The notes under the pieces were generated by a model. That model did not search any database. It saw only the letters and a program-made list of their open reading frames with translations, and was not told where the DNA came from. A stretch of DNA of 64,000 nt, taken from the NCBI GenBank assembly GCA_026416715.1, contig JAOAEQ010000008.1, positions 59,338 to 123,337 of the forward strand. Direction: 5' to 3'. The position numbers and the translations under genes were made by a program. Below are positions 1 to 64,000 of the stretch, piece by piece; position 1 is the stretch's first letter; each line of letters starts with the position of its first letter. This DNA comes from a bacterium. Lineage in GTDB: Bacteria > UBP4 > UBA4092 > JAOAEQ01.

Positions 1-216
1 TGCCGCTAGTCCAATCGTAAAAATAGCAAAAATCTGACCAGTTCCTTCCGCCGGATTCATAAATCGTGAGAAAGCTACCAGGTTGATGTTGGCCGCGTTA
101 ATAATCAATTCAATTGACATCAGAATCCCGACCGCATTCCGTCGAGTTAATGCGCCATAAATCCCGATACAGAATAAAATTGCTCCGAGAATAAGATAAT
201 GCGATAATGGAACCAT
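1..216 (-). CDS. nuoK: NADH-quinone oxidoreductase subunit K, C-terminus cut by window edge
   Basis: Small membrane subunit of respiratory complex I, part of the proton-translocating arm. The first 72 residues are visible from an ATG at 216; the reading frame runs off the left edge and about 30 residues are missing. It starts [10 protein letters not shown], has two membrane segments in view, and keeps the MSIELIINA segment in which Glu36 matches the conserved membrane glutamate of the family. It follows nuoJ on the same strand with a 50-bp gap, as expected in a nuo operon. nuoL, M and N would be expected to the left of the window. Confidence 0.93.
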
Positions 217-266
217 ATATCGTTTAATTCCAAATTTCAAAATCCAAATCATTTAATCCGTTTCGA

Positions 267-863
267 TTATGTTCGGTGATTAACCGATTTGTTTGCCATT
301 TGGATTTTGTCATTGGACTTTACTCCCAAAGAGTCTATCTCTTTTCTTGCGAGAATAATCGCACCGATTAATGCGATTAATAAAATAATTGAAATTATTT
401 CAAATGGGAAAACATAAAGGGTTAACAATGCTTCACCGAGTTTGGTTATATTCGCGAGATTGGTTTCACCATAAAGCGATTTCCACGGGGTTAAAACCAG
501 AATGATGATTAGAACTACCGCTAACGCTAAACAAACAATGAATGAAACTAATTTCTGTTCATTTGTCTGCCGGATTAACGGGCTGCCGACCCGCGCGGTT
601 AACATCACCACAAAAATTATTAGCGTTACAATCGCTCCGACATAAATCAGGATTTGGGTTAACGCTAGAAACTCAGCGTTTAAGAGGAGATAAACCCCTG
701 CAATGAAGAATAACACTGCCGCTAACGTGATAATCGAATGGAATAGATTCCGCAAGGTGACGACGAGAATCGCTCCGATAATAATCAATATTGCGAGCGA
801 ATAAAAAATCATTGCCGGGATTATTTCCGACGGGGTTAAATTAAGTTGCGTTAGAAAATCCAT
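267..863 (-). CDS. nuoJ: NADH-quinone oxidoreductase subunit J
   Basis: Membrane subunit of complex I, 198 residues, with about five hydrophobic segments. The stretch NAEFLALTQILIYVGAI is the family hallmark for the third transmembrane helix, which carries the pi-bulge region linked to coupling. The last 30 or so residues are polar and probably cytoplasmic. It sits between nuoI and nuoK in the usual order. The ATG at 863 is the only sensible start. Confidence 0.94.
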   Translation of the reverse strand: MDFLTQLNLTPSEIIPAMIFYSLAILIIIGAILVVTLRNLFHSIITLAAVLFFIAGVYLLLNAEFLALTQILIYVGAIVTLIIFVVMLTARVGSPLIRQTNEQKLVSFIVCLALAVVLIIILVLTPWKSLYGETNLANITKLGEALLTLYVFPFEIISIILLIALIGAIILARKEIDSLGVKSNDKIQMANKSVNHRT

Positions 864-922
864 AATATAAATCCAGTGCTAAGACCGAAGTCCGAAATAA
901 AAAATCAGCATACTACTACGAC

Positions 923-1345
923 TTAATCCTGTTTGTTTTCTTTTCCTTTTTTTAACAAATCAACATATAGTTCTTGTCGAGTATATGTTGCCCATTCATA
1001 ATCTTGAGAGAAAACGATCGCATTAGTTGGGCACGGATCAACGCATAATCCGCAATACGCGCAACGGTCAGCATACCAGATAAACTTATCCAGCACATTT
1101 TTTTTCTCTTCTCGATGGGTTACAATTTCCAAATCATTATCCGGACAAGCGCGAGCACAGGCTAAACATCCGATACATTTATCTACATGGAGTTTCAATT
1201 GTCCCCGGAATCGTTCTGGCATATTCCATTTTTCATCCGGGTACTGCAAGGTTATCGCCGGTTTGAATAAATATTTTATCGTGACTTTCATTCCGACCAG
1301 CAGCGACCAGAGACCGGATACTATCTTTATAAAATAATTCAGCAT
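923..1345 (-). CDS. nuoI: NADH-quinone oxidoreductase subunit I (two 4Fe-4S clusters)
   Basis: Ferredoxin-like subunit that carries the N6a and N6b iron-sulfur clusters between the peripheral arm and NuoB. Two CxxCxxCxxxCP motifs are visible, with cysteines at residues 57, 60, 63, 67 and 95, 98, 101, 105. At 140 residues it is close to the usual length. A hydrophobic N-terminus (LWSLLVGMKVTIKYLF) matches the amphipathic helix that anchors NuoI at the membrane. It lies downstream of nuoH after a 108-bp gap filled by two hairpins. Confidence 0.95.
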   Translation of the reverse strand: MLNYFIKIVSGLWSLLVGMKVTIKYLFKPAITLQYPDEKWNMPERFRGQLKLHVDKCIGCLACARACPDNDLEIVTHREEKKNVLDKFIWYADRCAYCGLCVDPCPTNAIVFSQDYEWATYTRQELYVDLLKKGKENKQD

Positions 1346-1355
1346 AGCGACTATA

Positions 1356-1382
1356 GAGCAAAGTCCGAATTTCGGACTTTGC
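1356..1382. repeat. perfect hairpin between nuoH and nuoI (GCAAAGTCCGAA family)
   Basis: Arms of 13 bp (agcaaagtccgaa and its exact complement) around a single central base. The same arm sequence forms the outer stem of the hairpin at 60908-60960, so this is a dispersed element rather than a feature of nuo. There is no T-run on either side, so a simple terminator is unlikely. A trace of the same text (gaccgaagtccgaaat) also lies in the nuoI-nuoJ gap near 882. Confidence 0.7.
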
Positions 1383-1408
1383 TTACAATTGAAAACTCAT
1401 GTGTTAAC

Positions 1409-1443
1409 ATCAGATTCACCGTCGGTAAACCGGTAAATCTGAT
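1409..1443. repeat. second hairpin between nuoH and nuoI
   Basis: Arms atcagattcaccg and cggtaaatctgat pair over 13 bp with one mismatch that is a wobble in RNA, around a 9-nt loop. On the plus strand it is followed by a T-rich tract, but the flanking genes run on the minus strand. It could affect mRNA stability between nuoH and nuoI; no function is demonstrated. Confidence 0.55.
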
Positions 1444-1453
1444 TTATTTTTTA

Positions 1454-2512
1454 TTATTTATTAAATATTAACATTAATAATCCGGTGATGGCGATATTCA
1501 TAAACGCTAACGGGGTTAGGACTTTCCAACCGAATGTCATCATTTGGTCAACTCGGACACGTGGAAATGTCCATCTGAACCACATCAACACAAATACCAG
1601 AAAATATGTTTTCAGCAAGAACCAGATGATTGATGGGAAAAATGGTCCTTGCCATCCTCCGAAAAATAACGTGGTAGCTATGGCGGAAACGGTGAAAATA
1701 TTGGTATATTCGGCAACGAAAAAGATAGCGAACTTCATTCCGCTATATTCGGTATGAAATCCAGCAACGAGTTCTGATTCCGCTTCCGGAATATCGAACG
1801 GGGTTCGGTTGGTTTCAGCGGTGGCTGCAATGAAATAAATAATAAACGCAAGTGGCTGGATGAAAATAAACCATGCGGATTTCTGCGCTTCAACAATTGA
1901 TACCATGCTCAACGACCCAACCATCATTACGACACTTATAACGGATAACAGCAACGGGACCTCATAACTCACAATCTGGGCAACAGTTCGCATCCCGCCG
2001 ATGAGAGAATATTTATTATACGAGCTCCACCCAGCCATAAAAATTCCGATAACCGCGATACTTCCGATAGCTAAAATATATAACAAACCTAAATTCAAAT
2101 CTTTCGGAATCAATCCTTTATCAAATGGGATAACCAGAAAAGCCATAAATGCTGGGAACATAACCACGACCGGCGCCGCTAGATACGGCAGTTTATCAAC
2201 TTTTTCCGGCATAATATTTTCTTTTAGCAGCAATTTAATCGTATCTGCAATGCTCTGGAGTATTCCATGGTATCCTACGCGCATCGGACCGAGTCGCGAT
2301 TGAATATGCGCACTAACCTTTCGTTCCATCCAGATAACGAAAAATCCATGGATAGCAATAAATGCCGCAATAACTCCAGCAACTAAGAACATAAACGCTA
2401 CATCCGTTCCGAATACTATCCATTCCGTCAAAACTGGCGGAAGCCCGTTCTCTGTGCATATATCACGTACGAGGTTTAATATTGTTATTGCTAATCGCTG
2501 TAAATCTACCAT
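1454..2512 (-). CDS. nuoH: NADH-quinone oxidoreductase subunit H
   Basis: Membrane subunit that forms much of the quinone-entry channel, with about eight transmembrane helices. Family motifs are intact: MERKVSAHIQSRLGP near the N-terminus, and RTPFDIPEAESELVAGF followed by HTEYSG. I chose the ATG at 2512 (MVDLQRLAI, 352 residues); a TTG at 2527 would add five residues and neither has a convincing ribosome-binding site. It sits between nuoD and nuoI, so nuoG, which in 14-gene operons lies before nuoH, is absent. Confidence 0.95.
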   Translation of the reverse strand: MVDLQRLAITILNLVRDICTENGLPPVLTEWIVFGTDVAFMFLVAGVIAAFIAIHGFFVIWMERKVSAHIQSRLGPMRVGYHGILQSIADTIKLLLKENIMPEKVDKLPYLAAPVVVMFPAFMAFLVIPFDKGLIPKDLNLGLLYILAIGSIAVIGIFMAGWSSYNKYSLIGGMRTVAQIVSYEVPLLLSVISVVMMVGSLSMVSIVEAQKSAWFIFIQPLAFIIYFIAATAETNRTPFDIPEAESELVAGFHTEYSGMKFAIFFVAEYTNIFTVSAIATTLFFGGWQGPFFPSIIWFLLKTYFLVFVLMWFRWTFPRVRVDQMMTFGWKVLTPLAFMNIAITGLLMLIFNK

Positions 2513-2581
2513 AATTGCAAATACCAAATACCAAGTATCAGGTGCTAAAAAAGAAATTTTTACCCTTTTCCATCGACTTAC

Positions 2582-3742
2582 TTATCTGTCCAATTCGCCC
2601 ATGACCATATCTAAACTACCGCCAATAGCAACAATATCCGCTACTTTCCATCCTTTCGCAATTTCCGGTAGAACACTCAGATTGCTAAAACACGCTGACC
2701 GGATTTTAAGCCGATACGGTTTTGGTGTTCCATCGCTGATAATATAGAAGCCAATTTCACCGCGCGGCGCTTCGGTTCGGAAATACAATTCGCCTACTGG
2801 CGGGCGGATAACTCGCGGTACCTTCGCCATAATTTCACCATCCGGAATGTTTTCTAGCGCTTGTTCGACGATTTTCAAACTTTCCCGCATCTCGTCAATC
2901 CGTACTTTATATCGGTCGTAACAATCGCCGGTTTCTCCGGTGGGAATATTAAAGTTAAACCTGGGATAAATTGAATACGGTTCGTTTTTCCGCAAATCCC
3001 ATTTAACACCGGAGGCGCGAAGATTCGGACCGGTAACTCCATAATTTATTGCCATATCTTTTGGTAAAATGCCAATTCCTTTTGTTCGATTAACGAAAAT
3101 AACATTATCGCTTAATAAATCCTCATATTCTTTAATTCGCGAACGACAATAAGCGATACACTTTTGCGCGTGTTCAATAAATCCTTGCGGTAAATCAAAG
3201 CGGACGCCGCCGATGCGAAAATAGTTATACGTTAATCGAGCGCCGCAAGTCATCTCAAACAAATCGATAATTTTTTCCCGCTCCCGGAAGCAATAGAGTA
3301 ACGGGGTCCAAGCGCCAAGATCGAGTGCATAGGTTCCAAGCCAAACTAAATGACTCGCAATACGGTTTAATTCGCACATAATCACGCGGATATATTCCGC
3401 ACGTTCCGGAACCTGAATTCCCGCCAATTTTTCTACTGCCATACAATATCCCATATTCATATTCATTGACGCCAGATAATCTAGCCGGTCAGAATATGGA
3501 ACATACATCGTATAGGTTCGGTTTTCTGCAATTTTTTCATGATTTCGATGCAGATAACCGATATAAGGAGTAACCTGTTTAATCACTTCGCCATCGAGTT
3601 TAAGGAGTAACCGCAGAACCCCATGTGTACTCGGATGCTGCGGTCCCATATTCACTTCAAACTCTTCGGTTTCGATATCTGACACCAAAACGTCTGGACA
3701 CGGTTCAGTTATACGGTTTTTTTCTGATTTAGTCATTCTCAT
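2582..3742 (-). CDS. nuoD: NADH-quinone oxidoreductase subunit D
   Basis: 49-kDa-type subunit that forms the quinone-binding site together with NuoB. Motifs include MGPQHPSTHGVLRL, the GARLTYNYFRIGGVR segment and a C-terminal MVMGELDR. The nickel-binding CxxC pairs of hydrogenase large subunits are absent, which supports complex I rather than a membrane hydrogenase. Start at ATG 3742 (a TTG lies one codon upstream; another ATG lies at 3736). It is a separate gene from nuoC, not a nuoCD fusion. Confidence 0.95.
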   Translation of the reverse strand: MRMTKSEKNRITEPCPDVLVSDIETEEFEVNMGPQHPSTHGVLRLLLKLDGEVIKQVTPYIGYLHRNHEKIAENRTYTMYVPYSDRLDYLASMNMNMGYCMAVEKLAGIQVPERAEYIRVIMCELNRIASHLVWLGTYALDLGAWTPLLYCFREREKIIDLFEMTCGARLTYNYFRIGGVRFDLPQGFIEHAQKCIAYCRSRIKEYEDLLSDNVIFVNRTKGIGILPKDMAINYGVTGPNLRASGVKWDLRKNEPYSIYPRFNFNIPTGETGDCYDRYKVRIDEMRESLKIVEQALENIPDGEIMAKVPRVIRPPVGELYFRTEAPRGEIGFYIISDGTPKPYRLKIRSACFSNLSVLPEIAKGWKVADIVAIGGSLDMVMGELDR

Positions 3743-3869
3743 CAAATAAGGTACTTTTAAATGTTAAATTTCAAATGTATGCCAAATGATTTAATGCTAA
3801 AAAGATTGATATTAGAACTTTAACCTTAGGTACTGATTTTACATTTAATATCAGGCATTTGACATTATA

Positions 3870-4325
3870 TTATTTAGTTAATTTTACCATTCCTTCTCGA
3901 TTATAATCCTTCCGGAGCGGATATCCTACCCAATCATCCGGCATAAGAATCCGCCGCAAATCCGGATGCCCGAGAAAAACGATACCAAATAAATCATATA
4001 CTTCTCGTTCATGCCAGTCTGCGGTTCGCCATAATGTTGATACGGTCGGAATTTTCGGGTCAGTTCGCGGAGTTTGCACTTTCAAAGTTACTTTATGCAA
4101 ATGAATCATGGAAAACAGATGGTATACAACCTCGAGGTTTTCCCCGCGGTCAACACCACTTAAACACATCAGACTATCAAACGCTAAATCTGAAGTTTCT
4201 TTCAGATAGAGACAGATGGGATAAATACTATTCGCAGGAACAATCATCGCCTGAGTTGCATCTATACGCAATGGCGTCTGCGGGAAAGCGGTTTGTAATC
4301 GAGTTAAAATATCTTGTGGTTCCAT
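3870..4325 (-). CDS. nuoC: NADH-quinone oxidoreductase subunit C
   Basis: 30-kDa-type subunit of the peripheral arm, 151 residues. The REVYDLFGIVFLGHPDL motif and the C-terminal YPLRKDY identify the family. It has no cofactor. ATG start at 4325. The 113-bp gap to nuoB holds the hairpin element at 4336-4429, so the two genes are separated by repeat DNA rather than tightly coupled. Confidence 0.95.
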   Translation of the reverse strand: MEPQDILTRLQTAFPQTPLRIDATQAMIVPANSIYPICLYLKETSDLAFDSLMCLSGVDRGENLEVVYHLFSMIHLHKVTLKVQTPRTDPKIPTVSTLWRTADWHEREVYDLFGIVFLGHPDLRRILMPDDWVGYPLRKDYNREGMVKLTK

Positions 4326-4335
4326 TTGACTACTT

Positions 4336-4429
4336 CACCACAAAGGCACCAAGCCGTCCGAAGCGGAGTTATACTAAATTTTTATTTTTATTGCTAATGT
4401 TTGTTGGTGTACTTTGTGTCTTGGTGGTA
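4336..4429. repeat. imperfect hairpin with CACAAAG/CACCAAG word arms
   Basis: Left arm caccacaaaggcaccaag (4336-4353) and right arm ttggtgtactttgtgtcttggtgg (from 4404) are roughly complementary and are each built of a short word of about 8-9 bp repeated with changes. The same design recurs at 6849, 45741, 59107 and 59660. It fills the nuoB-nuoC gap. Confidence 0.6.
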
Positions 4430-4438
4430 GAAAATTTT

Positions 4439-4948
4439 TTATTTTTTAGATCTAATCGTTTCTTTTTTTATTTTTTCCTGTAACTGCATTAAGCCATAGA
4501 GCAATGTTTCTGGTCGAGGCGGACAGCCGGGAATATATACATCTACCGGAACCACCAAATCTACTCCTTTAACCACACAATATGAATCATGGTAAAACGG
4601 TCCACCGGAAATTGCACAGCTTCCCATTGCCATAACGTATTTCGGTTCCGGCATTTGTTCATAAAGCCGTTTTAATCGAGAAGCCATTTTCTCGTTTACA
4701 GTTCCAGCGACAATCATCACATCTGCTTGTCGGGGGGTTGCGCGATACAATCCCGCACCGAATCGGTCAATATCATACCGGGATGCGCCAGTACAAAGCA
4801 TTTCAATCGCACAACACGCCAAGCCGAAGGTTAACGGCCATAATGATGACCGTTTTCCCCAGTTGAGAATGAAATCCGCTGGAACGATGACCACATTTCC
4901 CCCGGGAACTTTATCAAGTATATCAGCTACTTTATTGATTACAGCCAC
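4439..4948 (-). CDS. nuoB: NADH-quinone oxidoreductase subunit B (cluster N2)
   Basis: Carries the terminal 4Fe-4S cluster N2 that reduces quinone. The ligand pattern is complete: tandem Cys45-Cys46 in [10 protein letters not shown], Cys111 in GSCAISGG and Cys142 in PGCPPRPE. I chose the GTG at 4948 because AAGGAG lies 7 nt upstream; this gives 169 residues and a 10-bp overlap with the end of nuoA, which indicates translational coupling. A GTG at 4969 is in frame but has no such site. Confidence 0.95.
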
Positions 4949-5295
4949 TCTAACGCTCCTTTTTTCCACGCATACGCTAAACCAATGATAAGAATCGCAA
5001 TAAATAGCATCATTTCAAGATACGCAAACCAGCCAAGCGATTTGAATACTACCGCCCAAGGTATGATGAATAACGCTTCAACGTCAAAAATAACGAAAAT
5101 TAATGCAATCACATAGTACCGAACATTAAACTGGAACCGTGACCCGCCGATGGTTTTCTCGCCGCATTCATATGGGATAGTTTTCTCGCCGACAATTTTT
5201 TTTGGGCGAAGCAACCAAGAGGTAATAAATGCGGCTATCGGGAATATAATGCCGACAATAAAAAACACGCCGAGAAGCGCGTAGTCAGTGAGCAT
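4939..5295 (-). CDS. nuoA: NADH-quinone oxidoreductase subunit A
   Basis: First gene of the nuo run; 118 residues with three transmembrane helices. Recognisable features are PYECGE in the loop after helix 1, with the conserved cysteine, and [12 protein letters not shown] with the conserved acidic residues of helix 2. ATG at 5295 with AAGGAT a few bases upstream. A near-perfect sigma-70 promoter lies directly in front of it. Confidence 0.95.
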
Positions 5296-5330
5296 AATTT
5301 ATCCTTATTTTTAGTTAGATAAGGTTAAAT

Positions 5331-5359
5331 ATTATATCGTAATATGATATTCCTGTCAA
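5331..5359 (-). promoter_or_regulatory. sigma-70 promoter of the nuo operon
   Basis: On the minus strand TTGACA (5359-5354) and TATAAT (5336-5331) are both perfect consensus hexamers separated by exactly 17 bp. Transcription would start near 5324, giving a leader of about 29 nt before the nuoA ATG. Seen directly; activity is inferred. Confidence 0.88.
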
Positions 5360-5775
5360 AGAGGATATATACCGATTTCATCTAAATCTCAGCAAGTAGA
5401 TTTCAGTTGGAGAGACTCGATTTTTCAGGTTATTTCTAATGCAATCAATGATGTCATTAAACCATAATTTTTTCGATTCAACCTTAGATGAAATTGTTGC
5501 CTTGTGAGGAAAAAGCCAAGGAGAAGGATTTGTTGCAGACAACTAGAATTATCGACTCATACAATAGCATGGTTTTTCCGAATTTTATGCGGAAAAGAAT
5601 CTAGGAATATCGTTATACCTATATCTTTCTACATATTTATTGTTCGTTTTCGATTACAAAAATGAACTGAGAACGGTGGGGAAACGGAGTTGAATGGTTC
5701 AATTCCGTTTCCTCACCGTAGGTTAAAAATAGCCGACACTAATGAAATCCGTTGGTTTGAATAGAGTTAGGGGAA
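5360..5775. other. intergenic region with a long G-U-compatible hairpin at 5673-5719
   Basis: No gene is apparent. The main structure has 22-bp arms (5673-5694 and 5698-5719) around a 3-nt loop. Read as plus-strand RNA the stem is fully paired with two G-U pairs; as minus-strand RNA the same positions are A-C mismatches. A smaller hairpin with ttttccg/cggaaaa arms lies near 5574-5596. The long hairpin sits just past the stop of the minus-strand DUF1611 gene but lacks a clean T-run, so a terminator role is uncertain. Confidence 0.5.
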
Positions 5776-6819
5776 TTATAGATATTTTTCGAGAGTATCA
5801 ATGAGTTTGGAAGCACCGAATCGAACTGGGTCAGTGGTAGGAAGTCCGGTTTCTTGTTCAAGTCGAGCGATTTCTTTCAATGCTTCAGCTTCTGACATCC
5901 ATTTAGTATTCAAAGCGATTCCGACCACTTTCGATGGACGAATATATTTCAGCAGCTGTTCATGCATCTGGATGAGTTCTGGGAACGGAGGAAACGGAAA
6001 TCCTTGATATTCATCTATTTCAGTTCGACCGGCTTCGTGACATAAAATCATGGTTTTCGGCATACTCCCGTGCATGAGCGCTAAGGTTACGCCGGAATAT
6101 CCAGGATGCAAGATTGACCCTTGTCCTTCAATAAAGATAAAATCGGTATCCGACGGATATTTTAGCAAGATTTTTTCTATTTCACCAGCCATAAAATCAG
6201 CGATAACCCGGTCGAGCGGTATCCCGCCATTAGCAATCATAATTCCGGTTTGCCCGGTAGCGAGAAATTCGGATTTATATCCGCGTTTTTTCGCTTCTAA
6301 ATGGCATTCGAGCGCCGCGGTCATTTTCCCGCAAGCGCAATCGCTGCCAATAAATAGAACGGTGTTCGCTTTGAGGTTTTTCGCTAGCCCGCGCGCAACA
6401 TAATTATCCGGTTCCGGTTTCCGAACATCGTAGATTTTAACCCCAGCTTTTTTTGCTGCTTCTGCAAATTCTGGGTCGTCACCGAGCATGTAATGTAATC
6501 CGCTGACGATATGGAGTCCGCGATTGATTGCATCGAGAACAACATGCCGATATGTTTCCGGTAGAAATCCGCCTATAGGTGCAAATCCAATCAATAAACT
6601 ATCCGGTTCATATTGCATCGCTTCATCCAGATTTTTGACGATAGGAACCTGATATGAAGTGAGCACCAGCTGACGGATATCTTCTCCTGCGTGCGTCGAA
6701 TCAATCACGGCAACGACATCCTGCCCGCGATATCGTAGAACTCCAATTGCGGTTTTTCCGTGCAATATGGTTAAACATCCTTCAGCAAGGATAACGATAC
6801 GTTTGATGTTAAGTTGCAT
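5776..6819 (-). CDS. DUF1611 family protein (DgcN-like)
   Basis: A 347-residue cytosolic protein of the DUF1611 family. The N-terminal Rossmann-like part shows LAEGCLTILHGKTAIGVLRY and VVAVIDSTHAGEDI; the C-terminal part shows a P-loop-like GSDCACGKMT at residues 158-167. Family members include DgcN, reported to act in D-glutamate catabolism, but the usual partner enolase-superfamily gene (dgcA) is not adjacent here, so that role is not supported by context. It stands alone, divergent from the next gene. ATG at 6819. Confidence 0.8.
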   Translation of the reverse strand: MQLNIKRIVILAEGCLTILHGKTAIGVLRYRGQDVVAVIDSTHAGEDIRQLVLTSYQVPIVKNLDEAMQYEPDSLLIGFAPIGGFLPETYRHVVLDAINRGLHIVSGLHYMLGDDPEFAEAAKKAGVKIYDVRKPEPDNYVARGLAKNLKANTVLFIGSDCACGKMTAALECHLEAKKRGYKSEFLATGQTGIMIANGGIPLDRVIADFMAGEIEKILLKYPSDTDFIFIEGQGSILHPGYSGVTLALMHGSMPKTMILCHEAGRTEIDEYQGFPFPPFPELIQMHEQLLKYIRPSKVVGIALNTKWMSEAEALKEIARLEQETGLPTTDPVRFGASKLIDTLEKYL

Positions 6820-6848
6820 AAACGTATAGCAATAGCAAAATCGGAATC

Positions 6849-6962
6849 CGAAACAAAAGTTTACCTCAGAGCCCGCAGAGAAAATATTATTTTGGTTTAT
6901 TACCGAAAGATAATCTCAGCGAACGTAGCGGTCTCTGGGGTAAAGACTTCGCTTTTGTTTCG
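6849..6962. repeat. imperfect hairpin with CCGCAGAG word arms
   Basis: Outer stem gaaacaaaag against cttttgtttc, continuing as ttacctcagagcccgcagag (left) against ctcagcgaacgtagcggt and ctctggggtaa (right). Same family as 59107-59182. It lies in the divergent gap between the DUF1611 gene and the DUF2723 gene, with the AAGCTT-type repeats downstream. Confidence 0.6.
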
Positions 6963-7074
6963 ATATTCGATATGCGGATTTACCTTTATTATGGTATACT
7001 TTTGAGCAATAAAATGAATAGATTTTGTATCATAAATCGACAATAGGACGCAACTATTTCAAAATGATCATGAA

Positions 7075-7124
7075 GGAAACAAGCTTCCTAAAGGCAAAGG
7101 GCAAGCAAGCTTGCGCAGTCCGCA
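7075..7124. repeat. AAGCTT-core palindromes
   Basis: Two short palindromes, ggaaacaagcttcc (7075-7088) and gcaagcaagcttgc (7101-7114), the second followed by gcagtcc. They match the unit seen at 50414-50530 and 61401-61523, whose consensus is a short inverted repeat around AGCTTGCT flanked by TGGAnTGCG. The in-frame TTG at 7111 lies inside this repeat and is therefore a poor start for the next gene. Confidence 0.65.
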
Positions 7125-7131
7125 TTTTTCT

Positions 7132-9150
7132 ATGCAAAAAGAAACAAAAATAATAATTCTTTTAATGGCAATAGCGTTTTCTCTATCGTTTATCGTCTAT
7201 TGGAAAACATTAGCGCCAACGGTTAGTTTCGGCGATAGTGGAGATTTCATTTCCGCAGCGTATGTGCTCGGGATTTGCCATCCGCCGGGATATCCGCTCT
7301 ATTTGCTTAGTGCAAAACTATTCAGCTGGTTGCCGATAGGAGCCAATATCGCATTTCGAATAAATCTCTTGAGTGCATTTTGTGCAGGACTCGCCGTGAG
7401 TCTGCTTTATCTATTAATCCTTCGTGTCCAACAATGGTTTTATCCAAACGATGAACTACTTCGTGAAAATCGAAACATCGAGATTCCAGAATGGATAAAA
7501 CATAGTATTGCCATTCTCGGTGCATTATCCTTCGCTTTTACTTCCAGTTTCTGGTCGCAAGCGGTTATCGCAGAAGTGCATACGCTCAACGCCGTTTTTA
7601 CGCTCGGATTAATCCTAACCATTTTTGCTTTCGTTAAATTTGAAGAACTGCGGTATCTTTATACCGCAGCGTTACTCTGGGGATTAGCATTCGGCGTGCA
7701 TCAAACGTCAGTGTTGTATCTACCAATCATTCTCTTATTTTTCTGGAGTAAAGGTGTTCTGAAAAAAGTGCTCGAAATGAAAGTTTTGGTATTCCTGTTC
7801 GCCTTTGCCTTTCTTGGCTGGGCGGTACATCTTTATTTACCGCTGGTTGCGGTTCGTAATCCGGTTCGGAATTGGGATAATCCACAGACCTGGAAAGACT
7901 TCTACCTATTAATTTCGCGCGCGGATTATCATAAATTCCGCTGGGCGCGGTCGCTGCCAGTAGCGTGGAGTCAAATCAGTGCGGCTGCGTTCACTTTAAT
8001 CAGCCAATTTACGATTTTCTTTTTCTGGCTCGGGATCATCGGATTATGGCGAATGCTTAAAACCGATTGGAAAACTACCGGATTCATTTTGTTGCTCGCG
8101 TTAACCATTTGGGGTTTTTTCGCTGCCGTGACTAATTTTCCGATGGAATATAATATCTATATCAAAACGCGAGAAGCGTTTTTTATTCCGGCGTATCTGC
8201 TGTTTACAATCTGGTTAGCGCTCGGATTGAGATGGATTACAATCAATTGCCGAGCACTGGCATTACATCGGAGCCGTTCAATCGTTATCCTCGTAGGAGT
8301 GGTTATTCCCTTGACGATATTATTCGCTCATTATCACGAAGAAGATAAATCCGATTATTATTTCGCGGAAGATTTAGGACAAGCGATTCTTGATACCATG
8401 CTACCGAATGCGGTTTATTTTGCGGAAGATGACCCATTTATCTTTCCAGTACAATATCTTCAAATCGTTGAATCGAAACGACCGGACGTAACGATAATTC
8501 CGCGGAGTACGATGTATAAATGGTGGTTTTACGACCAGTTTAAAAAGAATAATCCGAATCAATTACGGATACCCGAATTTGAACCGGATAACGTTAAGTT
8601 AATGGAGGAATATCTCGATAAAAAGATGAATGAATTTATTGACCTCAATCTTGAACGCGTGCCCATTTACTTCTTATTTTCGCCGAAACCGAATTTGAAT
8701 CAGAAATATACGATTATTCGAACCGGATTACTCTATCAGGTAGTAACGACTGTGCCGATAGAAGTAGCGGAGTTAGGCGAATTGAAGTATCGTCCACCGT
8801 TGGTAACATATCGATATCGAGGGAAACCGGAAGATGGATTATCCGATGATGATTGGACGCAGTTTGCAGTTCTACAATTCTGTAATTACCATATTCGACA
8901 AGGGGATTATTTTGCGGTACGGAAAGAATTTCAGAAAGCGGTAGACGAATATTTTCAGGCAACGAATGTTAAACCAAACAGTGCGGAGTCATATTTTCGG
9001 CTCGGTCTGCTCTATGAATTTTTAGAAGATTACAACCGGGCGAAACAAGCGTTTGAGAATGTATTACTCTTGCAGCCGGACTTCCCGGAGGTTAAGCAAA
9101 AACTTGACCGTTTGAACAAATCTGCACAACCACTAACTCCTACCAGCTAA
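7132..9150 (+). CDS. DUF2723 membrane protein with C-terminal TPR (glycosyltransferase-like)
   Basis: About 672 residues from the ATG at 7132. The N-terminal half has around ten membrane helices and the DUF2723 signature: TLAPTVSFGDSGDF followed by GICHPPGYPLY. DUF2723 proteins resemble GT-C protein O-mannosyltransferases, in which acidic residues in the first periplasmic loop are catalytic. The C-terminus has TPR-like helices (ESYFRLGLLYEFLEDYNRAKQAF). A role in adding sugars to exported proteins is inferred from family. It converges on the next gene with only 24 bp between stops. Confidence 0.85.
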   Translation: MQKETKIIILLMAIAFSLSFIVYWKTLAPTVSFGDSGDFISAAYVLGICHPPGYPLYLLSAKLFSWLPIGANIAFRINLLSAFCAGLAVSLLYLLILRVQQWFYPNDELLRENRNIEIPEWIKHSIAILGALSFAFTSSFWSQAVIAEVHTLNAVFTLGLILTIFAFVKFEELRYLYTAALLWGLAFGVHQTSVLYLPIILLFFWSKGVLKKVLEMKVLVFLFAFAFLGWAVHLYLPLVAVRNPVRNWDNPQTWKDFYLLISRADYHKFRWARSLPVAWSQISAAAFTLISQFTIFFFWLGIIGLWRMLKTDWKTTGFILLLALTIWGFFAAVTNFPMEYNIYIKTREAFFIPAYLLFTIWLALGLRWITINCRALALHRSRSIVILVGVVIPLTILFAHYHEEDKSDYYFAEDLGQAILDTMLPNAVYFAEDDPFIFPVQYLQIVESKRPDVTIIPRSTMYKWWFYDQFKKNNPNQLRIPEFEPDNVKLMEEYLDKKMNEFIDLNLERVPIYFLFSPKPNLNQKYTIIRTGLLYQVVTTVPIEVAELGELKYRPPLVTYRYRGKPEDGLSDDDWTQFAVLQFCNYHIRQGDYFAVRKEFQKAVDEYFQATNVKPNSAESYFRLGLLYEFLEDYNRAKQAFENVLLLQPDFPEVKQKLDRLNKSAQPLTPTS

Positions 9151-9174
9151 GAGCTATATGCATAGATAATCGTT

Positions 9175-10812
9175 TTATGGTTCTTTTGTTTCTCGATTTT
9201 GGAGTTCCTTAATAGCTTTCTCAAGGTTATATTGCGCACGAGTGTTATATGGGTTTAATTCCAATACTTTTTGAAAACATTGCTTTGCTTCCAGCAATTT
9301 CCCTTGTAACGCTAACGCTATGCCTAAATTATTCATCGCTTCTGTGAACGTTGGATATCGCGCTAGCGCTTGATTGAAATAGGGTATCGCTTGGTCGAGT
9401 TTCCCTTCTTTCAATAATAAAATACCGAGATTGTTATATGGATAAGCGAAATCCGGTTTAAGTTCCAACGCTTTTCGATAATATTTCACCGCTTCGTCGA
9501 ATTGATTTTTTTCCGCGAGTGCTAATCCGAGATTATTGCACGCTAACCAGGATGCAGGATTCTTGGCTAGTGTATAGCGAAATAAGGTTTCATCACTTTC
9601 GTAGCGTTCCGCCTGTTTCCACGTGAGAAAACCGAGGAGTGTAATAATAGCGATTCCCGCGATGCGTAGGATTAATTTTCTGGTTGTTTTTACGGTTACA
9701 TCATAGAGTTTATATCCTAACGAACCGAATAGTATGATCGGTCCGATACTGGCTAGATATTGGAATCGGTCAGCCACAAATGAATGATACATATAGCTAA
9801 AACTAATAAACCCTAACGTTGGTGCTAGTGTAACAGTAAAAAAAGCGAAACTAGCAAAAGCGCCACGACCGATATATTTTTTTCCGGCATAAAGTGTAGC
9901 TAAAAAAACTAGATAGGTTAATGGATAAACCAGTTGGGTAAATAATCCAACCGCTAAATTCCAGCGAGGATAAACAGTCAGAAGGTTAACTGGGTAGATT
10001 AATTTGGTTAAATAAAACCATAACGCTTTGCCGGCGATATACCCACGTTGGATTGGAGATAATTCGATCACCGCTAGAGATTGCCGTTGGTTGACAAACC
10101 AAATATCAAAATAAACTATGATAATGGCAACTGCAATAAACGGCAGAATCGGAATAAAATCCACGCGGGTAATTCTACCGTTTTTCCACCATAGATATAG
10201 CAAGAGGGCAATCGGTAAACTTACGGTAATAGATTTACTCAAAAGCGCCAGAATGAATAGTAAGAGGGCAAGAGAATACCCCGCAATCCGTCGGTTTTGG
10301 GTAGACGCGGTTAAAAAATTTAGATACGCTAAAAATGAACTGAGATAGAAAAAGCCGGATAATACATCTTTCCGTTCAATAATCCAGGCAACGGATTCGA
10401 CATGCACCGGATGAAATGCAAAAATCAGTGAGATAAACCATCTACCAGGAACCTCTATTTTTTTTAAAATACTCCATAACAAAATGACATTACCTGCATG
10501 CAATACAATATTGATAAGATGATAGCCGAACGGATGCGCGCCCCAGAGCTGATATTCAATCCAGAAAGAAGTATAAACCACTGGCCAGTAATGTAATTCA
10601 GGGATATTTGCTTTTGGTGAAAACCAAATTTTCCAGAGTCCATCAAAGTTTTGTAACAGCGGGTTATCAGTTACAGCATCATCGTCCCAAATAAAACCTG
10701 CAAATAATGCCGGAAAATAGCTTATTAGAACTAAAAGGATTATTATGCTGCATTGACTTAAATCCCGTTGCAATATTGATGGAAGAGAAAATTCTCTAAG
10801 CATATTTGCCAT
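9175..10812 (-). CDS. TMTC-like membrane protein with TPR repeats
   Basis: About 545 residues from ATG 10812 (a GTG at 10890 would extend it). The N-terminal two thirds are polytopic with the motif FAFHPVHVESVAWIIERKDV, typical of bacterial homologues of TMTC O-mannosyltransferases; IWDDDAVTDNP in the first loop supplies the acidic residues expected of a GT-C enzyme. The C-terminus has at least three TPR units (for example ACNNLGLALAEKNQFDEAVKYY). Predicted to glycosylate exported proteins; donor and target are unknown. Confidence 0.85.
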   Translation of the reverse strand: MANMLREFSLPSILQRDLSQCSIIILLVLISYFPALFAGFIWDDDAVTDNPLLQNFDGLWKIWFSPKANIPELHYWPVVYTSFWIEYQLWGAHPFGYHLINIVLHAGNVILLWSILKKIEVPGRWFISLIFAFHPVHVESVAWIIERKDVLSGFFYLSSFLAYLNFLTASTQNRRIAGYSLALLLFILALLSKSITVSLPIALLLYLWWKNGRITRVDFIPILPFIAVAIIIVYFDIWFVNQRQSLAVIELSPIQRGYIAGKALWFYLTKLIYPVNLLTVYPRWNLAVGLFTQLVYPLTYLVFLATLYAGKKYIGRGAFASFAFFTVTLAPTLGFISFSYMYHSFVADRFQYLASIGPIILFGSLGYKLYDVTVKTTRKLILRIAGIAIITLLGFLTWKQAERYESDETLFRYTLAKNPASWLACNNLGLALAEKNQFDEAVKYYRKALELKPDFAYPYNNLGILLLKEGKLDQAIPYFNQALARYPTFTEAMNNLGIALALQGKLLEAKQCFQKVLELNPYNTRAQYNLEKAIKELQNRETKEP

Positions 10813-11045
10813 TATTATAGCGTAAATTTTGAAATTACGTGAGATAGGAATTTTCCTACTAACCCACTCTAGAGTTAGGGCTAAAACCACGCTACTCTCG
10901 ATTAAAATCGAATAGAGAAAACCGTCAGTTGCCCGTGAGTCCGTTTCAAACAGATTACTAATCCATCAGAATATGTTTTTCCGGAGTGAATGGGGAAGAA
11001 CTTTTAGGGATAGAAGATATCGATACCATTAATGGTTATCGCTGG

Positions 11046-11435
11046 TTATCGTTCTGGTGGGAGGATATGGGTTGAAAATTCATCGCTGCTGATGTTATAG
11101 TTTGGACAGACCGGACCTGAAGCAACTTGGAATCCGCCAGGGTATGGTAAATTGTTCGTCGGACAGACCGACCAGGCAGACCGGAGATATTTTGCAATTT
11201 CGCTGTTGGCATCGTTTAACGGGTCAGGAACAATATCGGTACTAGCTTTTTTATTTTCGAGCGCCCATTGTTGAACCGCATGGTCAATAACCCGTAAATT
11301 ATTAACACAAACTTTCGCGTTAACAGCTTTTCGCCGTTTCAAAAAATTCGGAAGCGCAATTGCCGCTAATAAGCCAATTATCGCAACAACTATCATTATT
11401 TCAACTAGCGTAAACCCGAATTTATTTCGTTTCAT
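11046..11435 (-). CDS. type IV prepilin-like protein 2
   Basis: About 129 residues. The N-terminus MKRNKFG followed by FTLVEIMIVVAIIGLLAAIALP is a class III prepilin leader with cleavage after Gly and Glu at mature position 5. The C-terminal half aligns with the neighbouring prepilin, sharing VQQWALENKKA, CPTN and CPNY-SDEFS. Two cysteine pairs could form disulfides. I prefer ATG 11435; a TTG at 11462 would give an atypically long leader. It looks like a tandem duplicate of the upstream prepilin. Confidence 0.88.
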   Translation of the reverse strand: MKRNKFGFTLVEIMIVVAIIGLLAAIALPNFLKRRKAVNAKVCVNNLRVIDHAVQQWALENKKASTDIVPDPLNDANSEIAKYLRSAWSVCPTNNLPYPGGFQVASGPVCPNYNISSDEFSTHILPPER

Positions 11436-11471
11436 AGGAAGGAAAGAAAATATTGATTTCAAAATAAGCGA

Positions 11472-11504
11472 CAGTAATATACTAGCTCTGACTAGATATT
11501 ACTG
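11472..11504. other. hairpin between the two prepilin genes
   Basis: Arms cagtaatat and atattactg (9 bp), extended by ctag on both sides, lie 50-80 bp past the stop of the upstream prepilin. It could attenuate read-through so that the first prepilin is made in excess, as is usual for major pilins. There is no T-run, so this is inference only. Confidence 0.4.
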
Positions 11505-11551
11505 CCGCCAACATAGTTTAATACCGAGTTTATACAATTACCTCGCCACTA

Positions 11552-11932
11552 CTATGGTAAAACATGCAATGAGAATTCGTCGCTAGTCGCTGAGTAGTTC
11601 GGGCATACTGGACTTGATTGTACCTGGAAGTTAAGTGCGTACGGCGAATCGTTCGTTGGGCAAGTTGACCACGCACCACGTAAATAGGCTTCAATTCCGG
11701 GTCTATCAGCTGCGGTAAGCGTATATGTTCCAGCTTTCTTATTTTCGAGCGCCCATTGCTGAACCGCGCCGTCAATCTGTTTCAGGTTGGACACGCAAGC
11801 TTTAGCACGCGACATTTTCCGAGACTTAATAAAGTTCGGGATCGCAATCGCGGCTAATATCCCAATAATCGCAACCACAATCATGATTTCTACTAAGGTA
11901 AATCCTTTTTTGGATTTGAAAACGCTTAACAT
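11552..11932 (-). CDS. type IV prepilin (likely major pilin, PilA-like)
   Basis: A 126-residue prepilin with a short leader MLSVFKSKKG followed by FTLVEIMIVVAIIGILAAIAIP; prepilin peptidase would cut after Gly10. The globular part holds LKQIDGAVQQWALENK and two later cysteines. AAAGGAGGGG lies 8 nt before the ATG, a strong ribosome-binding site. Upstream are a near-consensus sigma-54 promoter and then the PilSR-like two-component genes, so this is the best candidate for the regulated major pilin. Confidence 0.92.
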   Translation of the reverse strand: MLSVFKSKKGFTLVEIMIVVAIIGILAAIAIPNFIKSRKMSRAKACVSNLKQIDGAVQQWALENKKAGTYTLTAADRPGIEAYLRGAWSTCPTNDSPYALNFQVQSSPVCPNYSATSDEFSLHVLP

Positions 11933-11999
11933 AAAGTTATCCCCTCCTTTCTGATAGTAATTTTAATAAATTATTAAGCCTTACGGTTCGTCTGGTAAG

Positions 12000-12015
12000 T
12001 GCAATAGTTATGCCA
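12000..12015 (-). promoter_or_regulatory. sigma-54 (-24/-12) promoter of the prepilin gene
   Basis: Minus-strand TGGCATAACTATTGCA matches the sigma-54 consensus TGGCACRNNNNTTGCW at every fixed position but one. The predicted transcription start is near 11990, about 57 nt before the prepilin ATG at 11932. The gene immediately upstream encodes a sigma-54-dependent activator with an intact GAFTGA loop. The rest of the 319-bp gap (11933-12251) is AT-rich with no gene. Confidence 0.8.
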
Positions 12016-12150
12016 AAATGTACTTTTGAAAATATATTAGAAGATAAATAATATAACCATAATATATTCAATTATTTGAATGTAATTAATATTTCTATGC
12101 TGAACGGTTCTATCTAGGTAATATTCGAGATTCAGTTTCAAAAATGTATA

Positions 12151-12174
12151 GGTTACTTTACATGCTGTTACATA
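12151..12174 (-). promoter_or_regulatory. possible activator-binding site upstream of the prepilin promoter
   Basis: About 140 bp upstream of the sigma-54 promoter the minus strand reads ATGTAACAGCATGTAAAG, two ATGTAA words 10 bp apart. The distance fits an upstream activating sequence for an NtrC-family protein. There is no further support in the sequence. Confidence 0.25.
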
Positions 12175-12251
12175 ATCTCGCTAAATTAACTAAAGATTAT
12201 TATAGATGCAAAATTATGTTGGTAATGTTAACCTTCTATATGTTGTTCGAG

Positions 12252-13652
12252 TTATGGAGATGTAATTCCGTATTTTTCGAGTTTATCATACAGTCCTTTT
12301 CGACTTACTCCAAGTAGTTTCGCAGCTTCAGTTCGATTTCCCGACGTTGTCGCTAATGCCTGAAGTATTAGTCGCTTTTCAAGTTCTGCAACTAATCGGT
12401 CAACTTTCTCTTGCATTGGAAGCTGACTTAATAATAGCTCTTCTGAAAAGAGTGGTCGTTCCGGAAAGGTTATGGTACCTAATGGGAGTGAATCAATATC
12501 AATAACCTCATTTTGCGCTAGAACCACGGCACGCTGAATCACATTTTCGAATTCGCGAATATTCCCAGTCCATTCACGTTCCATCAGTATTTTCATTACA
12601 GATGCCGAAACATGTTTAACCTTTTTATTAAATTTCTGATTATAAATATTGAGAAAATGTTCTAAGAGTAAGGGAATATCTTCTTTTCGCTCGCGGAGAG
12701 GCGGCAGATAGAGCGGAACGACATTAATTCGATAGAATAAATCTTCTCGGAACGTGTTATTTTTTACCGCGGTAACCAAATCTTTATTGGTAGCTGCGAT
12801 AAATCGCAGGTCAACTTTAATTGTTTTCGTGCCGCCAACTCGCTCGAACTCCCGTTCTTGCAACACGCGTAGAACTTTTGCTTGTGTGGTTAAACTCATA
12901 TCGCCGATTTCATCGAGAAATAAGGTGCCACCGTTTGCGAGTTCAAATTTTCCAATCCGTTGTTGGTATGCGCCGGTAAACGCGCCTTTTTCGTGACCGA
13001 AAAGTTCGCTTTCCAGCAAACCTTCTGGTATCGCAACGCAATTCATCCGAATAAACGGTTTTTCGCTTCGTTTACTCCGTTTATGGATGGCTTCAGCAAC
13101 CAGCTCTTTTCCGGTACCACTTTCTCCATAAATGACTACGGTTACATCTGATTCTGCGATCTGCTCGATTTGACGATAGATATCTCGCATAACCTGACTG
13201 TTTCCTACGATATTTTCAAAGGTAAGCGTTTCCCATTTTTTTTCCAGTAAGTTTTTTAGCTCCCGCTGGAGCCGAATTTTCTCTAATGCTCGACGAACTA
13301 CAATTCGAATTTCGCCTAGATCGAACGGTTTGTTGAAATAATCATAAGCGCCGAGTCGGATTGCTTCCAGCGCTAAATCCCGAGTGCCAAATGCGGTTAC
13401 CATAATCACAGTTAATTCCGGATCCTGTTCCCGAAGCTGTCGTAAGGTTTCAATTCCATCTAATCGCGGCATTTTCATATCCAAAATAACCAGGTCGAAT
13501 GCGCTCTCCCTTGTCTTATCCAACGCTTCAATACCATCAGCTGCAGTTACGACCTGATATCCTTCGCGAGTCATAACTTCCCGCAAGGTAAACCGCATAT
13601 CTTCATCATCATCGACCACTAAAATCTTTGGGTGAACTAATAAATTCGTCAT
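12252..13652 (-). CDS. sigma-54-dependent response regulator, NtrC/PilR family
   Basis: 466 residues with the classic three-part layout. Receiver domain: acidic pocket at 14-16, phospho-acceptor Asp58 in LVILDMKMP, Lys108 in NKPF. AAA+ domain: Walker A GESGTGKE at 176-183, GAFTGA at 223-228 (contacts sigma-54), Walker B LFLDEIGD. C-terminal Fis-type helix-turn-helix GNRTEAAKLLGVSRKGLYDKL. It is encoded 15 bp downstream of its kinase and directly upstream of the sigma-54-dependent prepilin gene, so PilR is the likely role; I leave the symbol empty because naming rests on context. Confidence 0.93.
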   Translation of the reverse strand: MTNLLVHPKILVVDDDEDMRFTLREVMTREGYQVVTAADGIEALDKTRESAFDLVILDMKMPRLDGIETLRQLREQDPELTVIMVTAFGTRDLALEAIRLGAYDYFNKPFDLGEIRIVVRRALEKIRLQRELKNLLEKKWETLTFENIVGNSQVMRDIYRQIEQIAESDVTVVIYGESGTGKELVAEAIHKRSKRSEKPFIRMNCVAIPEGLLESELFGHEKGAFTGAYQQRIGKFELANGGTLFLDEIGDMSLTTQAKVLRVLQEREFERVGGTKTIKVDLRFIAATNKDLVTAVKNNTFREDLFYRINVVPLYLPPLRERKEDIPLLLEHFLNIYNQKFNKKVKHVSASVMKILMEREWTGNIREFENVIQRAVVLAQNEVIDIDSLPLGTITFPERPLFSEELLLSQLPMQEKVDRLVAELEKRLILQALATTSGNRTEAAKLLGVSRKGLYDKLEKYGITSP

Positions 13653-13667
13653 AAATAAAGGTAAATT

Positions 13668-15194
13668 TCAACTGTTCAAATTTCCCTGATTTGTCGTTGT
13701 TTGGATAGTCTCATCAATTATCGGTAATCGGATGCGGAATATTGTACTCTCGCCACGAACCGATTCAACTTGTATGATACCACTATGCGCTGCAACTATC
13801 TGATGTGCAATTGATAATCCAAGACCGGTTCCATTTTTTTTCGTAGTATAAAACGGGTCGAAAATCCGTTCGTAGTCTTCCGGCGCAATCGTCGACCCAT
13901 AATTTTTTATTTCAAAAATAGCGAACCCGCGGTTCGGAACTGGATATTCGGGTGAACGAAAACCATATTGAGTCGAGATTTCAATCGTGCTATTTTCCGG
14001 GCTCGCTTCATAGGCATTAATAATCAGGTTCAAAAACGCTTGAATTAATTTTTCTTTTTCCATTTTAAATACGGGAATCGTCTCATCATATTTCTGGTTC
14101 ACCTGAATGTTTCGTTCTGATGCTGCTGATTCTTTCGCAATCGCAAGCGCTTCTTTAACCAGCATATTGAACTCACCGAATTCCATCCCTGCGGAACCTG
14201 CTTGACCGAAACTCAATAACTCTTCAACGATTTTATTCAATCGGTCGATTTCTTTAATGATTACTTTTGTATATTGCCGTTTCTGATCATCCGCAGGAAT
14301 ATCCTCTTGCAGCAATTGAGCTAATCCACGCATTGACCCGAGTGGGTTTCGGATTTCGTGTGCCAGCGCAGTTGCTAATGTGCCTATAGCTGCCAATCGG
14401 TCGGAACGATGCAATTGCTGTTGAATCAGTTTTTGTTTCGATAAATTCTTAAAGGTCAGAATAAGCCCGATGACCTGGTCGTTTTTATCTTTTAATGGGG
14501 AAGAGGTTAGTTCAATCGGGAGCCGTTTTTTATCCGTAGTGACCAAGTCTAACTCGATAGAAGAATACATTTTCTGTTCTTCTAATCCCGTGCGAATAAA
14601 AGCTAATAGCCGTTGGTTATCTGATACCATCGGGATAATCCGTTCAATTGGTTTGCCCATACAATCGGAGGCGGATATTCCCAATAGAGATTCTGCTGCT
14701 GCATTCACCATGGTTATCGTTCGGGATTTATCGAGCGTGACTACAGCACCAGCCATACTTTCAATGATATATTTATTGCGTTCGTAAACGAAATTTCGCA
14801 AATTGCTGACCATCCGATTGAAACTATTACCGAGCTGATCAAATTCAGTATGCGTATCAATATGGATAGTTCGAGATAAATCACCGGTCGCAAGTTTATC
14901 TACGGTTGAAGTGATCTGTTTAATCGGTTGCACAATGGTATAACCAAGAATGACCCCAGCGATCGCCGCAAATATTACGCAGAGCCATAACGCGGTGGTT
15001 AAATAATCCAATAAGGTATGAACAACATTCGCATCAGTAGACGCAGAAGAGAGCTTGATTTCAACAATTTTCAGAAAGACGATACCGGTCAGAAAGACCG
15101 TAACAATCACTAGCATCGGAATAGCTACCATTAACCGGATACGGAGCGCTGGCCGTGTTTTTTTCGGTTTGGTTTGATTTAATGATTGCGGCAT
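13668..15194 (-). CDS. membrane sensor histidine kinase, PilS-like
   Basis: 508 residues from ATG 15194. Order: two transmembrane helices (about 22-43 and 67-86) around a very short periplasmic loop, HAMP (87-140), PAS (about 140-250), HisKA with His279 in ALAHEIRNPLGSMRG, and an ATPase domain with LNLIINAYEAS and GTGLGLSIAHQ. The small external loop suggests it senses something in or at the membrane. It forms a pair with the response regulator 15 bp downstream. A GGAGGG lies rather far (about 17 nt) from the chosen start. Confidence 0.93.
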   Translation of the reverse strand: MPQSLNQTKPKKTRPALRIRLMVAIPMLVIVTVFLTGIVFLKIVEIKLSSASTDANVVHTLLDYLTTALWLCVIFAAIAGVILGYTIVQPIKQITSTVDKLATGDLSRTIHIDTHTEFDQLGNSFNRMVSNLRNFVYERNKYIIESMAGAVVTLDKSRTITMVNAAAESLLGISASDCMGKPIERIIPMVSDNQRLLAFIRTGLEEQKMYSSIELDLVTTDKKRLPIELTSSPLKDKNDQVIGLILTFKNLSKQKLIQQQLHRSDRLAAIGTLATALAHEIRNPLGSMRGLAQLLQEDIPADDQKRQYTKVIIKEIDRLNKIVEELLSFGQAGSAGMEFGEFNMLVKEALAIAKESAASERNIQVNQKYDETIPVFKMEKEKLIQAFLNLIINAYEASPENSTIEISTQYGFRSPEYPVPNRGFAIFEIKNYGSTIAPEDYERIFDPFYTTKKNGTGLGLSIAHQIVAAHSGIIQVESVRGESTIFRIRLPIIDETIQTTTNQGNLNS

Positions 15195-15299
15195 GATTAA
15201 TTTAATCTTCTCCCTCCTTAACCGCAAACCCGTACTGATAAAATACAGGAAAAACTATACTAACGTCTTGATAAGCTTGCCGAGTTAATCGTTACGAAT

Positions 15300-16061
15300 T
15301 TAGTGGTCAGCTTGTTTAGTATATTCTTGCAAGCGTTTTTTTGCTGTGGTAGCTTGTGGGTCAATCCCAGTCTGTGCAATTTCCCGCCAGAGTCGGATCG
15401 CTTCCGTAGTATTTCCCAGCTTTTCATTTAGTGCCGCAACAATTGCTTGTAACATTACTTTATCTTCCGGTTGGGTTGCATTGCGAACTGCTTGTTTGAA
15501 CCAGTTAATTGCTTCTGCATCATTTTGCTTTTTTCGTTCGTAAATCCAGCCGATCTCATAATACGGCTCAAATCGGGTCGGATTATGCTGAATTGCTTCT
15601 TTGAGAAAAGTTATCGCTTCTTCAGGTTTATCAAGTTTATACGTTAACCACCACGCACCGACTTGATACGCCATCATAAATTTCGGGTCGAGCCAAGTCA
15701 CAAATCGGATTAATGGCATAAACTCTGCTTCTGCCTCTGCAGAATGATGACGCTGTTGTTCGCTTGGTTTCCAATCTTTATGTTCCGGATGAATTCGTGC
15801 ATGTTCTTCCGGGGAAACAGCTGAATGAAAATAATCGTCTACTTTAATCCACAGAATGTCCGCGATGGTCGCCCGAAATTCGCCGAGCAGACCGAAGAAC
15901 AATTGTTTCGGTGTCTCATAATATATCGCAGTCTGCGGAATAAACTGCATTCGTTGATTCCGAATTATTTGGTTGACCGGAATAACTGCGATGAGTAAAA
16001 TCAAGAGCAATAGTTCTGATTTTAATTGATAATTTTTCATCGCTAATTTAACATTTTGCAT
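15300..16061 (-). CDS. membrane-anchored TPR protein of the pilus block
   Basis: 253 residues: one N-terminal transmembrane helix (LLLLILLIAVIPV), then a soluble region with TPR-like pairs (EPYYEIGWIYERKKQNDAEAINWF, LNEKLGNTTEAIRLW). No enzyme motif is visible. It lies between the kinase and the two ABC transporter genes. In Myxococcus an ABC transporter and an accessory membrane protein (PilG, H, I) are encoded beside pilSRA and are needed for pili; this protein could play the PilG-like part, but sequence homology to PilG is not established here. Confidence 0.75.
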   Translation of the reverse strand: MQNVKLAMKNYQLKSELLLLILLIAVIPVNQIIRNQRMQFIPQTAIYYETPKQLFFGLLGEFRATIADILWIKVDDYFHSAVSPEEHARIHPEHKDWKPSEQQRHHSAEAEAEFMPLIRFVTWLDPKFMMAYQVGAWWLTYKLDKPEEAITFLKEAIQHNPTRFEPYYEIGWIYERKKQNDAEAINWFKQAVRNATQPEDKVMLQAIVAALNEKLGNTTEAIRLWREIAQTGIDPQATTAKKRLQEYTKQADH

Positions 16062-16070
16062 TGCTCGATT

Positions 16071-16847
16071 TTATAGATTCTTCTTTCGAAAAACTAGATA
16101 TCCTGCGGTCAGATAAATGCTAATTAAGAGTAAGCCGTAAAGGGTTACCAATCCTAGATGCGATAAACTAACGACTTTACTCCAGATGATTGCTTCCTTA
16201 ATATTAAAATATTCGAGGTTCGGTGGGAGTATCGGATTATAAAGCAGAGTTAACAGAATGCGAGTGACTGGTTCGTTCATCCGTTCAACGAGATAATTTA
16301 AATACGCGATTTTTACATGGCCAAAAATATATATCACGAAACTAATTGTTACATTGGCTGCAGTTGAAAAGAAGGTGGAAAAGAAGATGCAAAGTGCACA
16401 AATAACTATTAATTCGACCCCGATGAGATACATAGCTTTTAGCATTGGAATATCGAACGTTTTTTCTTTACTATACAGCACTGCAAGAAATATACCGCTA
16501 ATAATTGCGATATTCAATGCGATGGTAATAACTGAGCCTAGAAATTTTCCGAGAACAAGATGTCCGCGTCTGACTGGTTTTGCTAGCAGCGGATAGATAG
16601 TTCGATTTTCAAGTTCGCTTGGGAGATGGCCACAACTTACTGCTAATGTAATTAACGTTCCAATAATTGAAATAGCTGATAAACAAATATCTTTAATAAA
16701 CTTCACCTGTACCCCCAGTGTGAATACCTGCAACGAACTAATCCAGGCGATAATTAATACGCTGATAATCAGAAGTACCTGCAGGATTTTTCGTCCACGA
16801 ATACTTTCGATAAGCGCTATCTTCCCAATCACCCAAATACCTTTCAT
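16071..16847 (-). CDS. ABC-2 type transporter permease (PilI-like by context)
   Basis: 258 residues with six hydrophobic segments and the ABC-2 pattern of a cytoplasmic N-terminus, a polar loop (ENRTIYPLLAKPVRRGHLVLGKFLG) after helix 2, and a last helix near the C-terminus. The LLAKPVRR segment is typical of ABC-2 permeases of the NosY/PilI kind. It would pair with the ATPase encoded just upstream. It begins 9 bp before the TPR gene on the same strand. Confidence 0.85.
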   Translation of the reverse strand: MKGIWVIGKIALIESIRGRKILQVLLIISVLIIAWISSLQVFTLGVQVKFIKDICLSAISIIGTLITLAVSCGHLPSELENRTIYPLLAKPVRRGHLVLGKFLGSVITIALNIAIISGIFLAVLYSKEKTFDIPMLKAMYLIGVELIVICALCIFFSTFFSTAANVTISFVIYIFGHVKIAYLNYLVERMNEPVTRILLTLLYNPILPPNLEYFNIKEAIIWSKVVSLSHLGLVTLYGLLLISIYLTAGYLVFRKKNL

Positions 16848-16857
16848 ACCTTAATCC

Positions 16858-16920
16858 AAGTTAAATGAGTTAAATAAGAAAAACCCTCGTTTTGCGATTT
16901 TAATTTAACCCATTTAACTT
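16858..16920. repeat. hairpin with TTAAATG word arms
   Basis: Arms aagttaaatgagttaaat (16858-16875) and atttaacccatttaactt (16903-16920) are complementary at 17 of 18 positions, and each arm is itself a repeated word. It lies between the ABC permease and ATPase genes. Similar AAATG/TTAAAT text occurs in the gaps around 3763, 20040 and 58160 but without such a clean stem. Confidence 0.6.
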
Positions 16921-16952
16921 ATATACCTTATGTAACTTTAACAAAACCCGAT

Positions 16953-17897
16953 TTATTGGGGTTTGACGGTTTTCACAAACAGGTCTTCCAATGTTTCTCG
17001 TTCGGGATTCACTGAAACCAGTTCTGCAGATTCAGATTCCAAGAGATGTAATAATGGATAGAGCTGCGATTTATCAGATAATATTAGTTCAGTTGTTGTT
17101 CCCAGCGTTTTTGGGATTATACCAAGCTGTTGTTGGTTTTGCTCTAGTTTGCGTTGTAATTCCGGGTTAACCCTTGCTATTTCAATCCGTAATTTTCCTG
17201 CGCTAGATAACAAGTCGGCTAGTTTTCCTTCACGGACCAATTTCCCTTGATTAAGGATCCCAACCCGGGTACAGATAAGTTCAACCTGCGATAGTTCATG
17301 CGAAGAGAAAAAAATCGTTTTACCCTGCCGATGCAACTGCAGGATTATATCCCGAATTTCTTTTCTGCCAATCGGGTCAAGTCCAGAAGTTGGTTCATCA
17401 AGAATCAGCAGCTCCGGGTCGTTAATCAAAGCCTGGGCAAGCCCGAACCGTTGCAACATTCCTTTCGAGAATTCGCGTAGTTCGGTTTCTGCGAATTCGG
17501 TTAATCCGACTAATGCGAGTAATGATTCTATTCTGCGGGTTCGTTCTTGTTTACTTAAACCAAATAATTCAGCATACGCAGCTAATAGTTCACGCGCTTT
17601 AAGATAGCGATAATAATAAGCGAGTTCCGGCAGAAACCCGAGCCGTTTTTTCGCTGCAGGTGACCCTGGAGGCTGATTGAATAACAAAATTTGTCCACGG
17701 TTTGGAAAAATAAATCCGAGCATCAGTTTAATGGTGGTAGTTTTCCCAGCGCCGTTCGGTCCGAGAAATCCAAATATTTCTCCCCGTAGAATTGATAAAC
17801 TTAAATCATTTACTGCAGCCCGTCGCGGTTTTCTAAATCGCTTCTGATATATTTTCGTTACTTGCTCGATTCGAATGAGTGTTTCTTCTTGTTGCAT
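16953..17897 (-). CDS. ABC transporter ATP-binding protein (PilH-like by context)
   Basis: 314 residues with Walker A GPNGAGKTT, signature LREFSKGMLQR, Walker B LLILDEPTSGLDP and the H-loop FFSSHELSQ. The FSKGM form of the signature and the C-terminal extension of about 85 residues fit ABC-2 exporters of the NatA/CcmA type. First gene of the minus-strand block that runs to the prepilins. The transported substrate is unknown; by analogy with Myxococcus pilHI it may support pilus assembly. Confidence 0.9.
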   Translation of the reverse strand: MQQEETLIRIEQVTKIYQKRFRKPRRAAVNDLSLSILRGEIFGFLGPNGAGKTTTIKLMLGFIFPNRGQILLFNQPPGSPAAKKRLGFLPELAYYYRYLKARELLAAYAELFGLSKQERTRRIESLLALVGLTEFAETELREFSKGMLQRFGLAQALINDPELLILDEPTSGLDPIGRKEIRDIILQLHRQGKTIFFSSHELSQVELICTRVGILNQGKLVREGKLADLLSSAGKLRIEIARVNPELQRKLEQNQQQLGIIPKTLGTTTELILSDKSQLYPLLHLLESESAELVSVNPERETLEDLFVKTVKPQ

Positions 17898-18090
17898 AAA
17901 GTTCTAGTAGCTAAGTAATTTTAAGTTTTAATTTTGGTTATTTTAAAATACATTAATACTATACATCAATATTCTTTTGTTATCAATTGACAATTGATAG
18001 TAATAAGGTAATCCGAATTAGGATTTCCAGAGAAAGGTATAACGCATAAAATTCGAAATAGATACGGTATTTATGGTATCATTGTAATAT

Positions 18091-18924
18091 ATGGCTGGGA
18101 ATAAAACTATTCGCTTAGACCAACTGTTAGTTGACCGTGGTTTAGCGGAATCGAAAACGAAAGCGCAATCGCTGATACTTTCTGGTGCAGTTCAAATCGA
18201 AAACCGTGCGAATTTAAAACCAGGGACGAAAGTTGACCCGGAAACGAAAATTACCATCACTCATTCCGGAATTCCGTATGTAAGTCGAGGTGGAATTAAG
18301 TTATCTGGTGCACTCGATTATTTCCAGATTTCAGTGGTCGATAAAATCGTACTTGATATTGGCGCTTCTACAGGAGGATTCACCGATTGCTTGTTGCAAA
18401 GAGGAGCGAAATTAGTTTATGCGGTTGATGTCGGTTCAGGCCAATTACATCAGAAATTGAGAAACCATCCGCAGGTTGTCGTGCTCGAAAAAACCAATGC
18501 CCGATATCTCACTCGAGAAACAATATTGAAATTCGAAACTCGGAACGTGAAACTCGAGAATACGGTTAATTCGTTGTCCTTCAAGTATTTCGATATGGCA
18601 GTGATTGACGTATCGTTTATTTCGTTAACCAAAATTATCCCGGCAATAGTCCCGTTACTGAAATTAGAGGGTGAACTTATTGCGTTAGTTAAACCGCAAT
18701 TTGAAGTTCCAAAATCAGCAATAAAAAATCCAAAGTTGTTTAAACGAGGAGTTGTTCTCGACAAAACCCTGCGTGATACTGCAATTGCATCCATTGTTGA
18801 ATTCTGTCAAGAATCAGGGTTATTGGTTATCGGAACTATTCCGAGTATTATTCCTGGTCCCGCAGGAAATCAGGAATATTTTATTTACGTAAAGAAGACG
18901 CAAATGGATAGAAAAGCGGATTAA
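18091..18924 (+). CDS. tlyA: TlyA family rRNA (cytidine-2'-O)-methyltransferase
   Basis: 277 residues. An N-terminal S4 RNA-binding domain (RLDQLLVDRGLAESKTKAQSL) is followed by an FtsJ/RrmJ-like SAM-dependent methyltransferase fold with VLDIGASTGGFTDCL at about 87-101 and AVDVGSGQL. The RGGIKLSGAL segment precedes the fold as in other family members. TlyA modifies 16S and 23S rRNA; some annotations call it hemolysin A. It is followed at 56 bp by the NAD kinase gene, a pairing common in bacteria. Confidence 0.92.
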   Translation: MAGNKTIRLDQLLVDRGLAESKTKAQSLILSGAVQIENRANLKPGTKVDPETKITITHSGIPYVSRGGIKLSGALDYFQISVVDKIVLDIGASTGGFTDCLLQRGAKLVYAVDVGSGQLHQKLRNHPQVVVLEKTNARYLTRETILKFETRNVKLENTVNSLSFKYFDMAVIDVSFISLTKIIPAIVPLLKLEGELIALVKPQFEVPKSAIKNPKLFKRGVVLDKTLRDTAIASIVEFCQESGLLVIGTIPSIIPGPAGNQEYFIYVKKTQMDRKAD

Positions 18925-18980
18925 ACACAAATGGCAGCATTAACTGTTTGAGTCCGTATCAATCTATCGCCGTTGTTTTT

Positions 18981-19904
18981 ATGCAAAGAATTGGCATTAT
19001 TGCTAATTTAAATAAACCACAGGCGAAACCGGTTGTCCGCCGGTTAATTGCGTATCTTGAAAAAAAGCAAAAAACGGTTTTTGTTGAAGAGCGATTGGGT
19101 GAATGTATTCATCGTCAACAAAATCGGGTTCCGTTGCAAGCGTTAGCAAAACACTCTGAGTTAATCATTGTTCTTGGAGGAGATGGGACACTACTGTATG
19201 CAGCCAGGAATCGCGCGCTTGGTTCTCGTCCGGTTCTTGGGATTAATCTCGGTTCTCTTGGTTTTCTAGCGAACGTTGCCGTTACTGAATTAGAACCGAC
19301 CTTAGAACTTGTTTTGCGCAAAAAGTATCAACTCCAACCACGGATGATGCTTACAGCCAAAATTGTACAAACCGAACCAGAAGTTCAGCAAATCAGCGCT
19401 AGGAAGAAAAAGATTTTGTCATCTGTTCATCCGAATACCTGTTTTTCAGCTCAATCTTTCCTGGCATTGAATGATATCGTCATCACGAAAGAAGCGCTTG
19501 CGCGAATTATAGAGTTGACCATATATATCAACGAGGAGTTTGTTGCTCGATATCAAGCTGATGGTGTGATTATTGCAACTCCGACCGGGACCACAGCACA
19601 TTCATTATCTGCCGGAGGACCGATTGTACATCCGAACCAACAAGCGATTGTGATTACTCCAATATGTCCCCATACATTAAGTAACCGACCGCTGATCATT
19701 TCTGCAAATGACGAGATTTCTATTGCAGTGCATACTCCGGAACAAGCGGTTTATTTAACGCTTGATGGACAAGAAGGAATTCCGCTTTTAGCGAAACAGT
19801 ATGTTCTCGTGAAGAAAGCAAAAGAATCAGTCAATTTGATTATGCCAGTGAATAAAAGTTATTTTGAAGTTTTACGTACCAAACTCCATTGGGGCGGTAG
19901 ATAA
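18981..19904 (+). CDS. nadK: NAD kinase
   Basis: 307 residues; phosphorylates NAD to NADP in the cytosol. Motifs: LGGDGTLLYAARN (GGDGT at 66-70), LGSLGFLA, LNDIVI, and the TPTGTTAHSLSAGGPIV stretch, followed by ITPICPHTLSNRPL. I chose ATG 18981 (MQRIGIIAN) because the fold starts there; a TTG at 18948 would add 11 residues without support. Confidence 0.95.
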   Translation: MQRIGIIANLNKPQAKPVVRRLIAYLEKKQKTVFVEERLGECIHRQQNRVPLQALAKHSELIIVLGGDGTLLYAARNRALGSRPVLGINLGSLGFLANVAVTELEPTLELVLRKKYQLQPRMMLTAKIVQTEPEVQQISARKKKILSSVHPNTCFSAQSFLALNDIVITKEALARIIELTIYINEEFVARYQADGVIIATPTGTTAHSLSAGGPIVHPNQQAIVITPICPHTLSNRPLIISANDEISIAVHTPEQAVYLTLDGQEGIPLLAKQYVLVKKAKESVNLIMPVNKSYFEVLRTKLHWGGR

Positions 19905-20078
19905 AAAAGCAAGAACTGCGTACGAAGTACTAATACAAATATTTCTTGCATCCGCATAATGCGAAGCCGATACGCGTTTGAGATTAAATTAATAATTGAA
20001 TCTATATCAGGAATCCTGATTTCCTGATATTCATTGTAAAAACTCATTTAACTTACCTAACCATTTAACAGATTGTAG

Positions 20079-21782
20079 ATGAAGATAAGAACCAAACTAA
20101 GTATCGCCTTTGTAATCGTTAGCATCATCCCAATGGTTATCGCGGTTTATTTAGCAATTACCGTTAATATTCGTCTCTTGCGTACCGCAGTGTATAATCA
20201 ACTAACTTCTACTATTCCGTTTATTGAGCAGAGCAAAAAACGGTATTTAACGAGAACGGAATCAGCGGCACGGCTGCTAGCATCGAATCCACAGGTGATT
20301 AAGGCGATTCGAAATAGAGATAAATTGATGCTAGAACGTGAATTTAAGCAGGTACTAGAACGTATCGGAGTTCATGAAGTGGTTTATTTAAATCCAGCGC
20401 AATTACAATCGGATTTTTTTCCGAAAGGAAATAAAATCCAGCAGGTTAGTAACCCTGTTTGGCAAGGGTATCTACCTCCAGCAATTGAACCTCGTCGTGG
20501 GCTGATGATGGTGACCGTATACAAAATTGAGTATAACGGAAAACTCCTTGGTGGAGTTCGGGTTGGGTATCAATTTGAAAAGAATATTGCTGAAGGTATC
20601 ATGGCAACGAGTGGAGTAAATGCAGCAGTTTTCCCGATAGATAGTGCTGCATTTAAGAAAATCGCTTCAACCCAACTATTGAATCGACTGGTTCACCAAG
20701 GTCTTTCGTATTATGCAACAGAATTCCTAATTTCTGACATTCAATACCAAGCATTGTTTATCCCGTTGAAAAGTTCTCGCGGCGAAACGAACGCAGTGGT
20801 TTTTCTTGGATTACCCCAACAGCCGATTGATAAATTATGGAATAAATATCGGAATATGTTCTATTTTGTTACGATAGTTTCCGGTGGAATTTTTGCAATT
20901 ATTATTGCATGGTTTATGGCACGTGGATTTTCTAAACCGATTCGGGAACTTGCTGGAGGTGCCGAACAAATTGCTGCAGGAAATTTTGAACAAAGAATTC
21001 CAATTCGTTCACGCGATGAACTCGGTGAATTAGCCAGTACATTTAATCATATGGCACAAAAACTATATGAACATCGCCTGATTGAAGAGCAACTCCGATT
21101 GAAAGATAAACTGGCAGCGCTCGGCCAGCTTTCCGCAGGGTTAGCGCACGAGATTCGAAATCCGTTAACGATTATCAAAAATGCAGCTGAATTAATTCAA
21201 CGAAAATTTGATCCGCAAACATCGGAATATAAACAAATCCAATATTATATTCTTGATGAGGCTAATCGAGTAAACTTATTGATTACGGATTTTTTAACTT
21301 TTGCAAAACCACGTCCTCCAAATATGGTACAATGTAACGTGGAAACAATTATTGACCGAACACTCACATTAGCGCGGAGTCAGTTGGTTAAACAAGCGTA
21401 TCAAATCGAATGGCACAATCAGACTAGTGCCGAAGATTATCTTTCAGTTGATTTGCAACAAATCCAGCAAGTGTTTCTGAATCTGATTTTGAACGCATGT
21501 CAAGCGATGCCTAGCGGTGGGAAATTAACTATAACTGCATTTCGTGCGAATGTTACCGAAGTCGGCGTATCATTTTCAGACCAAGGCGTTGGAATACCGC
21601 ATGCAAATCAATCAAAGATATTCGACCCGTTTTTTACGACCAAAGAGGAAGGTACTGGATTAGGACTTGCAATTGCACATCAGATTATTGAAACGCATGG
21701 CGGCAGAATCGAGGTAAGTTCTGAACCGAATAGAGGCACGACGTTTACGGTTTATTTGCCATTGGTTAGGCGTGAGAGTTGA
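20079..21782 (+). CDS. membrane sensor histidine kinase with large periplasmic domain
   Basis: 567 residues. One transmembrane helix near 8-28, a periplasmic sensor region of about 230 residues (probably Cache-like, with VGYQFEKNI late in it), a second helix at about 261-281, HAMP to about 335, HisKA with His357 in GLAHEIRNPLTIIKNAAELI, and an ATPase domain with NLILNACQAM and GTGLGLAIAHQI. It pairs with the activator encoded 54 bp downstream. The stimulus is unknown. Confidence 0.93.
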   Translation: MKIRTKLSIAFVIVSIIPMVIAVYLAITVNIRLLRTAVYNQLTSTIPFIEQSKKRYLTRTESAARLLASNPQVIKAIRNRDKLMLEREFKQVLERIGVHEVVYLNPAQLQSDFFPKGNKIQQVSNPVWQGYLPPAIEPRRGLMMVTVYKIEYNGKLLGGVRVGYQFEKNIAEGIMATSGVNAAVFPIDSAAFKKIASTQLLNRLVHQGLSYYATEFLISDIQYQALFIPLKSSRGETNAVVFLGLPQQPIDKLWNKYRNMFYFVTIVSGGIFAIIIAWFMARGFSKPIRELAGGAEQIAAGNFEQRIPIRSRDELGELASTFNHMAQKLYEHRLIEEQLRLKDKLAALGQLSAGLAHEIRNPLTIIKNAAELIQRKFDPQTSEYKQIQYYILDEANRVNLLITDFLTFAKPRPPNMVQCNVETIIDRTLTLARSQLVKQAYQIEWHNQTSAEDYLSVDLQQIQQVFLNLILNACQAMPSGGKLTITAFRANVTEVGVSFSDQGVGIPHANQSKIFDPFFTTKEEGTGLGLAIAHQIIETHGGRIEVSSEPNRGTTFTVYLPLVRRES

Positions 21783-21836
21783 GATGGAAGAAATCGCATC
21801 TCTTTTGATCATAAATCTTGCTTCCGGTAAAAAAAT

Positions 21837-23255
21837 ATGTTTACGATTTTGATTATTGATGATGAAATTCGACTTTGCGAAGTTCTGCAAATGGCTTTAG
21901 AACAAAAAGGATACGAAGTTAAGATTGCCCACAACGCAGAACAAGCACTTGTGGTATTAAAACAGACCACTGTAGATTTAGTCGTATCGGATATTCGCAT
22001 GCCAGGAATGAATGGTTTAGATTTATTGAAAACGATTAAAGAGATTGATGTAACTATTCCCGTGATTTTGATGACAGCATTTGCCACGGTAGAATCTGCA
22101 ATTACCGCTTTGCGTGAAGGGGCATTCGATTATTTACTTAAACCATTTGATAAACTCGATACTGTTGAGTTAACTGTAGCGAAAGCAATTCAATGGCGGC
22201 GGCTGCTTATTGAGAATCAATATTTACGGCAGGAAATTAACCAGCAGCATCCGTTTAAACAAATTATCGGAACGAGTCCGGCAATGCAGCAGGTATTTGA
22301 GCTTATCCGCCGGGTTGCTCCGACGTCGAGTACCGTTTTAATTACCGGCGAAAGTGGGACCGGGAAGGAACTAGTAGCTCGAGCTATTCATGAATCAAGT
22401 CCACGTGCCGGAATGCCAATGATAAAAGTGAATTGCGTTGCGATACCAGATACGTTGTTGGAAAGTGAACTATTCGGTCATATACGCGGTGCGTTTACCG
22501 ATGCCATCTCAACTCGTCCTGGCAAATTCGAACTTGCGGATAAAAGCACCATTTTTCTCGATGAGATAGGCGATATGAGTTTAGCATTGCAATCGAAATT
22601 ATTACGCGTTCTGCAGGAACGAGAGTTTGAACCCGTAGGAGGAACTATGCCGAAAAAGGTTGATGTGCGAGTTATTGCCGCAACCAATCGTCCGCTGCGA
22701 GAATTGGTTAATCGGGGAACGTTTCGTGAAGATTTATATTTTCGTTTAAATATTGTTCCAATTCATATTCCACCGTTACGTGAACGACGGGAAGATATAC
22801 CGTTACTAGCGGAATATTTTCTACGGAAATTCTGTGAAAAAACAGGGAAAAAAATCAGTCGAATTTCGCCGGAAGTAATCAAATTGCTAAAGTTCCATTC
22901 ATTTCCGGGAAATGTTCGTGAATTAGAGAATTTAATCGAGCGCGCTGTGGTTTTATGTCAGAAGGAACAGTTAGAACCAGCGGATTTTTACCTCGGTGCG
23001 GAAGAAATGCCGGGTCGCAAAATTGCTTCGGCAGAAGTTTTTCCATCGCCGGAACAAGATATCGGAATCCAAATAACAAATTATCAGGAAGCCAAGCGGA
23101 AGGTTCTGGCGTCGTTCGAACGGCAATTTTTTACCGCAGCGTTACGCGCTTGCCATGGAAACATATCACGAGCAGCAGAGTCGGTTGGGATGCATCGAAA
23201 AAATTTTTATGAAAAATTAAACCGGTATAAAATTAACCCGGAAGAATTTCAGTGA
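21837..23255 (+). CDS. sigma-54-type response regulator with GAFTDA loop
   Basis: 472 residues: receiver (Asp52 in VVSDIRMPG, Lys102 in LKPFD), AAA+ domain with Walker A GESGTGKE (171-178) and Walker B STIFLDEIGD, and a Fis-type helix-turn-helix (GNISRAAESVGMHRKNFYEKL). The sigma-54-contacting loop reads GAFTDA at 218-223 instead of GAFTGA. Such variants exist in the family, so function is not excluded. It follows its kinase. I found no convincing -24/-12 promoter near it; targets are unknown. Confidence 0.92.
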   Translation: MFTILIIDDEIRLCEVLQMALEQKGYEVKIAHNAEQALVVLKQTTVDLVVSDIRMPGMNGLDLLKTIKEIDVTIPVILMTAFATVESAITALREGAFDYLLKPFDKLDTVELTVAKAIQWRRLLIENQYLRQEINQQHPFKQIIGTSPAMQQVFELIRRVAPTSSTVLITGESGTGKELVARAIHESSPRAGMPMIKVNCVAIPDTLLESELFGHIRGAFTDAISTRPGKFELADKSTIFLDEIGDMSLALQSKLLRVLQEREFEPVGGTMPKKVDVRVIAATNRPLRELVNRGTFREDLYFRLNIVPIHIPPLRERREDIPLLAEYFLRKFCEKTGKKISRISPEVIKLLKFHSFPGNVRELENLIERAVVLCQKEQLEPADFYLGAEEMPGRKIASAEVFPSPEQDIGIQITNYQEAKRKVLASFERQFFTAALRACHGNISRAAESVGMHRKNFYEKLNRYKINPEEFQ

Positions 23256-23409
23256 TTGGGGTTAGAAATTCGGAATATATATCTGAGTAAGCCACCAATA
23301 TAAGTATATTCAGCACAGTAGCGTATCAATGATTTCTCGATACACCGAGTTCGCGATACAAAAAGACATCATCAATTCGAATTTTTGAAAATTAAGGAGA
23401 GGAAAAGAA

Positions 23410-24390
23410 ATGAACTATCGAATTAACAAACAATTTCCAAGGTTTGGAATAGTAAGCATGTTTTTTTTGTTCTTGAGTACGTGCGCTTTATGTGCAGGGA
23501 ATATCGTTGCGCGAATTGACCAGGACACAATCACCGTTCAGGATTTTATCAAAGAATGGGAAGACCAGGAGCGACCGGAATTATCTACGGCGACAACTGC
23601 AGAATCTCAGCAGGAAAAACGGGAAGTATTAAACCAGCTCGTTGACCGACATCTATTATTTTTACAAGCGAAAAAAGAAAGAATTACTGTTGATCCGCAA
23701 CTAATTGAACAAATGATCACCGTCGAAAAAGCAAATTATCCGACCGAATCAGAGTTTATTAAGTCTTTACGAAAAAAAGGTTTTTCTCTTAAAGAATATC
23801 GGGAATATCTCGCAGATGACCTTCGCATCCGTCAACTTCTTTTGCGTCATGTATATTCACACGTTACCGTTACCGATGAAGAAGTTAAACTGGTATATAC
23901 CTTAAATTCAGCTCGTTATATTTCACCAGAAAAAGTTCGATTGCGGACAATTTTTATTAAAGTTCCGACAACCGCAACCGCTGAAGAAAAAGGAGAAAAA
24001 TTGGCAAAAGCAAAACTAGCGTTGATGAAACTCAAACTCGGGTCAGCGTTTGAAGATATAGCTAAAACCTTCTCGGATAGCGAGAATGCGGCTCGAGGCG
24101 GTGATGCTGGGTACGTTACTCGTGAGATGCTGGAAAAAGCACCAGAAGTCTGCAATATTGCGTTTTCACTTGATATCGGAGAAATTAGTGATGTGATTGA
24201 GACGAAATACGGCTATTATATTCTTAAAGTTGAAGGGAAAGTTGCTGCGCGTGGAAAAAGTTTTTGGGAGGTGCGTGATCAGATTCGAACTGAGTTAACT
24301 CGCGAACGAGTTACCGCACGATTTAACCAGTATCTAGCTGAATTGCGTACCCAATATTCAATCGAATTATTTCCAGAAAATTTACCATAA
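23410..24390 (+). CDS. exported PpiC/SurA-type peptidyl-prolyl isomerase
   Basis: 326 residues. An N-terminal signal segment ends near LSTCALCAG; the central helical part (VLNQLVDRHLLFLQAKKERI) resembles the SurA chaperone domain; a parvulin domain at about 170-280 shows FSDSENAARGGDAGYVTREML and KYGYYILKVEGK. Likely a periplasmic folding factor for outer membrane or pilus proteins. If the Cys in SLFLSTCALC acts as a lipobox it could be a lipoprotein, but the context is weak. AAGGAGAGG precedes the ATG. Confidence 0.88.
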   Translation: MNYRINKQFPRFGIVSMFFLFLSTCALCAGNIVARIDQDTITVQDFIKEWEDQERPELSTATTAESQQEKREVLNQLVDRHLLFLQAKKERITVDPQLIEQMITVEKANYPTESEFIKSLRKKGFSLKEYREYLADDLRIRQLLLRHVYSHVTVTDEEVKLVYTLNSARYISPEKVRLRTIFIKVPTTATAEEKGEKLAKAKLALMKLKLGSAFEDIAKTFSDSENAARGGDAGYVTREMLEKAPEVCNIAFSLDIGEISDVIETKYGYYILKVEGKVAARGKSFWEVRDQIRTELTRERVTARFNQYLAELRTQYSIELFPENLP

Positions 24391-24550
24391 TACGCTTCCG
24401 GAAATAATCTGGTTATAAAAACGGTTATTCTGCATAATCCTGGATTATATTCGGAGCAAGTATAGAAAAAAGTCCGATTCTATTGCTGAAACATATTCTA
24501 ATTCTTTTTATCTTGAAATAGGGTCTAGTTTCTTCACCGGTGTCAGTTGC

Positions 24551-24616
24551 CCTGAGCTGAAACTCAGGAGAACGGATGCATAGAAGTTCCTGGGGCTCTG
24601 ACCCTAAATCTCCTGA
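24551..24616 (+). other. mutually exclusive hairpins upstream of recJ
   Basis: In the 291-bp gap before recJ, cctgag (24551-24556) can pair with ctcagg (24563-24568); the same second segment, read as tcaggaga, can instead pair with tctcctga (24609-24616). Alternative pairing of one segment is a feature of leader switches, but I match this to no known riboswitch or RNA family. Confidence 0.25.
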
Positions 24617-24681
24617 TGACTTGCAAGGGTGGACATACGAAACAAAAGATTCATTTTGCAAAATACTGTAATTAGTTGTTT

Positions 24682-26403
24682 ATGAGAAAATGGATTTTAG
24701 CAAAACCCGATACCAATACGGTTCATAATCTTGTCGAACGAACCGGGATGTCACGATTGCTTGCCCTGCTATTAGTGAATCGCAACATTGTGGTTCCGGA
24801 ATCTGTTACTGAAGAACTTATGCCATCGTTTGACCTTCTACACGATCCATTTATGTTTCCACAGATGGACCGTGCGGTGCATCGAGTAATTCAAGCCATT
24901 TCCCAAAAAACTCCTATCCTAATCTACGGTGACTATGACGCGGATGGATTAACCGGCACTGCGCTATTATATTCTTGTTTACGCAAATATACTGACCGAG
25001 TATACTACTATATTCCCCATCGGATTGAAGAAGGATACGGACTGAATACAACAGCAGTTGAAAAGGCAAAACGAGATAATATCAATTTGATTATAACCGT
25101 AGATTGTGGAATTACCGCACTTGAGGAAGCCGAATTAGCGAAACAATTACATATAGATTTAATTATTACCGATCACCATATCGGCATCGACGTTCTGCCG
25201 AGGGCGACGGCTATTCTCCATACTCAAGCGCCGGATACTCCAGAACGATATCGCGAATTAGCGGGTGTTGGTGTAGCGTATAAATTCGCGCAAGCGATCT
25301 CTGCAATGGTTGAGCACCGGCGGGAACTAGCGAAATTCGAATTAATAGATGCATTAGACTTAGTTGCTATTGGTACCATTTGTGATGTTGTTTCGTTAGT
25401 AGGCGAAAATCGGTTATTAACCAAATTCGGAATTCAGCAGTTGCAACGAACAACCCGCCCGGGTCTACGAGCATTATTAGCTATTTCGAGATTAGGAAAT
25501 AAACACATTTCCGCGTCGCAGGTAGCGTTTAGTCTAGGGCCGCGATTAAATGCAGCCGGGCGAATAGCACATTCTGATACGGCATTGCGTTTATTACTTA
25601 GCGATAGTCCGGAACAAGCAAATGAACTTGCCCACAAAGTGGATGAGTTAAACCGCGATCGGCGTCAACTTGAATCCGAACTGTTCACTAGAGCTGAAGA
25701 AAAAATTCTTTCGGAAACAGATTTAATTCGAAATCGAGCGATAGTGTTATGGAATGAATCTTGGCATCAAGGTATTTTGGGGGTCGTCGCCGGCAAGATT
25801 GCGGAAAAATATCAGCGGCCAGTAGCGTTGTTAGGATTTGATGGAGTTCGCTGGTCAGGTTCGGTTCGTAGCATTGATGGCTTCGATTTGATTTCCGCGT
25901 TACGGTGCTGTGATTCGCTGACAAATTACGGTGGGCACGCAAAAGCAGCAGGTATTGCTGTTGATCCTGCGAACTTGAATCTATTTTGCGAACAGTTTTA
26001 TACGGTAGCAAATCAACGAATGGCTAAACTCGAACTGATATCACCGCTTGCAATAGATGCAGAAGTAAATCTTGCGGAATTATCATTCAAATTCCTGAAA
26101 GAAGAGCTGCCGCGACTAGAACCATTCGGAATGGGGTATCCGGAACCAACATTTTTAGTTCGTCACGCAACCATAAGCGATGAACCTAAATTAATGAAGG
26201 AGAAACATCTTAAATTCCGTATTCGTAGTCCGGAGAATATCTCCTGTACGGGAATGATGTATCGTTATGTAGATCACGAACCGGATTCAGTTCCGATAAC
26301 CTATGGGGAAACATACGATATCGTTTTTACGCCACGACTGCATTCCTATCAGGGAACAGAAACAATTGAATTAGTAATTAAAGATATTCGGCCATCCCAA
26401 TAG
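24682..26403 (+). CDS. recJ: single-stranded-DNA exonuclease RecJ
   Basis: 573 residues from ATG 24682. DHH-family motifs are complete: GDYDADGLTGTALL (83-96), TVDCGITALEE, ITDHHIGID (DHH at 164-166) and, in the DHHA1 domain, YGGHAKAAGIAV. RecJ degrades single-stranded DNA 5' to 3' in recombination and repair. A TTG two codons earlier (24676) is in frame. The gene stands alone after the PpiC gene. Confidence 0.95.
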   Translation: MRKWILAKPDTNTVHNLVERTGMSRLLALLLVNRNIVVPESVTEELMPSFDLLHDPFMFPQMDRAVHRVIQAISQKTPILIYGDYDADGLTGTALLYSCLRKYTDRVYYYIPHRIEEGYGLNTTAVEKAKRDNINLIITVDCGITALEEAELAKQLHIDLIITDHHIGIDVLPRATAILHTQAPDTPERYRELAGVGVAYKFAQAISAMVEHRRELAKFELIDALDLVAIGTICDVVSLVGENRLLTKFGIQQLQRTTRPGLRALLAISRLGNKHISASQVAFSLGPRLNAAGRIAHSDTALRLLLSDSPEQANELAHKVDELNRDRRQLESELFTRAEEKILSETDLIRNRAIVLWNESWHQGILGVVAGKIAEKYQRPVALLGFDGVRWSGSVRSIDGFDLISALRCCDSLTNYGGHAKAAGIAVDPANLNLFCEQFYTVANQRMAKLELISPLAIDAEVNLAELSFKFLKEELPRLEPFGMGYPEPTFLVRHATISDEPKLMKEKHLKFRIRSPENISCTGMMYRYVDHEPDSVPITYGETYDIVFTPRLHSYQGTETIELVIKDIRPSQ

Positions 26404-26502
26404 AATGATCAATGGACACCGAAGGTCAAAGAAAACAACTGAGTAATTCTGTTCAGTTTATATAGGCAATAGGAAAATCAACCAATAAAGGGAGGGGAAA
26501 AG

Positions 26503-26988
26503 ATGACATTAAAAAAAATTTTTGGTTGGCTTGTTTTTCTTGGGATACTCTGCGGGGTGGTTTACTTCTTCTGGGAACCAGGAAAACTGATTATTTCGAA
26601 TCTGATTAGAGAATATACACCAGCACCAACGCGGCCACCAGAACAAGCAGCGGCTGGGTTCGGTATTGCGATTGATCAAGCAGCGGACGGATTAACCGGC
26701 GCAACTCAGGTTGGGGCTCTGCAGCGCGCGAAAACGAAAATTTCCGATGCAGAACTTGCGGTAATTCGCAATGCGGTATTTGAATTTCAAAGCCGATTTA
26801 ACCGAATGCCGAATAATCTTGACGAGCTCCAGCAAACCGGGAGTTTATCAGGTTCTTCAGGGTTAAACGACCCGTGGGGAACAAAATATCAATCGAAATT
26901 AGTGAATAATAAGTTCTATATCATAACGGCGGGACCGGATAAAGCGTTCGGTACTTCTGACGACCAGGAAATTGAAATTAACCGATAA
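26503..26988 (+). CDS. membrane-anchored GspG-like C-terminal domain protein
   Basis: 161 residues. One N-terminal transmembrane helix (WLVFLGILCGVVYFFW), a Pro/Ala-rich linker, then a domain ending NDPWGTKYQSK followed by AGPDKAFGTSDD, the hallmark of the GspG major pseudopilin C-terminus with its calcium-binding Asp residues. The prepilin leader (G-FTLVE) is missing, so this is not processed as a pilin. GGGAGGGG precedes the ATG. Function unknown; it may mimic or dock to pseudopilins. Confidence 0.75.
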   Translation: MTLKKIFGWLVFLGILCGVVYFFWEPGKLIISNLIREYTPAPTRPPEQAAAGFGIAIDQAADGLTGATQVGALQRAKTKISDAELAVIRNAVFEFQSRFNRMPNNLDELQQTGSLSGSSGLNDPWGTKYQSKLVNNKFYIITAGPDKAFGTSDDQEIEINR

Positions 26989-27244
26989 ATAATGAGCAAA
27001 GTGATAGTATATCGTTAATTAGTAACGGTTATGGTTGAATTAGAATCGCCGAGTTCATCAATTTTCGGTATTTCTGATTTATAGTAATGGATAGCGAGTT
27101 CGTTCTTTACCTAGTAGAGTAAAGACTACATATCAATTGTTTTCGGCGAATATACCTTGCATACGGTTCCAGTATCTCATATTATATTTGCTTAACCTCG
27201 GAAATGTAACTTGTTTTTCGACAGCAAAAAAGATGATATATACG

Positions 27245-28465
27245 TTACCAGGAACGAACGATGACAAGTATGATCGCAATAAGCGTGACGATAATAATCG
27301 GGATAAGCATTTGCCGGTACGTTTTGAATAAATCTGCGTTAAAATATTCGTTGGTTAAAATCAAACAGAGATGTACGGGCGATAATAAAACCCCGATAAA
27401 CCCACCAGCGTATCCAAGCATAACATAGTTCATATTCAACTCCGGCGTTAGCATAAACGGAAGTACAACCGGAAACGCTACCCCAACGAATGCTTGCGTA
27501 ACCCCAGTAATTAATCCGATAATAAAGGGTACCAGAAAAATGATAGCTGGTGGGATAAAGTTTAGTTGCGATAGAAATTCGGGAATAATGCTAACAATTT
27601 CGGTTACTTCCAGCATCCATTTGAATGCCATAACGCCGAAAACTAATGTTATTGTTGAATAAGAAACAGTTTCTCGCGCGGTTTCCCAAGCAAGTTTTGG
27701 ACCAACATGATTTATTAAGGTGACTAACGGCAGAATTAGAAGAAGAGTTGTGAATAAATCTGCTTTGAATATGAGCACACTACTGACAATAACGAGAATT
27801 GGCCATACTCCTTGCAAAATAGATTTGATACTTACGAGTCGTTCTCGTTCCGTTGAAACGATATTTTTCCCCGCATGTGACGTTGCATAAATATAGACTA
27901 ATCCGGTGGTAATCGCACTTAATGTTAGCGGGAATAAACTATAGATGATCTGACGTACCGGCACCTTGAAAATCACGCTACTTAATATCACCCCGGGATA
28001 TAAGGGTAAAATATATTCCCAGACGTGACGGAACCAATAGTTATAGAACGTTTTCTGTTCCGGAGTTAGATTTGTATTCTGGGCAACCGTGTCAACCATT
28101 GGTGCGGTTAGCATAGCGCCGCCTGGCATGGGAAGCAACCCGCCTACTGCTGGGATTATTGCAAGAATTAGACGGTTATCGACAAAAAGTTTCTTAAGCC
28201 CAGAGACGAATCGGTCAAGATACCCTAACTTTTCCAATAAATCGCCGAAAAATTGGATTAAGAGTATTACCGCTATCAAATATAGCGTATCTTTGTCGAT
28301 GATACTTTGCCAAATTGCAAGTCCGGTTTTGAAAAATGAAAAGGTAACTGACATTCCTAATACTGCAGTACCGATGAGCAAAGCAATTCCTAAATCACAC
28401 TTTACCCGAACTAAAATAATAATGAGAATTAGGCAACCCATTAGACTAATTAAAGGATAGAGCAT
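27245..28465 (-). CDS. DUF401 family membrane permease-like protein
   Basis: 406 residues, about ten transmembrane helices. The central segments LLPMPGGAMLTAPMVD and FRHVWEYILPLYPG match the DUF401 family, which is distantly related to gluconate and other anion permeases of the IT superfamily. No substrate is known. It is convergent with the upstream gene and divergent from the glycosyltransferase that follows. Confidence 0.82.
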   Translation of the reverse strand: MLYPLISLMGCLILIIILVRVKCDLGIALLIGTAVLGMSVTFSFFKTGLAIWQSIIDKDTLYLIAVILLIQFFGDLLEKLGYLDRFVSGLKKLFVDNRLILAIIPAVGGLLPMPGGAMLTAPMVDTVAQNTNLTPEQKTFYNYWFRHVWEYILPLYPGVILSSVIFKVPVRQIIYSLFPLTLSAITTGLVYIYATSHAGKNIVSTERERLVSIKSILQGVWPILVIVSSVLIFKADLFTTLLLILPLVTLINHVGPKLAWETARETVSYSTITLVFGVMAFKWMLEVTEIVSIIPEFLSQLNFIPPAIIFLVPFIIGLITGVTQAFVGVAFPVVLPFMLTPELNMNYVMLGYAGGFIGVLLSPVHLCLILTNEYFNADLFKTYRQMLIPIIIVTLIAIILVIVRSW

Positions 28466-28571
28466 AAAAACAAATACGTAGTTTGAGATCTAAGTAGATA
28501 GGAAAAAACTAAATTACTCGGGTCTCAAATCCCGAATTACAATACTCACCTAGTTAATCCTTAGCAATAAT

Positions 28572-28580
28572 TGGTATAAT
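28572..28580 (+). promoter_or_regulatory. extended -10 promoter before the glycosyltransferase cluster
   Basis: TGGTATAAT carries the TGn extension and a perfect TATAAT. The -35 region 17 bp upstream is weak, which extended -10 promoters tolerate. It would start transcripts near 28587, about 38 nt before the ATG at 28625. Confidence 0.45.
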
Positions 28581-28624
28581 GAAAAAAATTATATCAGAAA
28601 TTGTTCATCTGATAGTGAAATATT

Positions 28625-30256
28625 ATGATATTCCAGGAAAATAAAAAGAGTCTCCCGATTTTACTAGTTCTTCTGCTAGCGATATTTGTTCGCCTGATTG
28701 GCTTGCAGTACGGACTACCGGACGATTTCCGACCAGATGAACGAAACATTATTCAGACTGCGGTTCGATTCGGAGCAACCGGTGATTTTAATCCGCACGT
28801 TTTTGTATATCCGAGTTTATACTATTATACGTTGTTTATTGTCTATAGTATAACTTATTTTGTACTATATTTATTCCAACATATTAGCTGGCATCAATTC
28901 TGGTCAATACCCTTATTAATGCCGACCGCGATGGTAACCCTAGCGCGATTAACTACGGTTATATTCAGCGTTGCAACGGTATATCTGGTATATCGACTGG
29001 GGAAAGATGCGTATAATCAAATGGTCGGACTACTTTCCGCATTTTTGTTATCTTTAACTTATTTGCATGTTCGCGATTCCCATTTTGGAACAACCGATGT
29101 TCCGAGCACGTTCTTCTTTATGTTAGCATTATGGTTTGCAGTCCGACTTGTTCGAAAGCCGGTTTTACAAAATTTTCTCTGGTTCGGTATCTTCGCTGGT
29201 CTCGCTATCGGAACAAAATATAATACCGGAATGATTCTGGTTGCATTACTAACCAGTTATTATCTGGTTATTAGAAACCGGAGCATCTCCGACAAAGAAA
29301 AACGGAATAAGTATAGTTATTATTTAACTATAGCGATTTTAGCGACAGGGGTAGCATTTATTATTTCAACACCATTTGCACTACTCGATTTTTCAACGTT
29401 CAAATCAGATTTTATGGCGAATGTACATAATTTACGGTATGGCCATCGGGGGATTGATTTAGGTCTCGGATGGGGGTATCATCTGAAATTTACGCTATAT
29501 CATGGATTAGGGTTACCCTATGTATTGGCTGCAGGTATCGGACTTGCCTATGCACTTTGGAAACGAACCGCAGTCGATTATATCCTAGTTATCCAAACAA
29601 TATGTTATTATGTTTGGATTAGTAGCGGAAAGACCGTTTTTGTTCGATATCTTATTCCATTAATGCCGTTAATAGCCATATTAACCGCGCGGTGGATTAG
29701 TGAAATGGTTACAGAGTTCTCGTTGCGAAAACCGATTATGAATTATGGCAGCTCGACTTTAGTTAGTCTTATTATTCTTTCCGGCTCAATATATAATCTT
29801 AGCTATTTTGATTATCTGCTACAGCAAAAAGACACCCGGACATTAGCCCGCGAATGGATTCAAGCGACGATACCACCGCAGACTAAAATTGCTATGGACG
29901 GATGGCAGGGGAAACCGCAATTAAATGAAACTGAATATCAGTTAGTTTATATCGGAATGCCTGATAACAAAAAAGATTGGGTGCAACCGAAGTATATTGA
30001 CGAGTTAATCTATGGATATAATGTTGAGATTTTAGTAATAGATTACCATCCATTACCCTATTCTACTCCACCGCACTATTTACAGGGATATCAGCCAGGA
30101 CGGTTACTTGCGAATATAGCGCCGGTTACACCGGAACTGAGCGGATTCGGACGAGCAGTATTTGATATGCAGGATGCCTTTTACATTCCGTATGGGAATT
30201 TTGCCGGATATCGCCGTGGTGGTCCTTGGATTCGAATCTATGATATAACTCGCTAG
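28625..30256 (+). CDS. GT39/ArnT-like membrane glycosyltransferase
   Basis: 543 residues with about ten transmembrane helices. Near the N-terminus GLPDDFRPDERNI supplies the acidic residues of a GT-C active site, and HVFVYPSLYYY follows. LSLTYLHVRDSHFGTTDVP is typical of PMT_2/GT39 proteins that move sugar from a polyprenyl carrier to protein or lipid. It opens a set of three plus-strand sugar-transfer genes. Acceptor unknown. Confidence 0.85.
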   Translation: MIFQENKKSLPILLVLLLAIFVRLIGLQYGLPDDFRPDERNIIQTAVRFGATGDFNPHVFVYPSLYYYTLFIVYSITYFVLYLFQHISWHQFWSIPLLMPTAMVTLARLTTVIFSVATVYLVYRLGKDAYNQMVGLLSAFLLSLTYLHVRDSHFGTTDVPSTFFFMLALWFAVRLVRKPVLQNFLWFGIFAGLAIGTKYNTGMILVALLTSYYLVIRNRSISDKEKRNKYSYYLTIAILATGVAFIISTPFALLDFSTFKSDFMANVHNLRYGHRGIDLGLGWGYHLKFTLYHGLGLPYVLAAGIGLAYALWKRTAVDYILVIQTICYYVWISSGKTVFVRYLIPLMPLIAILTARWISEMVTEFSLRKPIMNYGSSTLVSLIILSGSIYNLSYFDYLLQQKDTRTLAREWIQATIPPQTKIAMDGWQGKPQLNETEYQLVYIGMPDNKKDWVQPKYIDELIYGYNVEILVIDYHPLPYSTPPHYLQGYQPGRLLANIAPVTPELSGFGRAVFDMQDAFYIPYGNFAGYRRGGPWIRIYDITR

Positions 30257-30351
30257 TGAGCCCAACTTTGAGCTGAAAAATAATCTCCAACTCCAAAAGG
30301 TTGACCTATGCAATAAACTCGGTCGAAGTCGAGGCGCGAGGGTTTTTAAAT

Positions 30352-31902
30352 ATGAAATTATATCCAACTATGGTATTTGGAATATCAGCGATTATTTTTT
30401 TAATGCAGGTATGTTTTTTCTGGCAATTTACCGCAGATGATGCGTTTATCTCATTTCGATATGCCGCGAATTTCGCTGCTGGGAATGGGTTGACCTGGAA
30501 TCCGGGCGAACCGCATATTGAAGGATATACCAGCTGGCTATGGACCTTATTAATGACTATCCCACATTGGCTTAATATTGATACGGTCTTGTTCTCTAAA
30601 CTAACCGGGATAATTATTACGATACTTTATCTGTCCATAACCTATCGATTTTTTCGATTGATAGTAATCTGGCCAGAACCTGACCACAAAAAGCGTCCCG
30701 CTATGTTTGGAATAATTATGCTCGTTTGTTTTTCCGGAACGGCAGTGCATGCAATTTCAGGAATGGAAACAGCGTTATCTACGTTATTTATAACCGTATT
30801 TCTCTATCAGCTAATGTTCAATACCGTATATCCGACCGACAAACCTGCCTATATTTTGCCGTTAATCGGACTCTTTGCCGGATTAACCCGTCCGGAAAAC
30901 AACCTACTAGTTCTCACCGGGTTAAGTTCTATCACCATTGTTATGCCAACCCTGAAAAGATGGTTATTCATTAGGCAGTGTTTGTTGTTTTATCTTCTCC
31001 CTGGACTAATCTATTTTCTCTGGCGATGGGCATATTACGGTCAATTATTTCCATTGCCGTTTTATATCAAAACGACTGCACCACCATATGTATCTGGGTT
31101 AGGGTCATGGTTTGGTTTGTTAAAATATCTTACTCTGCATTTTGCTATTTTTTTGTTTATCGGATTAACGAAACTACGTAAGGAATTGTTACCAGTAATT
31201 ATTTCATCTGGAATATTACTAGTATTTTTTGCTGTCCCATCACACATTATGGGATTTAACTGGCGATACTTTTTCCCGTTAATACCATTCATATTCATTA
31301 TCGCGACTAGAGGAGTAGTTATCTTCGCTAATTGGTTGCAACGGCATCTATCGCTAGCCATCAATTCGGAGCAAACCGTTTGGCATATAGTTGTATCCAG
31401 TTTATGTATATGTATCTCACTAGGTTTTCTATCGGAACTACCTACCGAAATTAAGCGCAAACAAACTTATGCACGCGGATTAACTACCGCTCATATTACG
31501 CTCGGCAAAAAACTCGCTGAACTAAAATCGGATTACATCTTTGAAAACCGGACTAACCCAACTTCTCTGACACTAGCGATTGCGGATGCCGGCGCGGTCC
31601 CTTATTATTCCCGGTGGCGGACCATAGATACCTATGGGCTCAATAACCCTGCAATAGCATTAACTGGAAACCGTGATCCGAAGATAATTTTTGCACAGAA
31701 CCCTGACATCCTCGTGCTGATTTCTGAATCCGACTCAATATTTATACCGAAACTACCTTGGGAACAATCTCTATACAACACGGCGATACAGTGCGGTATG
31801 GTTCCAATTAAAATATTACCATTTCGGGTCAATGACTACTATTTGTGGGTTATGGCACATCCGGATACGACAATTGCACACAGGCTTGAAAAATGGAGGT
31901 AA
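30352..31902 (+). CDS. GT-C type membrane glycosyltransferase
   Basis: About 516 residues from ATG 30352. The first loop reads FTADDAFISFRYAANFAAGNGLTW, broken here as ADDAFISFRYA then GNGLTWNPGE, a pattern of GT-C enzymes related to arabinosyl- and mannosyltransferases with a DD motif. Around ten helices follow and a C-terminal periplasmic part. The upstream TTG at 30301 lacks support. Its stop is 3 bp before the next gene, whose ribosome-binding site (GGAGG) lies inside its end, so the two are co-translated. Confidence 0.82.
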   Translation: MKLYPTMVFGISAIIFLMQVCFFWQFTADDAFISFRYAANFAAGNGLTWNPGEPHIEGYTSWLWTLLMTIPHWLNIDTVLFSKLTGIIITILYLSITYRFFRLIVIWPEPDHKKRPAMFGIIMLVCFSGTAVHAISGMETALSTLFITVFLYQLMFNTVYPTDKPAYILPLIGLFAGLTRPENNLLVLTGLSSITIVMPTLKRWLFIRQCLLFYLLPGLIYFLWRWAYYGQLFPLPFYIKTTAPPYVSGLGSWFGLLKYLTLHFAIFLFIGLTKLRKELLPVIISSGILLVFFAVPSHIMGFNWRYFFPLIPFIFIIATRGVVIFANWLQRHLSLAINSEQTVWHIVVSSLCICISLGFLSELPTEIKRKQTYARGLTTAHITLGKKLAELKSDYIFENRTNPTSLTLAIADAGAVPYYSRWRTIDTYGLNNPAIALTGNRDPKIIFAQNPDILVLISESDSIFIPKLPWEQSLYNTAIQCGMVPIKILPFRVNDYYLWVMAHPDTTIAHRLEKWR

Positions 31903-31905
31903 TGT

Positions 31906-33072
31906 ATGAATGTAGGCATTATCACTGATTCTTATCTGCCAATAGTCGGTGGTGCGGAAATACATATAGCCAATTTAGCTCGAGTTTTAACAGCAGCGGG
32001 AATTCAAATTGAAATTTACACGATTACTGAAGGTTGGTCAGAGTACGACCAAATTCGGATTCATCGATATCCACGATCGCCAAACCATCAACGGTATCGC
32101 TATTTCCTTTATATTCCTTATCTACTTAGAACGGTTAAAAACCTCTATCAATTTTCGAAAGATAAAAATGTTCTCCATTGCCACTATACCTCCTATTTAA
32201 CCGCCATATCTGTCCTTGTTTCGAAATTCCGCCATATACCGGTCGTGGTCACTTTACATGGTGCTGGTACGTTAGATTCGTCTACGCGTCGGTCGAGATT
32301 TGGGTGGATATATCGCTTTCTATCATTAAAATTCGCTACGTATATTATCTCAACTAGTAATGAAATGGCATCGTTGGCTCGGAAATACGTTCCATCGAAT
32401 AAAATAACCGTTATTCCAAACGGAGTAGATACGCGCCGATTTTCACCGAGAAAAATGCAGAATAAAGGAAATAAAATAATTGTGCTAACCGCCCGACGAC
32501 TGGTTCCGAAAAACGGTGTCCAATATCTTATCGAAGCGATACCAGCGGTATTGAATCAAATAGATGATATTGAATTTCATATTATTGGAACCGGAGAATT
32601 AGAAGAGTATATCCGCAAGCGAGTCAAACTTCTCGAGATAGAACAGTATGTAAAATTTTTTGGAAAAATTGAAAACGAACAATTACCTGACTATTTATCA
32701 AATGCGGATATCGTAGTATTTCCATCTCGGGCAGAGTCAACCAGTATCGCGTGTTTAGAAGCAATGGCTATGGGCAAGGCAGTCATCGCAAGTGCGGTAG
32801 GTGGATATCCGGATTTACTTGGAGATAACCAGCGCGGGATTCTGGTCAACTTATTTGATACCGAAACTTCAACATATTCTGCACCGTTGTCACTGCCCGA
32901 CGAGAAGTTAGCCCTATTAGCTAATGCGATAGTCCGATTAGCGAAAAATCAAATGTTACGAGAAGAACTGGGAACAAACGCTCGCGAGTTTGTGGTAACC
33001 TATTATGATTGGCGGGAATTAACTCGACGAATTATTGAAATTTATACTACCGTTATTCGAAGTAAAGTTTAA
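31906..33072 (+). CDS. GT4 family glycosyltransferase
   Basis: 388 residues, soluble GT-B fold. N-terminal Gly-rich start GGAEIHIANLARVL and C-terminal FPSRAESTSIACLEAMAMGKAVIAS with the E-x7-E motif of retaining GT4 enzymes that use nucleotide sugars on the cytosolic face. It is tightly linked to the upstream membrane transferase, suggesting one pathway that builds and then attaches a surface glycan. Confidence 0.92.
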   Translation: MNVGIITDSYLPIVGGAEIHIANLARVLTAAGIQIEIYTITEGWSEYDQIRIHRYPRSPNHQRYRYFLYIPYLLRTVKNLYQFSKDKNVLHCHYTSYLTAISVLVSKFRHIPVVVTLHGAGTLDSSTRRSRFGWIYRFLSLKFATYIISTSNEMASLARKYVPSNKITVIPNGVDTRRFSPRKMQNKGNKIIVLTARRLVPKNGVQYLIEAIPAVLNQIDDIEFHIIGTGELEEYIRKRVKLLEIEQYVKFFGKIENEQLPDYLSNADIVVFPSRAESTSIACLEAMAMGKAVIASAVGGYPDLLGDNQRGILVNLFDTETSTYSAPLSLPDEKLALLANAIVRLAKNQMLREELGTNAREFVVTYYDWRELTRRIIEIYTTVIRSKV

Positions 33073-33192
33073 TTTTCAAAACTCGGGCATCAAGCTTTTC
33101 TAAAATCCTGCACTGGAAATTTTTGAATCAATAGGATGGATTGGTGAAAACGAAAGGATTGGTTTTAAACTCTTTGGTTTTCACAGATTAAG

Positions 33193-33201
33193 TGATATAA
33201 T
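33193..33201 (+). promoter_or_regulatory. extended -10 promoter element
   Basis: TGATATAAT, with TGn and a perfect TATAAT, lies 28 bp before the ATG of the discoidin-domain protein at 33230. No good -35. Confidence 0.4.
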
Positions 33202-33229
33202 TTATTAATTATCATTGAGTAAAAGTCCT

Positions 33230-34633
33230 ATGGAAAGATCAATAGTTATAATCATACTAATTGCGTTAGCTAGTTTAGCGTTAGGTACGATAAGCCGAGC
33301 AGATTTAGTTTATCTCCAAAATGGTAAAGTGATTGACGGTGAGATCAGTGAGACCGTAACTGGAATGGTACTGATTAAAGGGAAAGGAGGAACATTCACG
33401 GTAGACCCGGCGATGGTATTACGAATTGTTCAGCAGAATGGTTCTGAATCTGAATCAATATTCAATTGGTATCTAGAGGTTGGTAGCGTAATTAGGTATG
33501 AGGAAGCGGAAACGATACAATCTGCGCTGAATTCGCTTGGATATCCTTCGGTGCAGATAGTTGATGACCCGCCGTATTATCGAGTTTGGTTGGGTCCGGT
33601 TCGAAAAGAAAGCGAAACGATTGCGATTGCGCGACGGATAGCCTCAACGAATTTGCCAATCGCAGGAATTACTGGAAGAAAATTGTTCCGGTTAGTATCA
33701 GAACCCGGATCCGCGAGCATTTCATCAACAGCAGTGATTGAACAAAATATTGCATTATCGTTCAATGGCGCGCGAGTTACCACAGATAGCCAACTCGTAG
33801 AGTATCCGGCAGAAAACGCTATTGACGGGAATAGTGTTGACCTAGCGAGTCGCTGGGTTTCCGATTCGAGTTTTAATCCGCATTGGCTTGAAGTTGAGTT
33901 CGGAACTATGAAACCGTTTAGTCGCATCGAATTATATACTGGTGAAGCGCATCAGTTCGATTATCTATTGCGCGATTTTTCGCTTCAATACTGGAGCGGA
34001 ACAGAATGGATTGATATTCCCGGGACGAGGAAAAAGAATAATCTAATTGAGAATCCAATATTTACCTTTACCGAACTGACCGCACAAAAAGTTCGACTCT
34101 ATATTACCCACGGAAGTAAACGAGATAACATTGCCCGGGTTTACGAACTGCGCATTTTGACCCGAGAACTCTTTCAGCCAAAAGACCGCAAACTTTATTC
34201 ATCTGAGAGCATCCGCAATTATCAGGTTCAGCTCCTTAGTCCGACTTCATTATTAACTTCCAAACCGACAATTATTGTTGCTACTACCACCTGGTATCCG
34301 CTATTCTGTTCGGTTCGATATACCGCTGAAAATTCCGCAGTATTTACTGCGAGTATCCTTCCGGAAGCAACTGAGTTCTGGACCAACGCGGACCTACGCC
34401 GTTCTCTGGAGATAAGCGCGGATGATTATCATACTACGATTCATTTCGATACAGAACATACCCCGGGGTATTCGAACCTGCGCGGATCTGGAACCATCTC
34501 ATTTCAATTGAAATCAAAATCACCAGCTAGTCCTGGACTTTATCAAAAAATCCTGCGGATAAGTCTCCTAAATCCAGAAAATCGAAGTTCTTTAGTATTC
34601 CAAGAGATTCCGTTTACTCTTCAAGTGGAATAA
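33230..34633 (+). CDS. exported protein with SPOR-like and discoidin-like domains
   Basis: 467 residues from ATG 33230. A signal peptide ends near GTISRADL. Next comes a short KVIDGEISE-type strand repeat, then a region (EEAETIQSALNSLGYPSVQI, YRVWLGPVRKESETIAIA) that has the layout of SPOR peptidoglycan-binding domains. The middle part (NAIDGNSVDLASRWVSD, WLEVEFG, RVYELRIL) is an F5/8 type C (discoidin) fold that binds carbohydrate or surface ligands. The last 130 residues look like a beta-sandwich. Likely a cell-envelope or surface-binding protein. Confidence 0.72.
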   Translation: MERSIVIIILIALASLALGTISRADLVYLQNGKVIDGEISETVTGMVLIKGKGGTFTVDPAMVLRIVQQNGSESESIFNWYLEVGSVIRYEEAETIQSALNSLGYPSVQIVDDPPYYRVWLGPVRKESETIAIARRIASTNLPIAGITGRKLFRLVSEPGSASISSTAVIEQNIALSFNGARVTTDSQLVEYPAENAIDGNSVDLASRWVSDSSFNPHWLEVEFGTMKPFSRIELYTGEAHQFDYLLRDFSLQYWSGTEWIDIPGTRKKNNLIENPIFTFTELTAQKVRLYITHGSKRDNIARVYELRILTRELFQPKDRKLYSSESIRNYQVQLLSPTSLLTSKPTIIVATTTWYPLFCSVRYTAENSAVFTASILPEATEFWTNADLRRSLEISADDYHTTIHFDTEHTPGYSNLRGSGTISFQLKSKSPASPGLYQKILRISLLNPENRSSLVFQEIPFTLQVE

Positions 34634-35409
34634 TCATACTAAACCGACTGACTAACTCCTATGGTAAGATATAATGATTAGAATAAGTTTCATCAATAGA
34701 ATTGGACTTTATCCATACTTAGTCCTAATACAAAATTTAGTGGAATTTACCTATAGAACGGATGGTTCAGTTATTTAAGTATGAACGCCTGAATCCTAGA
34801 CCTGTAGGGAACGAATAAACCTTCGTACATCGAGTATCAAGAATCGGGATTCAACCCTCCTAAGGACCTCCCTCTTGTTTCTGTAACCATTCACCCGGCA
34901 TTTCATTTTATGCTCAACGAATCTCACTCGTTGGAACTAGAGCTAATAGACTTTCAACCCTAACAGGTCTAGAACCGGTGTTTCGCGCACCGTCGAAATT
35001 TTTGACTTAACTTTACCCGTGAAAAAATCCGTCATCAGCGGTGAGAATTCAACATCTGAATTTTTTAATCATTCCTAAATTTTATCATAAGAAATATTTG
35101 TCTTTTATGTTCAACCCTTTCTATTGATGAAGCGGATTTTTATACCTTTAATAGAATTAGACTTTAGTCCATACATTGGTCCTAATGTAGAATCTGCAAT
35201 GATACTATTTCTATCCGAAATTTAATGGTAACGTAACTATTATTAGCTCAACTTAATCCGAAATTAAAGGTGCACTGTTTCTCGACTTGGTTCGTGGTTT
35301 TCAGTTATAATAATCGTAAATACGGGTTGCCTTGACTGTAACTTCTCAGAACGACATTAGACCATGGGAGTAAAGTTGAAGCAAAGGGTATTAGAATTTA
35401 ACCGTAACT
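34634..35409. other. 776-bp gap without recognisable gene
   Basis: No supported coding frame or RNA. It contains a diverged direct repeat (aatagaattggactttatcc at 34695 and a variant at 35150 reading aatagaattagactttagtcc), a small hairpin caacga/tcgttg at 34916-34934, and an inverted pair ctagacctgtaggg (34797) with ccctaacaggtctag (34959). It may be decayed sequence between the discoidin gene and tamB. Confidence 0.5.
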
Positions 35410-38400
35410 ATGTTCCGTCATAGGATCAATAAAATTCGCAAATTAAAATTACGATATAAACTGTTAATAGGTTTTGCGCTCGGCTGGTGCTATGTATTTC
35501 TAATAGGTGGCATTTTATTACAAAGCTCGGAGTTTCGTGGGTATCTAAAATCGAAATTAATTGCTGAGCTAGAAAAAAATCTACATGCGAAAGTTTCAAT
35601 AGGCGAAATTTCTGGAAATATTTTTTCGCGCGTTCGAATTCGGAATGTTCAGATAACCTCAGCGATCAATGGGCAACAATCAACATTGAAAAATCTATTT
35701 ACTGCTGAGCAGGTCTCGGTTCGGTTTAGCCTTTGGGAAGCATTCCAGGGAAATCTCGGATTTGCCCATTTACAATTGATTCGACCAAAACTCATCCTAT
35801 ATACCGAAACGTTCACCCAACCGCGTCATGCAGTTCCTGAGAGAATGAAACCGAGAATTCAATTCCGTTGGATTCAACTCGAGTCAGCTACCGTTGAATT
35901 ACATCATCGAGATAAAACCTATGCGCTGGAACAATTCAATTTCGCTGGTAGTATTAGTTATACCGACCCCAAATTATATCTCGCGATTCGGAAATGTTCC
36001 GGGACTATTGCTGGCATTCCGATTCAAGAGTTACGCGGGTCACTGCGGCTAGACGATAAACAGGTTGTAGTTCAGAACCTACGGGTCACTGGAAAGAATA
36101 TCCAGCTGGTAGCAAACGGAACTATCATTGGCTATAATTCTACTGAACCTACAGTTAATCTAGAACTAAACGCTACCAAACTTCCGTTGCAAAATCTGGT
36201 TGCACTTCACCCAGTTTCCAAATCGATTCCATTAACCGGAACTGCTAAATGTTTTGCTACGATTATTGGAAGCGGAAAAAATCTTACCGGAACCGGGGAA
36301 CTCTTTATTCCAGAAGGCAGTTATACGAGTATCCCGTTTTCGGAATTCCACATGCGGTTTAGTATCTCGACTGGAATAATAACGTTCGATAGAGTGAAAT
36401 GTTCAATGTTCGGCGGGACGGTTACAGCAAGTGCAACGGTATCTCTCCAAAACGAAAGAGTGGAAACACCGACGACCACACGCAGGAACGACCTACAGCA
36501 CAATCAATCGGAATATAAATTCTCGCTCGCGGTAAAAGCGGAAAATATTGCGCTTGATAAATTCCAAGTACGGAGTTCAGCTACCCGCGAAGCGCAATCA
36601 AAAATTTCCGGAAGTATCAATAGCGAATTGGAAATGACGGGAAATTTAACGAGTCCGAAAACTTGGACCGGAACCGGACGAGTAACTTGGATGAATGGAA
36701 GATATAAGAAGATTACAGTTACTGTTGCTGAATCGCGGTTCAGTATAGCTACCGGATATGTTGCACTGCAAGAAACTCGAATTCAGACACCGGAATTAAC
36801 CGCGGTTGGTTCGGGCTTATTTAAACCAAGCTCAAGCGAATATCGGTTTCGAGTTCAGGTAACCGCATTGAATTTATCGCTATTAAATCAGATGACGAAT
36901 CTCCCTGAATGTTCTGGTCAGGGAACCGCAGAGTTCGAGTTAATCGGTTCGGTGAAAACGGTTCCGCGCATAACCGGCACATTTATTGTAAATAACGGAA
37001 CGGTTGGGAGATTGCAATTTGCTTCGCTCTCCGGTCAGATGACGGCTGAAAATGAGATGATTGTCCGAGTCTCTAAACTTCGAGTGGGAGATGGAATGGA
37101 TGTAAACGGGAACGCGGAATTGAAATTTCTTGAAGGGAACCAACTCCAAATAATTTCTGCACGGTTAACCCGCGGTGACTCAGAATTAGCCGGCAGCGGA
37201 ACCATTGATTTAACCAAAAAACTTACCACATTCCAGTTTTCAGGGAAATCAATGTCGCTTGCTGATGTTTCGCAACTACAGGCAATATTACCGAATATAG
37301 CTGGTAAATTTAACCTTGATGGAACTATTACTGGACCATTTACCGCTCCGGTTATTTCCAGCAGAGTCTTTCTATATTCAATAACCGCGAATAGACAGCC
37401 GATATCAGACTTGACTGGTACCCTGAGTTATCAAATGGCACAGAAATCGATTGAACTTGACCTCACCGGAGCAGGATATCGTCTCCAGGGGAATATCGTC
37501 GGTGTTGGACAAGACCCGAACTATCATTTCCTGATTACTGCTCAACGAGCAGATTTTCGGCTTATTGCTGCTGTACTACGGTTTCCGGTGCAATTCGCCT
37601 CCGCTCAGTTAACCGGTTCCGGAACTATCTCCGGGAAAAAATTGAATCTACTATTGTCCGGGAATTGCCAGACATTAGACCTAATTCTAGCAAAATCTAA
37701 CCAAAAAGTATCGGTAGTTGATGGAACCTATTCCGGAAAAATCAGTGGGAAATCCGGGAACATCCAATTAATCGCAGGAGCAGTCAAAGCGTTTGAAACT
37801 AACTATAAAAGAAACACTCCCACCACTCAAGACCTAATCGCAAGTTTAGATAATATAAAAACCGAATTTAGCTGGGCAAATGAAAATCAAAACAACCAAA
37901 TTCAGGGCAACGGAATAATTACTGCGGTGCATGGGACTATTTCTTCAATTCCAATAACAAATTTGCAGTTGCAACTCCAGCTCGATTCCGGAAAGTTAAC
38001 AGTGGCAAATAGCCGGTTTAGAAGTTGTGATGGTATATTTGATTTAACGGGAACGGTTAAATGGATGACGAAACCATCTAGCTACCAATTCTCAGCAACG
38101 ATTCGCAATATGCAAGCGAATACCCTACTTCGCTATCTTCCAGGAACAGACCGGTTCCGCGATGCTACCGGACTGATTAACGCTAGCTTGAATATTTCCG
38201 GGTCTGAGTTCGATGTTACGACCTTTGTGGGAAAAGGAAATCTGAGTTTAAGCCAAGTTCGAATTATGAACCGCAACATCGATTCGATTACGGCAACGGT
38301 TGAAATCAGTCGGGATAAATTGCTGATTACGTCCGCGAATTTAACCCATAATCATACTACCGCGAGTTTAACCGGCTGGTTCGATAGAACCCAGCATCTT

Positions 38401-40074
38401 GATATAATCGCTAAAGGTAATACGGATGATTTAACCCAATGGTTGCCGAAAACGAAAGGAGCAGCGCAGTTTACGTTGCATTGGACGAATACGTTACAAG
38501 CGCCGGTATTATTTGCCGAACTCGAATCAGACGCTGGTGGATATGGTCGGATTCTTTGGGAACAGGCGCGGATTTATGTACAACTATCAGATGCAATGCA
38601 GGGAACAATAACGTTCAGCAGCGATCGGATTCATATCGGGACCCAACAGTTTGACCGCGCTACCGCCAATATTCTCCTCAAAGACCCAGTAGTAGAAATG
38701 TCACAATTTGAAGCGAATCTAAGTGATGGCGGTGCACACGCAACAGGAAAGGTCAATCTGCAAACTGGAGTGGTTACGTTAACTTTAACTGGGAAAAAAC
38801 TCGATCTTTTGAGTTTACTGTTTTCTGGGAAACAAGCGCCGCTTTGGGAGTCTGGTGATGTTTATTTGCAGGGAGAATTTAATGGGAACTATAAACAACA
38901 TACTGCGACCGCAATCTTTCACCAATTCCAAATTGTTTCAAAAGCGAAATCGTGGGGACTCGGGTCTCGCCCGACATTGGTTAATGGGCAGGATGTAATT
39001 ATTACCTGGCAGAATGATCGGGTATTGGTCCCGGTCGCTAAATTTACCGATGGAACCGGAACATTTACTTTACAAGGAGAAATCGAGTTAACGCCGGAAT
39101 ATCGGTTAAAAAATTATGTATTTACGCTGCAAGGACAAGACGTTACTTGGCCTATTCTTCGCGGGTTACAAGCGGTATATCATCCACAGTTATCATTGCG
39201 CAAAACAACTACCGGCACTATTTTTTCTGGCGATTTTCTGATTACTAAAGCCGATATTAACGGACCGATTATGTTCGCTCCATCTCCTGTCAATATTCCG
39301 AAATCAAATCACGTGACCAATTTTAAAGCTTCTCCCTTAGAGTTAGATTTACTGTTTCGAGCCCAAGATAAACTCCATCTTAAAACAAATCTACTCGAAG
39401 TGGATGGCAAAGGATGGATTAAACTTACCGGACCAGCGAATGAGCCGAAAGTTGAATATGAATTTCGGTCAGTTGGTGGCGCAGTGTTTTTCCGCGGATA
39501 TAAATTCCAGATCGTTAAAGCGGAAGCGAAACCATTTGAATCGAATAGTTTTAATCCATTACTCGATTTATTTGCACAACGAAAAATCCGAACGATGGAT
39601 GTTAACCTTCGGTTCTACGGCACGCTGCAGGATTATGAAATAACCTTGACTTCTGACCCGCCATTAGAGCAATCTGATATTATGGCATTATTAGCTACCG
39701 GAAAAACCACGGAAGAATTACGCACGGCAACAGGAACTGGCAGTGAACGCGTTGCATACGGATTAGCTGCAGGATATATTGGTGAAGAAATTTTAAATAC
39801 TATTGGGAATCCGTTGGTTCGTGCGGTAGGCATAGACCGGGTAGGGGTAGATTATGAGACCAGTAATGAACCCCGGGTTAAAGTTGAAAAAGATTTAGGG
39901 AAACGCGTTACGGTTTCGTATAGCATGGGAGTAACTAAAAATGCTGACCCGAAAGCGCAGGTTGAACTGCAACTCGGCAAACATCTATCGTTAATTGGGT
40001 CTACCGGTCAAAATACGTTAACCCAGACGGCTACCGGTGCGGTAGATTTGGAACTGAAATTTAGAACAAAATAA
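35410..40074 (+). CDS. tamB: TamB-like inner membrane-anchored protein
   Basis: 1554 residues. A single N-terminal helix (about 17-36) anchors a very long beta-rich periplasmic protein with AsmA-like repeats (many GSGTI, LTGT and SGKI segments). The C-terminal 400 residues form the TamB domain: MDVNLRFYGTLQDYEITL, PPLEQSDIMALLATGKT, RVKVEKDLGKRVTVSYS. TamB-type proteins are bridge-like and serve phospholipid transport and outer membrane protein assembly. No tamA-like barrel is adjacent. Confidence 0.9.
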   Translation: MFRHRINKIRKLKLRYKLLIGFALGWCYVFLIGGILLQSSEFRGYLKSKLIAELEKNLHAKVSIGEISGNIFSRVRIRNVQITSAINGQQSTLKNLFTAEQVSVRFSLWEAFQGNLGFAHLQLIRPKLILYTETFTQPRHAVPERMKPRIQFRWIQLESATVELHHRDKTYALEQFNFAGSISYTDPKLYLAIRKCSGTIAGIPIQELRGSLRLDDKQVVVQNLRVTGKNIQLVANGTIIGYNSTEPTVNLELNATKLPLQNLVALHPVSKSIPLTGTAKCFATIIGSGKNLTGTGELFIPEGSYTSIPFSEFHMRFSISTGIITFDRVKCSMFGGTVTASATVSLQNERVETPTTTRRNDLQHNQSEYKFSLAVKAENIALDKFQVRSSATREAQSKISGSINSELEMTGNLTSPKTWTGTGRVTWMNGRYKKITVTVAESRFSIATGYVALQETRIQTPELTAVGSGLFKPSSSEYRFRVQVTALNLSLLNQMTNLPECSGQGTAEFELIGSVKTVPRITGTFIVNNGTVGRLQFASLSGQMTAENEMIVRVSKLRVGDGMDVNGNAELKFLEGNQLQIISARLTRGDSELAGSGTIDLTKKLTTFQFSGKSMSLADVSQLQAILPNIAGKFNLDGTITGPFTAPVISSRVFLYSITANRQPISDLTGTLSYQMAQKSIELDLTGAGYRLQGNIVGVGQDPNYHFLITAQRADFRLIAAVLRFPVQFASAQLTGSGTISGKKLNLLLSGNCQTLDLILAKSNQKVSVVDGTYSGKISGKSGNIQLIAGAVKAFETNYKRNTPTTQDLIASLDNIKTEFSWANENQNNQIQGNGIITAVHGTISSIPITNLQLQLQLDSGKLTVANSRFRSCDGIFDLTGTVKWMTKPSSYQFSATIRNMQANTLLRYLPGTDRFRDATGLINASLNISGSEFDVTTFVGKGNLSLSQVRIMNRNIDSITATVEISRDKLLITSANLTHNHTTASLTGWFDRTQHLDIIAKGNTDDLTQWLPKTKGAAQFTLHWTNTLQAPVLFAELESDAGGYGRILWEQARIYVQLSDAMQGTITFSSDRIHIGTQQFDRATANILLKDPVVEMSQFEANLSDGGAHATGKVNLQTGVVTLTLTGKKLDLLSLLFSGKQAPLWESGDVYLQGEFNGNYKQHTATAIFHQFQIVSKAKSWGLGSRPTLVNGQDVIITWQNDRVLVPVAKFTDGTGTFTLQGEIELTPEYRLKNYVFTLQGQDVTWPILRGLQAVYHPQLSLRKTTTGTIFSGDFLITKADINGPIMFAPSPVNIPKSNHVTNFKASPLELDLLFRAQDKLHLKTNLLEVDGKGWIKLTGPANEPKVEYEFRSVGGAVFFRGYKFQIVKAEAKPFESNSFNPLLDLFAQRKIRTMDVNLRFYGTLQDYEITLTSDPPLEQSDIMALLATGKTTEELRTATGTGSERVAYGLAAGYIGEEILNTIGNPLVRAVGIDRVGVDYETSNEPRVKVEKDLGKRVTVSYSMGVTKNADPKAQVELQLGKHLSLIGSTGQNTLTQTATGAVDLELKFRTK

Positions 40075-40185
40075 TTGTAAGCAATTACGCCCGAGTAAAA
40101 ACGGAAAATTCTAACGATTATATTCAATTTAAATCCAAAGAAAAAATTCTTGGAATTAGATTGAAGTCTGAGTAATCATTACTTG

Positions 40186-40650
40186 ATGGAATCTAAGAAG
40201 TTTATTGCAGATGCTATGCTTGGTCGGTTAGCTCGCTGGTTACGTATCCTCGGATATGATACGGTATATCGCAAGCATACCAGCGATGCGGTTATTGTGG
40301 CGCAAGCGATTCGAGAACAACGAATTATCTTAACCCGGGATCGGCATTTTACGAAAATGAAATCAGCGAAAAATCATTTCTTAATTTCAAGCACACGGTT
40401 AGCCGACCAGTTTCGAGAAGTAGTTACCGCATTTCAATTAAACACGAATCAATATATTTTCACCCGATGTGCGGAATGTAATACTCCGTTAGTTCCAGTT
40501 AATAAAACTGAAATCATCCATCGTTTGCCGCTCTATGTTGCCAAAACGCAGGATAAATTCAGCCGTTGTCCGAGCTGCAACCGCCTCTATTGGGCAGGAA
40601 CACATTTAAATCTGATGCGAAAAAAAATAGATACGATGTTACATGGATAA
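40186..40650 (+). CDS. Mut7-C RNase domain protein
   Basis: 154 residues from ATG 40186. The PIN-like Mut7-C fold shows FIADAMLGRLARWLRILGYDT with Asp9, a DAVIVAQA helix and IILTRDRHF with Asp52; a zinc ribbon follows with CxxC at 95/98 and CxxC at 128/131. Family members are predicted ribonucleases; the target is unknown. Its stop overlaps the next gene by 8 bp, implying coupled translation, although the functions seem unrelated. Confidence 0.88.
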   Translation: MESKKFIADAMLGRLARWLRILGYDTVYRKHTSDAVIVAQAIREQRIILTRDRHFTKMKSAKNHFLISSTRLADQFREVVTAFQLNTNQYIFTRCAECNTPLVPVNKTEIIHRLPLYVAKTQDKFSRCPSCNRLYWAGTHLNLMRKKIDTMLHG

Positions 40651-42541
40651 ACCGTTATTATCATTTTCTCTTCTCCTGATATTATTATTCCTTCTCCCGC
40701 AATTTATTTTCCCGCTTGCTGAGGATTCCTATCTTATTCCAAAATTTACCTTATTATATTTCGGCATTATCCTAATCTTATTTTTATCAATCAGAAATCT
40801 TAAACATCAGATCTTAAATGTGCACTTATCGCTGATTGCTTACTGCTTAGTGGTCTTTCTTGTTCTCAATATTATCTCGCTTAGTTATGCATCAAGCATC
40901 CAGTTAGCTGCGAAAGAAATCCAGAAATGGGTCTTTTTAGTTTTGCTGTATTTCATTTTTATTTGGCTAATCCGAACCGAAAAACAGCTCGAAAAAATTG
41001 GGTATAGTTTACTTGTTTCTGGATTAGTAACCGCTATTTGGACGATACTGCAAGATTACCGAATACCATTATTCCGAGTGTTACCAAGACTACCTGACTG
41101 GCGCGGATATTTGGTTGCCGGGCTGGGTAATTCCGATTATGTCGCCGGATTTCTCGTTTCGATATTTCCGCTCGGCTTTGTTTACTATGCTGGTGTTACT
41201 GAAACGAAACGGAAAGTTTTTTTGTTCATCAGCTTATCCTTGATTTACGCGGCGTTAATTATCACGTTTTCAGTTGGAGCAAATGCAGGTTTGATTCTCG
41301 GGATGACTCTGGTTCTCGGATATATGTTTTATCATCGGAAACAACAAGGTTGGTTTCAGGATATTCGTCGTTGGCTCTGGCTAATACTTATTTTTGCTGG
41401 GATTACTGCGTTCTATTCATTACCGATTCCATTCAATGGTCGCGGCGAATCTATTTTTACCCAAGCATTTAAATCCGCTCGCTGGAAAGAGGGCGGGAAT
41501 ACCCGATTCGTTATCTGGTCGAACACTTGGGAACTTATCAAAGCCCAGCCGTTCTTTGGAACCGGCGCCGGCAATTTTACTTATCGCTATCTTGATTACA
41601 TCGCCCCCCAGATTTTAACGAATCCGCGAATGAAACCATATTCCGGCGAATATACGAATGCAGCGCATAATGAGATCCTTCATACTTGGGCAGAACTCGG
41701 GCTACCTGGAGTTATAATCTTACTTTTACTGATTACTAGCTTCTATTTTTCTGTTTGGAGAATACTCTTTAAGCAGACTGAAATGTTATCTCGTAACCCT
41801 AAAACCAATGAATCTCTAAATACTAACGACTGTCTATTGTCTGCCTCTTTACTTGGGGGAATCGGTGGGTTTACCGCACTGCTCATCTATGGATTAATGA
41901 GTTATCCGCTTCATCTACCGACAACCGCTATGGTGTTTATCTTCTATCTTGCGATTCCGGAGATTATTTTGAATCTTAGCAATCAATCTCCAATCCTCGA
42001 TAGTAGCACATCAAAACCCCGACCACAATTTGAAAGTATCAGCTTTTCCCTATCTACTAGCTTCTATCTTCTAAGTTCAATCTTATTTATCCTTTTATCA
42101 TTCTGGGCGGTTCGTCCGTTCATCGCCGATATCTATTTCCGTATCGGGAAAGATGCGTTAAAAATCCAGAATGAACCGCAAGCGGTAGCTGCATTTATTG
42201 CTGCCACAAAGTGGGATAACCATGCGGATGCGCATTATCATCTTGGCGAGCTCTATCTTCGCGGTCGAGACTACGGCGGGCAGATTACTTTAGCGATAAC
42301 CGAATTTGAATCCGCTCGAAAACAACGGAACGATAAATATCTACTTTATGAACTTGGAGTCGCATATCAATTAGCAGAACGATATCAGGATGCATTAACC
42401 TGTTTTAAACCTTTAACGGAACGACAGCCGGATAATCCGGAATATTGGGAGCGATTATCGTATGTATATCTAAAACTTGGAAAGCTTGATTTATCTCATG
42501 AAGCGCATCTGAAAGCAACTGAACTGAAAAACAATGATTGA
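40643..42541 (+). CDS. O-antigen ligase-like (Wzy_C) protein with TPR
   Basis: 632 residues with about 12 membrane helices and a large loop. The Wzy_C part shows TRFVIWSNTWELIKAQPFFG, GAGNFTYRY and AHNEILHTWAELGLPG, with the conserved Arg and His of WaaL/PglL ligases. The C-terminus has TPR pairs (DAHYHLGELYLRGRDYG, ELGVAYQLAERYQDAL). It could be an O-antigen ligase, a polymerase or an O-oligosaccharyltransferase; sequence alone does not decide. Confidence 0.83.
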   Translation: MDKPLLSFSLLLILLFLLPQFIFPLAEDSYLIPKFTLLYFGIILILFLSIRNLKHQILNVHLSLIAYCLVVFLVLNIISLSYASSIQLAAKEIQKWVFLVLLYFIFIWLIRTEKQLEKIGYSLLVSGLVTAIWTILQDYRIPLFRVLPRLPDWRGYLVAGLGNSDYVAGFLVSIFPLGFVYYAGVTETKRKVFLFISLSLIYAALIITFSVGANAGLILGMTLVLGYMFYHRKQQGWFQDIRRWLWLILIFAGITAFYSLPIPFNGRGESIFTQAFKSARWKEGGNTRFVIWSNTWELIKAQPFFGTGAGNFTYRYLDYIAPQILTNPRMKPYSGEYTNAAHNEILHTWAELGLPGVIILLLLITSFYFSVWRILFKQTEMLSRNPKTNESLNTNDCLLSASLLGGIGGFTALLIYGLMSYPLHLPTTAMVFIFYLAIPEIILNLSNQSPILDSSTSKPRPQFESISFSLSTSFYLLSSILFILLSFWAVRPFIADIYFRIGKDALKIQNEPQAVAAFIAATKWDNHADAHYHLGELYLRGRDYGGQITLAITEFESARKQRNDKYLLYELGVAYQLAERYQDALTCFKPLTERQPDNPEYWERLSYVYLKLGKLDLSHEAHLKATELKNND

Positions 42542-43072
42542 ACACCCAATCTCTAAGTATTTAGCGATTTGAATTTAGTGGAGTTATTTTGATTATTTAT
42601 GAAATTTGGATGTTAGATTTAATTGAACCAGCATTTGCTAAATTTAGGATTTTATTTAATAATAATAGTTAGCAATTCGGAGGTTGTTTTATTTCGACCC
42701 CGACATATATTCGCAGCCGATGCGAAAATCCCTGGTGCCAAATAAGTGAAGGTCAATCCCGAAGGAATGATGGTATTTAATCCCTTCATGTACATGGTTG
42801 AAGATGCAAGGGTTAACTACTGGCACATTAGTCCCGCTAGAGAAGACTTACTGTTATCGATTCAGGTATTGATTGAGCGGTACCGAACAGGACGAAAGGT
42901 TTACCCGACCCAATTTCCGAGCATTCCAAGCTGGGCAAAACTCAATTGTCCTTAGCAGGGCTAATCACTGTCGCCGAGAGTTAGATTTGTCTTTGGCCGG
43001 ACATAAATTAACCCTAAAGGGATATCAACCGTGCGCTGTAGCGCCATCGTAAATATGGAGTTAAAAAAACTT
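42542..43072. other. 531-bp gap, no convincing gene
   Basis: The gap between the ligase-like gene and the deacetylase gene has no clear hairpin or promoter. A GTG-started frame of 69 codons (42746-42955) is open but has no ribosome-binding site and no family resemblance that I recognise; it may be chance or a gene remnant. Confidence 0.4.
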
Positions 43073-44038
43073 ATGCGAATTATTTCGTTTTTATTAATTT
43101 TAAGTATTTTATCTGGTGTTCTATTTGAAGTAACTATGACTAAAGGAGAACTCAACAATATGACATCCATAGTTGAAAAACCTAGAACCAGGCTGATTAT
43201 CCGTTGCGATGATATCGGACTCTGTCACGGGGTAAATATGGCATTTAGACGGGTTGCAGAACAGGGAATGGTTACTGCGGCTTCAGTTATGGTTACCACT
43301 CCCTGGATAGATGAAGCGGTTGAAATCCTGAACCAGCATCCGGAAATCAGCGTTGGTGTCCATTTAACGCTCAATAGCGAATGGAAAGAATATAAATGGG
43401 GACCGATTCTTCCCTATGACCAGGTTCCGACTCTGGTAAATGAATTCGGGAAATTCTATAGCACCCGGAAAGAATTTATGGCACATAAACCGAAAGTAGG
43501 TGAAGTAGCGAAAGAAATCCGGGCGCAACTTGATTTTGCGCTCCGAAAAGGTTTGAAAATCTCGTATATCGATAATCATATGGGCACAGCGATATCAACG
43601 CTTGAATTCCAACAAGAGATGGAGAAACTCGCAAAGGAATATAGGATCGGGATCTCGCGATATTTCGGAGAGATAGATATCGGGAACGTATATTCGTTTC
43701 CGCCGGAACAGAAATTAGCGGAAGGATTAAAACTCCTTGATGCGATGACCACCGCTGGAACCTATCTCTTGGTCTGTCATATCGGAACGGATACTCCGGA
43801 GATGCAAGCGATGACAGATGTTCATCCGTTCGGTTTAAAAAATATGTCTGTCCATCGGCAGGCGGAAGCGGATATGCTCTGCAATGCGCAGTTCAAACAA
43901 GCACTTCAAAAGAAAGGGATTCAACTTATCGGATATAATGAACTGATTAAAGAAGGACTGGATACAATGAAACGTCCGTTCACTTCTGATACCTACGAAA
44001 CCGTGATGCAAGATACGACCATTCGACCGGTAAAATAG
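43073..44038 (+). CDS. exported ChbG/YdjC-type carbohydrate deacetylase
   Basis: About 321 residues from ATG 43073 (GGAG 12 nt upstream); an ATG at 43055 is also in frame. A hydrophobic N-terminus (ISFLLILSILSGVLF) suggests export or anchoring. The ChbG fold is shown by LIIRCDDIGLCHGVNMAF (metal-binding DD), SVGVHLTLNSEW (metal His) and YIDNHMG. Family enzymes remove acetyl groups from oligosaccharides such as diacetylchitobiose. An exported version may trim surface or environmental glycans. Confidence 0.85.
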   Translation: MRIISFLLILSILSGVLFEVTMTKGELNNMTSIVEKPRTRLIIRCDDIGLCHGVNMAFRRVAEQGMVTAASVMVTTPWIDEAVEILNQHPEISVGVHLTLNSEWKEYKWGPILPYDQVPTLVNEFGKFYSTRKEFMAHKPKVGEVAKEIRAQLDFALRKGLKISYIDNHMGTAISTLEFQQEMEKLAKEYRIGISRYFGEIDIGNVYSFPPEQKLAEGLKLLDAMTTAGTYLLVCHIGTDTPEMQAMTDVHPFGLKNMSVHRQAEADMLCNAQFKQALQKKGIQLIGYNELIKEGLDTMKRPFTSDTYETVMQDTTIRPVK

Positions 44039-44189
44039 TAAATCCGAAATTCAAATATCACCACAAAATTCTGGATTTCAAAATTTGGGAGTTAGTTTGG
44101 TTTTATAATAAAAGCAACCTGTGAACTGAGTGAATCGTCTTATATAACAATTCCTATATATTTCGACTCGAGCTTTTATCTTCTATTCT

Positions 44190-44909
44190 ATGCTAATTTC
44201 TGCGACGAATCTCCATAAAACTTATCGGTTCGATCAGACCGAAGTTTTAGCGTTGCGCGGAGTTGATATCCAAATTAAATCGGGTGAATTTATTGCAATT
44301 ATGGGCCCTTCCGGTAGCGGGAAATCAACCTTAATGCATATTCTTGGCTGTTTAGATAAACCGTCTCAAGGGGAATATCAACTCGATGGAATTAAAGTTA
44401 GCGAGTTGGATGATAAAGCGTTATCTCGAATTAGAAATACGCAAATTGGGTTCGTATTCCAGTTTCATAATCTATTACCGCAGTTGACCGTGCTTGAGAA
44501 TGTAGAGATGCCATTGATTTATGCCGGAGTATCGCGTCGGATACGAACTAAAAAAGCGAAAGAGTTGCTTGATGCTGTCGGATTAGGCCATCGGCTGAAT
44601 CATGTTTCCACCAAACTATCCGGCGGAGAAAGTCAACGGGCAGCGATTGCGCGTGCGCTCGCGAACGACCCGAAACTGATTCTTGCGGATGAACCAACCG
44701 GTAACTTGGATACAAAAACTGGCGAACAAATTATGGCGCTATTTCAAAAAATTAACGAAATGGGGAGAACTATTGTTCTAGTTACTCACGAGCATGATAT
44801 TGCGCAGCATGCCAAACGTATCATCTTCGTTAAAGACGGTAAAATTCAGTTTGACCATCCGATACAAGAAAAAGACCGGATTATAGCCAAAGAAATAAAA
44901 AGTTTGTAA
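44190..44909 (+). CDS. lolD: LolD/MacB-type ABC transporter ATPase
   Basis: 239 residues: Walker A GPSGSGKST (39-47), LGCLDKPSQGEY typical of the MacB/LolD group, signature LSGGESQRAAIARAL, Walker B LILADEPTGNLD. LolD works with LolC/E-type permeases to release lipoproteins from the inner membrane. No permease gene is adjacent, so the partner must be encoded elsewhere. The name is by family; other ABC3 transporters use nearly identical ATPases. Confidence 0.82.
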   Translation: MLISATNLHKTYRFDQTEVLALRGVDIQIKSGEFIAIMGPSGSGKSTLMHILGCLDKPSQGEYQLDGIKVSELDDKALSRIRNTQIGFVFQFHNLLPQLTVLENVEMPLIYAGVSRRIRTKKAKELLDAVGLGHRLNHVSTKLSGGESQRAAIARALANDPKLILADEPTGNLDTKTGEQIMALFQKINEMGRTIVLVTHEHDIAQHAKRIIFVKDGKIQFDHPIQEKDRIIAKEIKSL

Positions 44910-45014
44910 GATTAGATACCTTTGTCTTACCGCAATATACTTTCCAGCATTTATTTTTAATGGACTTTCTTTTAGTATATACTATTTGTGTTTGTGTGAT
45001 TTATAGATAGACCA

Positions 45015-45722
45015 ATGATTATTGATTATTCGCAAAGAACCAATATTGATGTCAGATATCGGAAACAGAAAGCTGATGGGAGAGCTGGCTGGAATGATTG
45101 TTATCAGATGCGGTTCGTTCAAATCAACGAATTTCTTGCCAGATATTCAATACCGCAACATTGTCGAATACTCGAATTAGGGTGTGGTGCTGGGAATATT
45201 GTTTTGTATCTTGCGGAACGCGGTTATGAAGCGTTTGGTATCGACTTAAGTCCCGAAGCCATCGCTTGGGCGGAAGAGAAAAAAACACTCCTTGGCCTAT
45301 CTGCTACCTTTTCCCTGGGTAATATAATCGAGTTAGCTGATTATAGTACCGATTATTTCGATTGCATTATTGACGGCGAATGTTTGCAGATGGTTATCGG
45401 TTCCGACCGTAAACAATGTCTATCGAATATCTGTCGTGTTCTAAAACCAGCAGGATTATTCGTCGCAGCTGCGCTCCTGCTGAATGAATCCTTACAGGAC
45501 CGATATTATATTAATCCGGATAATATTTTCGACCCGCAAACCCAATGTTTGACTCAGCACGGGCTCCCATATTATTATCTCTCGCGGGAGAAGGAGTTCT
45601 TCACTGAACTTAACACAGCAGCATTTGAAATTCTTGAATTGAAACGGTCCCCACCGAAACATACTGACCACCCACTGATTGCCAGTAGGATTTCTGTTGT
45701 AGCAAGAAAAATAAAATATTAA
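45015..45722 (+). CDS. class I SAM-dependent methyltransferase
   Basis: 235 residues. Motif I is ILELGCGAGNIVLYLAERG, followed by the acidic end of strand 2 in FGIDLSPEAIAWAEE, and YFDCIIDGECLQMV as motif II. The type (Methyltransf_11/25) acts on small molecules, and the substrate is not predictable. It stands alone between lolD and a hairpin element. Confidence 0.87.
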   Translation: MIIDYSQRTNIDVRYRKQKADGRAGWNDCYQMRFVQINEFLARYSIPQHCRILELGCGAGNIVLYLAERGYEAFGIDLSPEAIAWAEEKKTLLGLSATFSLGNIIELADYSTDYFDCIIDGECLQMVIGSDRKQCLSNICRVLKPAGLFVAAALLLNESLQDRYYINPDNIFDPQTQCLTQHGLPYYYLSREKEFFTELNTAAFEILELKRSPPKHTDHPLIASRISVVARKIKY

Positions 45723-45740
45723 ATAAAATAAAAAATATTT

Positions 45741-45835
45741 AATCGCTAAGATGCAAAGATTCATCACACATGGGCTCGTAACGAGAATACGGTGTGTATT
45801 TATTTTGTTTAACCTTTGCGTGCTTTGCGGTTAGC
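45741..45835. repeat. nested hairpin with GCAAAG word arms
   Basis: Outer arms aatcgctaagatgcaaag (45741-45758) and ctttgcgtgctttgcggttagc (45814-45835) pair imperfectly; inside are acac/gtgt and a perfect ctcgt-a-acgag stem at 45775-45785. Same design as 4336, 6849, 59107 and 59660. It ends 8 bp before the SGNH hydrolase ATG. Confidence 0.55.
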
Positions 45836-45843
45836 TTTACATT

Positions 45844-46482
45844 ATGGTAAAAGATATAACGGTTTTATTTCAAGGTGACAGTATCACCGATGCCGGACGA
45901 AATCGAAATGAATCGGATTCGTTAGGGTTTGGCTATGTATTATTTGCTGCGAGTTGGTTTCATGCGTCGCATCCGGAAAAACCAGTTCGATTTTTAAACC
46001 GTGGGATTAGTGGAAATCGAATAAAAGATTTACAAGCGCGTTGGAAGCAAGATTGCTTGGACTTAACCCCGGATATTGTATCGATTCTTATCGGCATCAA
46101 TGATACCTGGCGTCGGTACGACCAGAACGACCCGACTACCGCTGAACAGTTTGAAGTAAAATATCGGGATATTTTGAATCAAACCAGCCAGTGCGGCGCA
46201 AAAATAGTGCTCTGCGAACCGTTTATTCTCCATATCTCAGAAGACCGGATTCGATATCGAGAAGATTTAAATCCGAAAATAGCAGTGGTACATAAATTAG
46301 CAGAAGAATTTAATGCGATTCTGGTTCCCTTCGATAAAATATTTCAACAGGTATCAAGTGTCCGTCCACCATCATTCTGGGCCGTTGACGGCGTCCATCC
46401 GACTCCCGTAGGTCATGCGTTAATGGCACAATATTGGTTACAAAAAGTTGAACCTTTATTACTATTTAATTCCGTCAGTTAG
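45844..46482 (+). CDS. SGNH/GDSL family hydrolase
   Basis: 212 residues, no signal peptide, so probably cytosolic. Block I QGDSITDAG holds the nucleophile Ser13, block III IGINDTW the Asn, and block V DGVHPTPVGH the Asp-x-x-His. The fold resembles rhamnogalacturonan acetylesterase-like and lysophospholipase-like esterases. The likely reaction is ester removal from a sugar or lipid. Confidence 0.9.
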   Translation: MVKDITVLFQGDSITDAGRNRNESDSLGFGYVLFAASWFHASHPEKPVRFLNRGISGNRIKDLQARWKQDCLDLTPDIVSILIGINDTWRRYDQNDPTTAEQFEVKYRDILNQTSQCGAKIVLCEPFILHISEDRIRYREDLNPKIAVVHKLAEEFNAILVPFDKIFQQVSSVRPPSFWAVDGVHPTPVGHALMAQYWLQKVEPLLLFNSVS

Positions 46483-46583
46483 TGGAGCGAACCTGTTCGT
46501 CAACGAACGTAACCCTAGGAAAATTAGTTTATTATAGGATATAATATAATAATATATAACGTATCTACTCGAACCGATGTATT

Positions 46584-48491
46584 ATGCAATTGTCGAATAA
46601 ACTACAATCGTTTAACGCAACTCCGCCGTGGGCGATATTACATTTACCACCCGAAGTTGATGCGATATTATCAGCGAGTCCGCAGGTGACTCTTGGAGAG
46701 AATATCGAGCAGTTAGTTGATGTTGCTTGCGGCGGACCAAACAGTGATACATTTACAGTCGCCTATGATGTTCCCGGAAAAGGTGTGGTGGTTGAAGCGG
46801 TTGTGAACCGAGTACGAAATGGCATCGTTGCAAATTATACTGACCCATATATGCGCCGTCGTGATCCGGATAGTCTAATCGTTGCGGATGATAAACCAAC
46901 AGATAAAAAACGGTTCGACGAATTGTTTGGCAACAATTTTGAAGTATTACGGCAGGAAACATTCGCTTGGTTGAAACAACAGAAATTATTGGTGTTTGCG
47001 TTTATTGCTGGACAGAAAGAAATGGGCGTTGATGCGGTAGCAATCGCGCCAGATAATGCTGGGTTTTTTGCGCTCGGGTTAGCATTATTACAAGGAATAA
47101 TCGCACCGAATCAATTATCGCCTCGATTTAAGCCGAGAGCGATAGTTTATATTGCACCGCCGTTTCGGCATTCACATTTTCATGGAAAACAGATAGTCGT
47201 GCATAATCGCCATGAAGAACTCCATGAGATATTTGCATACAATCTTTACCCGGGACCGAGTGCGAAAAAAGGAATTTATGGTGTATTAATCGAACTTGGT
47301 GCGCGAGAAGGTTGGGTTGCGGCGCATTGTTCTACGGTACAGGTGATAACGCCGTATGATAATTCTATCACCATAATGCATGAAGGAGCGAGTGGCGGCG
47401 GGAAAAGTGAGATGCTCGAACATGTGCATCGGCAACCGGACGGACGGTTATTAATCGGGCAGAATATCGTTACGGGAGAACAACGGTTTTTATCGTTACC
47501 GCGCGCCTGCGACCTTGCGCCAGTTAATGATGATATAGCATTATGTCATCCATCGTTACAGAAAGATGATGGGAAACTGTATCTGACGGATGCAGAAGAT
47601 GCATGGTTTGTCCGAGTTGATCATATCACCGAATATGGAACCGACCCGTTTCTTGAAAAACTTACAGCGCAACCGGATACCCCGTTATTATTTCTCAATA
47701 TTGATGCGGTACCGAAAAGTCGGGCGCTTATCTGGGAGCATATCGAAGATGAACCGGGAAAACGATGTCCGAATCCGCGAGTAATTATTCCGCGGAAAAT
47801 CGTTCCAGAGATAGTTAATCGCGCAGTCGCGGTTGATATTCGAAGTTTCGGAGTTCGCACGCCGCCTTGTACTAAAGAGAATCCAAGTTATGGAATTATT
47901 GGATTGTTTCATATTTTACCGCCAGCATTAGCATGGTTATGGCGGTTGGTTGCACCACGTGGTCATGCGAATCCGAGTATCATCAAAACCGAAGGATTGA
48001 GTAGTGAAGGAGTAGGATCATATTGGCCATTTACCACTGGGCGGCGAGTTGACCAAGCGAACTTATTATTACGCCAGATTATCGAAACTCCGCGGGTGCG
48101 CTATGTTCTTTGTCCTAACCAATATATTGGCGCATGGCGAGTTGGGTTTATGCCGCAATGGATTATGCGAGAATATCTCGCTCGGCGTGGCAGTGCAAAA
48201 TTCAAATCTGACCAAATTCAACCTGCCCGATGTCCCTTATTAGGCTATGCGATTTATTCGATGCATGTCGAAGGAACCACAATTCCCCATTGGTTTCTCC
48301 AGGTAGAAACCCAACCGGAGGTTGGGCTGGAAGGATATGATGCAGGCGCGCAAATCCTCTATGATTTCTTCCGGCAGGAATTAGTAAAATATCTTGAACC
48401 TGACCTTGATGTTTTAGGACAAAACATTATTTATTGCTGTTTAGACGGTGGCAAAATTAGCGATTATGTTCAGTTTATTCAGCACGAATAA
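46584..48491 (+). CDS. DUF4914-type protein with P-loop
   Basis: 635 residues, soluble. I recognise it as the DUF4914 type, with moderate certainty. A glycine-rich loop GASGGGKSEMLE at about 273-284 has the GxxxxGKS form of a nucleotide-binding P-loop, followed by a basic and acidic stretch HVHRQPDGRLLIG. The context resembles phosphoenolpyruvate carboxykinase or HPr kinase loops, which suggests a phosphotransfer enzyme, but no catalytic assignment can be made. It stands alone, convergent with the hydrolase gene that follows. Confidence 0.7.
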   Translation: MQLSNKLQSFNATPPWAILHLPPEVDAILSASPQVTLGENIEQLVDVACGGPNSDTFTVAYDVPGKGVVVEAVVNRVRNGIVANYTDPYMRRRDPDSLIVADDKPTDKKRFDELFGNNFEVLRQETFAWLKQQKLLVFAFIAGQKEMGVDAVAIAPDNAGFFALGLALLQGIIAPNQLSPRFKPRAIVYIAPPFRHSHFHGKQIVVHNRHEELHEIFAYNLYPGPSAKKGIYGVLIELGAREGWVAAHCSTVQVITPYDNSITIMHEGASGGGKSEMLEHVHRQPDGRLLIGQNIVTGEQRFLSLPRACDLAPVNDDIALCHPSLQKDDGKLYLTDAEDAWFVRVDHITEYGTDPFLEKLTAQPDTPLLFLNIDAVPKSRALIWEHIEDEPGKRCPNPRVIIPRKIVPEIVNRAVAVDIRSFGVRTPPCTKENPSYGIIGLFHILPPALAWLWRLVAPRGHANPSIIKTEGLSSEGVGSYWPFTTGRRVDQANLLLRQIIETPRVRYVLCPNQYIGAWRVGFMPQWIMREYLARRGSAKFKSDQIQPARCPLLGYAIYSMHVEGTTIPHWFLQVETQPEVGLEGYDAGAQILYDFFRQELVKYLEPDLDVLGQNIIYCCLDGGKISDYVQFIQHE

Positions 48492-48650
48492 TAAAAAAAT
48501 TTTTACTCTTGCAACTCTCTAACCTTTACATCGTCACATCTATGGCAGTAGCTATCCAATGATGAAGTTCATTTTGTAAAAATTCGTATCGGGACGATAA
48601 TTCAAGTTGTTCATCTTTCTGTATAGATTTGACTTCAGTTCGATACCGAA

Positions 48651-48687
48651 GTGTCTACGAACGAGATATCATCTCGTTCGTAGACAC
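48651..48687. other. perfect 17-bp-arm hairpin between convergent genes
   Basis: gtgtctacgaacgagat (48651-48667), a 3-nt loop, and the exact complement to 48687. It lies between two convergent genes, where a bidirectional stop signal would be useful, but neither strand has a T-run after the stem. It could block read-through or mark a mobile hairpin element. Confidence 0.6.
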
Positions 48688-48725
48688 TCCGCTTGTAATC
48701 CCAGCATAATTCGGTAACAATTTTG

Positions 48726-50276
48726 TTATTCGAAGAGTTGCCAGAACGATTTTATTTCCGTGGGGAGCGTTTCATAGACTTCAAATTCAGGGAGTCGCGC
48801 GTAGTTATCAATTCCGCAGTTGGTGATATATATCCGAATGAATCGAAGTTGCTTCGGGGTATTGTAGAGGCAGTTAACCGAACTGAACTGCGGTGAATTA
48901 TCCACCGTAAACTCGGTTGTCCACGGTCCGTTCAAAGATGTTCCGGATTGAATTTGGAAATTTTTGAAATTGTATATAATCCATTCACCTGCTGCTCCCG
49001 GCATTTGAACAGTGAATCCGCTAACCCACCGCGGTTGGCCGAGGTCAAGCGCCAACCAATGCGGTGGCGGAGTTCCGTTCGAACACCATTTACTACTGCC
49101 GCTAATGACCCCATCATACGCTTTATACCCTTCCCAACCGGAACCATAGATACTATCTGTTTGAGAACTCGCGCACGATAACGCAATGTTAGTTCCAATC
49201 GGGGTTAATCGTTTTGGTTGCGTGGTGGTTATCGCTGCAAACTGCGCTGCTCGAGAGCTATAAATCGAAACCATTTGCGAGTAGTCGGTGAAATGATATC
49301 GGTCAATGCCAAACCGATTATCACCGTCGCCGATATCATAACTTTGTGCTTGATACCCCCAATGCATAAACCCGCGCGCACCGCGAGTATCCAGCCATTT
49401 AGTCATCTGCGCTACGGTGTTCACTGTTCGATTACCGTAGGTTGTTTCCCAGCCGAATTCTTCGATAATCAGCGGTTTCTGGAGCCGGCTATGGATCGTC
49501 CAATTTTGGGTTTGGTCTTCCCCGTTATAGCAATGCTGGGTCATAAAATCGAGATATGGACTTGCATAAAGGTTATACCCTGCAGTTTCGCCGATTTGCG
49601 TATGGTCAATTCCGATGAATCCGGTAGTAACCATATGGCTCGTATCAATCGATTTGATAGTTGACGATACTTCAAGCGCGAAATTGATAATATTATTCGG
49701 ATTCTTGATATCAGTCAGTTCATTGCCGAGTTCCCAGGCGAAAATAGCGTTATGGTCTTTCAATTGGGATACCGCAAGTTTAACAAATGGCAGATAATTA
49801 ACTCGGAACCCGCCAGCGAACCAGACATCATCGAGCAGCGTCCATCCGCCGGGTTGCGTTGAATAATAGCTATAATCTCCTGCTGGGCAATATCCAGTAT
49901 TATATCCATCAGTTAAACAGATAATCGCTTTCAATCCACGAGCATCCATTTTATCGAGAACGGTTTTCAACCGGTTGACATTTTCCTGATGTGTTGTATT
50001 CGCTGCAGGCGCAAAAATCCGGATAACCTTTCCACCGAACGATTTAACCCCATCGAGATTTTCGTCAATATGCCCGGAAGTAGGCCAGTATAATGGATAA
50101 CCATAACCATAATGAACTAACCCGCGAATATTAACCCCAACGAACCGAAATGTGGTTCCATTCAGATAAAATTCTGAACCATACGGTTTGATTATCTCGC
50201 GTGGCACCGCATACATTTGAGAAAAAATAGTAAGTAGAAAAAGGATGTTTAGGATATTCAATTTATAGTTTCGCAT
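48726..50276 (-). CDS. secreted GH5-like glycoside hydrolase with C-terminal discoidin module
   Basis: About 516 residues from ATG 50276. A signal peptide (LNILNILFLLTIFSQMYA) is followed by a TIM-barrel hydrolase: FYLNGTTFRFVGVNIRG, WELGNELTD with acid/base Glu186, and LIIEEFGWE with nucleophile Glu273 (or 272). This is the clan GH-A pattern seen in GH5 mannanases and relatives. The last 140 residues form an F5/8 type C (CBM32-like) domain (WEGYKAYDGVISGSSKWCS, WLALDLGQ). It probably degrades a beta-linked polysaccharide outside the cell. The frame opens 41 codons earlier, but only this start gives a proper signal peptide. Confidence 0.85.
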   Translation of the reverse strand: MRNYKLNILNILFLLTIFSQMYAVPREIIKPYGSEFYLNGTTFRFVGVNIRGLVHYGYGYPLYWPTSGHIDENLDGVKSFGGKVIRIFAPAANTTHQENVNRLKTVLDKMDARGLKAIICLTDGYNTGYCPAGDYSYYSTQPGGWTLLDDVWFAGGFRVNYLPFVKLAVSQLKDHNAIFAWELGNELTDIKNPNNIINFALEVSSTIKSIDTSHMVTTGFIGIDHTQIGETAGYNLYASPYLDFMTQHCYNGEDQTQNWTIHSRLQKPLIIEEFGWETTYGNRTVNTVAQMTKWLDTRGARGFMHWGYQAQSYDIGDGDNRFGIDRYHFTDYSQMVSIYSSRAAQFAAITTTQPKRLTPIGTNIALSCASSQTDSIYGSGWEGYKAYDGVISGSSKWCSNGTPPPHWLALDLGQPRWVSGFTVQMPGAAGEWIIYNFKNFQIQSGTSLNGPWTTEFTVDNSPQFSSVNCLYNTPKQLRFIRIYITNCGIDNYARLPEFEVYETLPTEIKSFWQLFE

Positions 50277-50413
50277 AATTGAGATTATACTGTAGCATAG
50301 AATGGAAATGATTCGAAAGAAAAAGCGGTGCATAGAAATAAAACTCAAGGCGGTAATCCGTTCAATTCGTTTGCATGAACCAAATGACAAAATTTGCAAT
50401 TTGATTGTTTACT

Positions 50414-50530
50414 CTGGATTGCGCAAGCTTACTTGCGCTTTCAATGGTTGAAGCTTGCTTCAACCATAATAACATTTTCCGAAGCAAGCTTCGGAACATC
50501 AAAACGGTAGCAAGCTACCGCATTCCAAAG
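50414..50530. repeat. cluster of four AAGCTT-core palindromes (composite repeat, copy A)
   Basis: In order: gcgcaagcttacttgcgc, ggttgaagcttgcttcaacc, ttccgaagcaagcttcggaa (50477-50496) and cggtagcaagctaccg (50505-50520), with ctggatt at the left and cattccaaag at the right as mirror-image ends. Positions 50477-50530, reverse-complemented, match 61402-61455 with two differences in 54. It fills the gap between the GH5-like and DUF748 genes. Confidence 0.8.
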
Positions 50531-50531
50531 T

Positions 50532-53500
50532 TTACTGCAATTTAAATTCTACTCGAGAATTACTTAATTTCTCTTTTTTCTCCGGTTCCAACTGTTTCGG
50601 TTCGGTTAAAAATATCCGTTCGGGTTTAACTTTATTCGTTGCAATAATATATTGTTGGACTGATTTTGCTCGGTTAGCCGCAAGTAGTTTCAAATCATCA
50701 TCGGTAATAATAATATTCTGCCGGATAAGTTGTTCCATTTCCGGTACCGGCAAAGTTTTGGTTAATCCGATAATATTTTTTTCTTTCGGAAACTTTTCTT
50801 TTTTATACACGATAGTGAGATATCGTTCGTATTCTTTAGGGTCAATAACCACCTCGTCAACCGGTCGGTCAGGTTCGCCTTTTTTAATCAACTCCTGCAA
50901 CTTTAGCGATTTCAATTTTCGGGAGAACATTAATTCCCGCAACGCTTCCCGGTCTTGATTAACATCAACATATCCGGTAATCTCAAGCTGTAATGCTGGC
51001 CGTTTAACCAGTGCATCAACCAATTTATCTAGCTTTTGAATATTCGCTTCGGTAATCTGATAATGAGCTGGCGCAAACTCTAGATACGAAAATTCTTCCG
51101 CATTTCCCCCCAGAATCGCTCCGAGTAAACTGAATGGCGAAGTGAGCGCTTTCGTAAAAATATTTATAATAATTTTTAGAATAATCGTTCCTATACGAAA
51201 CTTCGGATCATCAAGATTGCCGGACACCGGAATATCAAGATGGATTTCACCATTTAAATCTTTCAGCAGCGCTACCCCTAGTTTAACCGGTAACTTCAGC
51301 GCGTCCGGACTATCTACTTTATTCCCGAAATCGAATTGGTCGAGAAAAACCGTATTTTTCGAATCGAGTTTCCGTTTGTCAATTAAACAGGATATATCGA
51401 GAAATAATTTCCCTTTTTCAATTGTATATCCAACATACTTACTGGAAAATGGAGTTAATGCATTCATATCGAAATTTTTCATCGCCAGTTTTAAATCGAT
51501 ATAGAGTTCCTCGCGTAACGGATTGATTTTACCGATGATTTGAATGGGTGCGGTATTATCAATTCTGCCGGTTAACATGATATCTCCGGCTGTGGTGGAT
51601 TCAGAAGTCAATCCGATAATTTGGCAGGTTATATCACTAAATTGCGTTGTGTATGCGGGAGAGATAGATTTATCAACGAAATTTATTTTTCCCTGATTTA
51701 AAGTAATCCGGTCGATTTTAATCAGTTTGCTAGTCGGTGGTTCTGCCGGTTTAGTAGTGCTAACCGTAACAATTTGTGTCGTGTCGTTCGAAACGAAAAT
51801 ATCCGATAAATTAATAGTACTATCCGCATTAATCACCACATTCGTATAAACATCAGTTAATCCGATGTCGCGAATGTGAACGGTAAACGGGTCAGAAGCG
51901 AACTCGATTCCATTAACTTCAAAAGAATTCCATTTTAAAAAATCTTCTCCTGTTAACTTTTCTTTAGAAACGAATTCAGCAAGTTGTGCTTGACCGGTAT
52001 AGGTTATCACCGGCGTTCCGTTCTGATTAGTGCGATACGTTATTGCGCCTGTGATAGATGCATATCCGCTAGTGATTAGGATTTTTATTCTATCTTCAAT
52101 ATAGGGCTGCAATAAAAACACCTCGAGTTTCTGCAACGCTAAATCCGATTGCAGCATGACCGGAGTTAAGGTTAACCATCCGGAAGTATTAAAACTCCCT
52201 TTTTTATCGAATTGGCACGATAAATTTAACCGCGCTCTTCCATCACTACTTACATTTGAGAGATTGGCGATATTAAGTTTCAGGTCAGTTAAATTAATTT
52301 CTGCCGCTCGTGCGAGCGTTTGGTCAATCCAGTTGATAGTATATTTATCAAGATTGATTCGTTCGATTTTCGCTCTCCATTGCCGTTCAAGGTTGGTGGG
52401 TTGCGATGGAACCGGTATCGTAGGTTCAGGATTCGTGGTTTGAAATAGTGAATCGAAAGAAAATCGACCGGAGGGATATCGCTCAACCACTAATTTCCCT
52501 TTAGAACTCGCTATTTCTTTAGCGAGTATAGTTTTATTCAGCACATCGACCGCAATATCTTTTGCAGTGAAATTTGGGATAATGACGAAATCTGGTTGTC
52601 CGATATCTTTTGTTAGTTTCAAATTGCTGATGGTAATCGTGACCGCAGAAAATTGTTGTATTGGTTTCGTCGGCTCCTGCGTAACATTATAGTTTCCAGC
52701 GACTTGACATGTTCCATCTTTTACTTGAAACAAAATTTCGGTTTGATAATACGGGGTATATTTTTTTACCGGAATTCTATTGAACGCAAACGTTCCCTGT
52801 GATGCGAACGGTTCAATGATGAGGGTGCCAGCAGCCGTAACTTCTTCTTTTTCTTTCGTAGTTAGAGAACATAGATATCTAGCTGAACTTGACGAGGCAG
52901 TACTAATATTTTCTGCAGTTAAGTCGAACGATTCAATAACGGTCTGGAACGGATTTGCTGGTTTAAAATCTTGAAACGCAATTCTGGCTTGCTCTATTCG
53001 AAACGAGTCGATATTAATCTGAGCCGAGCCCGATTCGCTCTTCTTTTCAGATTTCGGTTTTAATACTTCCAAATTATAATTCCCATTTCTATTTCGGATA
53101 ACATTAACTGTCGCTAAGGAAACCGTGAATTCATTCAGATGCCATTGATTCCGGAACACATCGCCGGTGTTAATATCAACTCGAATTAATGGGAAAATCA
53201 GCATTGGATTGCTTTTCAAATCCTGGATTTCTAGGTTTTGCAGGGTAATCAACCCGCGGACAATTAATGAGGGTGAATCCTTGGTGGTATTGATAAACGA
53301 AAAACTGGTGCTGAAATTCGCATAGCCGGAAGCGAGTTTATACTCCATTTTTATCGGGATATACGCGAGATAATACGGAATATCGATATTCTTGAAATTA
53401 AACGTAAACTCGGTTTCTCGCGAACTCGAAAATGGTTTGGTTTTCCCAGCTGATGTAACCAGCGCATTGTTAATGATTGCGGAAAATGACGGTTGGACGA

Positions 53501-54068
53501 AAATCGTTTCTTTCGCCGGTAAATTAGAAATAAACGGAACGTTTAAATTCAGCTGTTCGATACGATGGTTAGTCTTTTTCGGAGTGTCAGCAAAATCAAT
53601 GATACCATCGCTAATCTGGATATTATTCAACGAGAATCGGATTTTTTTCGGTTTCTCATTTAGCGGTGGGGTAGATTTGGCGGGGAGTAGATCCGAAAAG
53701 TTATAGGTTAAATCCTGATTCCGAACGATATTAATATATGGTTTTTTGAGTCTGATTTCATGAAATACATACCCGCCACGGAATAGCGAACTTAACTGGA
53801 AATTCAGATAGAGTTCGTCAAAAGCAATAAATTTCCGCTGGCTTTTCAGTTCTTGAATTTGGAAATTGTTAATGGTTATTGCATAGGTATATGGATTCAG
53901 TTTGATTTTTCCGATACTCACTTCCCGATGCAGAACCTGCGATAATTTTTTAAGCGCATAATGTTTGACCAGTGGCGGTAAGATACCAAATCCGAGAATG
54001 GTATATATTACTAGAATGGCGAGGAACCATATTCCGATTTTTTTATGTTTCGACGATAGCGGTTTCAT
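50532..54068 (-). CDS. DUF748/AsmA-like envelope protein
   Basis: 1178 residues. One N-terminal helix (IWFLAILVIYTILGFGIL), then a long beta-rich periplasmic part with FDELYLNFQLSSLFRGGYVFHEI, typical of DUF748, and a later copy-like region (IKIDRITLNQGKINFVDKSI). The last 150 residues (LVDALVKRPALQLEITGYVD, AANRAKSVQQYI) resemble the family C-terminal module, related in layout to OmpA-like domains. Bridge-like lipid transport between membranes is inferred from AsmA relatives. Confidence 0.85.
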   Translation of the reverse strand: MKPLSSKHKKIGIWFLAILVIYTILGFGILPPLVKHYALKKLSQVLHREVSIGKIKLNPYTYAITINNFQIQELKSQRKFIAFDELYLNFQLSSLFRGGYVFHEIRLKKPYINIVRNQDLTYNFSDLLPAKSTPPLNEKPKKIRFSLNNIQISDGIIDFADTPKKTNHRIEQLNLNVPFISNLPAKETIFVQPSFSAIINNALVTSAGKTKPFSSSRETEFTFNFKNIDIPYYLAYIPIKMEYKLASGYANFSTSFSFINTTKDSPSLIVRGLITLQNLEIQDLKSNPMLIFPLIRVDINTGDVFRNQWHLNEFTVSLATVNVIRNRNGNYNLEVLKPKSEKKSESGSAQINIDSFRIEQARIAFQDFKPANPFQTVIESFDLTAENISTASSSSARYLCSLTTKEKEEVTAAGTLIIEPFASQGTFAFNRIPVKKYTPYYQTEILFQVKDGTCQVAGNYNVTQEPTKPIQQFSAVTITISNLKLTKDIGQPDFVIIPNFTAKDIAVDVLNKTILAKEIASSKGKLVVERYPSGRFSFDSLFQTTNPEPTIPVPSQPTNLERQWRAKIERINLDKYTINWIDQTLARAAEINLTDLKLNIANLSNVSSDGRARLNLSCQFDKKGSFNTSGWLTLTPVMLQSDLALQKLEVFLLQPYIEDRIKILITSGYASITGAITYRTNQNGTPVITYTGQAQLAEFVSKEKLTGEDFLKWNSFEVNGIEFASDPFTVHIRDIGLTDVYTNVVINADSTINLSDIFVSNDTTQIVTVSTTKPAEPPTSKLIKIDRITLNQGKINFVDKSISPAYTTQFSDITCQIIGLTSESTTAGDIMLTGRIDNTAPIQIIGKINPLREELYIDLKLAMKNFDMNALTPFSSKYVGYTIEKGKLFLDISCLIDKRKLDSKNTVFLDQFDFGNKVDSPDALKLPVKLGVALLKDLNGEIHLDIPVSGNLDDPKFRIGTIILKIIINIFTKALTSPFSLLGAILGGNAEEFSYLEFAPAHYQITEANIQKLDKLVDALVKRPALQLEITGYVDVNQDREALRELMFSRKLKSLKLQELIKKGEPDRPVDEVVIDPKEYERYLTIVYKKEKFPKEKNIIGLTKTLPVPEMEQLIRQNIIITDDDLKLLAANRAKSVQQYIIATNKVKPERIFLTEPKQLEPEKKEKLSNSRVEFKLQ

Positions 54069-54249
54069 GGTTGTATCTCCCCAGCGGGTGTGGGGTATTT
54101 TGATTATAAATCAAAATTATAACATTACAATTTACCGTTAAATCTGGTAGATATAGTATAGCACTTAGGATAAATAATAACCTTAAATTACTTGTTTTGA
54201 AAGCAATTATGAATTATGAGGGAACTAAAACCATTACTTTTAAGAGGTG

Positions 54250-55401
54250 TTACCAGAGAATATCATTTCCTTTAATTATTTCCATAGTTATTCCCTGTTT
54301 TTCAATCGTCAGTCCGGAATAAACCGTTGCTGCGGTCTGGAAGAAAATCGGGTTCCGGTTGGTATCCGCAAACCCCCAATCATGCCATGGCGGTGATGGC
54401 TCAAGCTGGATTGATGTCCCTTTGCTGGAGATGAACCGGCCGGAATCAAGGTTGCCGAAAAAATAATACGGGTCACCATTTCCGGCGAGTTTTCCAGGTG
54501 CATCGATATTCGTTCTACCGTCAGTAGCATCCGCAGGTATCCAACCGTAATTCGGAAGATAAAATTCATTCCAGACATGATAGTTCTTTTTTGCGGCACA
54601 ACACCAATGCCCATTAACGACTCTCGCCGGGATGCCGACCGCACGACATAACGCAGTGAATATCAAACTATACTCGCCACAATCCCCGGTTTTCCGAGGG
54701 AGTGAAAACCGAATCCCGCGATTCGGCGGATACACATACGCGATATTATTGATACACCAGGTATAAATTGCTTTCGCCTGATAGTAAGGATTGGTTTCCG
54801 ACCCGATAATCTCCTTCGCTAATTGGACTACTTCCGGAGTCAGCTCGATAAACTCTTGCGTTCGGGTATAATATTTATACATCGGGTCGTTCATATCGTA
54901 GGAACCGACTCGCGCAGGGTTGATTTTAAATGCGGTTTCATATGCGATGAACTTAAAATGTCGGGTGATAGTTATATCTTTTCCTTCTTCGACTTGGTTC
55001 GATAAATCCCAGAACTCAATAATGTTCCCGTCAATATCTTTAGCAGTGATCCGGTCGGGTTGCGGCGAAATAGAAAGATATTCTACATTCCGCTGGTTCG
55101 GTTGTTCTGATTGCCGGGCAATATAGAGCAATAAAATCGGTCTGCCTGGATTTTTTTCCATCTTCCAGAAGACCGGTTCTTCAGAGAATTCATACAGCGT
55201 GACTGTATCCGAATTAACTAGCTTGATTCCTTTCAATTCATAGGTTATCTTCAGTTCTACTTCTCGCGGATTTATATAATAGGATTTCATAATCGAACTC
55301 GGTTGATTAGATTTTTGCGTGATTGAAGTATGCAATCCTGCGCAACCGGATATGCTTAAACCGCATATTAATAAAATAATACATTGATATTTTTTTTGCA
55401 T
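54250..55401 (-). CDS. transglutaminase-like lipoprotein
   Basis: 383 residues. The N-terminus ends in a lipobox LSISGC with Cys20 as the lipid anchor. A transglutaminase/protease-like core has the triad Cys241 in KTGDCGEYSLIF, His275 in YHVWNEFYL and Asp291 in IPADATDG. Such exported proteins cleave or crosslink peptides at the cell surface; the substrate is unknown. It is divergent from the CPBP gene. Confidence 0.9.
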   Translation of the reverse strand: MQKKYQCIILLICGLSISGCAGLHTSITQKSNQPSSIMKSYYINPREVELKITYELKGIKLVNSDTVTLYEFSEEPVFWKMEKNPGRPILLLYIARQSEQPNQRNVEYLSISPQPDRITAKDIDGNIIEFWDLSNQVEEGKDITITRHFKFIAYETAFKINPARVGSYDMNDPMYKYYTRTQEFIELTPEVVQLAKEIIGSETNPYYQAKAIYTWCINNIAYVYPPNRGIRFSLPRKTGDCGEYSLIFTALCRAVGIPARVVNGHWCCAAKKNYHVWNEFYLPNYGWIPADATDGRTNIDAPGKLAGNGDPYYFFGNLDSGRFISSKGTSIQLEPSPPWHDWGFADTNRNPIFFQTAATVYSGLTIEKQGITMEIIKGNDILW

Positions 55402-55462
55402 TTTTCACTATCCTAACCAGCGAGTTTTACATAATAATATCATATCTTATTCTGATTAAACC

Positions 55463-55482
55463 AGCAGTTTCGACTGCTTTTT
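55463..55482 (+). other. terminator-shaped hairpin in a divergent gap
   Basis: agcagt, tetraloop ttcg, actgct, then a T-run, on the plus strand. The shape is that of an intrinsic terminator, but no plus-strand gene lies upstream; it could be part of a leader for the CPBP gene at 55672 or chance. A second small stem ctaccc/gggtag is at 55539-55553. The rest of the gap holds nothing I recognise. Confidence 0.35.
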
Positions 55483-55671
55483 GTAGAAACCTTAAGGTAT
55501 CTAATATTCCCAATGCGCTGAATCGCCGTATAAAACTTCTACCCGGGGGGTAGCTGTGGGTTATCGAGGTTTTCCGTCAAAGGCGTTAAACCCTCTGTTA
55601 GACCGCCGTGGTTAAAAATAGGTAGAACCGGTGTGACCGTTTAATCTGTTTTTTCTGTTCTTTTTAAACTA

Positions 55672-56304
55672 ATGAAACCGAATTATTTCGAATTAAGTTT
55701 TTTAATTCTTAGCAGTATCGTTTATGTTCTATTAGAATTTATCCGAATTATTCCGGATATAAAAATAGTTTCTATTAGTATCATCATTGCCTGGGTAGGG
55801 TATGTGGTCTGGAAAGCAGTTAAAAATAAAGGGATTCTTACCTATTGGGGATTCCGCGGTGATAATTTTCTGCCTTCGATCCGGTCCTGTTTATATTTCA
55901 CCATTCCAGCTATCGCATTGTTGGTTGGATACGGTATATTAACTGGCCACTATCTGTTACCGCAGACGTTCTGGATGATATGTTTATTATATCCGATTTG
56001 GGGTATAATCCAGCAGTTTGCGTTACAAGTATTAGTTCATAGAAATCTACAAGAATTGATAAAACCGGTTTTTTATCGCTGTCTGCTATTAGGGTTGCTC
56101 TTCTGTTCAGCGCATATATACGATTTACGGTTGGTCCTACTTGCGTTCCCAATCGGATTCGCATTCTCTTGGATATATAGTCGGTATCCAAATCTCTGGG
56201 CGCTCGGAGTCTGCCACGGTATCCTCGGTGCAATAGTATATTATTTCGTTCTCGGACTCGACCCGGGAAAGGAAATAATCGGTTTCATACTGCAGTTTCG
56301 ATAA
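55672..56304 (+). CDS. CPBP-fold membrane protein with degenerate catalytic motif
   Basis: 210 residues, about six transmembrane helices. The layout matches CPBP (CAAX protease/bacteriocin-processing) proteins, but motif 1, normally EExxxR, reads QQFALQ at 114-119. The later metal-binding histidines are present in LLFCSAH (His148) and CHGILGA (His182). Loss of the glutamates suggests it is not an active protease, or belongs to a divergent subgroup. Confidence 0.75.
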   Translation: MKPNYFELSFLILSSIVYVLLEFIRIIPDIKIVSISIIIAWVGYVVWKAVKNKGILTYWGFRGDNFLPSIRSCLYFTIPAIALLVGYGILTGHYLLPQTFWMICLLYPIWGIIQQFALQVLVHRNLQELIKPVFYRCLLLGLLFCSAHIYDLRLVLLAFPIGFAFSWIYSRYPNLWALGVCHGILGAIVYYFVLGLDPGKEIIGFILQFR

Positions 56305-56314
56305 ATTTACGCTA

Positions 56315-56323
56315 TGATATAAT
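56315..56323 (+). promoter_or_regulatory. extended -10 promoter before the DUF169 gene
   Basis: TGATATAAT, just after the CPBP stop codon, gives a predicted start near 56330, about 62 nt before the DUF169 ATG. No clear -35. Confidence 0.4.
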
Positions 56324-56391
56324 TGCACTGGTTAAAACTTATTAATCCCAAATTATTAGTTAGACTATGTATTAAGATTGGAGGAGAATCG

Positions 56392-57138
56392 ATGGAGATA
56401 ACGTTAAAGCGACAATTTATCGATCGATGGAATAAATATTTTCCAGCGATTGAATTTCCCATCGTGTTTTATTATACTAACGAAGCCGGGATAGGAGAAC
56501 TCGCACCTACTCCAACGGGATGGAGCTGTGTTATCACTGATTTAGTTAATGTCCAGCATACCGGTAGAACAATTTATTTTGAGGAGAAGAATATAGCGTG
56601 TGCTGGCGGAAAACGCTATTTCGGGTTCATGCCACAACTTCGGCCGAATTTCGAATATTTTTTATCCTACGGTATCCCTGGACAAATGGACGGAGAACGA
56701 TATAAAAAAACGCCGGAATTGGTTAAAGAATTATTGGTTTATCAGCCGGCTTTTGAGGCGCCAGCGAAATATATCGTATTCAAACGCTGGGATAATCTAG
56801 AAGTTAATGATGAACCGATAGCGGTGATATTTTTTGCGACACCAGATATACTTGCCGGATTGTTCACGTTAGCTAATTTCGATGAACCGAACCCGTATGG
56901 GGTTATTGCGCCGTTCTGTTCCGGTTGTTCTGCGGTAGTTTATTATCCATATAAAGAGAGTATCTCGGATAAGCCTAAAGCTATTCTCGGTCTATTCGAC
57001 GTTTCTGCGCGGCCGTGTGTAGGTGCGAATCAGTTAAGTTTTTCGGTGCCGTTTGAGAAGTTCATTCGTATGGTTCATAATATGGATGAAAGTTTCTTGA
57101 TAACCGACTCGTGGAAGAAAGTTAAGGAGAGACTATAA
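56392..57138 (+). CDS. DUF169 family protein
   Basis: 248 residues, soluble. ATG 56392 is chosen because GGAGGA lies 6 nt upstream. The family signature appears as ACAGGKRYFGF, with a glycine-rich turn after a Cys, and a later FCSGCSAVVYYPY. Biochemical function of DUF169 is unknown. It is convergent with the DMT transporter gene. Confidence 0.82.
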   Translation: MEITLKRQFIDRWNKYFPAIEFPIVFYYTNEAGIGELAPTPTGWSCVITDLVNVQHTGRTIYFEEKNIACAGGKRYFGFMPQLRPNFEYFLSYGIPGQMDGERYKKTPELVKELLVYQPAFEAPAKYIVFKRWDNLEVNDEPIAVIFFATPDILAGLFTLANFDEPNPYGVIAPFCSGCSAVVYYPYKESISDKPKAILGLFDVSARPCVGANQLSFSVPFEKFIRMVHNMDESFLITDSWKKVKERL

Positions 57139-57208
57139 CGTTAACACCGAAAAACTTAAGAACGGATAAACGGAGAAACATAATGCAATACGTAACGTTG
57201 TCTATCGG

Positions 57209-58108
57209 TTATATAGTTCTTTCGTTTTTCGGTTCTTCAGTTGGTTTTCTTTTCATTTCAGAAATAATCAATGCTGCGAATATCAGCCCAGCACCAATCC
57301 AGCCGCGTAATGGTAATGTTTCTCGCAGTAACAGATACGCGAAAATTGCAGCGAATACCGGTTCAAGCGCATAAATCAACCCCGCCCGCGTCGTATCTGT
57401 CATTTTTTGAAAATATACTTGGACAAGATAACAGCCGATAGTCACAAATAACATTAAATATCCTACCCCGAACCATTGATTGATAGACATTACCACCCAA
57501 GGTTCTCGAATTAACACAAGCGAGATGATACCACTGAATATCGTAACCGTAACAAATTGAATCCAGAGGATAAACAACGGGTGATATTTGAGAGTATAAA
57601 TTGTTGTATAAATGATATGGAGCGCGAATGATATCGCACAGAGTATAGCAAGGATATCCCCGAAATTGAGTTGCCATTGAGCGTTTAAACTTAACAGACT
57701 AAGTCCGACTAGCGCAAGGAGTACACATAACCAAAGTCGAGGAGAAACAACAGTTTTTTGGATAAAAATAAGAAATATTGGAACCATGAGAACACTTAAC
57801 GCAGTTAAAAACGCCGCTTGCGTCGCGGTAGTATATTTCATTGCTGCGGTCTGGAGACTAAATCCAGCGAATAACGTGAACCCAACCCATATACCTGGTA
57901 ACAACGATGTTCGATTTAACTTCCGCAACTGTGGGTAAACGAATGGGAGTAAAAGTAGTGTAGCAATCCCAAATCGCAGGATGATAAGTTGATATATCGG
58001 CATAGTGGATACCAGCATTTTAACCGCAACGAAACTTGACCCCCAGAATAGGGTAGCGATTAATAGGATGATATCCGCGGTAAGCGATTTCGGTGGTTTG
58101 AAAGTCAT
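57209..58108 (-). CDS. DMT superfamily (EamA) transporter
   Basis: 299 residues with ten transmembrane helices in two EamA halves: LIATLFWGSSFVAVKML starts the first, and AGLIYALEPVFAAIFAYLLLRE marks the end of the second. Such proteins export or import metabolites and amino acids. Substrate unknown. No linked gene in the same operon. Confidence 0.93.
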   Translation of the reverse strand: MTFKPPKSLTADIILLIATLFWGSSFVAVKMLVSTMPIYQLIILRFGIATLLLLPFVYPQLRKLNRTSLLPGIWVGFTLFAGFSLQTAAMKYTTATQAAFLTALSVLMVPIFLIFIQKTVVSPRLWLCVLLALVGLSLLSLNAQWQLNFGDILAILCAISFALHIIYTTIYTLKYHPLFILWIQFVTVTIFSGIISLVLIREPWVVMSINQWFGVGYLMLFVTIGCYLVQVYFQKMTDTTRAGLIYALEPVFAAIFAYLLLRETLPLRGWIGAGLIFAALIISEMKRKPTEEPKNERTI

Positions 58109-58275
58109 GCGTTAGATGAATTAGATTAAGCGCAATAATAATATGGGACTATTTACATCCAAATGTCACAATCCAAAAGTTAAATGGTTAAATCCGACAA
58201 TCAAACCTTTATCTAAGTGAGGCTTGACATTTGGCATTTTATAAACCACATATAACTTATTTAATAACTTACCTG

Positions 58276-59094
58276 TTATTCTAAAGGAACCAGTGTTCTA
58301 TTCCGCTGGGTATACGTAGCGAGTTGGGTATATCCAACGGATTTCGCTAACGCTACTGCTTGCTCTAAATCTGCGCCGACATCTTTCGGTTGATGTGCAT
58401 CTGAACCAAGTGTTATTGGAATCCTATAATGATAACAGAGTTGAAGCCAATCAGCGTGCGGATAAATTTCGCGAACTGGTTTCCGTAATCCGGCAGTATT
58501 AATTTCAACCGTCAGATTCATTCTTGCAATCGTTTTAACCGTTTGTTCAACTGCGCTCATAACATCCTTGGTCGGACGATATCCGAATATTTTCACTAAA
58601 TCCAGATGTCCAATGATATCAACCAGACCGGACTGTGCGCAGCGTTCAAGTTCTGCTAAATATTGCAGATAAATCTGATTGATATCGCGAGTAGTATATC
58701 CGGCTATTTCATTCGGATTATCAAATCCCCAGCCCTCTAAATAGTGGATTGACCCGATAATATAGTCAAAAGAATATCCAGCGAGTATTTTTTGAAGTAA
58801 TGGAGTATGGTCAGGGGCATAGTCTATTTCAATCCCGCTTTTCAGGATAATCCGAGGATAATATCGTTCCCGCAACTCTTCAATCTTAGCCGTGTAAGTA
58901 TTAAATAGTTGGATTAACGGTTCAAATTTCTTATCATCCGCAGCTATATCGTTCATCTGGGAAATAAATAGATGTTCTGAGAATCCGAATTCCGTTAATC
59001 CGCGCGCTACTGCCTGTTCGACATACTCTTCCATCGAACCGACCGCATGGTTAGTCCGAGTTAGGTTGGTATGACTATGGTAGTCAAGTAGCAT
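58276..59094 (-). CDS. PHP-domain histidinol-phosphatase (HisJ-like)
   Basis: 272 residues. The PHP metal motifs are complete: DYHSHTNLT near the N-terminus, GFSEHLF, GIEIDYA, GSIHYLEG, GHLDLVK, EINTAG and LGSDAH. Length and motif order fit the HisJ/HisK histidinol-phosphate phosphatases, although other PHP phosphatases are close. No other his genes are present. ATG at 59094. Confidence 0.85.
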   Translation of the reverse strand: MLLDYHSHTNLTRTNHAVGSMEEYVEQAVARGLTEFGFSEHLFISQMNDIAADDKKFEPLIQLFNTYTAKIEELRERYYPRIILKSGIEIDYAPDHTPLLQKILAGYSFDYIIGSIHYLEGWGFDNPNEIAGYTTRDINQIYLQYLAELERCAQSGLVDIIGHLDLVKIFGYRPTKDVMSAVEQTVKTIARMNLTVEINTAGLRKPVREIYPHADWLQLCYHYRIPITLGSDAHQPKDVGADLEQAVALAKSVGYTQLATYTQRNRTLVPLE

Positions 59095-59106
59095 AATAAA
59101 AAAATA

Positions 59107-59182
59107 ACCGCCGAGCGCACTGAGATCGCAGAGGATTATTATATTGCTTCCAAATCTCTGCGGGTTCTGCGTTCTCTGCGGT
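59107..59182. repeat. imperfect hairpin with CCGCAGAG word arms
   Basis: Left arm 59107-59133 begins accgccgagcgcactgag; right arm 59156-59182 ends gcgttctctgcggt. The arms are complementary at 19 of 27 positions. Each arm is a short word (ctctgcggt/gttctgcg) repeated with drift. It lies upstream of the PHP gene and downstream of the LPP20-like gene. Confidence 0.62.
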
Positions 59183-59200
59183 AAAAGTATTGTTTCTCGT

Positions 59201-59653
59201 TTAATGTACTACGATTTTATCATATCCAAGGGTAGTAGCTAAACTAGATTTGCCATTCAGTGGAAGTTCGAGTGTCGCTTCGATACAACCGTTTGGTAAT
59301 TCGCGAATTTCACGAATTCGAAAACCGCGAAGAAACGCTTTAACTTTCGTTCGGCTAACCTGCCCTTTGCTTTCCTTAATTACTTTTCCGACTACCTTTG
59401 CTAAATTCCGTTGCGCAACTACAATTGCAGCCCGCCGTGCCATTAATTTCGCTTGCGCTGAACTAACGGAAAATGTCGGCGGTTTTCCGATTCCTTTAGC
59501 GACGATAACGTTCTGGTCAACCCTGATTTCATCGCAAGAACGAATAGTAAGTACTTTTTCAACTTTCGATATCGGTTGCGCTATTGCAAAACCAAATTCA
59601 ATAATGAACCCTAATAGAAGAATCGTGATAAATGCTGAAAAAGTAATCTTCAT
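59201..59653 (-). CDS. exported LPP20-like repeat protein 1
   Basis: About 150 residues from ATG 59653. A signal peptide (FSAFITILLLGFIIEFGFAIA) is followed by one domain with SSAQAKLMARRAAIVVAQRNLA, VKAFLRGFRIREIREL and a C-terminal beta-strand (CIEATLEL). It matches the repeats of the two upstream LPP20-like genes. An alternative start at 59680 falls inside a hairpin element, which supports the ATG used here. Last gene of the cluster; function unknown. Confidence 0.78.
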   Translation of the reverse strand: MKITFSAFITILLLGFIIEFGFAIAQPISKVEKVLTIRSCDEIRVDQNVIVAKGIGKPPTFSVSSAQAKLMARRAAIVVAQRNLAKVVGKVIKESKGQVSRTKVKAFLRGFRIREIRELPNGCIEATLELPLNGKSSLATTLGYDKIVVH

Positions 59654-59659
59654 ATTATT

Positions 59660-59725
59660 ACCACCAAGACACCAAGTCACAAAGGGTGGATATATAATGA
59701 TATTATTTCTTGGTGCCTTGGTGGT
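59660..59725. repeat. hairpin with ACCACCAAGACACCAAG arms
   Basis: accaccaagacaccaag (59660-59676) pairs with cttggtgccttggtggt (59709-59725) at 16 of 17 positions. It fills the whole gap between two genes of the LPP20-like cluster and abuts the stop codon of the upstream one. Same design as 4336-4429. Confidence 0.75.
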
Positions 59726-60844
59726 TTATTTGATTTTTATATCTAGTCTATTTTGCGTGGTACTGGTTATCTCGACTTTCGGGTTCTGCATGGTGGTTAA
59801 GTCCGATTCGAGCTGGCTTACCGTTCCTGAATAATCGACATTTAATATCCCGATATTGTTAAAGAACAATCGGCGGTATACATTCTGGATATTCGATATT
59901 TTCTTCAATGCCGTTTCAAATGCGGTTAATTTCTGCAAACTCGGCGAACTTACGACTAATTGATAATCCGTCTGGTTATATACTTCTTTCCGCCATCGGT
60001 CGAATAGTTTATTAACAATCTGCGGCGCGAGTTTCGATCCCGCCATATTAAACGCAGCACGAGCTGCAGGTTTCGGTCCGCTAGCGCCTTTTTTTGCAGT
60101 ATAGCTATCTACTGCAAGAATAGTACCGGTATCAGCTCTAACCGCTTTAACATCAATATTCGCAGTATAGAAATAAAGCGTTTCACCATAAACAACATCT
60201 GTTCCTGCCGATTCCGCATTCGCTTCACCAACGATAACAATATCCGCACCGAACCGTTTTCCGAGCGCCGCCGCTTTCTCCGGATTCTTATAATTCAGCG
60301 CAATATCCCGCGCTTTAATCTGTTCAAGTTGTGATTTATCAACCAACTCCAAACCGGATTCGAGCAGAGCCGACTCGATTTTCGTTCCGACATTACTGCT
60401 GGTCTGCTCTTCATCATCAATCTTTTCAGCAACCAGCACCATGACCAGCGGTTTCTCTTTCAGTGCATAAATCAACCCTTTCGCTAATAAATCGTTGTTC
60501 AGTTTACCGATTGAAACCACCGCTTTGACTTTAACCCAATATTCTCCAGCTTCTTTCCCCTCTTCAAGCAGTTCATATGATTGAACATAACCGGCAGTTT
60601 GCGTGATAATCAGGTCGTTTAATAATTTAAAATCTTTCACCGCACTGGTTGACGCGAGTACGACCCCGACCCCTTGTTCAACTGCGTTCCGTAGCGCATC
60701 GTGAACCGCTTTATCTTTCGCTTTTAAATCTGTTCCTGCCGCGCGACCTTCAGCAATTACGATTTTCGTTTCCTGCGCAAATGAAAAAGTAATAAACAGT
60801 GATATAAAAATAAGACTTATAAAGACTAGTTTAATTGTTTTCAT
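59726..60844 (-). CDS. exported FlgT-like protein of the LPP20-type cluster
   Basis: 372 residues from ATG 60844. A signal peptide (LVFISLIFISLFITFSFA) leads into an N-terminal domain with AKDKAVHDALRNAVEQGVGVVL, QTAGYVQSYELL and VKVKAVVSIGKL, similar in layout to the FlgT N-domain and LPP20 repeats. The middle part (ALLESGLELVDKSQLEQIKA, GKRFGADIVIVGEANA) resembles FlgT/CsgG-like middle domains. The C-terminal 100 residues are a small alpha-beta domain. FlgT is a flagellar outer-ring protein, but no flagellar genes are present, so a different outer membrane role is likely. Confidence 0.75.
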   Translation of the reverse strand: MKTIKLVFISLIFISLFITFSFAQETKIVIAEGRAAGTDLKAKDKAVHDALRNAVEQGVGVVLASTSAVKDFKLLNDLIITQTAGYVQSYELLEEGKEAGEYWVKVKAVVSIGKLNNDLLAKGLIYALKEKPLVMVLVAEKIDDEEQTSSNVGTKIESALLESGLELVDKSQLEQIKARDIALNYKNPEKAAALGKRFGADIVIVGEANAESAGTDVVYGETLYFYTANIDVKAVRADTGTILAVDSYTAKKGASGPKPAARAAFNMAGSKLAPQIVNKLFDRWRKEVYNQTDYQLVVSSPSLQKLTAFETALKKISNIQNVYRRLFFNNIGILNVDYSGTVSQLESDLTTMQNPKVEITSTTQNRLDIKIK

Positions 60845-60907
60845 AAGGGTACCCTTCAACAATTTTACATTACTACTTGCTCATTTTTAAAGTTATATTG
60901 AATTTGA

Positions 60908-60960
60908 AGGAGCAAAGTCCGAAGTTTACCCCGATAATTCGGGGTTCGGACTTTGCTCCT
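60908..60960. repeat. nested hairpin, GCAAAGTCCGA family
   Basis: Outer stem aggagcaaagtccga (60908-60922) with its exact complement (60946-60960), and a second stem ccccga/tcgggg (60929-60944) inside. The outer stem text is shared with 1356-1382. It separates two genes of the LPP20-like cluster. Confidence 0.75.
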
Positions 60961-60969
60961 TTCATTGAT

Positions 60970-61383
60970 TTAATATCCTTTACATGCAGCGCGAATATCC
61001 GCTAGCCGCACCTCAACCACAACTTCGAATGTTTTATCGGGCAACTCGCGAGCGGAAACAACCCGTGCGCCGCGAATAACCGCATCAACACGAGTTCGAA
61101 TCCTATCATCGCGCGTGATGAAATCCTGGACAGTCGTTTCGCCTTCTATCCGAACGCCTTTAATCCGTTCCGCAAGATTCCGATACGCATCCGCTTGTGC
61201 TGCCCGTTGCGCAAGTAACCGTGCTTGCGCTGGGGTTCCACCTGGTCGTGGTGGCGGCGGCGCACCGTAGCCGGTTGCACGAATTACTGGCGGTCCCGGT
61301 GGCGGTCCTGATGGCGTAGTCGCACAGCTAACCAAAATCATTAAAAAACAAATAAGAACGAATGGAAATAAAACTTTCTTCAT
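60970..61383 (-). CDS. LPP20-like lipoprotein
   Basis: 137 residues from ATG 61383, chosen because GGGAGGTG lies just upstream. The lipobox LMILVSC gives lipidation at the Cys, then a Pro/Gly-rich linker (GYGAPPPPRPGG) and one LPP20-like domain: ARLLAQRAAQADAYRNLAERI, DDRIRTRVDAVIRGARVV and FEVVVEVRL. The Pro-rich linker also occurs in the middle of the upstream protein. Probably sits in the outer membrane. Function unknown. Confidence 0.83.
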   Translation of the reverse strand: MKKVLFPFVLICFLMILVSCATTPSGPPPGPPVIRATGYGAPPPPRPGGTPAQARLLAQRAAQADAYRNLAERIKGVRIEGETTVQDFITRDDRIRTRVDAVIRGARVVSARELPDKTFEVVVEVRLADIRAACKGY

Positions 61384-61400
61384 TGTGTTCACCTCCCAGA

Positions 61401-61523
61401 ACTTTGGATTGCGGTAGCTTGCTACCGCTTTGATGTTCCGAAGCTTGCTTCGGAATAAGTTTTATCACTAGGAAGCTGGCTAATACCAAAGCGAAAACAA
61501 GCTTTCGCACTCCACATCTCAAA
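61401..61523. repeat. cluster of AAGCTT-core palindromes (composite repeat, copy B)
   Basis: gcggtagcttgctaccgc (61411-61428), ttccgaagcttgcttcggaa (61436-61455) and gcgaaaacaagctttcgc (61491-61508), starting at ctttggatt and ending gcactccacatctcaaag. Positions 61402-61455 match the reverse complement of 50477-50530 at 52 of 54 bases. It lies between the tandem LPP20 gene and the lipoprotein gene. Confidence 0.8.
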
Positions 61524-61589
61524 GACAAATTTAGCATTACCAATTAAAATTTAAAATGCTAAATGCTAAATTTGCAATGAATGATTTTA

Positions 61590-62360
61590 TCAACGGTATA
61601 TTATCGGAACCAATCCGTCCAGTGATAACGCTACATCAACTTCGCAAGTGCCGTCGGAGAGATAGCGGACTCCGATAACTTTTGCACCGCGAATGAACGC
61701 ATCTACATTCGTTCGAATCGTATCGTCTTTCGTTATAAAATTCTCGACGGTCGTTTCCGCATCAATTCGCACACCTTTAACCTGTTCCGCAAGCAGCCGG
61801 TAGGCATCAACCTGCGCCGCGCGTTTCGCCATAAGTTTCTTCTGTGCGGCTGACCCTGATTCCGGTGCAACACCGGTTCCAGTAACTTTAATCACCCGAG
61901 TTGCCCATTCCGGAGTCGGTGGGACTTTTTCAGTCGGCGGTGGAGTCGTTGCGACTGGTTCCGGTGGCGGTGGTGCGCCGTAACCGTAAGCAATTATATC
62001 GCCATACTGCCGAGCAAGCCGACGACCGAGAATTTTCTCTAATTCCGCTTGTTTCATCATAACCGTAACTTCACACGTACCATCGTCTTCATACCGAACG
62101 TTGGTAACTTCGATGCCTTTAATGAATGTATCCAGCCGGGTACGAATCGTATCATTCTCAGCAACGAAATCTTTAACGAACGTGCCGGATGTTAATCGGA
62201 ATCCCATAACCTGCTCGGAGAGATTCCGATACGCATCCGCTTGCGCCGCGCGTTTCGCCATTAATTTCGCTTGCGCATCAGACATCGTCTGCCCGATAAC
62301 TACTGGGACGAAAACGAGAACTAGAATAAGTGTTGTTAATAGGAGAACATTTTTCTTCAT
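61590..62360 (-). CDS. exported protein with two LPP20-like repeats
   Basis: 256 residues. A signal peptide (VLLLTTLILVLVFVPVVIG) is followed by two copies of the same domain of about 85 residues: copy 1 from AQAKLMAKRAAQADAYRNL to GTCEVTVMM, and copy 2 from AQKKLMAKRAAQVDAYRLL to GTCEVDVAL. A Pro-rich linker (GYGAPPPPEP) joins them. Both keep IRTNVDAFIRG or a close variant. GGAGG stands 11 nt before the ATG. First gene of the cluster; it looks like an internal duplication of the repeat seen singly downstream. Confidence 0.83.
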   Translation of the reverse strand: MKKNVLLLTTLILVLVFVPVVIGQTMSDAQAKLMAKRAAQADAYRNLSEQVMGFRLTSGTFVKDFVAENDTIRTRLDTFIKGIEVTNVRYEDDGTCEVTVMMKQAELEKILGRRLARQYGDIIAYGYGAPPPPEPVATTPPPTEKVPPTPEWATRVIKVTGTGVAPESGSAAQKKLMAKRAAQVDAYRLLAEQVKGVRIDAETTVENFITKDDTIRTNVDAFIRGAKVIGVRYLSDGTCEVDVALSLDGLVPIIYR

Positions 62361-62519
62361 AAATTCTCTACCTCCTTTCTATGGGAAATATTATTTATTA
62401 TTTTAATCCATTTTATTCTTCATAGTATCAAATTATACTACTATCGAGTTCAAAATAGCAAATATTATATATACAAAAATTATATGCTAAGCTTTTTCAT
62501 TTATAGAACTAAAATAATG

Positions 62520-64000
62520 TTATATTTCATTTTTTCGGTTAGCGGGAATATGTATAATTCCAACTATTCTTTCAGCTAACCGACTAGTAATCTTTCCGGT
62601 TTGAGTAATAATCAGATAACATATATTGTTAAGTTTGCTTACAAATGAATTAATGCGATTCTGGGGAAACCCGCACCGGGCATAAAATCTATATTTTGGA
62701 TTCAGGGGTTTTAGGTTCAGGTGTTTCATTGCCCAGATTGCATCCCGATTATACATTTCGTAGAACCAGCCGCGTTGAAGTAAGACTAAACCGCGGAACT
62801 GCCGCCGGAAAAAATTGTATTGGGTATAGATATTTACCGGATGAAAGGGTACCACCCATTTTTTTATTACTCGGTTCTGCTGTTGTCGAAATAATAACGG
62901 TAATAACACGAACTTATTAAAAAGCGACTTTTTCAGCCGATAACAACACGCGTGCAGAAAAATTCCAAAATAGGAATTAAGACTAGCAGTTAATTTAGAA
63001 TAATCAGCCTGATGTAATCTTAGAAAGATACCTTCCTTATTTCTATGGAGCATTGATTGAGTATACGTTCGAATAGCATTTTGGCAATTATCTACTATTC
63101 TGCGACGCACTAATAAATGGGTTGGCTTGACGATATATCCCAAAAAATCTATCCCGTTAGATACCGGTCGAATAAAACTCCGGTTGGGATTTAATTCTAT
63201 CGCTAAATGTTCTTTTAAAAAGCAATCAATGGACTTTATCCATAGTTCGAGTTGTTCTCTATTTTGATGAAGGAGAACCAAATCATCGACATAGCGGAGG
63301 TAGTAAGGACATTTAATCGTATGTTTAATAAACTGGTCTAAAGGATTTAAATAGATATTCGCAAAAAACTGGCTGGTGAGATTACCAATTGGTAATCCTT
63401 TTCCTTCGGGAACATAAAATAAACTCTTATGCGGTGGCACATTTCGCCATTTAGTCGGAGAACAAGTAAACGTCGGATTGTGCGTCGGTTCATATAAGAT
63501 TAACGTTTCTGTCAACCAGCGTATTTCGTCATTAGTAACTTTTGAAAGAACCAAATCGAGTAATTTATTTCTATCGATTGATGGGAAAAAAGCGCGAATA
63601 TCGAGTTGCGCAAAGTATGCTCGTTGCGTAGTATTCGCGGTAACTTTCCGAAGAAACGAGCGTAATCGGGATACCGCTGCGTGCGTTCCTTTTCCTTTTC
63701 GGCAGGCATAGGAATCGTAAATAAAAATCGGTTCCCAGATTTTCTCTAAATAACGAACTAGTAAATGATGAACGACCCGGTCGCGGAAATCCGCGGCGAA
63801 TACTTCTCGATACTTATCATTTTTTGAGATGAAACAGAACGATGCGGATGGCGCATAGGTTCGCGTTTGTAATTCGTGGGTTAATTCAAGCAGATTCTCT
63901 TCCGCATTAAGTTCAAACGCTAATGCCGATGGTTTTCCACGTTTTTTGCGTCGGCAATCCTGATACGCTCGATAAACATTCTGATATGTAAATAGGGAAT
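62520..64000 (-). CDS. reverse transcriptase with C-terminal MutS-domain-I-like module (5' end beyond window)
   Basis: The frame is open from the right edge (first full codon at 63998) to a stop at 62520: 492 residues, with perhaps 20-30 missing at the N-terminus. RT core: FRDRVVHHLL and YDSYACRKGKGTHAA, motif A QLDIRAFFPSID with Asp133, IGNLTSQ at 204-210 and YLRYVDDLVLL with YVDD at 236-239. IGNLTSQ is characteristic of diversity-generating retroelement (DGR) type enzymes, unlike the QGxxxSP of group II introns. A thumb-like segment (GIDFLGYIVKP) follows. Residues about 398-485 resemble MutS domain I: LVLLQRGWFYEMYNRDAIW with Phe412-x-Glu414, CGFPQNRINSFVSKL, and LAERIVGII. No template or variable repeat is visible nearby. 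Confidence 0.9.
   Translation of the reverse strand, partial: SLFTYQNVYRAYQDCRRKKRGKPSALAFELNAEENLLELTHELQTRTYAPSASFCFISKNDKYREVFAADFRDRVVHHLLVRYLEKIWEPIFIYDSYACRKGKGTHAAVSRLRSFLRKVTANTTQRAYFAQLDIRAFFPSIDRNKLLDLVLSKVTNDEIRWLTETLILYEPTHNPTFTCSPTKWRNVPPHKSLFYVPEGKGLPIGNLTSQFFANIYLNPLDQFIKHTIKCPYYLRYVDDLVLLHQNREQLELWIKSIDCFLKEHLAIELNPNRSFIRPVSNGIDFLGYIVKPTHLLVRRRIVDNCQNAIRTYTQSMLHRNKEGIFLRLHQADYSKLTASLNSYFGIFLHACCYRLKKSLFNKFVLLPLLFRQQQNRVIKKWVVPFHPVNIYTQYNFFRRQFRGLVLLQRGWFYEMYNRDAIWAMKHLNLKPLNPKYRFYARCGFPQNRINSFVSKLNNICYLIITQTGKITSRLAERIVGIIHIPANRKNEI

Follow-up and report, generated by a model that had tools for sequence, protein, structure and literature searches.

REP/RAYT biology has so far been drawn largely from GTAG-tagged systems, mostly in Proteobacteria. 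The GTAG-tagged REP, BIME and REPIN elements of E. coli, Pseudomonas and Stenotrophomonas (PMC3733652, PMC3116915, PMC8266576) are short tagged palindromes, multicopy and intergenic; they also occur in tail-to-tail pairs and flank the gene of a Y1 HUH RAYT. The characterised TnpA-REP binds single-stranded REP hairpins and cuts through a tyrosine, and a 5′ tetranucleotide is used in recognition or in the choice of cleavage site (PMC8266576). CGTC-tagged repeats have been reported without a dedicated transposase (PMC3733652). In the TIR/TIRYT systems (PMC3733652; subclass 2.1) a Y1 gene is flanked by small-family repeats with the motif GGGGWSAS, and most of the proteins have a C-terminal HTH (PMC3733652). 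TnpA-Y1 subclass 2.8 has the motifs NHYH, W[YH] and YIHYNP and a length of about 199 aa; GT[AG]G REPs are reported to flank it, and within the sample of that study it came from Cyanobacteria only (PMC6006769).

Here we describe a repeat from a 64,000-nucleotide stretch of bacterial contig JAOAEQ010000008.1 (the window). It has all the features of the GTAG-tagged REPs listed above, the flanked RAYT gene being found in other genomes. It differs from them in its tag, which is TTTGGA-N-T and not GT[AG]G at the 5′ side of the hairpin foot, in a second hairpin that is often part of the unit, in a taxonomic range that centres on Acidobacteria, Verrucomicrobia, Hydrogenedentota, Planctomycetota and others, and in a host without detected RAYT. 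With the CGTC-tagged REPs it shares tagged palindromes that have no transposase beside them in the host; the tag is again different, and in other genomes the unit has a specific RAYT clade. The tag test thus fails for both superfamilies, and the unit is neither a GTAG nor a CGTC REP. The system resembles TIR/TIRYT in its repeat-flanked Y1 gene, but neither GGGGWSAS nor the HTH was seen. Compared by description, the clade RAYT has the same NHYH, a similar length and a similar tyrosine motif to subclass 2.8, which differs in its REPs and its phylum. The system works like REP/RAYT with a tag other than GTAG and CGTC. A literature search, confined to main texts and mostly to open-access papers, returned no description of a TTTGGA tag; the matches to the unit sequence string were chance or primer matches, and none of the papers listed was on bacterial repeats.

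The initial annotation had likened the repeats to REP elements moved by a TnpA-REP enzyme. The genomic copies, the compensated arms and the clade-specific RAYT linkage elsewhere support that reading. We consider it highly probable that the repeats are non-autonomous REPs in REPIN/BIME-like inverted pairs, most likely spread by one Y1 HUH RAYT/TnpA-REP clade and now probably an ageing orphan population.

Results

The repeat is a unit of ~58 nt, made up of the tag TTTGGA-N-T, hairpin 1 with a GCG/CGC base and a variable middle, CTTT with a short spacer and, usually, hairpin 2 centred around GAAGCTTGCTTC (Table 1). The window has six copies of AGCTTGCT where 0.81 are expected, a count reached in 0/100 shuffles. 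Direct comparison of 50477-50530 with the reverse complement of 61402-61455 reproduced the annotated identity of 52 of 54 bases, with mismatches at 50504 and 50523; a longer alignment (50471-50532 against 61400-61461) covers 62 nt at 94% identity. Both sites are intergenic, as annotated, each lying between co-directional minus-strand ORFs. The further palindromes with the same core that had been reported near them are real and correspond to units A and D, the tail-to-tail partners. A fifth unit, absent from the initial annotation, contains AGCTTGCT at 7104. Two long near-perfect hairpins without the tag are also present in the window (48647-48691 and 60907-60961), the former between convergent ORFs. 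A sub-threshold Rfam plastid match at 60900-60964 was set aside, since another palindrome had probably been hit there by chance.

Table 1 Units found in the window and copies of a composite repeat on other contigs; E values are for covariance model R1
Feature	Position	Strand	Tag	Hairpin 1	Hairpin 2	E value	Remarks
Unit A	50411..50468	+	CTCTGGATT	50421-50438	50444-50467	1.0e-13	Also inverted repeat I8
Unit B	50474..50531	-	TTTGGAATG	50504-50521	50477-50496	9.5e-16	Tail-to-tail with A; 52/54 identical to reverse-complemented unit C
Unit C	61401..61458	+	TTTGGATTG	61411-61428	61436-61455	1.4e-16	Best copy in the genome
Unit D	61461..61518	-			Partly degenerate	4.0e-12	Tail-to-tail with C
Fifth unit, solitary	7069..7126 (G000:C8:66406-66463)	-				5.9e-12	Upstream of ORF 7111..9150
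179-bp composite (L031)	G000:C35 about 19500-19680						
179-bp composite (L035)	G000:C18 about 40360-40540						

Covariance model R1, built from twelve units, found 23 units in the genome at E up to 1 and 19 below 0.001. The 2.96-Mb genome therefore holds 19-23 copies, which is low for a REP family. Twelve units form six pairs, every one of them (6/6) tail-to-tail and 102-131 bp apart. Nearly all units lie between ORFs, the nearest gene end often being only tens of bases away, and none is near a contig break. Tag and arms vary between the units, most copies being divergent; the tag base N in the 16 scored units is C in 7, A in 4, T in 3 and G in 2. A genome of the same class (G001), far too distant from the host for a comparison of empty sites, had no unit. 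Two contigs share, at 80% identity, a 179-bp composite in which several different palindromes are combined (GTCCCTGACGGGACTA, AGCCATGAATGGCT and one sub-type of the unit).

The arms of the hairpins change together, as the initial annotation had proposed. Double-sided changes occur in 8 of 15 pairs and are compensated; they number 25 cells against 7.2 in shuffles, and the covariation score of the host units was reached in 0/500 shuffles. The repeats have the features of REP/REPIN elements in the broad sense, being short, multicopy, mainly extragenic palindromes in inverted pairs of preferred orientation, with a conserved hairpin and compensated arms.

One unit (G000:C3:69317-69373; L025 1501-1557) sits inside a membrane-protein gene (683 aa), where it contributes about 19 residues in frame. 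At this site three distant homologs, including a paralog from the same genome, have a gap of 17-22 residues. The arrangement may be a sign of movement, an indirect one given the low identity of the homologs (about 23-32%).

An exact pattern, with base N and the middle of the arms left free, was run on a species-level genome collection. By record label the matches listed come from, among others, Acidobacteria, Verrucomicrobia, Hydrogenedentota, Planctomycetota, Deltaproteobacteria, Nitrospinae, Nitrospiraceae, Armatimonadetes, Chlamydiae and Calditrichota. Both the 5′ tag and CGCTTT keep their sequence from phylum to phylum. Among the matches listed, 139 of 146 distinct cross-phylum units are fully compensated at two pattern-free arm positions; in 143/146 of these units N is G, as against 2/16 in the host genome. 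A second hairpin (stem ≥6) was found on the tail side of 64 of 186 units; the head side gave 17 and shuffled tails 7. Neighbouring units in other genomes are tail-to-tail in 47 cases and head-to-head in 6.

The link between unit and RAYT is drawn through other genomes because the host genome has no detected RAYT. In G035, a genome with units, a small Y1 protein is encoded directly beside them; this RAYT gene (L210/L053, G035:C178) has an in-frame TAG, and units in its 5′ region are partly translated. A second unit-adjacent Y1 protein, P0001, comes from an Opitutia contig. It matched the NCBIfam model for REP-associated tyrosine transposases (NF047646) with 107 bits at a cut-off of 80; P0002 scored 69 bits, under that cut-off. 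Against PDB sequences, the only match to profile A2, derived from P0001, was the E. coli TnpA-REP (4er8, E=5.8e-8). The HUH motif NHYH and the catalytic tyrosine are invariant in seven clade members, with a tyrosine motif Y[VT][HN][QN]N[PA]. With an HUH motif, a single catalytic tyrosine and a match to the curated model, the P0001 clade belongs to RAYT/TnpA-REP.

This clade is the REP-associated transposase to which the unit is tied. In a discovery set of 25 genomes searched with P0001, counting strong or partial members, units were near 13/13 P0001-type RAYT loci (11/11 distinct places), while about 2/53 other Y1 loci had any candidate unit (Fisher p 1e-10). Profile searches later added six genomes, again with a unit at 6/6 RAYT sites. 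The REPtron arrangement, a RAYT flanked by its element, is therefore seen at 17/17 distinct places elsewhere and not in the host genome. Across 386 genomes, R2 units occur in 4 of 7 with a core-clade RAYT and in 9 of the 379 others (p=2.6e-5). When 61 Y1 proteins were placed in a tree, a branch with support 96/86, present in 100% of bootstrap trees, had on one side the 13 RAYTs that are flanked by the element. The sister clade consists of three RAYT relatives (L242, L261 and L243) flanked by different hairpins; by eye, L242 and L261 have the tag TTGGAGT in their flanks, and L243 a related but different tag. The hairpins in these three flanks are tandem or inverted, and their stems are unrelated to those of the unit.

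By analogy with the characterised enzyme, the clade RAYT would bind the single-stranded hairpin of the unit (TTTGGAGT-hairpin; TTTGGAGTGCG-hairpin DNA), with hairpin 1 as the putative binding site. The TTTGGA-N-T tag 5′ of the hairpin foot may be read as a guide, the RAYT tyrosine would cut near the hairpin, and the folded single strand would then be moved by the enzyme. We also considered N as the guide base that selects cleavage and abandoned this reading, since N differs from one RAYT-bearing genome to another and CGCTTT is mostly unchanged.

Discussion

It is very improbable that the units are transcription terminators or hairpins for mRNA stability, maintained by selection at the ends of genes and of no mobile origin. 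The hairpins are conserved and nearly all intergenic, often close to a gene end (unit B has a 0-nt gap to a 1178-aa ORF), as such a role would predict. A terminator has no need of a 5′ tag and CGCTTT that are conserved in sequence across phyla, nor would it be expected in inverted pairs that specifically flank one transposase clade. There is no consistent U-run after the hairpins, sequence inspection of units A-D found no T-run of the kind that marks a Rho-independent terminator, and Rfam gave no match at the units. A subtler question is what the compensated arms mean. They show that the hairpins have been kept or restored. The initial annotation went further and read selection for hairpin structure from them; the covariation stands, but by itself it leaves selection unproved because template-switch repair of quasi-palindromes could also yield it. 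The correction of quasi-palindromes is well established as a source of mutation, and within one genome the arms differ widely yet stay complementary. The units could in that case still be REP elements, their arm covariation stemming from palindrome-perfecting repair and not from selection for hairpin recognition. We regard this as somewhat unlikely: a small set of arm sequences recurs beside RAYTs in many phyla, which suggests inherited variants, and the invariant GCG/CGC base of the stem points to constraint. Both processes could act side by side.

The absence of a TnpA-REP enzyme from the window, reported in the initial annotation, was borne out and extends to the whole genome as far as detected. 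PF01797 alone proved unsuitable for detecting RAYTs, because the clade in question scores weakly on it (P0002 15.5 bits, below cut-off). Absence from the host was therefore re-tested with P0001, profile A2 and NF047646, and none of these, NF047646 at E up to 10 included, nor PF01797 detected a Y1/RAYT. The assembly consists of 64 contigs and is scored 100% complete; in an assembly of 64 contigs the absence is not final. A cognate RAYT could be present in the organism and lost from the assembly, with the population still active. RAYT genes are repeat-flanked, other assemblies have some fragments of them at the ends of contigs, and the two window units with 52/54 identity would fit recent activity. 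Two genomes of the same family as G035 (G202 and G336) likewise have many units and no detected RAYT, a pattern that leaves room for a missing assembly piece in the host as well. The completeness score, the lack of any match even at the most permissive threshold, the position of the host units away from contig breaks and the divergence of most copies make such a loss from the assembly improbable. As there is no detectable RAYT and the units have diverged, tag base N included, the host population is probably an ageing orphan, left after RAYT loss or after past mobilisation in trans.

Taken over all genomes, the evidence inclines us, by a modest degree, towards a distinct RAYT/REP system spread over many phyla. 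Its own guide tag, TTTGGA-N-T, would be co-inherited with one RAYT clade and a two-hairpin unit, the hairpins of the sister clade being entirely different and, for two or more of its members, paired with TTGGAGT; in the present host the population would have outlived its enzyme with hairpin pairing still maintained. If so, guide tag and hairpin are separately evolving recognition parts. A RAYT clade with another tag, ranging from Acidobacteria to Verrucomicrobia and Hydrogenedentota, would be a natural experiment on the co-evolution of transposase, guide and hairpin. The system would also account for a repeat to be expected in many environmental genomes. Populations of this kind, in the host and in other genomes without detected RAYT, make it possible to ask whether REP hairpins persist once the enzyme is gone, and therefore whether the hairpins serve the host.

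The window contains other repeats. Long inverted repeats of 71-75% identity (12786-12954 with 22520-22688, and 13780-13866 with 21617-21703) lie inside oppositely oriented ORFs and probably represent two paralogous gene pairs. A 54-nt repeat (59405-59458, 61177-61230 and 62223-62276) is common to neighbouring minus-strand ORFs, which apparently encode related small proteins.

Follow-up and report, generated by a model that had tools for sequence, protein, structure and literature searches.

The 64-kb stretch of DNA analysed here (the window) ends in a gene for the reverse transcriptase (RT) of a diversity-generating retroelement (DGR), and the last ~105 residues of this RT are a genuine MutS domain I from which the rest of MutS is missing. 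DGRs are natural machines that hypermutate one target gene on purpose: in the BPP-1 DGR, the RT often misincorporates at adenines as it copies the TR RNA, and the VR that ends the target gene is then replaced by the mutated cDNA. No denser targeted mutation is known from bacteria, and the way in which the cDNA of DGRs enters past mismatch repair is poorly understood. We consider it most likely, at a probability of slightly under one half, that the MutS-like tail grips the mismatched heteroduplex during mutagenic retrohoming, and it may also shield this intermediate from the MutS of the host. A mismatch reader that is fused to the mutating enzyme, and whose glutamate is near-invariant across nine phyla, offers a concrete, mutable handle on the question of cDNA entry.

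The window comprises positions 59338-123337 of contig C8, which is 123,337 bases long, and the right edges of the two coincide; the RT gene is truncated at its 5' end because the contig ends there. Close relatives have an RT beginning with M(A/T)SLFT..; that of the window, as far as it can be seen, opens with SLFT.., so that one to three N-terminal residues are probably missing. The top sequence match in the PDB was the RT of the BPP-1 DGR (bRT, 8ub7; E 9.5e-38), and a full-length AlphaFold model of the window RT (pLDDT 89.7) matched the same structure with a TM-score of 0.88 of the target over 364 columns (28% identity). The likeness extends over the RT core and the overall fold; bRT, however, has only 328 residues and lacks a MutS domain I; the fold match ends ahead of the tail. 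The GLPIGNLTSQ motif is common to all aligned DGR RTs, unfused DGR RTs also possess the region that follows the RT domain, as far as about residue 360, and the relatives recovered with the window RT were DGR RTs. Other RT classes were rejected because their scores fell below the curated cut-offs (group II intron RT, group_II_RT_mat, 114.6 bits vs 300; retron RT, St85 model, 54.6 bits vs 235; DRT/Abi RT, Drt3a model, 58.5 bits vs 200) and because the structure favours a DGR RT. The initial annotation had recognized an RT with a MutS-like tail, which stands, but it had missed the DGR nature of the enzyme, which is shown by the match to 8ub7 and by the TR/VR pairs described below.

Table 1. Positions of the features discussed in the text (without prefix, positions in the window; with prefix, positions in the contig or locus named).
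Feature	Position	Strand	Basis or remark
DGR-type RT with C-terminal MutS domain I	62520..63998	-	492 aa seen, 5' end cut
RVT_1 domain, residues 59-290	63129..63824	-	Pfam, 80 bits, E 2.6e-22
GLPIGNLTSQ motif, residues 201-210	63369..63398	-	invariant columns in two alignments
YVDD catalytic motif, residues 236-239	63282..63293	-	sequence; Y236, D238 and D239 invariant
Post-RT (thumb-like) helical region and linker, ~residues 291-384	62847..63128	-	secondary structure of the AlphaFold model
MutS domain I-like module (MSL), ~residues 385-485	62544..62846	-	profiles, hhalign, model, structure comparison
Pfam MutS_I stretch, residues 393-456	62631..62822	-	29.5 bits, E 9.5e-7, cut-off 20.6
Phe-Tyr-Glu (F412, Y413, E414), counterpart of MutS F-x-E	62757..62765	-	alignments to T. 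aquaticus MutS and to the MutS profile
Target gene, CsgG/TolB-like N-terminus and Lcl_C domain, ends in VR	C8:20145-21125		outside the window
VR	C8:21018-21122		outside the window
bAvd-like ORF, PF22296	C8:21228-21611		43.9 bits, cut-off 40; between VR and TR
TR	C8:21753-21857		outside the window
Free-standing MutS domain I	L017:4897-5262		between VR and Avd
Free-standing MutS domain I	L022:2176-2496		between VR and Avd
Free-standing MutS domain I	L040:3007-3342		between VR and Avd

Three peptides (LLQRGWFYEMYNRDA, CGFPQNRINSFVSKL and LAERIVGII) had been proposed to follow one another in the order of MutS domain I, and all of them are present in the window RT in that order. RVT_1 and MutS_I were the only Pfam domains above cut-off in this protein, with no connector, clamp or ATPase domain, and therefore it is not a MutS. 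MutS_I was also matched by 15 of the 16 aligned tails. A profile of the tails retrieved MutS chains from the PDB, the best being residues 15-115 of T. aquaticus MutS (E 3.4e-12), in whose alignment the G-[RC]-F-x-E of the tails sits on the G-D-F-Y-E of MutS, and a profile-profile comparison (hhalign) with 15 true MutS domains from other genomes gave a probability of 98.7% (E 2e-16, 105 columns). The AlphaFold model of the tail is confident (mean pLDDT 90.9), its listed Foldseek matches were MutS-family chains, and VIA-align returned a Z of 13.8 to MutS domain I versus 4.2 for the best unrelated fold. The likeness to domain I of bacterial MutS and of eukaryotic MSH3/MSH6 thus covers ~100 residues at an rmsd of ~2-3 Å and includes the F/Y-x-E motif, whereas identity is ~22-24%, the connector, lever/clamp and ATPase parts are absent, and the module is fused to an RT. 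The fusion claimed by the initial annotation is borne out by all of these comparisons (Pfam, tail profile, hhalign, Foldseek and VIA-align), and neither of the two results named there as counting against it (no MutS_I match above background, or a fold unlike MutS domain I) arose. An intact, separate MutS ORF (903 aa) is present in the same genome.

F412 and E414 of the window RT align with the Phe and Glu of MutS, so that the mismatch-reading pair is kept, as had been suggested. In an alignment of 16 tails no more than four columns never vary (Q42, G59, E63 and R126, numbered within the tail), and E63 among them is the Glu of F-x-E; in all but one of the tails the aromatic position holds F or Y (15 of 16), and outside a few positions the tails diverge strongly, with a mean column identity of 35%. 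Over 23 fusions the Phe column holds F in 11 and Y in 6 (17/23 aromatic), and the Glu column holds E in 18. The fused tails of three loci (L031, L052 and L059) are shortened or frameshifted, and some tails have a degenerate motif. A proteobacterial branch (L036, L038, L042 and L044) has lost F-x-E and much of the tail and has retained TR/VR and Avd, therefore the motif is dispensable for some such DGRs. In three cassettes (L017, L022 and L040) a free-standing MutS domain I protein is encoded in addition to the domain fused to the cassette RT; these copies (~105-120 aa, 53-54 bits in Pfam) keep the Phe, but Gln or His stands at the position of the Glu.

A scan of 84,980 species genomes yielded 80 DGR RT loci, 25 of which carry the tail. 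These fused relatives come from nine phyla (Planctomycetota, Acidobacteriota, Thermodesulfobacteriota, Pseudomonadota, Nitrospinota, Nitrospirota, Calditrichota, Verrucomicrobiota and Myxococcota); the fusion is conserved. On the RT tree the tail is strongly clustered, because its distribution needs three changes versus 22.4 in shuffles; one gain and two losses would fit this pattern on a tree with several weak deep forks. The tail profile matched none of the best 80 DGR RTs from IMG/VR, and tblastn of the tail against phage and plasmid records gave no match; the tail seems to be a trait of cellular DGRs more than of phage DGRs. The lone match of the tail profile in that IMG/VR set (L154) is an 860-aa open frame unrelated to the DGR RT, most likely a host MutS. 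An IMG/VR contig (L007) encodes an RT 50% identical to that of the window within a canonical DGR that also has Avd, a TR and two VRs; this RT, however, ends at about residue 366 and is without the MutS tail. In one fused relative (L014:5992-8550) the RT frame continues stop-free into an apparent N-acetyl-gamma-glutamyl-phosphate reductase (argC) sequence, perhaps through a lost stop or an assembly join.

The cassettes of the fused relatives hold TR, VR and Avd, as does the BPP-1 DGR, in the order target-VR, Avd, TR, RT, with the TR usually ending within ~6 bases of the RT start. Adenine-specific TR/VR pairs adjoin 23 of the 25 fused relatives; the tabulated pairs, which also cover the unfused L007, show differences in the VR at 639 of 1347 TR adenines versus 158 of 2927 other bases. 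In almost every fused locus whose upstream sequence is available, Avd precedes the RT, and a role of the tail as a substitute for Avd was rejected on this ground.

The genome of the window has a cassette of its own (L100:646-2358, corresponding to C8:20145-21857), in which 15 of 29 TR adenines are changed versus 7 of 76 other bases (Fisher p 7.6e-6), and in the first 78 bases 15 of 27 versus 1 of 51. It has no adjacent RT. No RT other than that of the window was found in the genome, and the only TR found lies ~100 kb away on the same contig; a TR or VR near the RT inside the window was not found. The RT lies opposite in orientation to the VR-Avd-TR cassette and is cut exactly at the TR-RT junction, where the contig ends; the last 121 bases have no match elsewhere in the genome, and on this basis a second contig continuing the RT was rejected. 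Inverting C8:21858-123337 (~101 kb) would put the RT directly after the TR, in the order usual among its relatives, and the flanks that follow TR and VR are diverged copies of one another. The separation of RT and TR would be explained either by a real inversion mediated by TR/VR or by an assembly chimera. A PF05635 match on contig C4 was rejected as the Avd of this DGR, since it is an S23-type protein away from any RT. Just past the TR (C8:22139-22765; L100:2640-3266) there is a gene for a DarT-like ssDNA thymidine ADP-ribosyltransferase (PF14487, 38.5 bits).

By homology to the Bordetella phage DGR, the window RT would copy the TR RNA, often misincorporating at adenines, and the mutated cDNA would replace the VR at the end of the target gene. 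We suggest that the tail places its aromatic residue into mismatches of the heteroduplex formed by the mutated cDNA and the VR (an alternative substrate might be the hybrid of cDNA and TR RNA), that this grip would keep the RT-cDNA complex attached to its target, and that the intermediate may thereby be shielded from the MutS encoded by the host genome itself. As the tail consists of MutS domain I alone, it could bind but could not signal repair. Several points count against the grip: within MutS, domain I reads mismatches as part of a dimer with clamp domains, one proteobacterial branch has lost F-x-E yet retains its DGR, many DGRs operate without a MutS tail, and the mutation load is the same with and without it (see below). 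If the tail does grip mismatched duplexes, it could be useful for better DGR-based diversification tools.

Less probable, and in our view rather unlikely, is that the tail is a repurposed scaffold which binds a structure of the TR RNA, Avd or a second copy of the RT and reads no mismatches. Such a role would agree with the fact that domain I works in MutS only within a large clamp, with the lineage that lost F-x-E yet kept other parts of the tail, and with the strong divergence of the tails beyond a few positions (35%, see above). A scaffold, however, has no evident need for a conserved pair of aromatic residue and Glu, and it is precisely this Glu that belongs to the four invariant columns, next to an aromatic residue in all but one of the 16 tails; furthermore, Avd is also present, so the tail is not its replacement.

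Whether a tail is present makes no large difference to the mutations themselves. Among genomic DGRs, 23 fused and 41 unfused loci were compared: the mean fraction of TR adenines changed was 0.473 and 0.464, respectively (p = 0.42), TR/VR mismatches outside adenines amounted to 3.8% in both, and the substitution spectrum was similar; since the rows share ancestry and TR/VR differences also reflect selection, the comparison excludes only large effects of the tail. A large effect on error frequency or on error correction is thus unlikely, and any effect that the tail has would be one invisible in TR/VR comparisons. These figures bear on the possibility that the tail, placed at the RT active site, holds mispaired primer ends so that synthesis passes adenine errors and mutagenesis is raised. 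The fusion does place the tail near the nascent hybrid, and a DGR RT has to continue from mispaired ends where the template holds adenine (as established for BPP-1), but the fraction of adenines changed is the same in fused and unfused genomic DGRs, and unfused DGR RTs mutate adenines without any tail; we regard this possibility as quite improbable.

The equal mutation load also argues against error correction, and hence against the proposal of the initial annotation that the RT might detect errors of its own or link reverse transcription to mismatch repair. Its further suggestion, that a template-product heteroduplex is sensed, may hold. A mismatch-reading domain is, to be sure, physically fused to a polymerase, but the role of a DGR RT is to make errors, and MutS talks to MutL through parts that are missing from the tail, which is domain I alone according to Pfam. 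Lacking the parts that signal repair, the tail makes sensing and repair the least likely of the mechanisms considered, and we hold it to be very improbable. That the similarity is due to chance or low complexity, with no real MutS module, can practically be dismissed, because the modest score of the lone Pfam match (29.5 bits) is countered by profile, profile-profile and structure comparisons that all return MutS domain I and by the conservation of the tail across phyla.

The grip on mismatched heteroduplex may be extended to the free-standing copies. In a branch of cellular DGRs, paired domain-I modules (an RT-fused one with F/Y-x-E, joined in some cassettes by a free-standing one with F-x-Q or F-x-H) might capture hypermutated intermediates and shield them from host repair, a speculative and on the whole improbable scenario; if it were true, a mismatch reader that once guarded against mutation would now be assisting it. 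Wu et al. 2018 reportedly introduced two new DGR accessory genes. A passage in a later source lists HRDC and MSL (MutS-like, PF01624) as known DGR accessories, citing Wu et al. 2018 for MSL (PMC10053308), so that the association of PF01624 with DGRs is already published and is not new. The modules described here share with the MSL of that passage the Pfam family and the link to DGR loci; here every one of the 26 loci has the module joined to its RT, and three of them encode a free-standing copy besides. In the literature searched, neither free-standing F-x-Q/H copies beside fused F/Y-x-E tails nor an unchanged mutation load were found described. The near-invariant Glu of the tail, the free-standing MSL copies with F-x-Q/H and the equal mutation load of fused and unfused DGRs are what the present analysis adds.

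Elsewhere in the window, a row of related genes for small secreted proteins or lipoproteins occupies positions 59201-62360 on the minus strand. Two of these genes match LPP20 (PF02169), one of them twice, and a FlgT_N-like protein, just under the cut-off, adjoins them.
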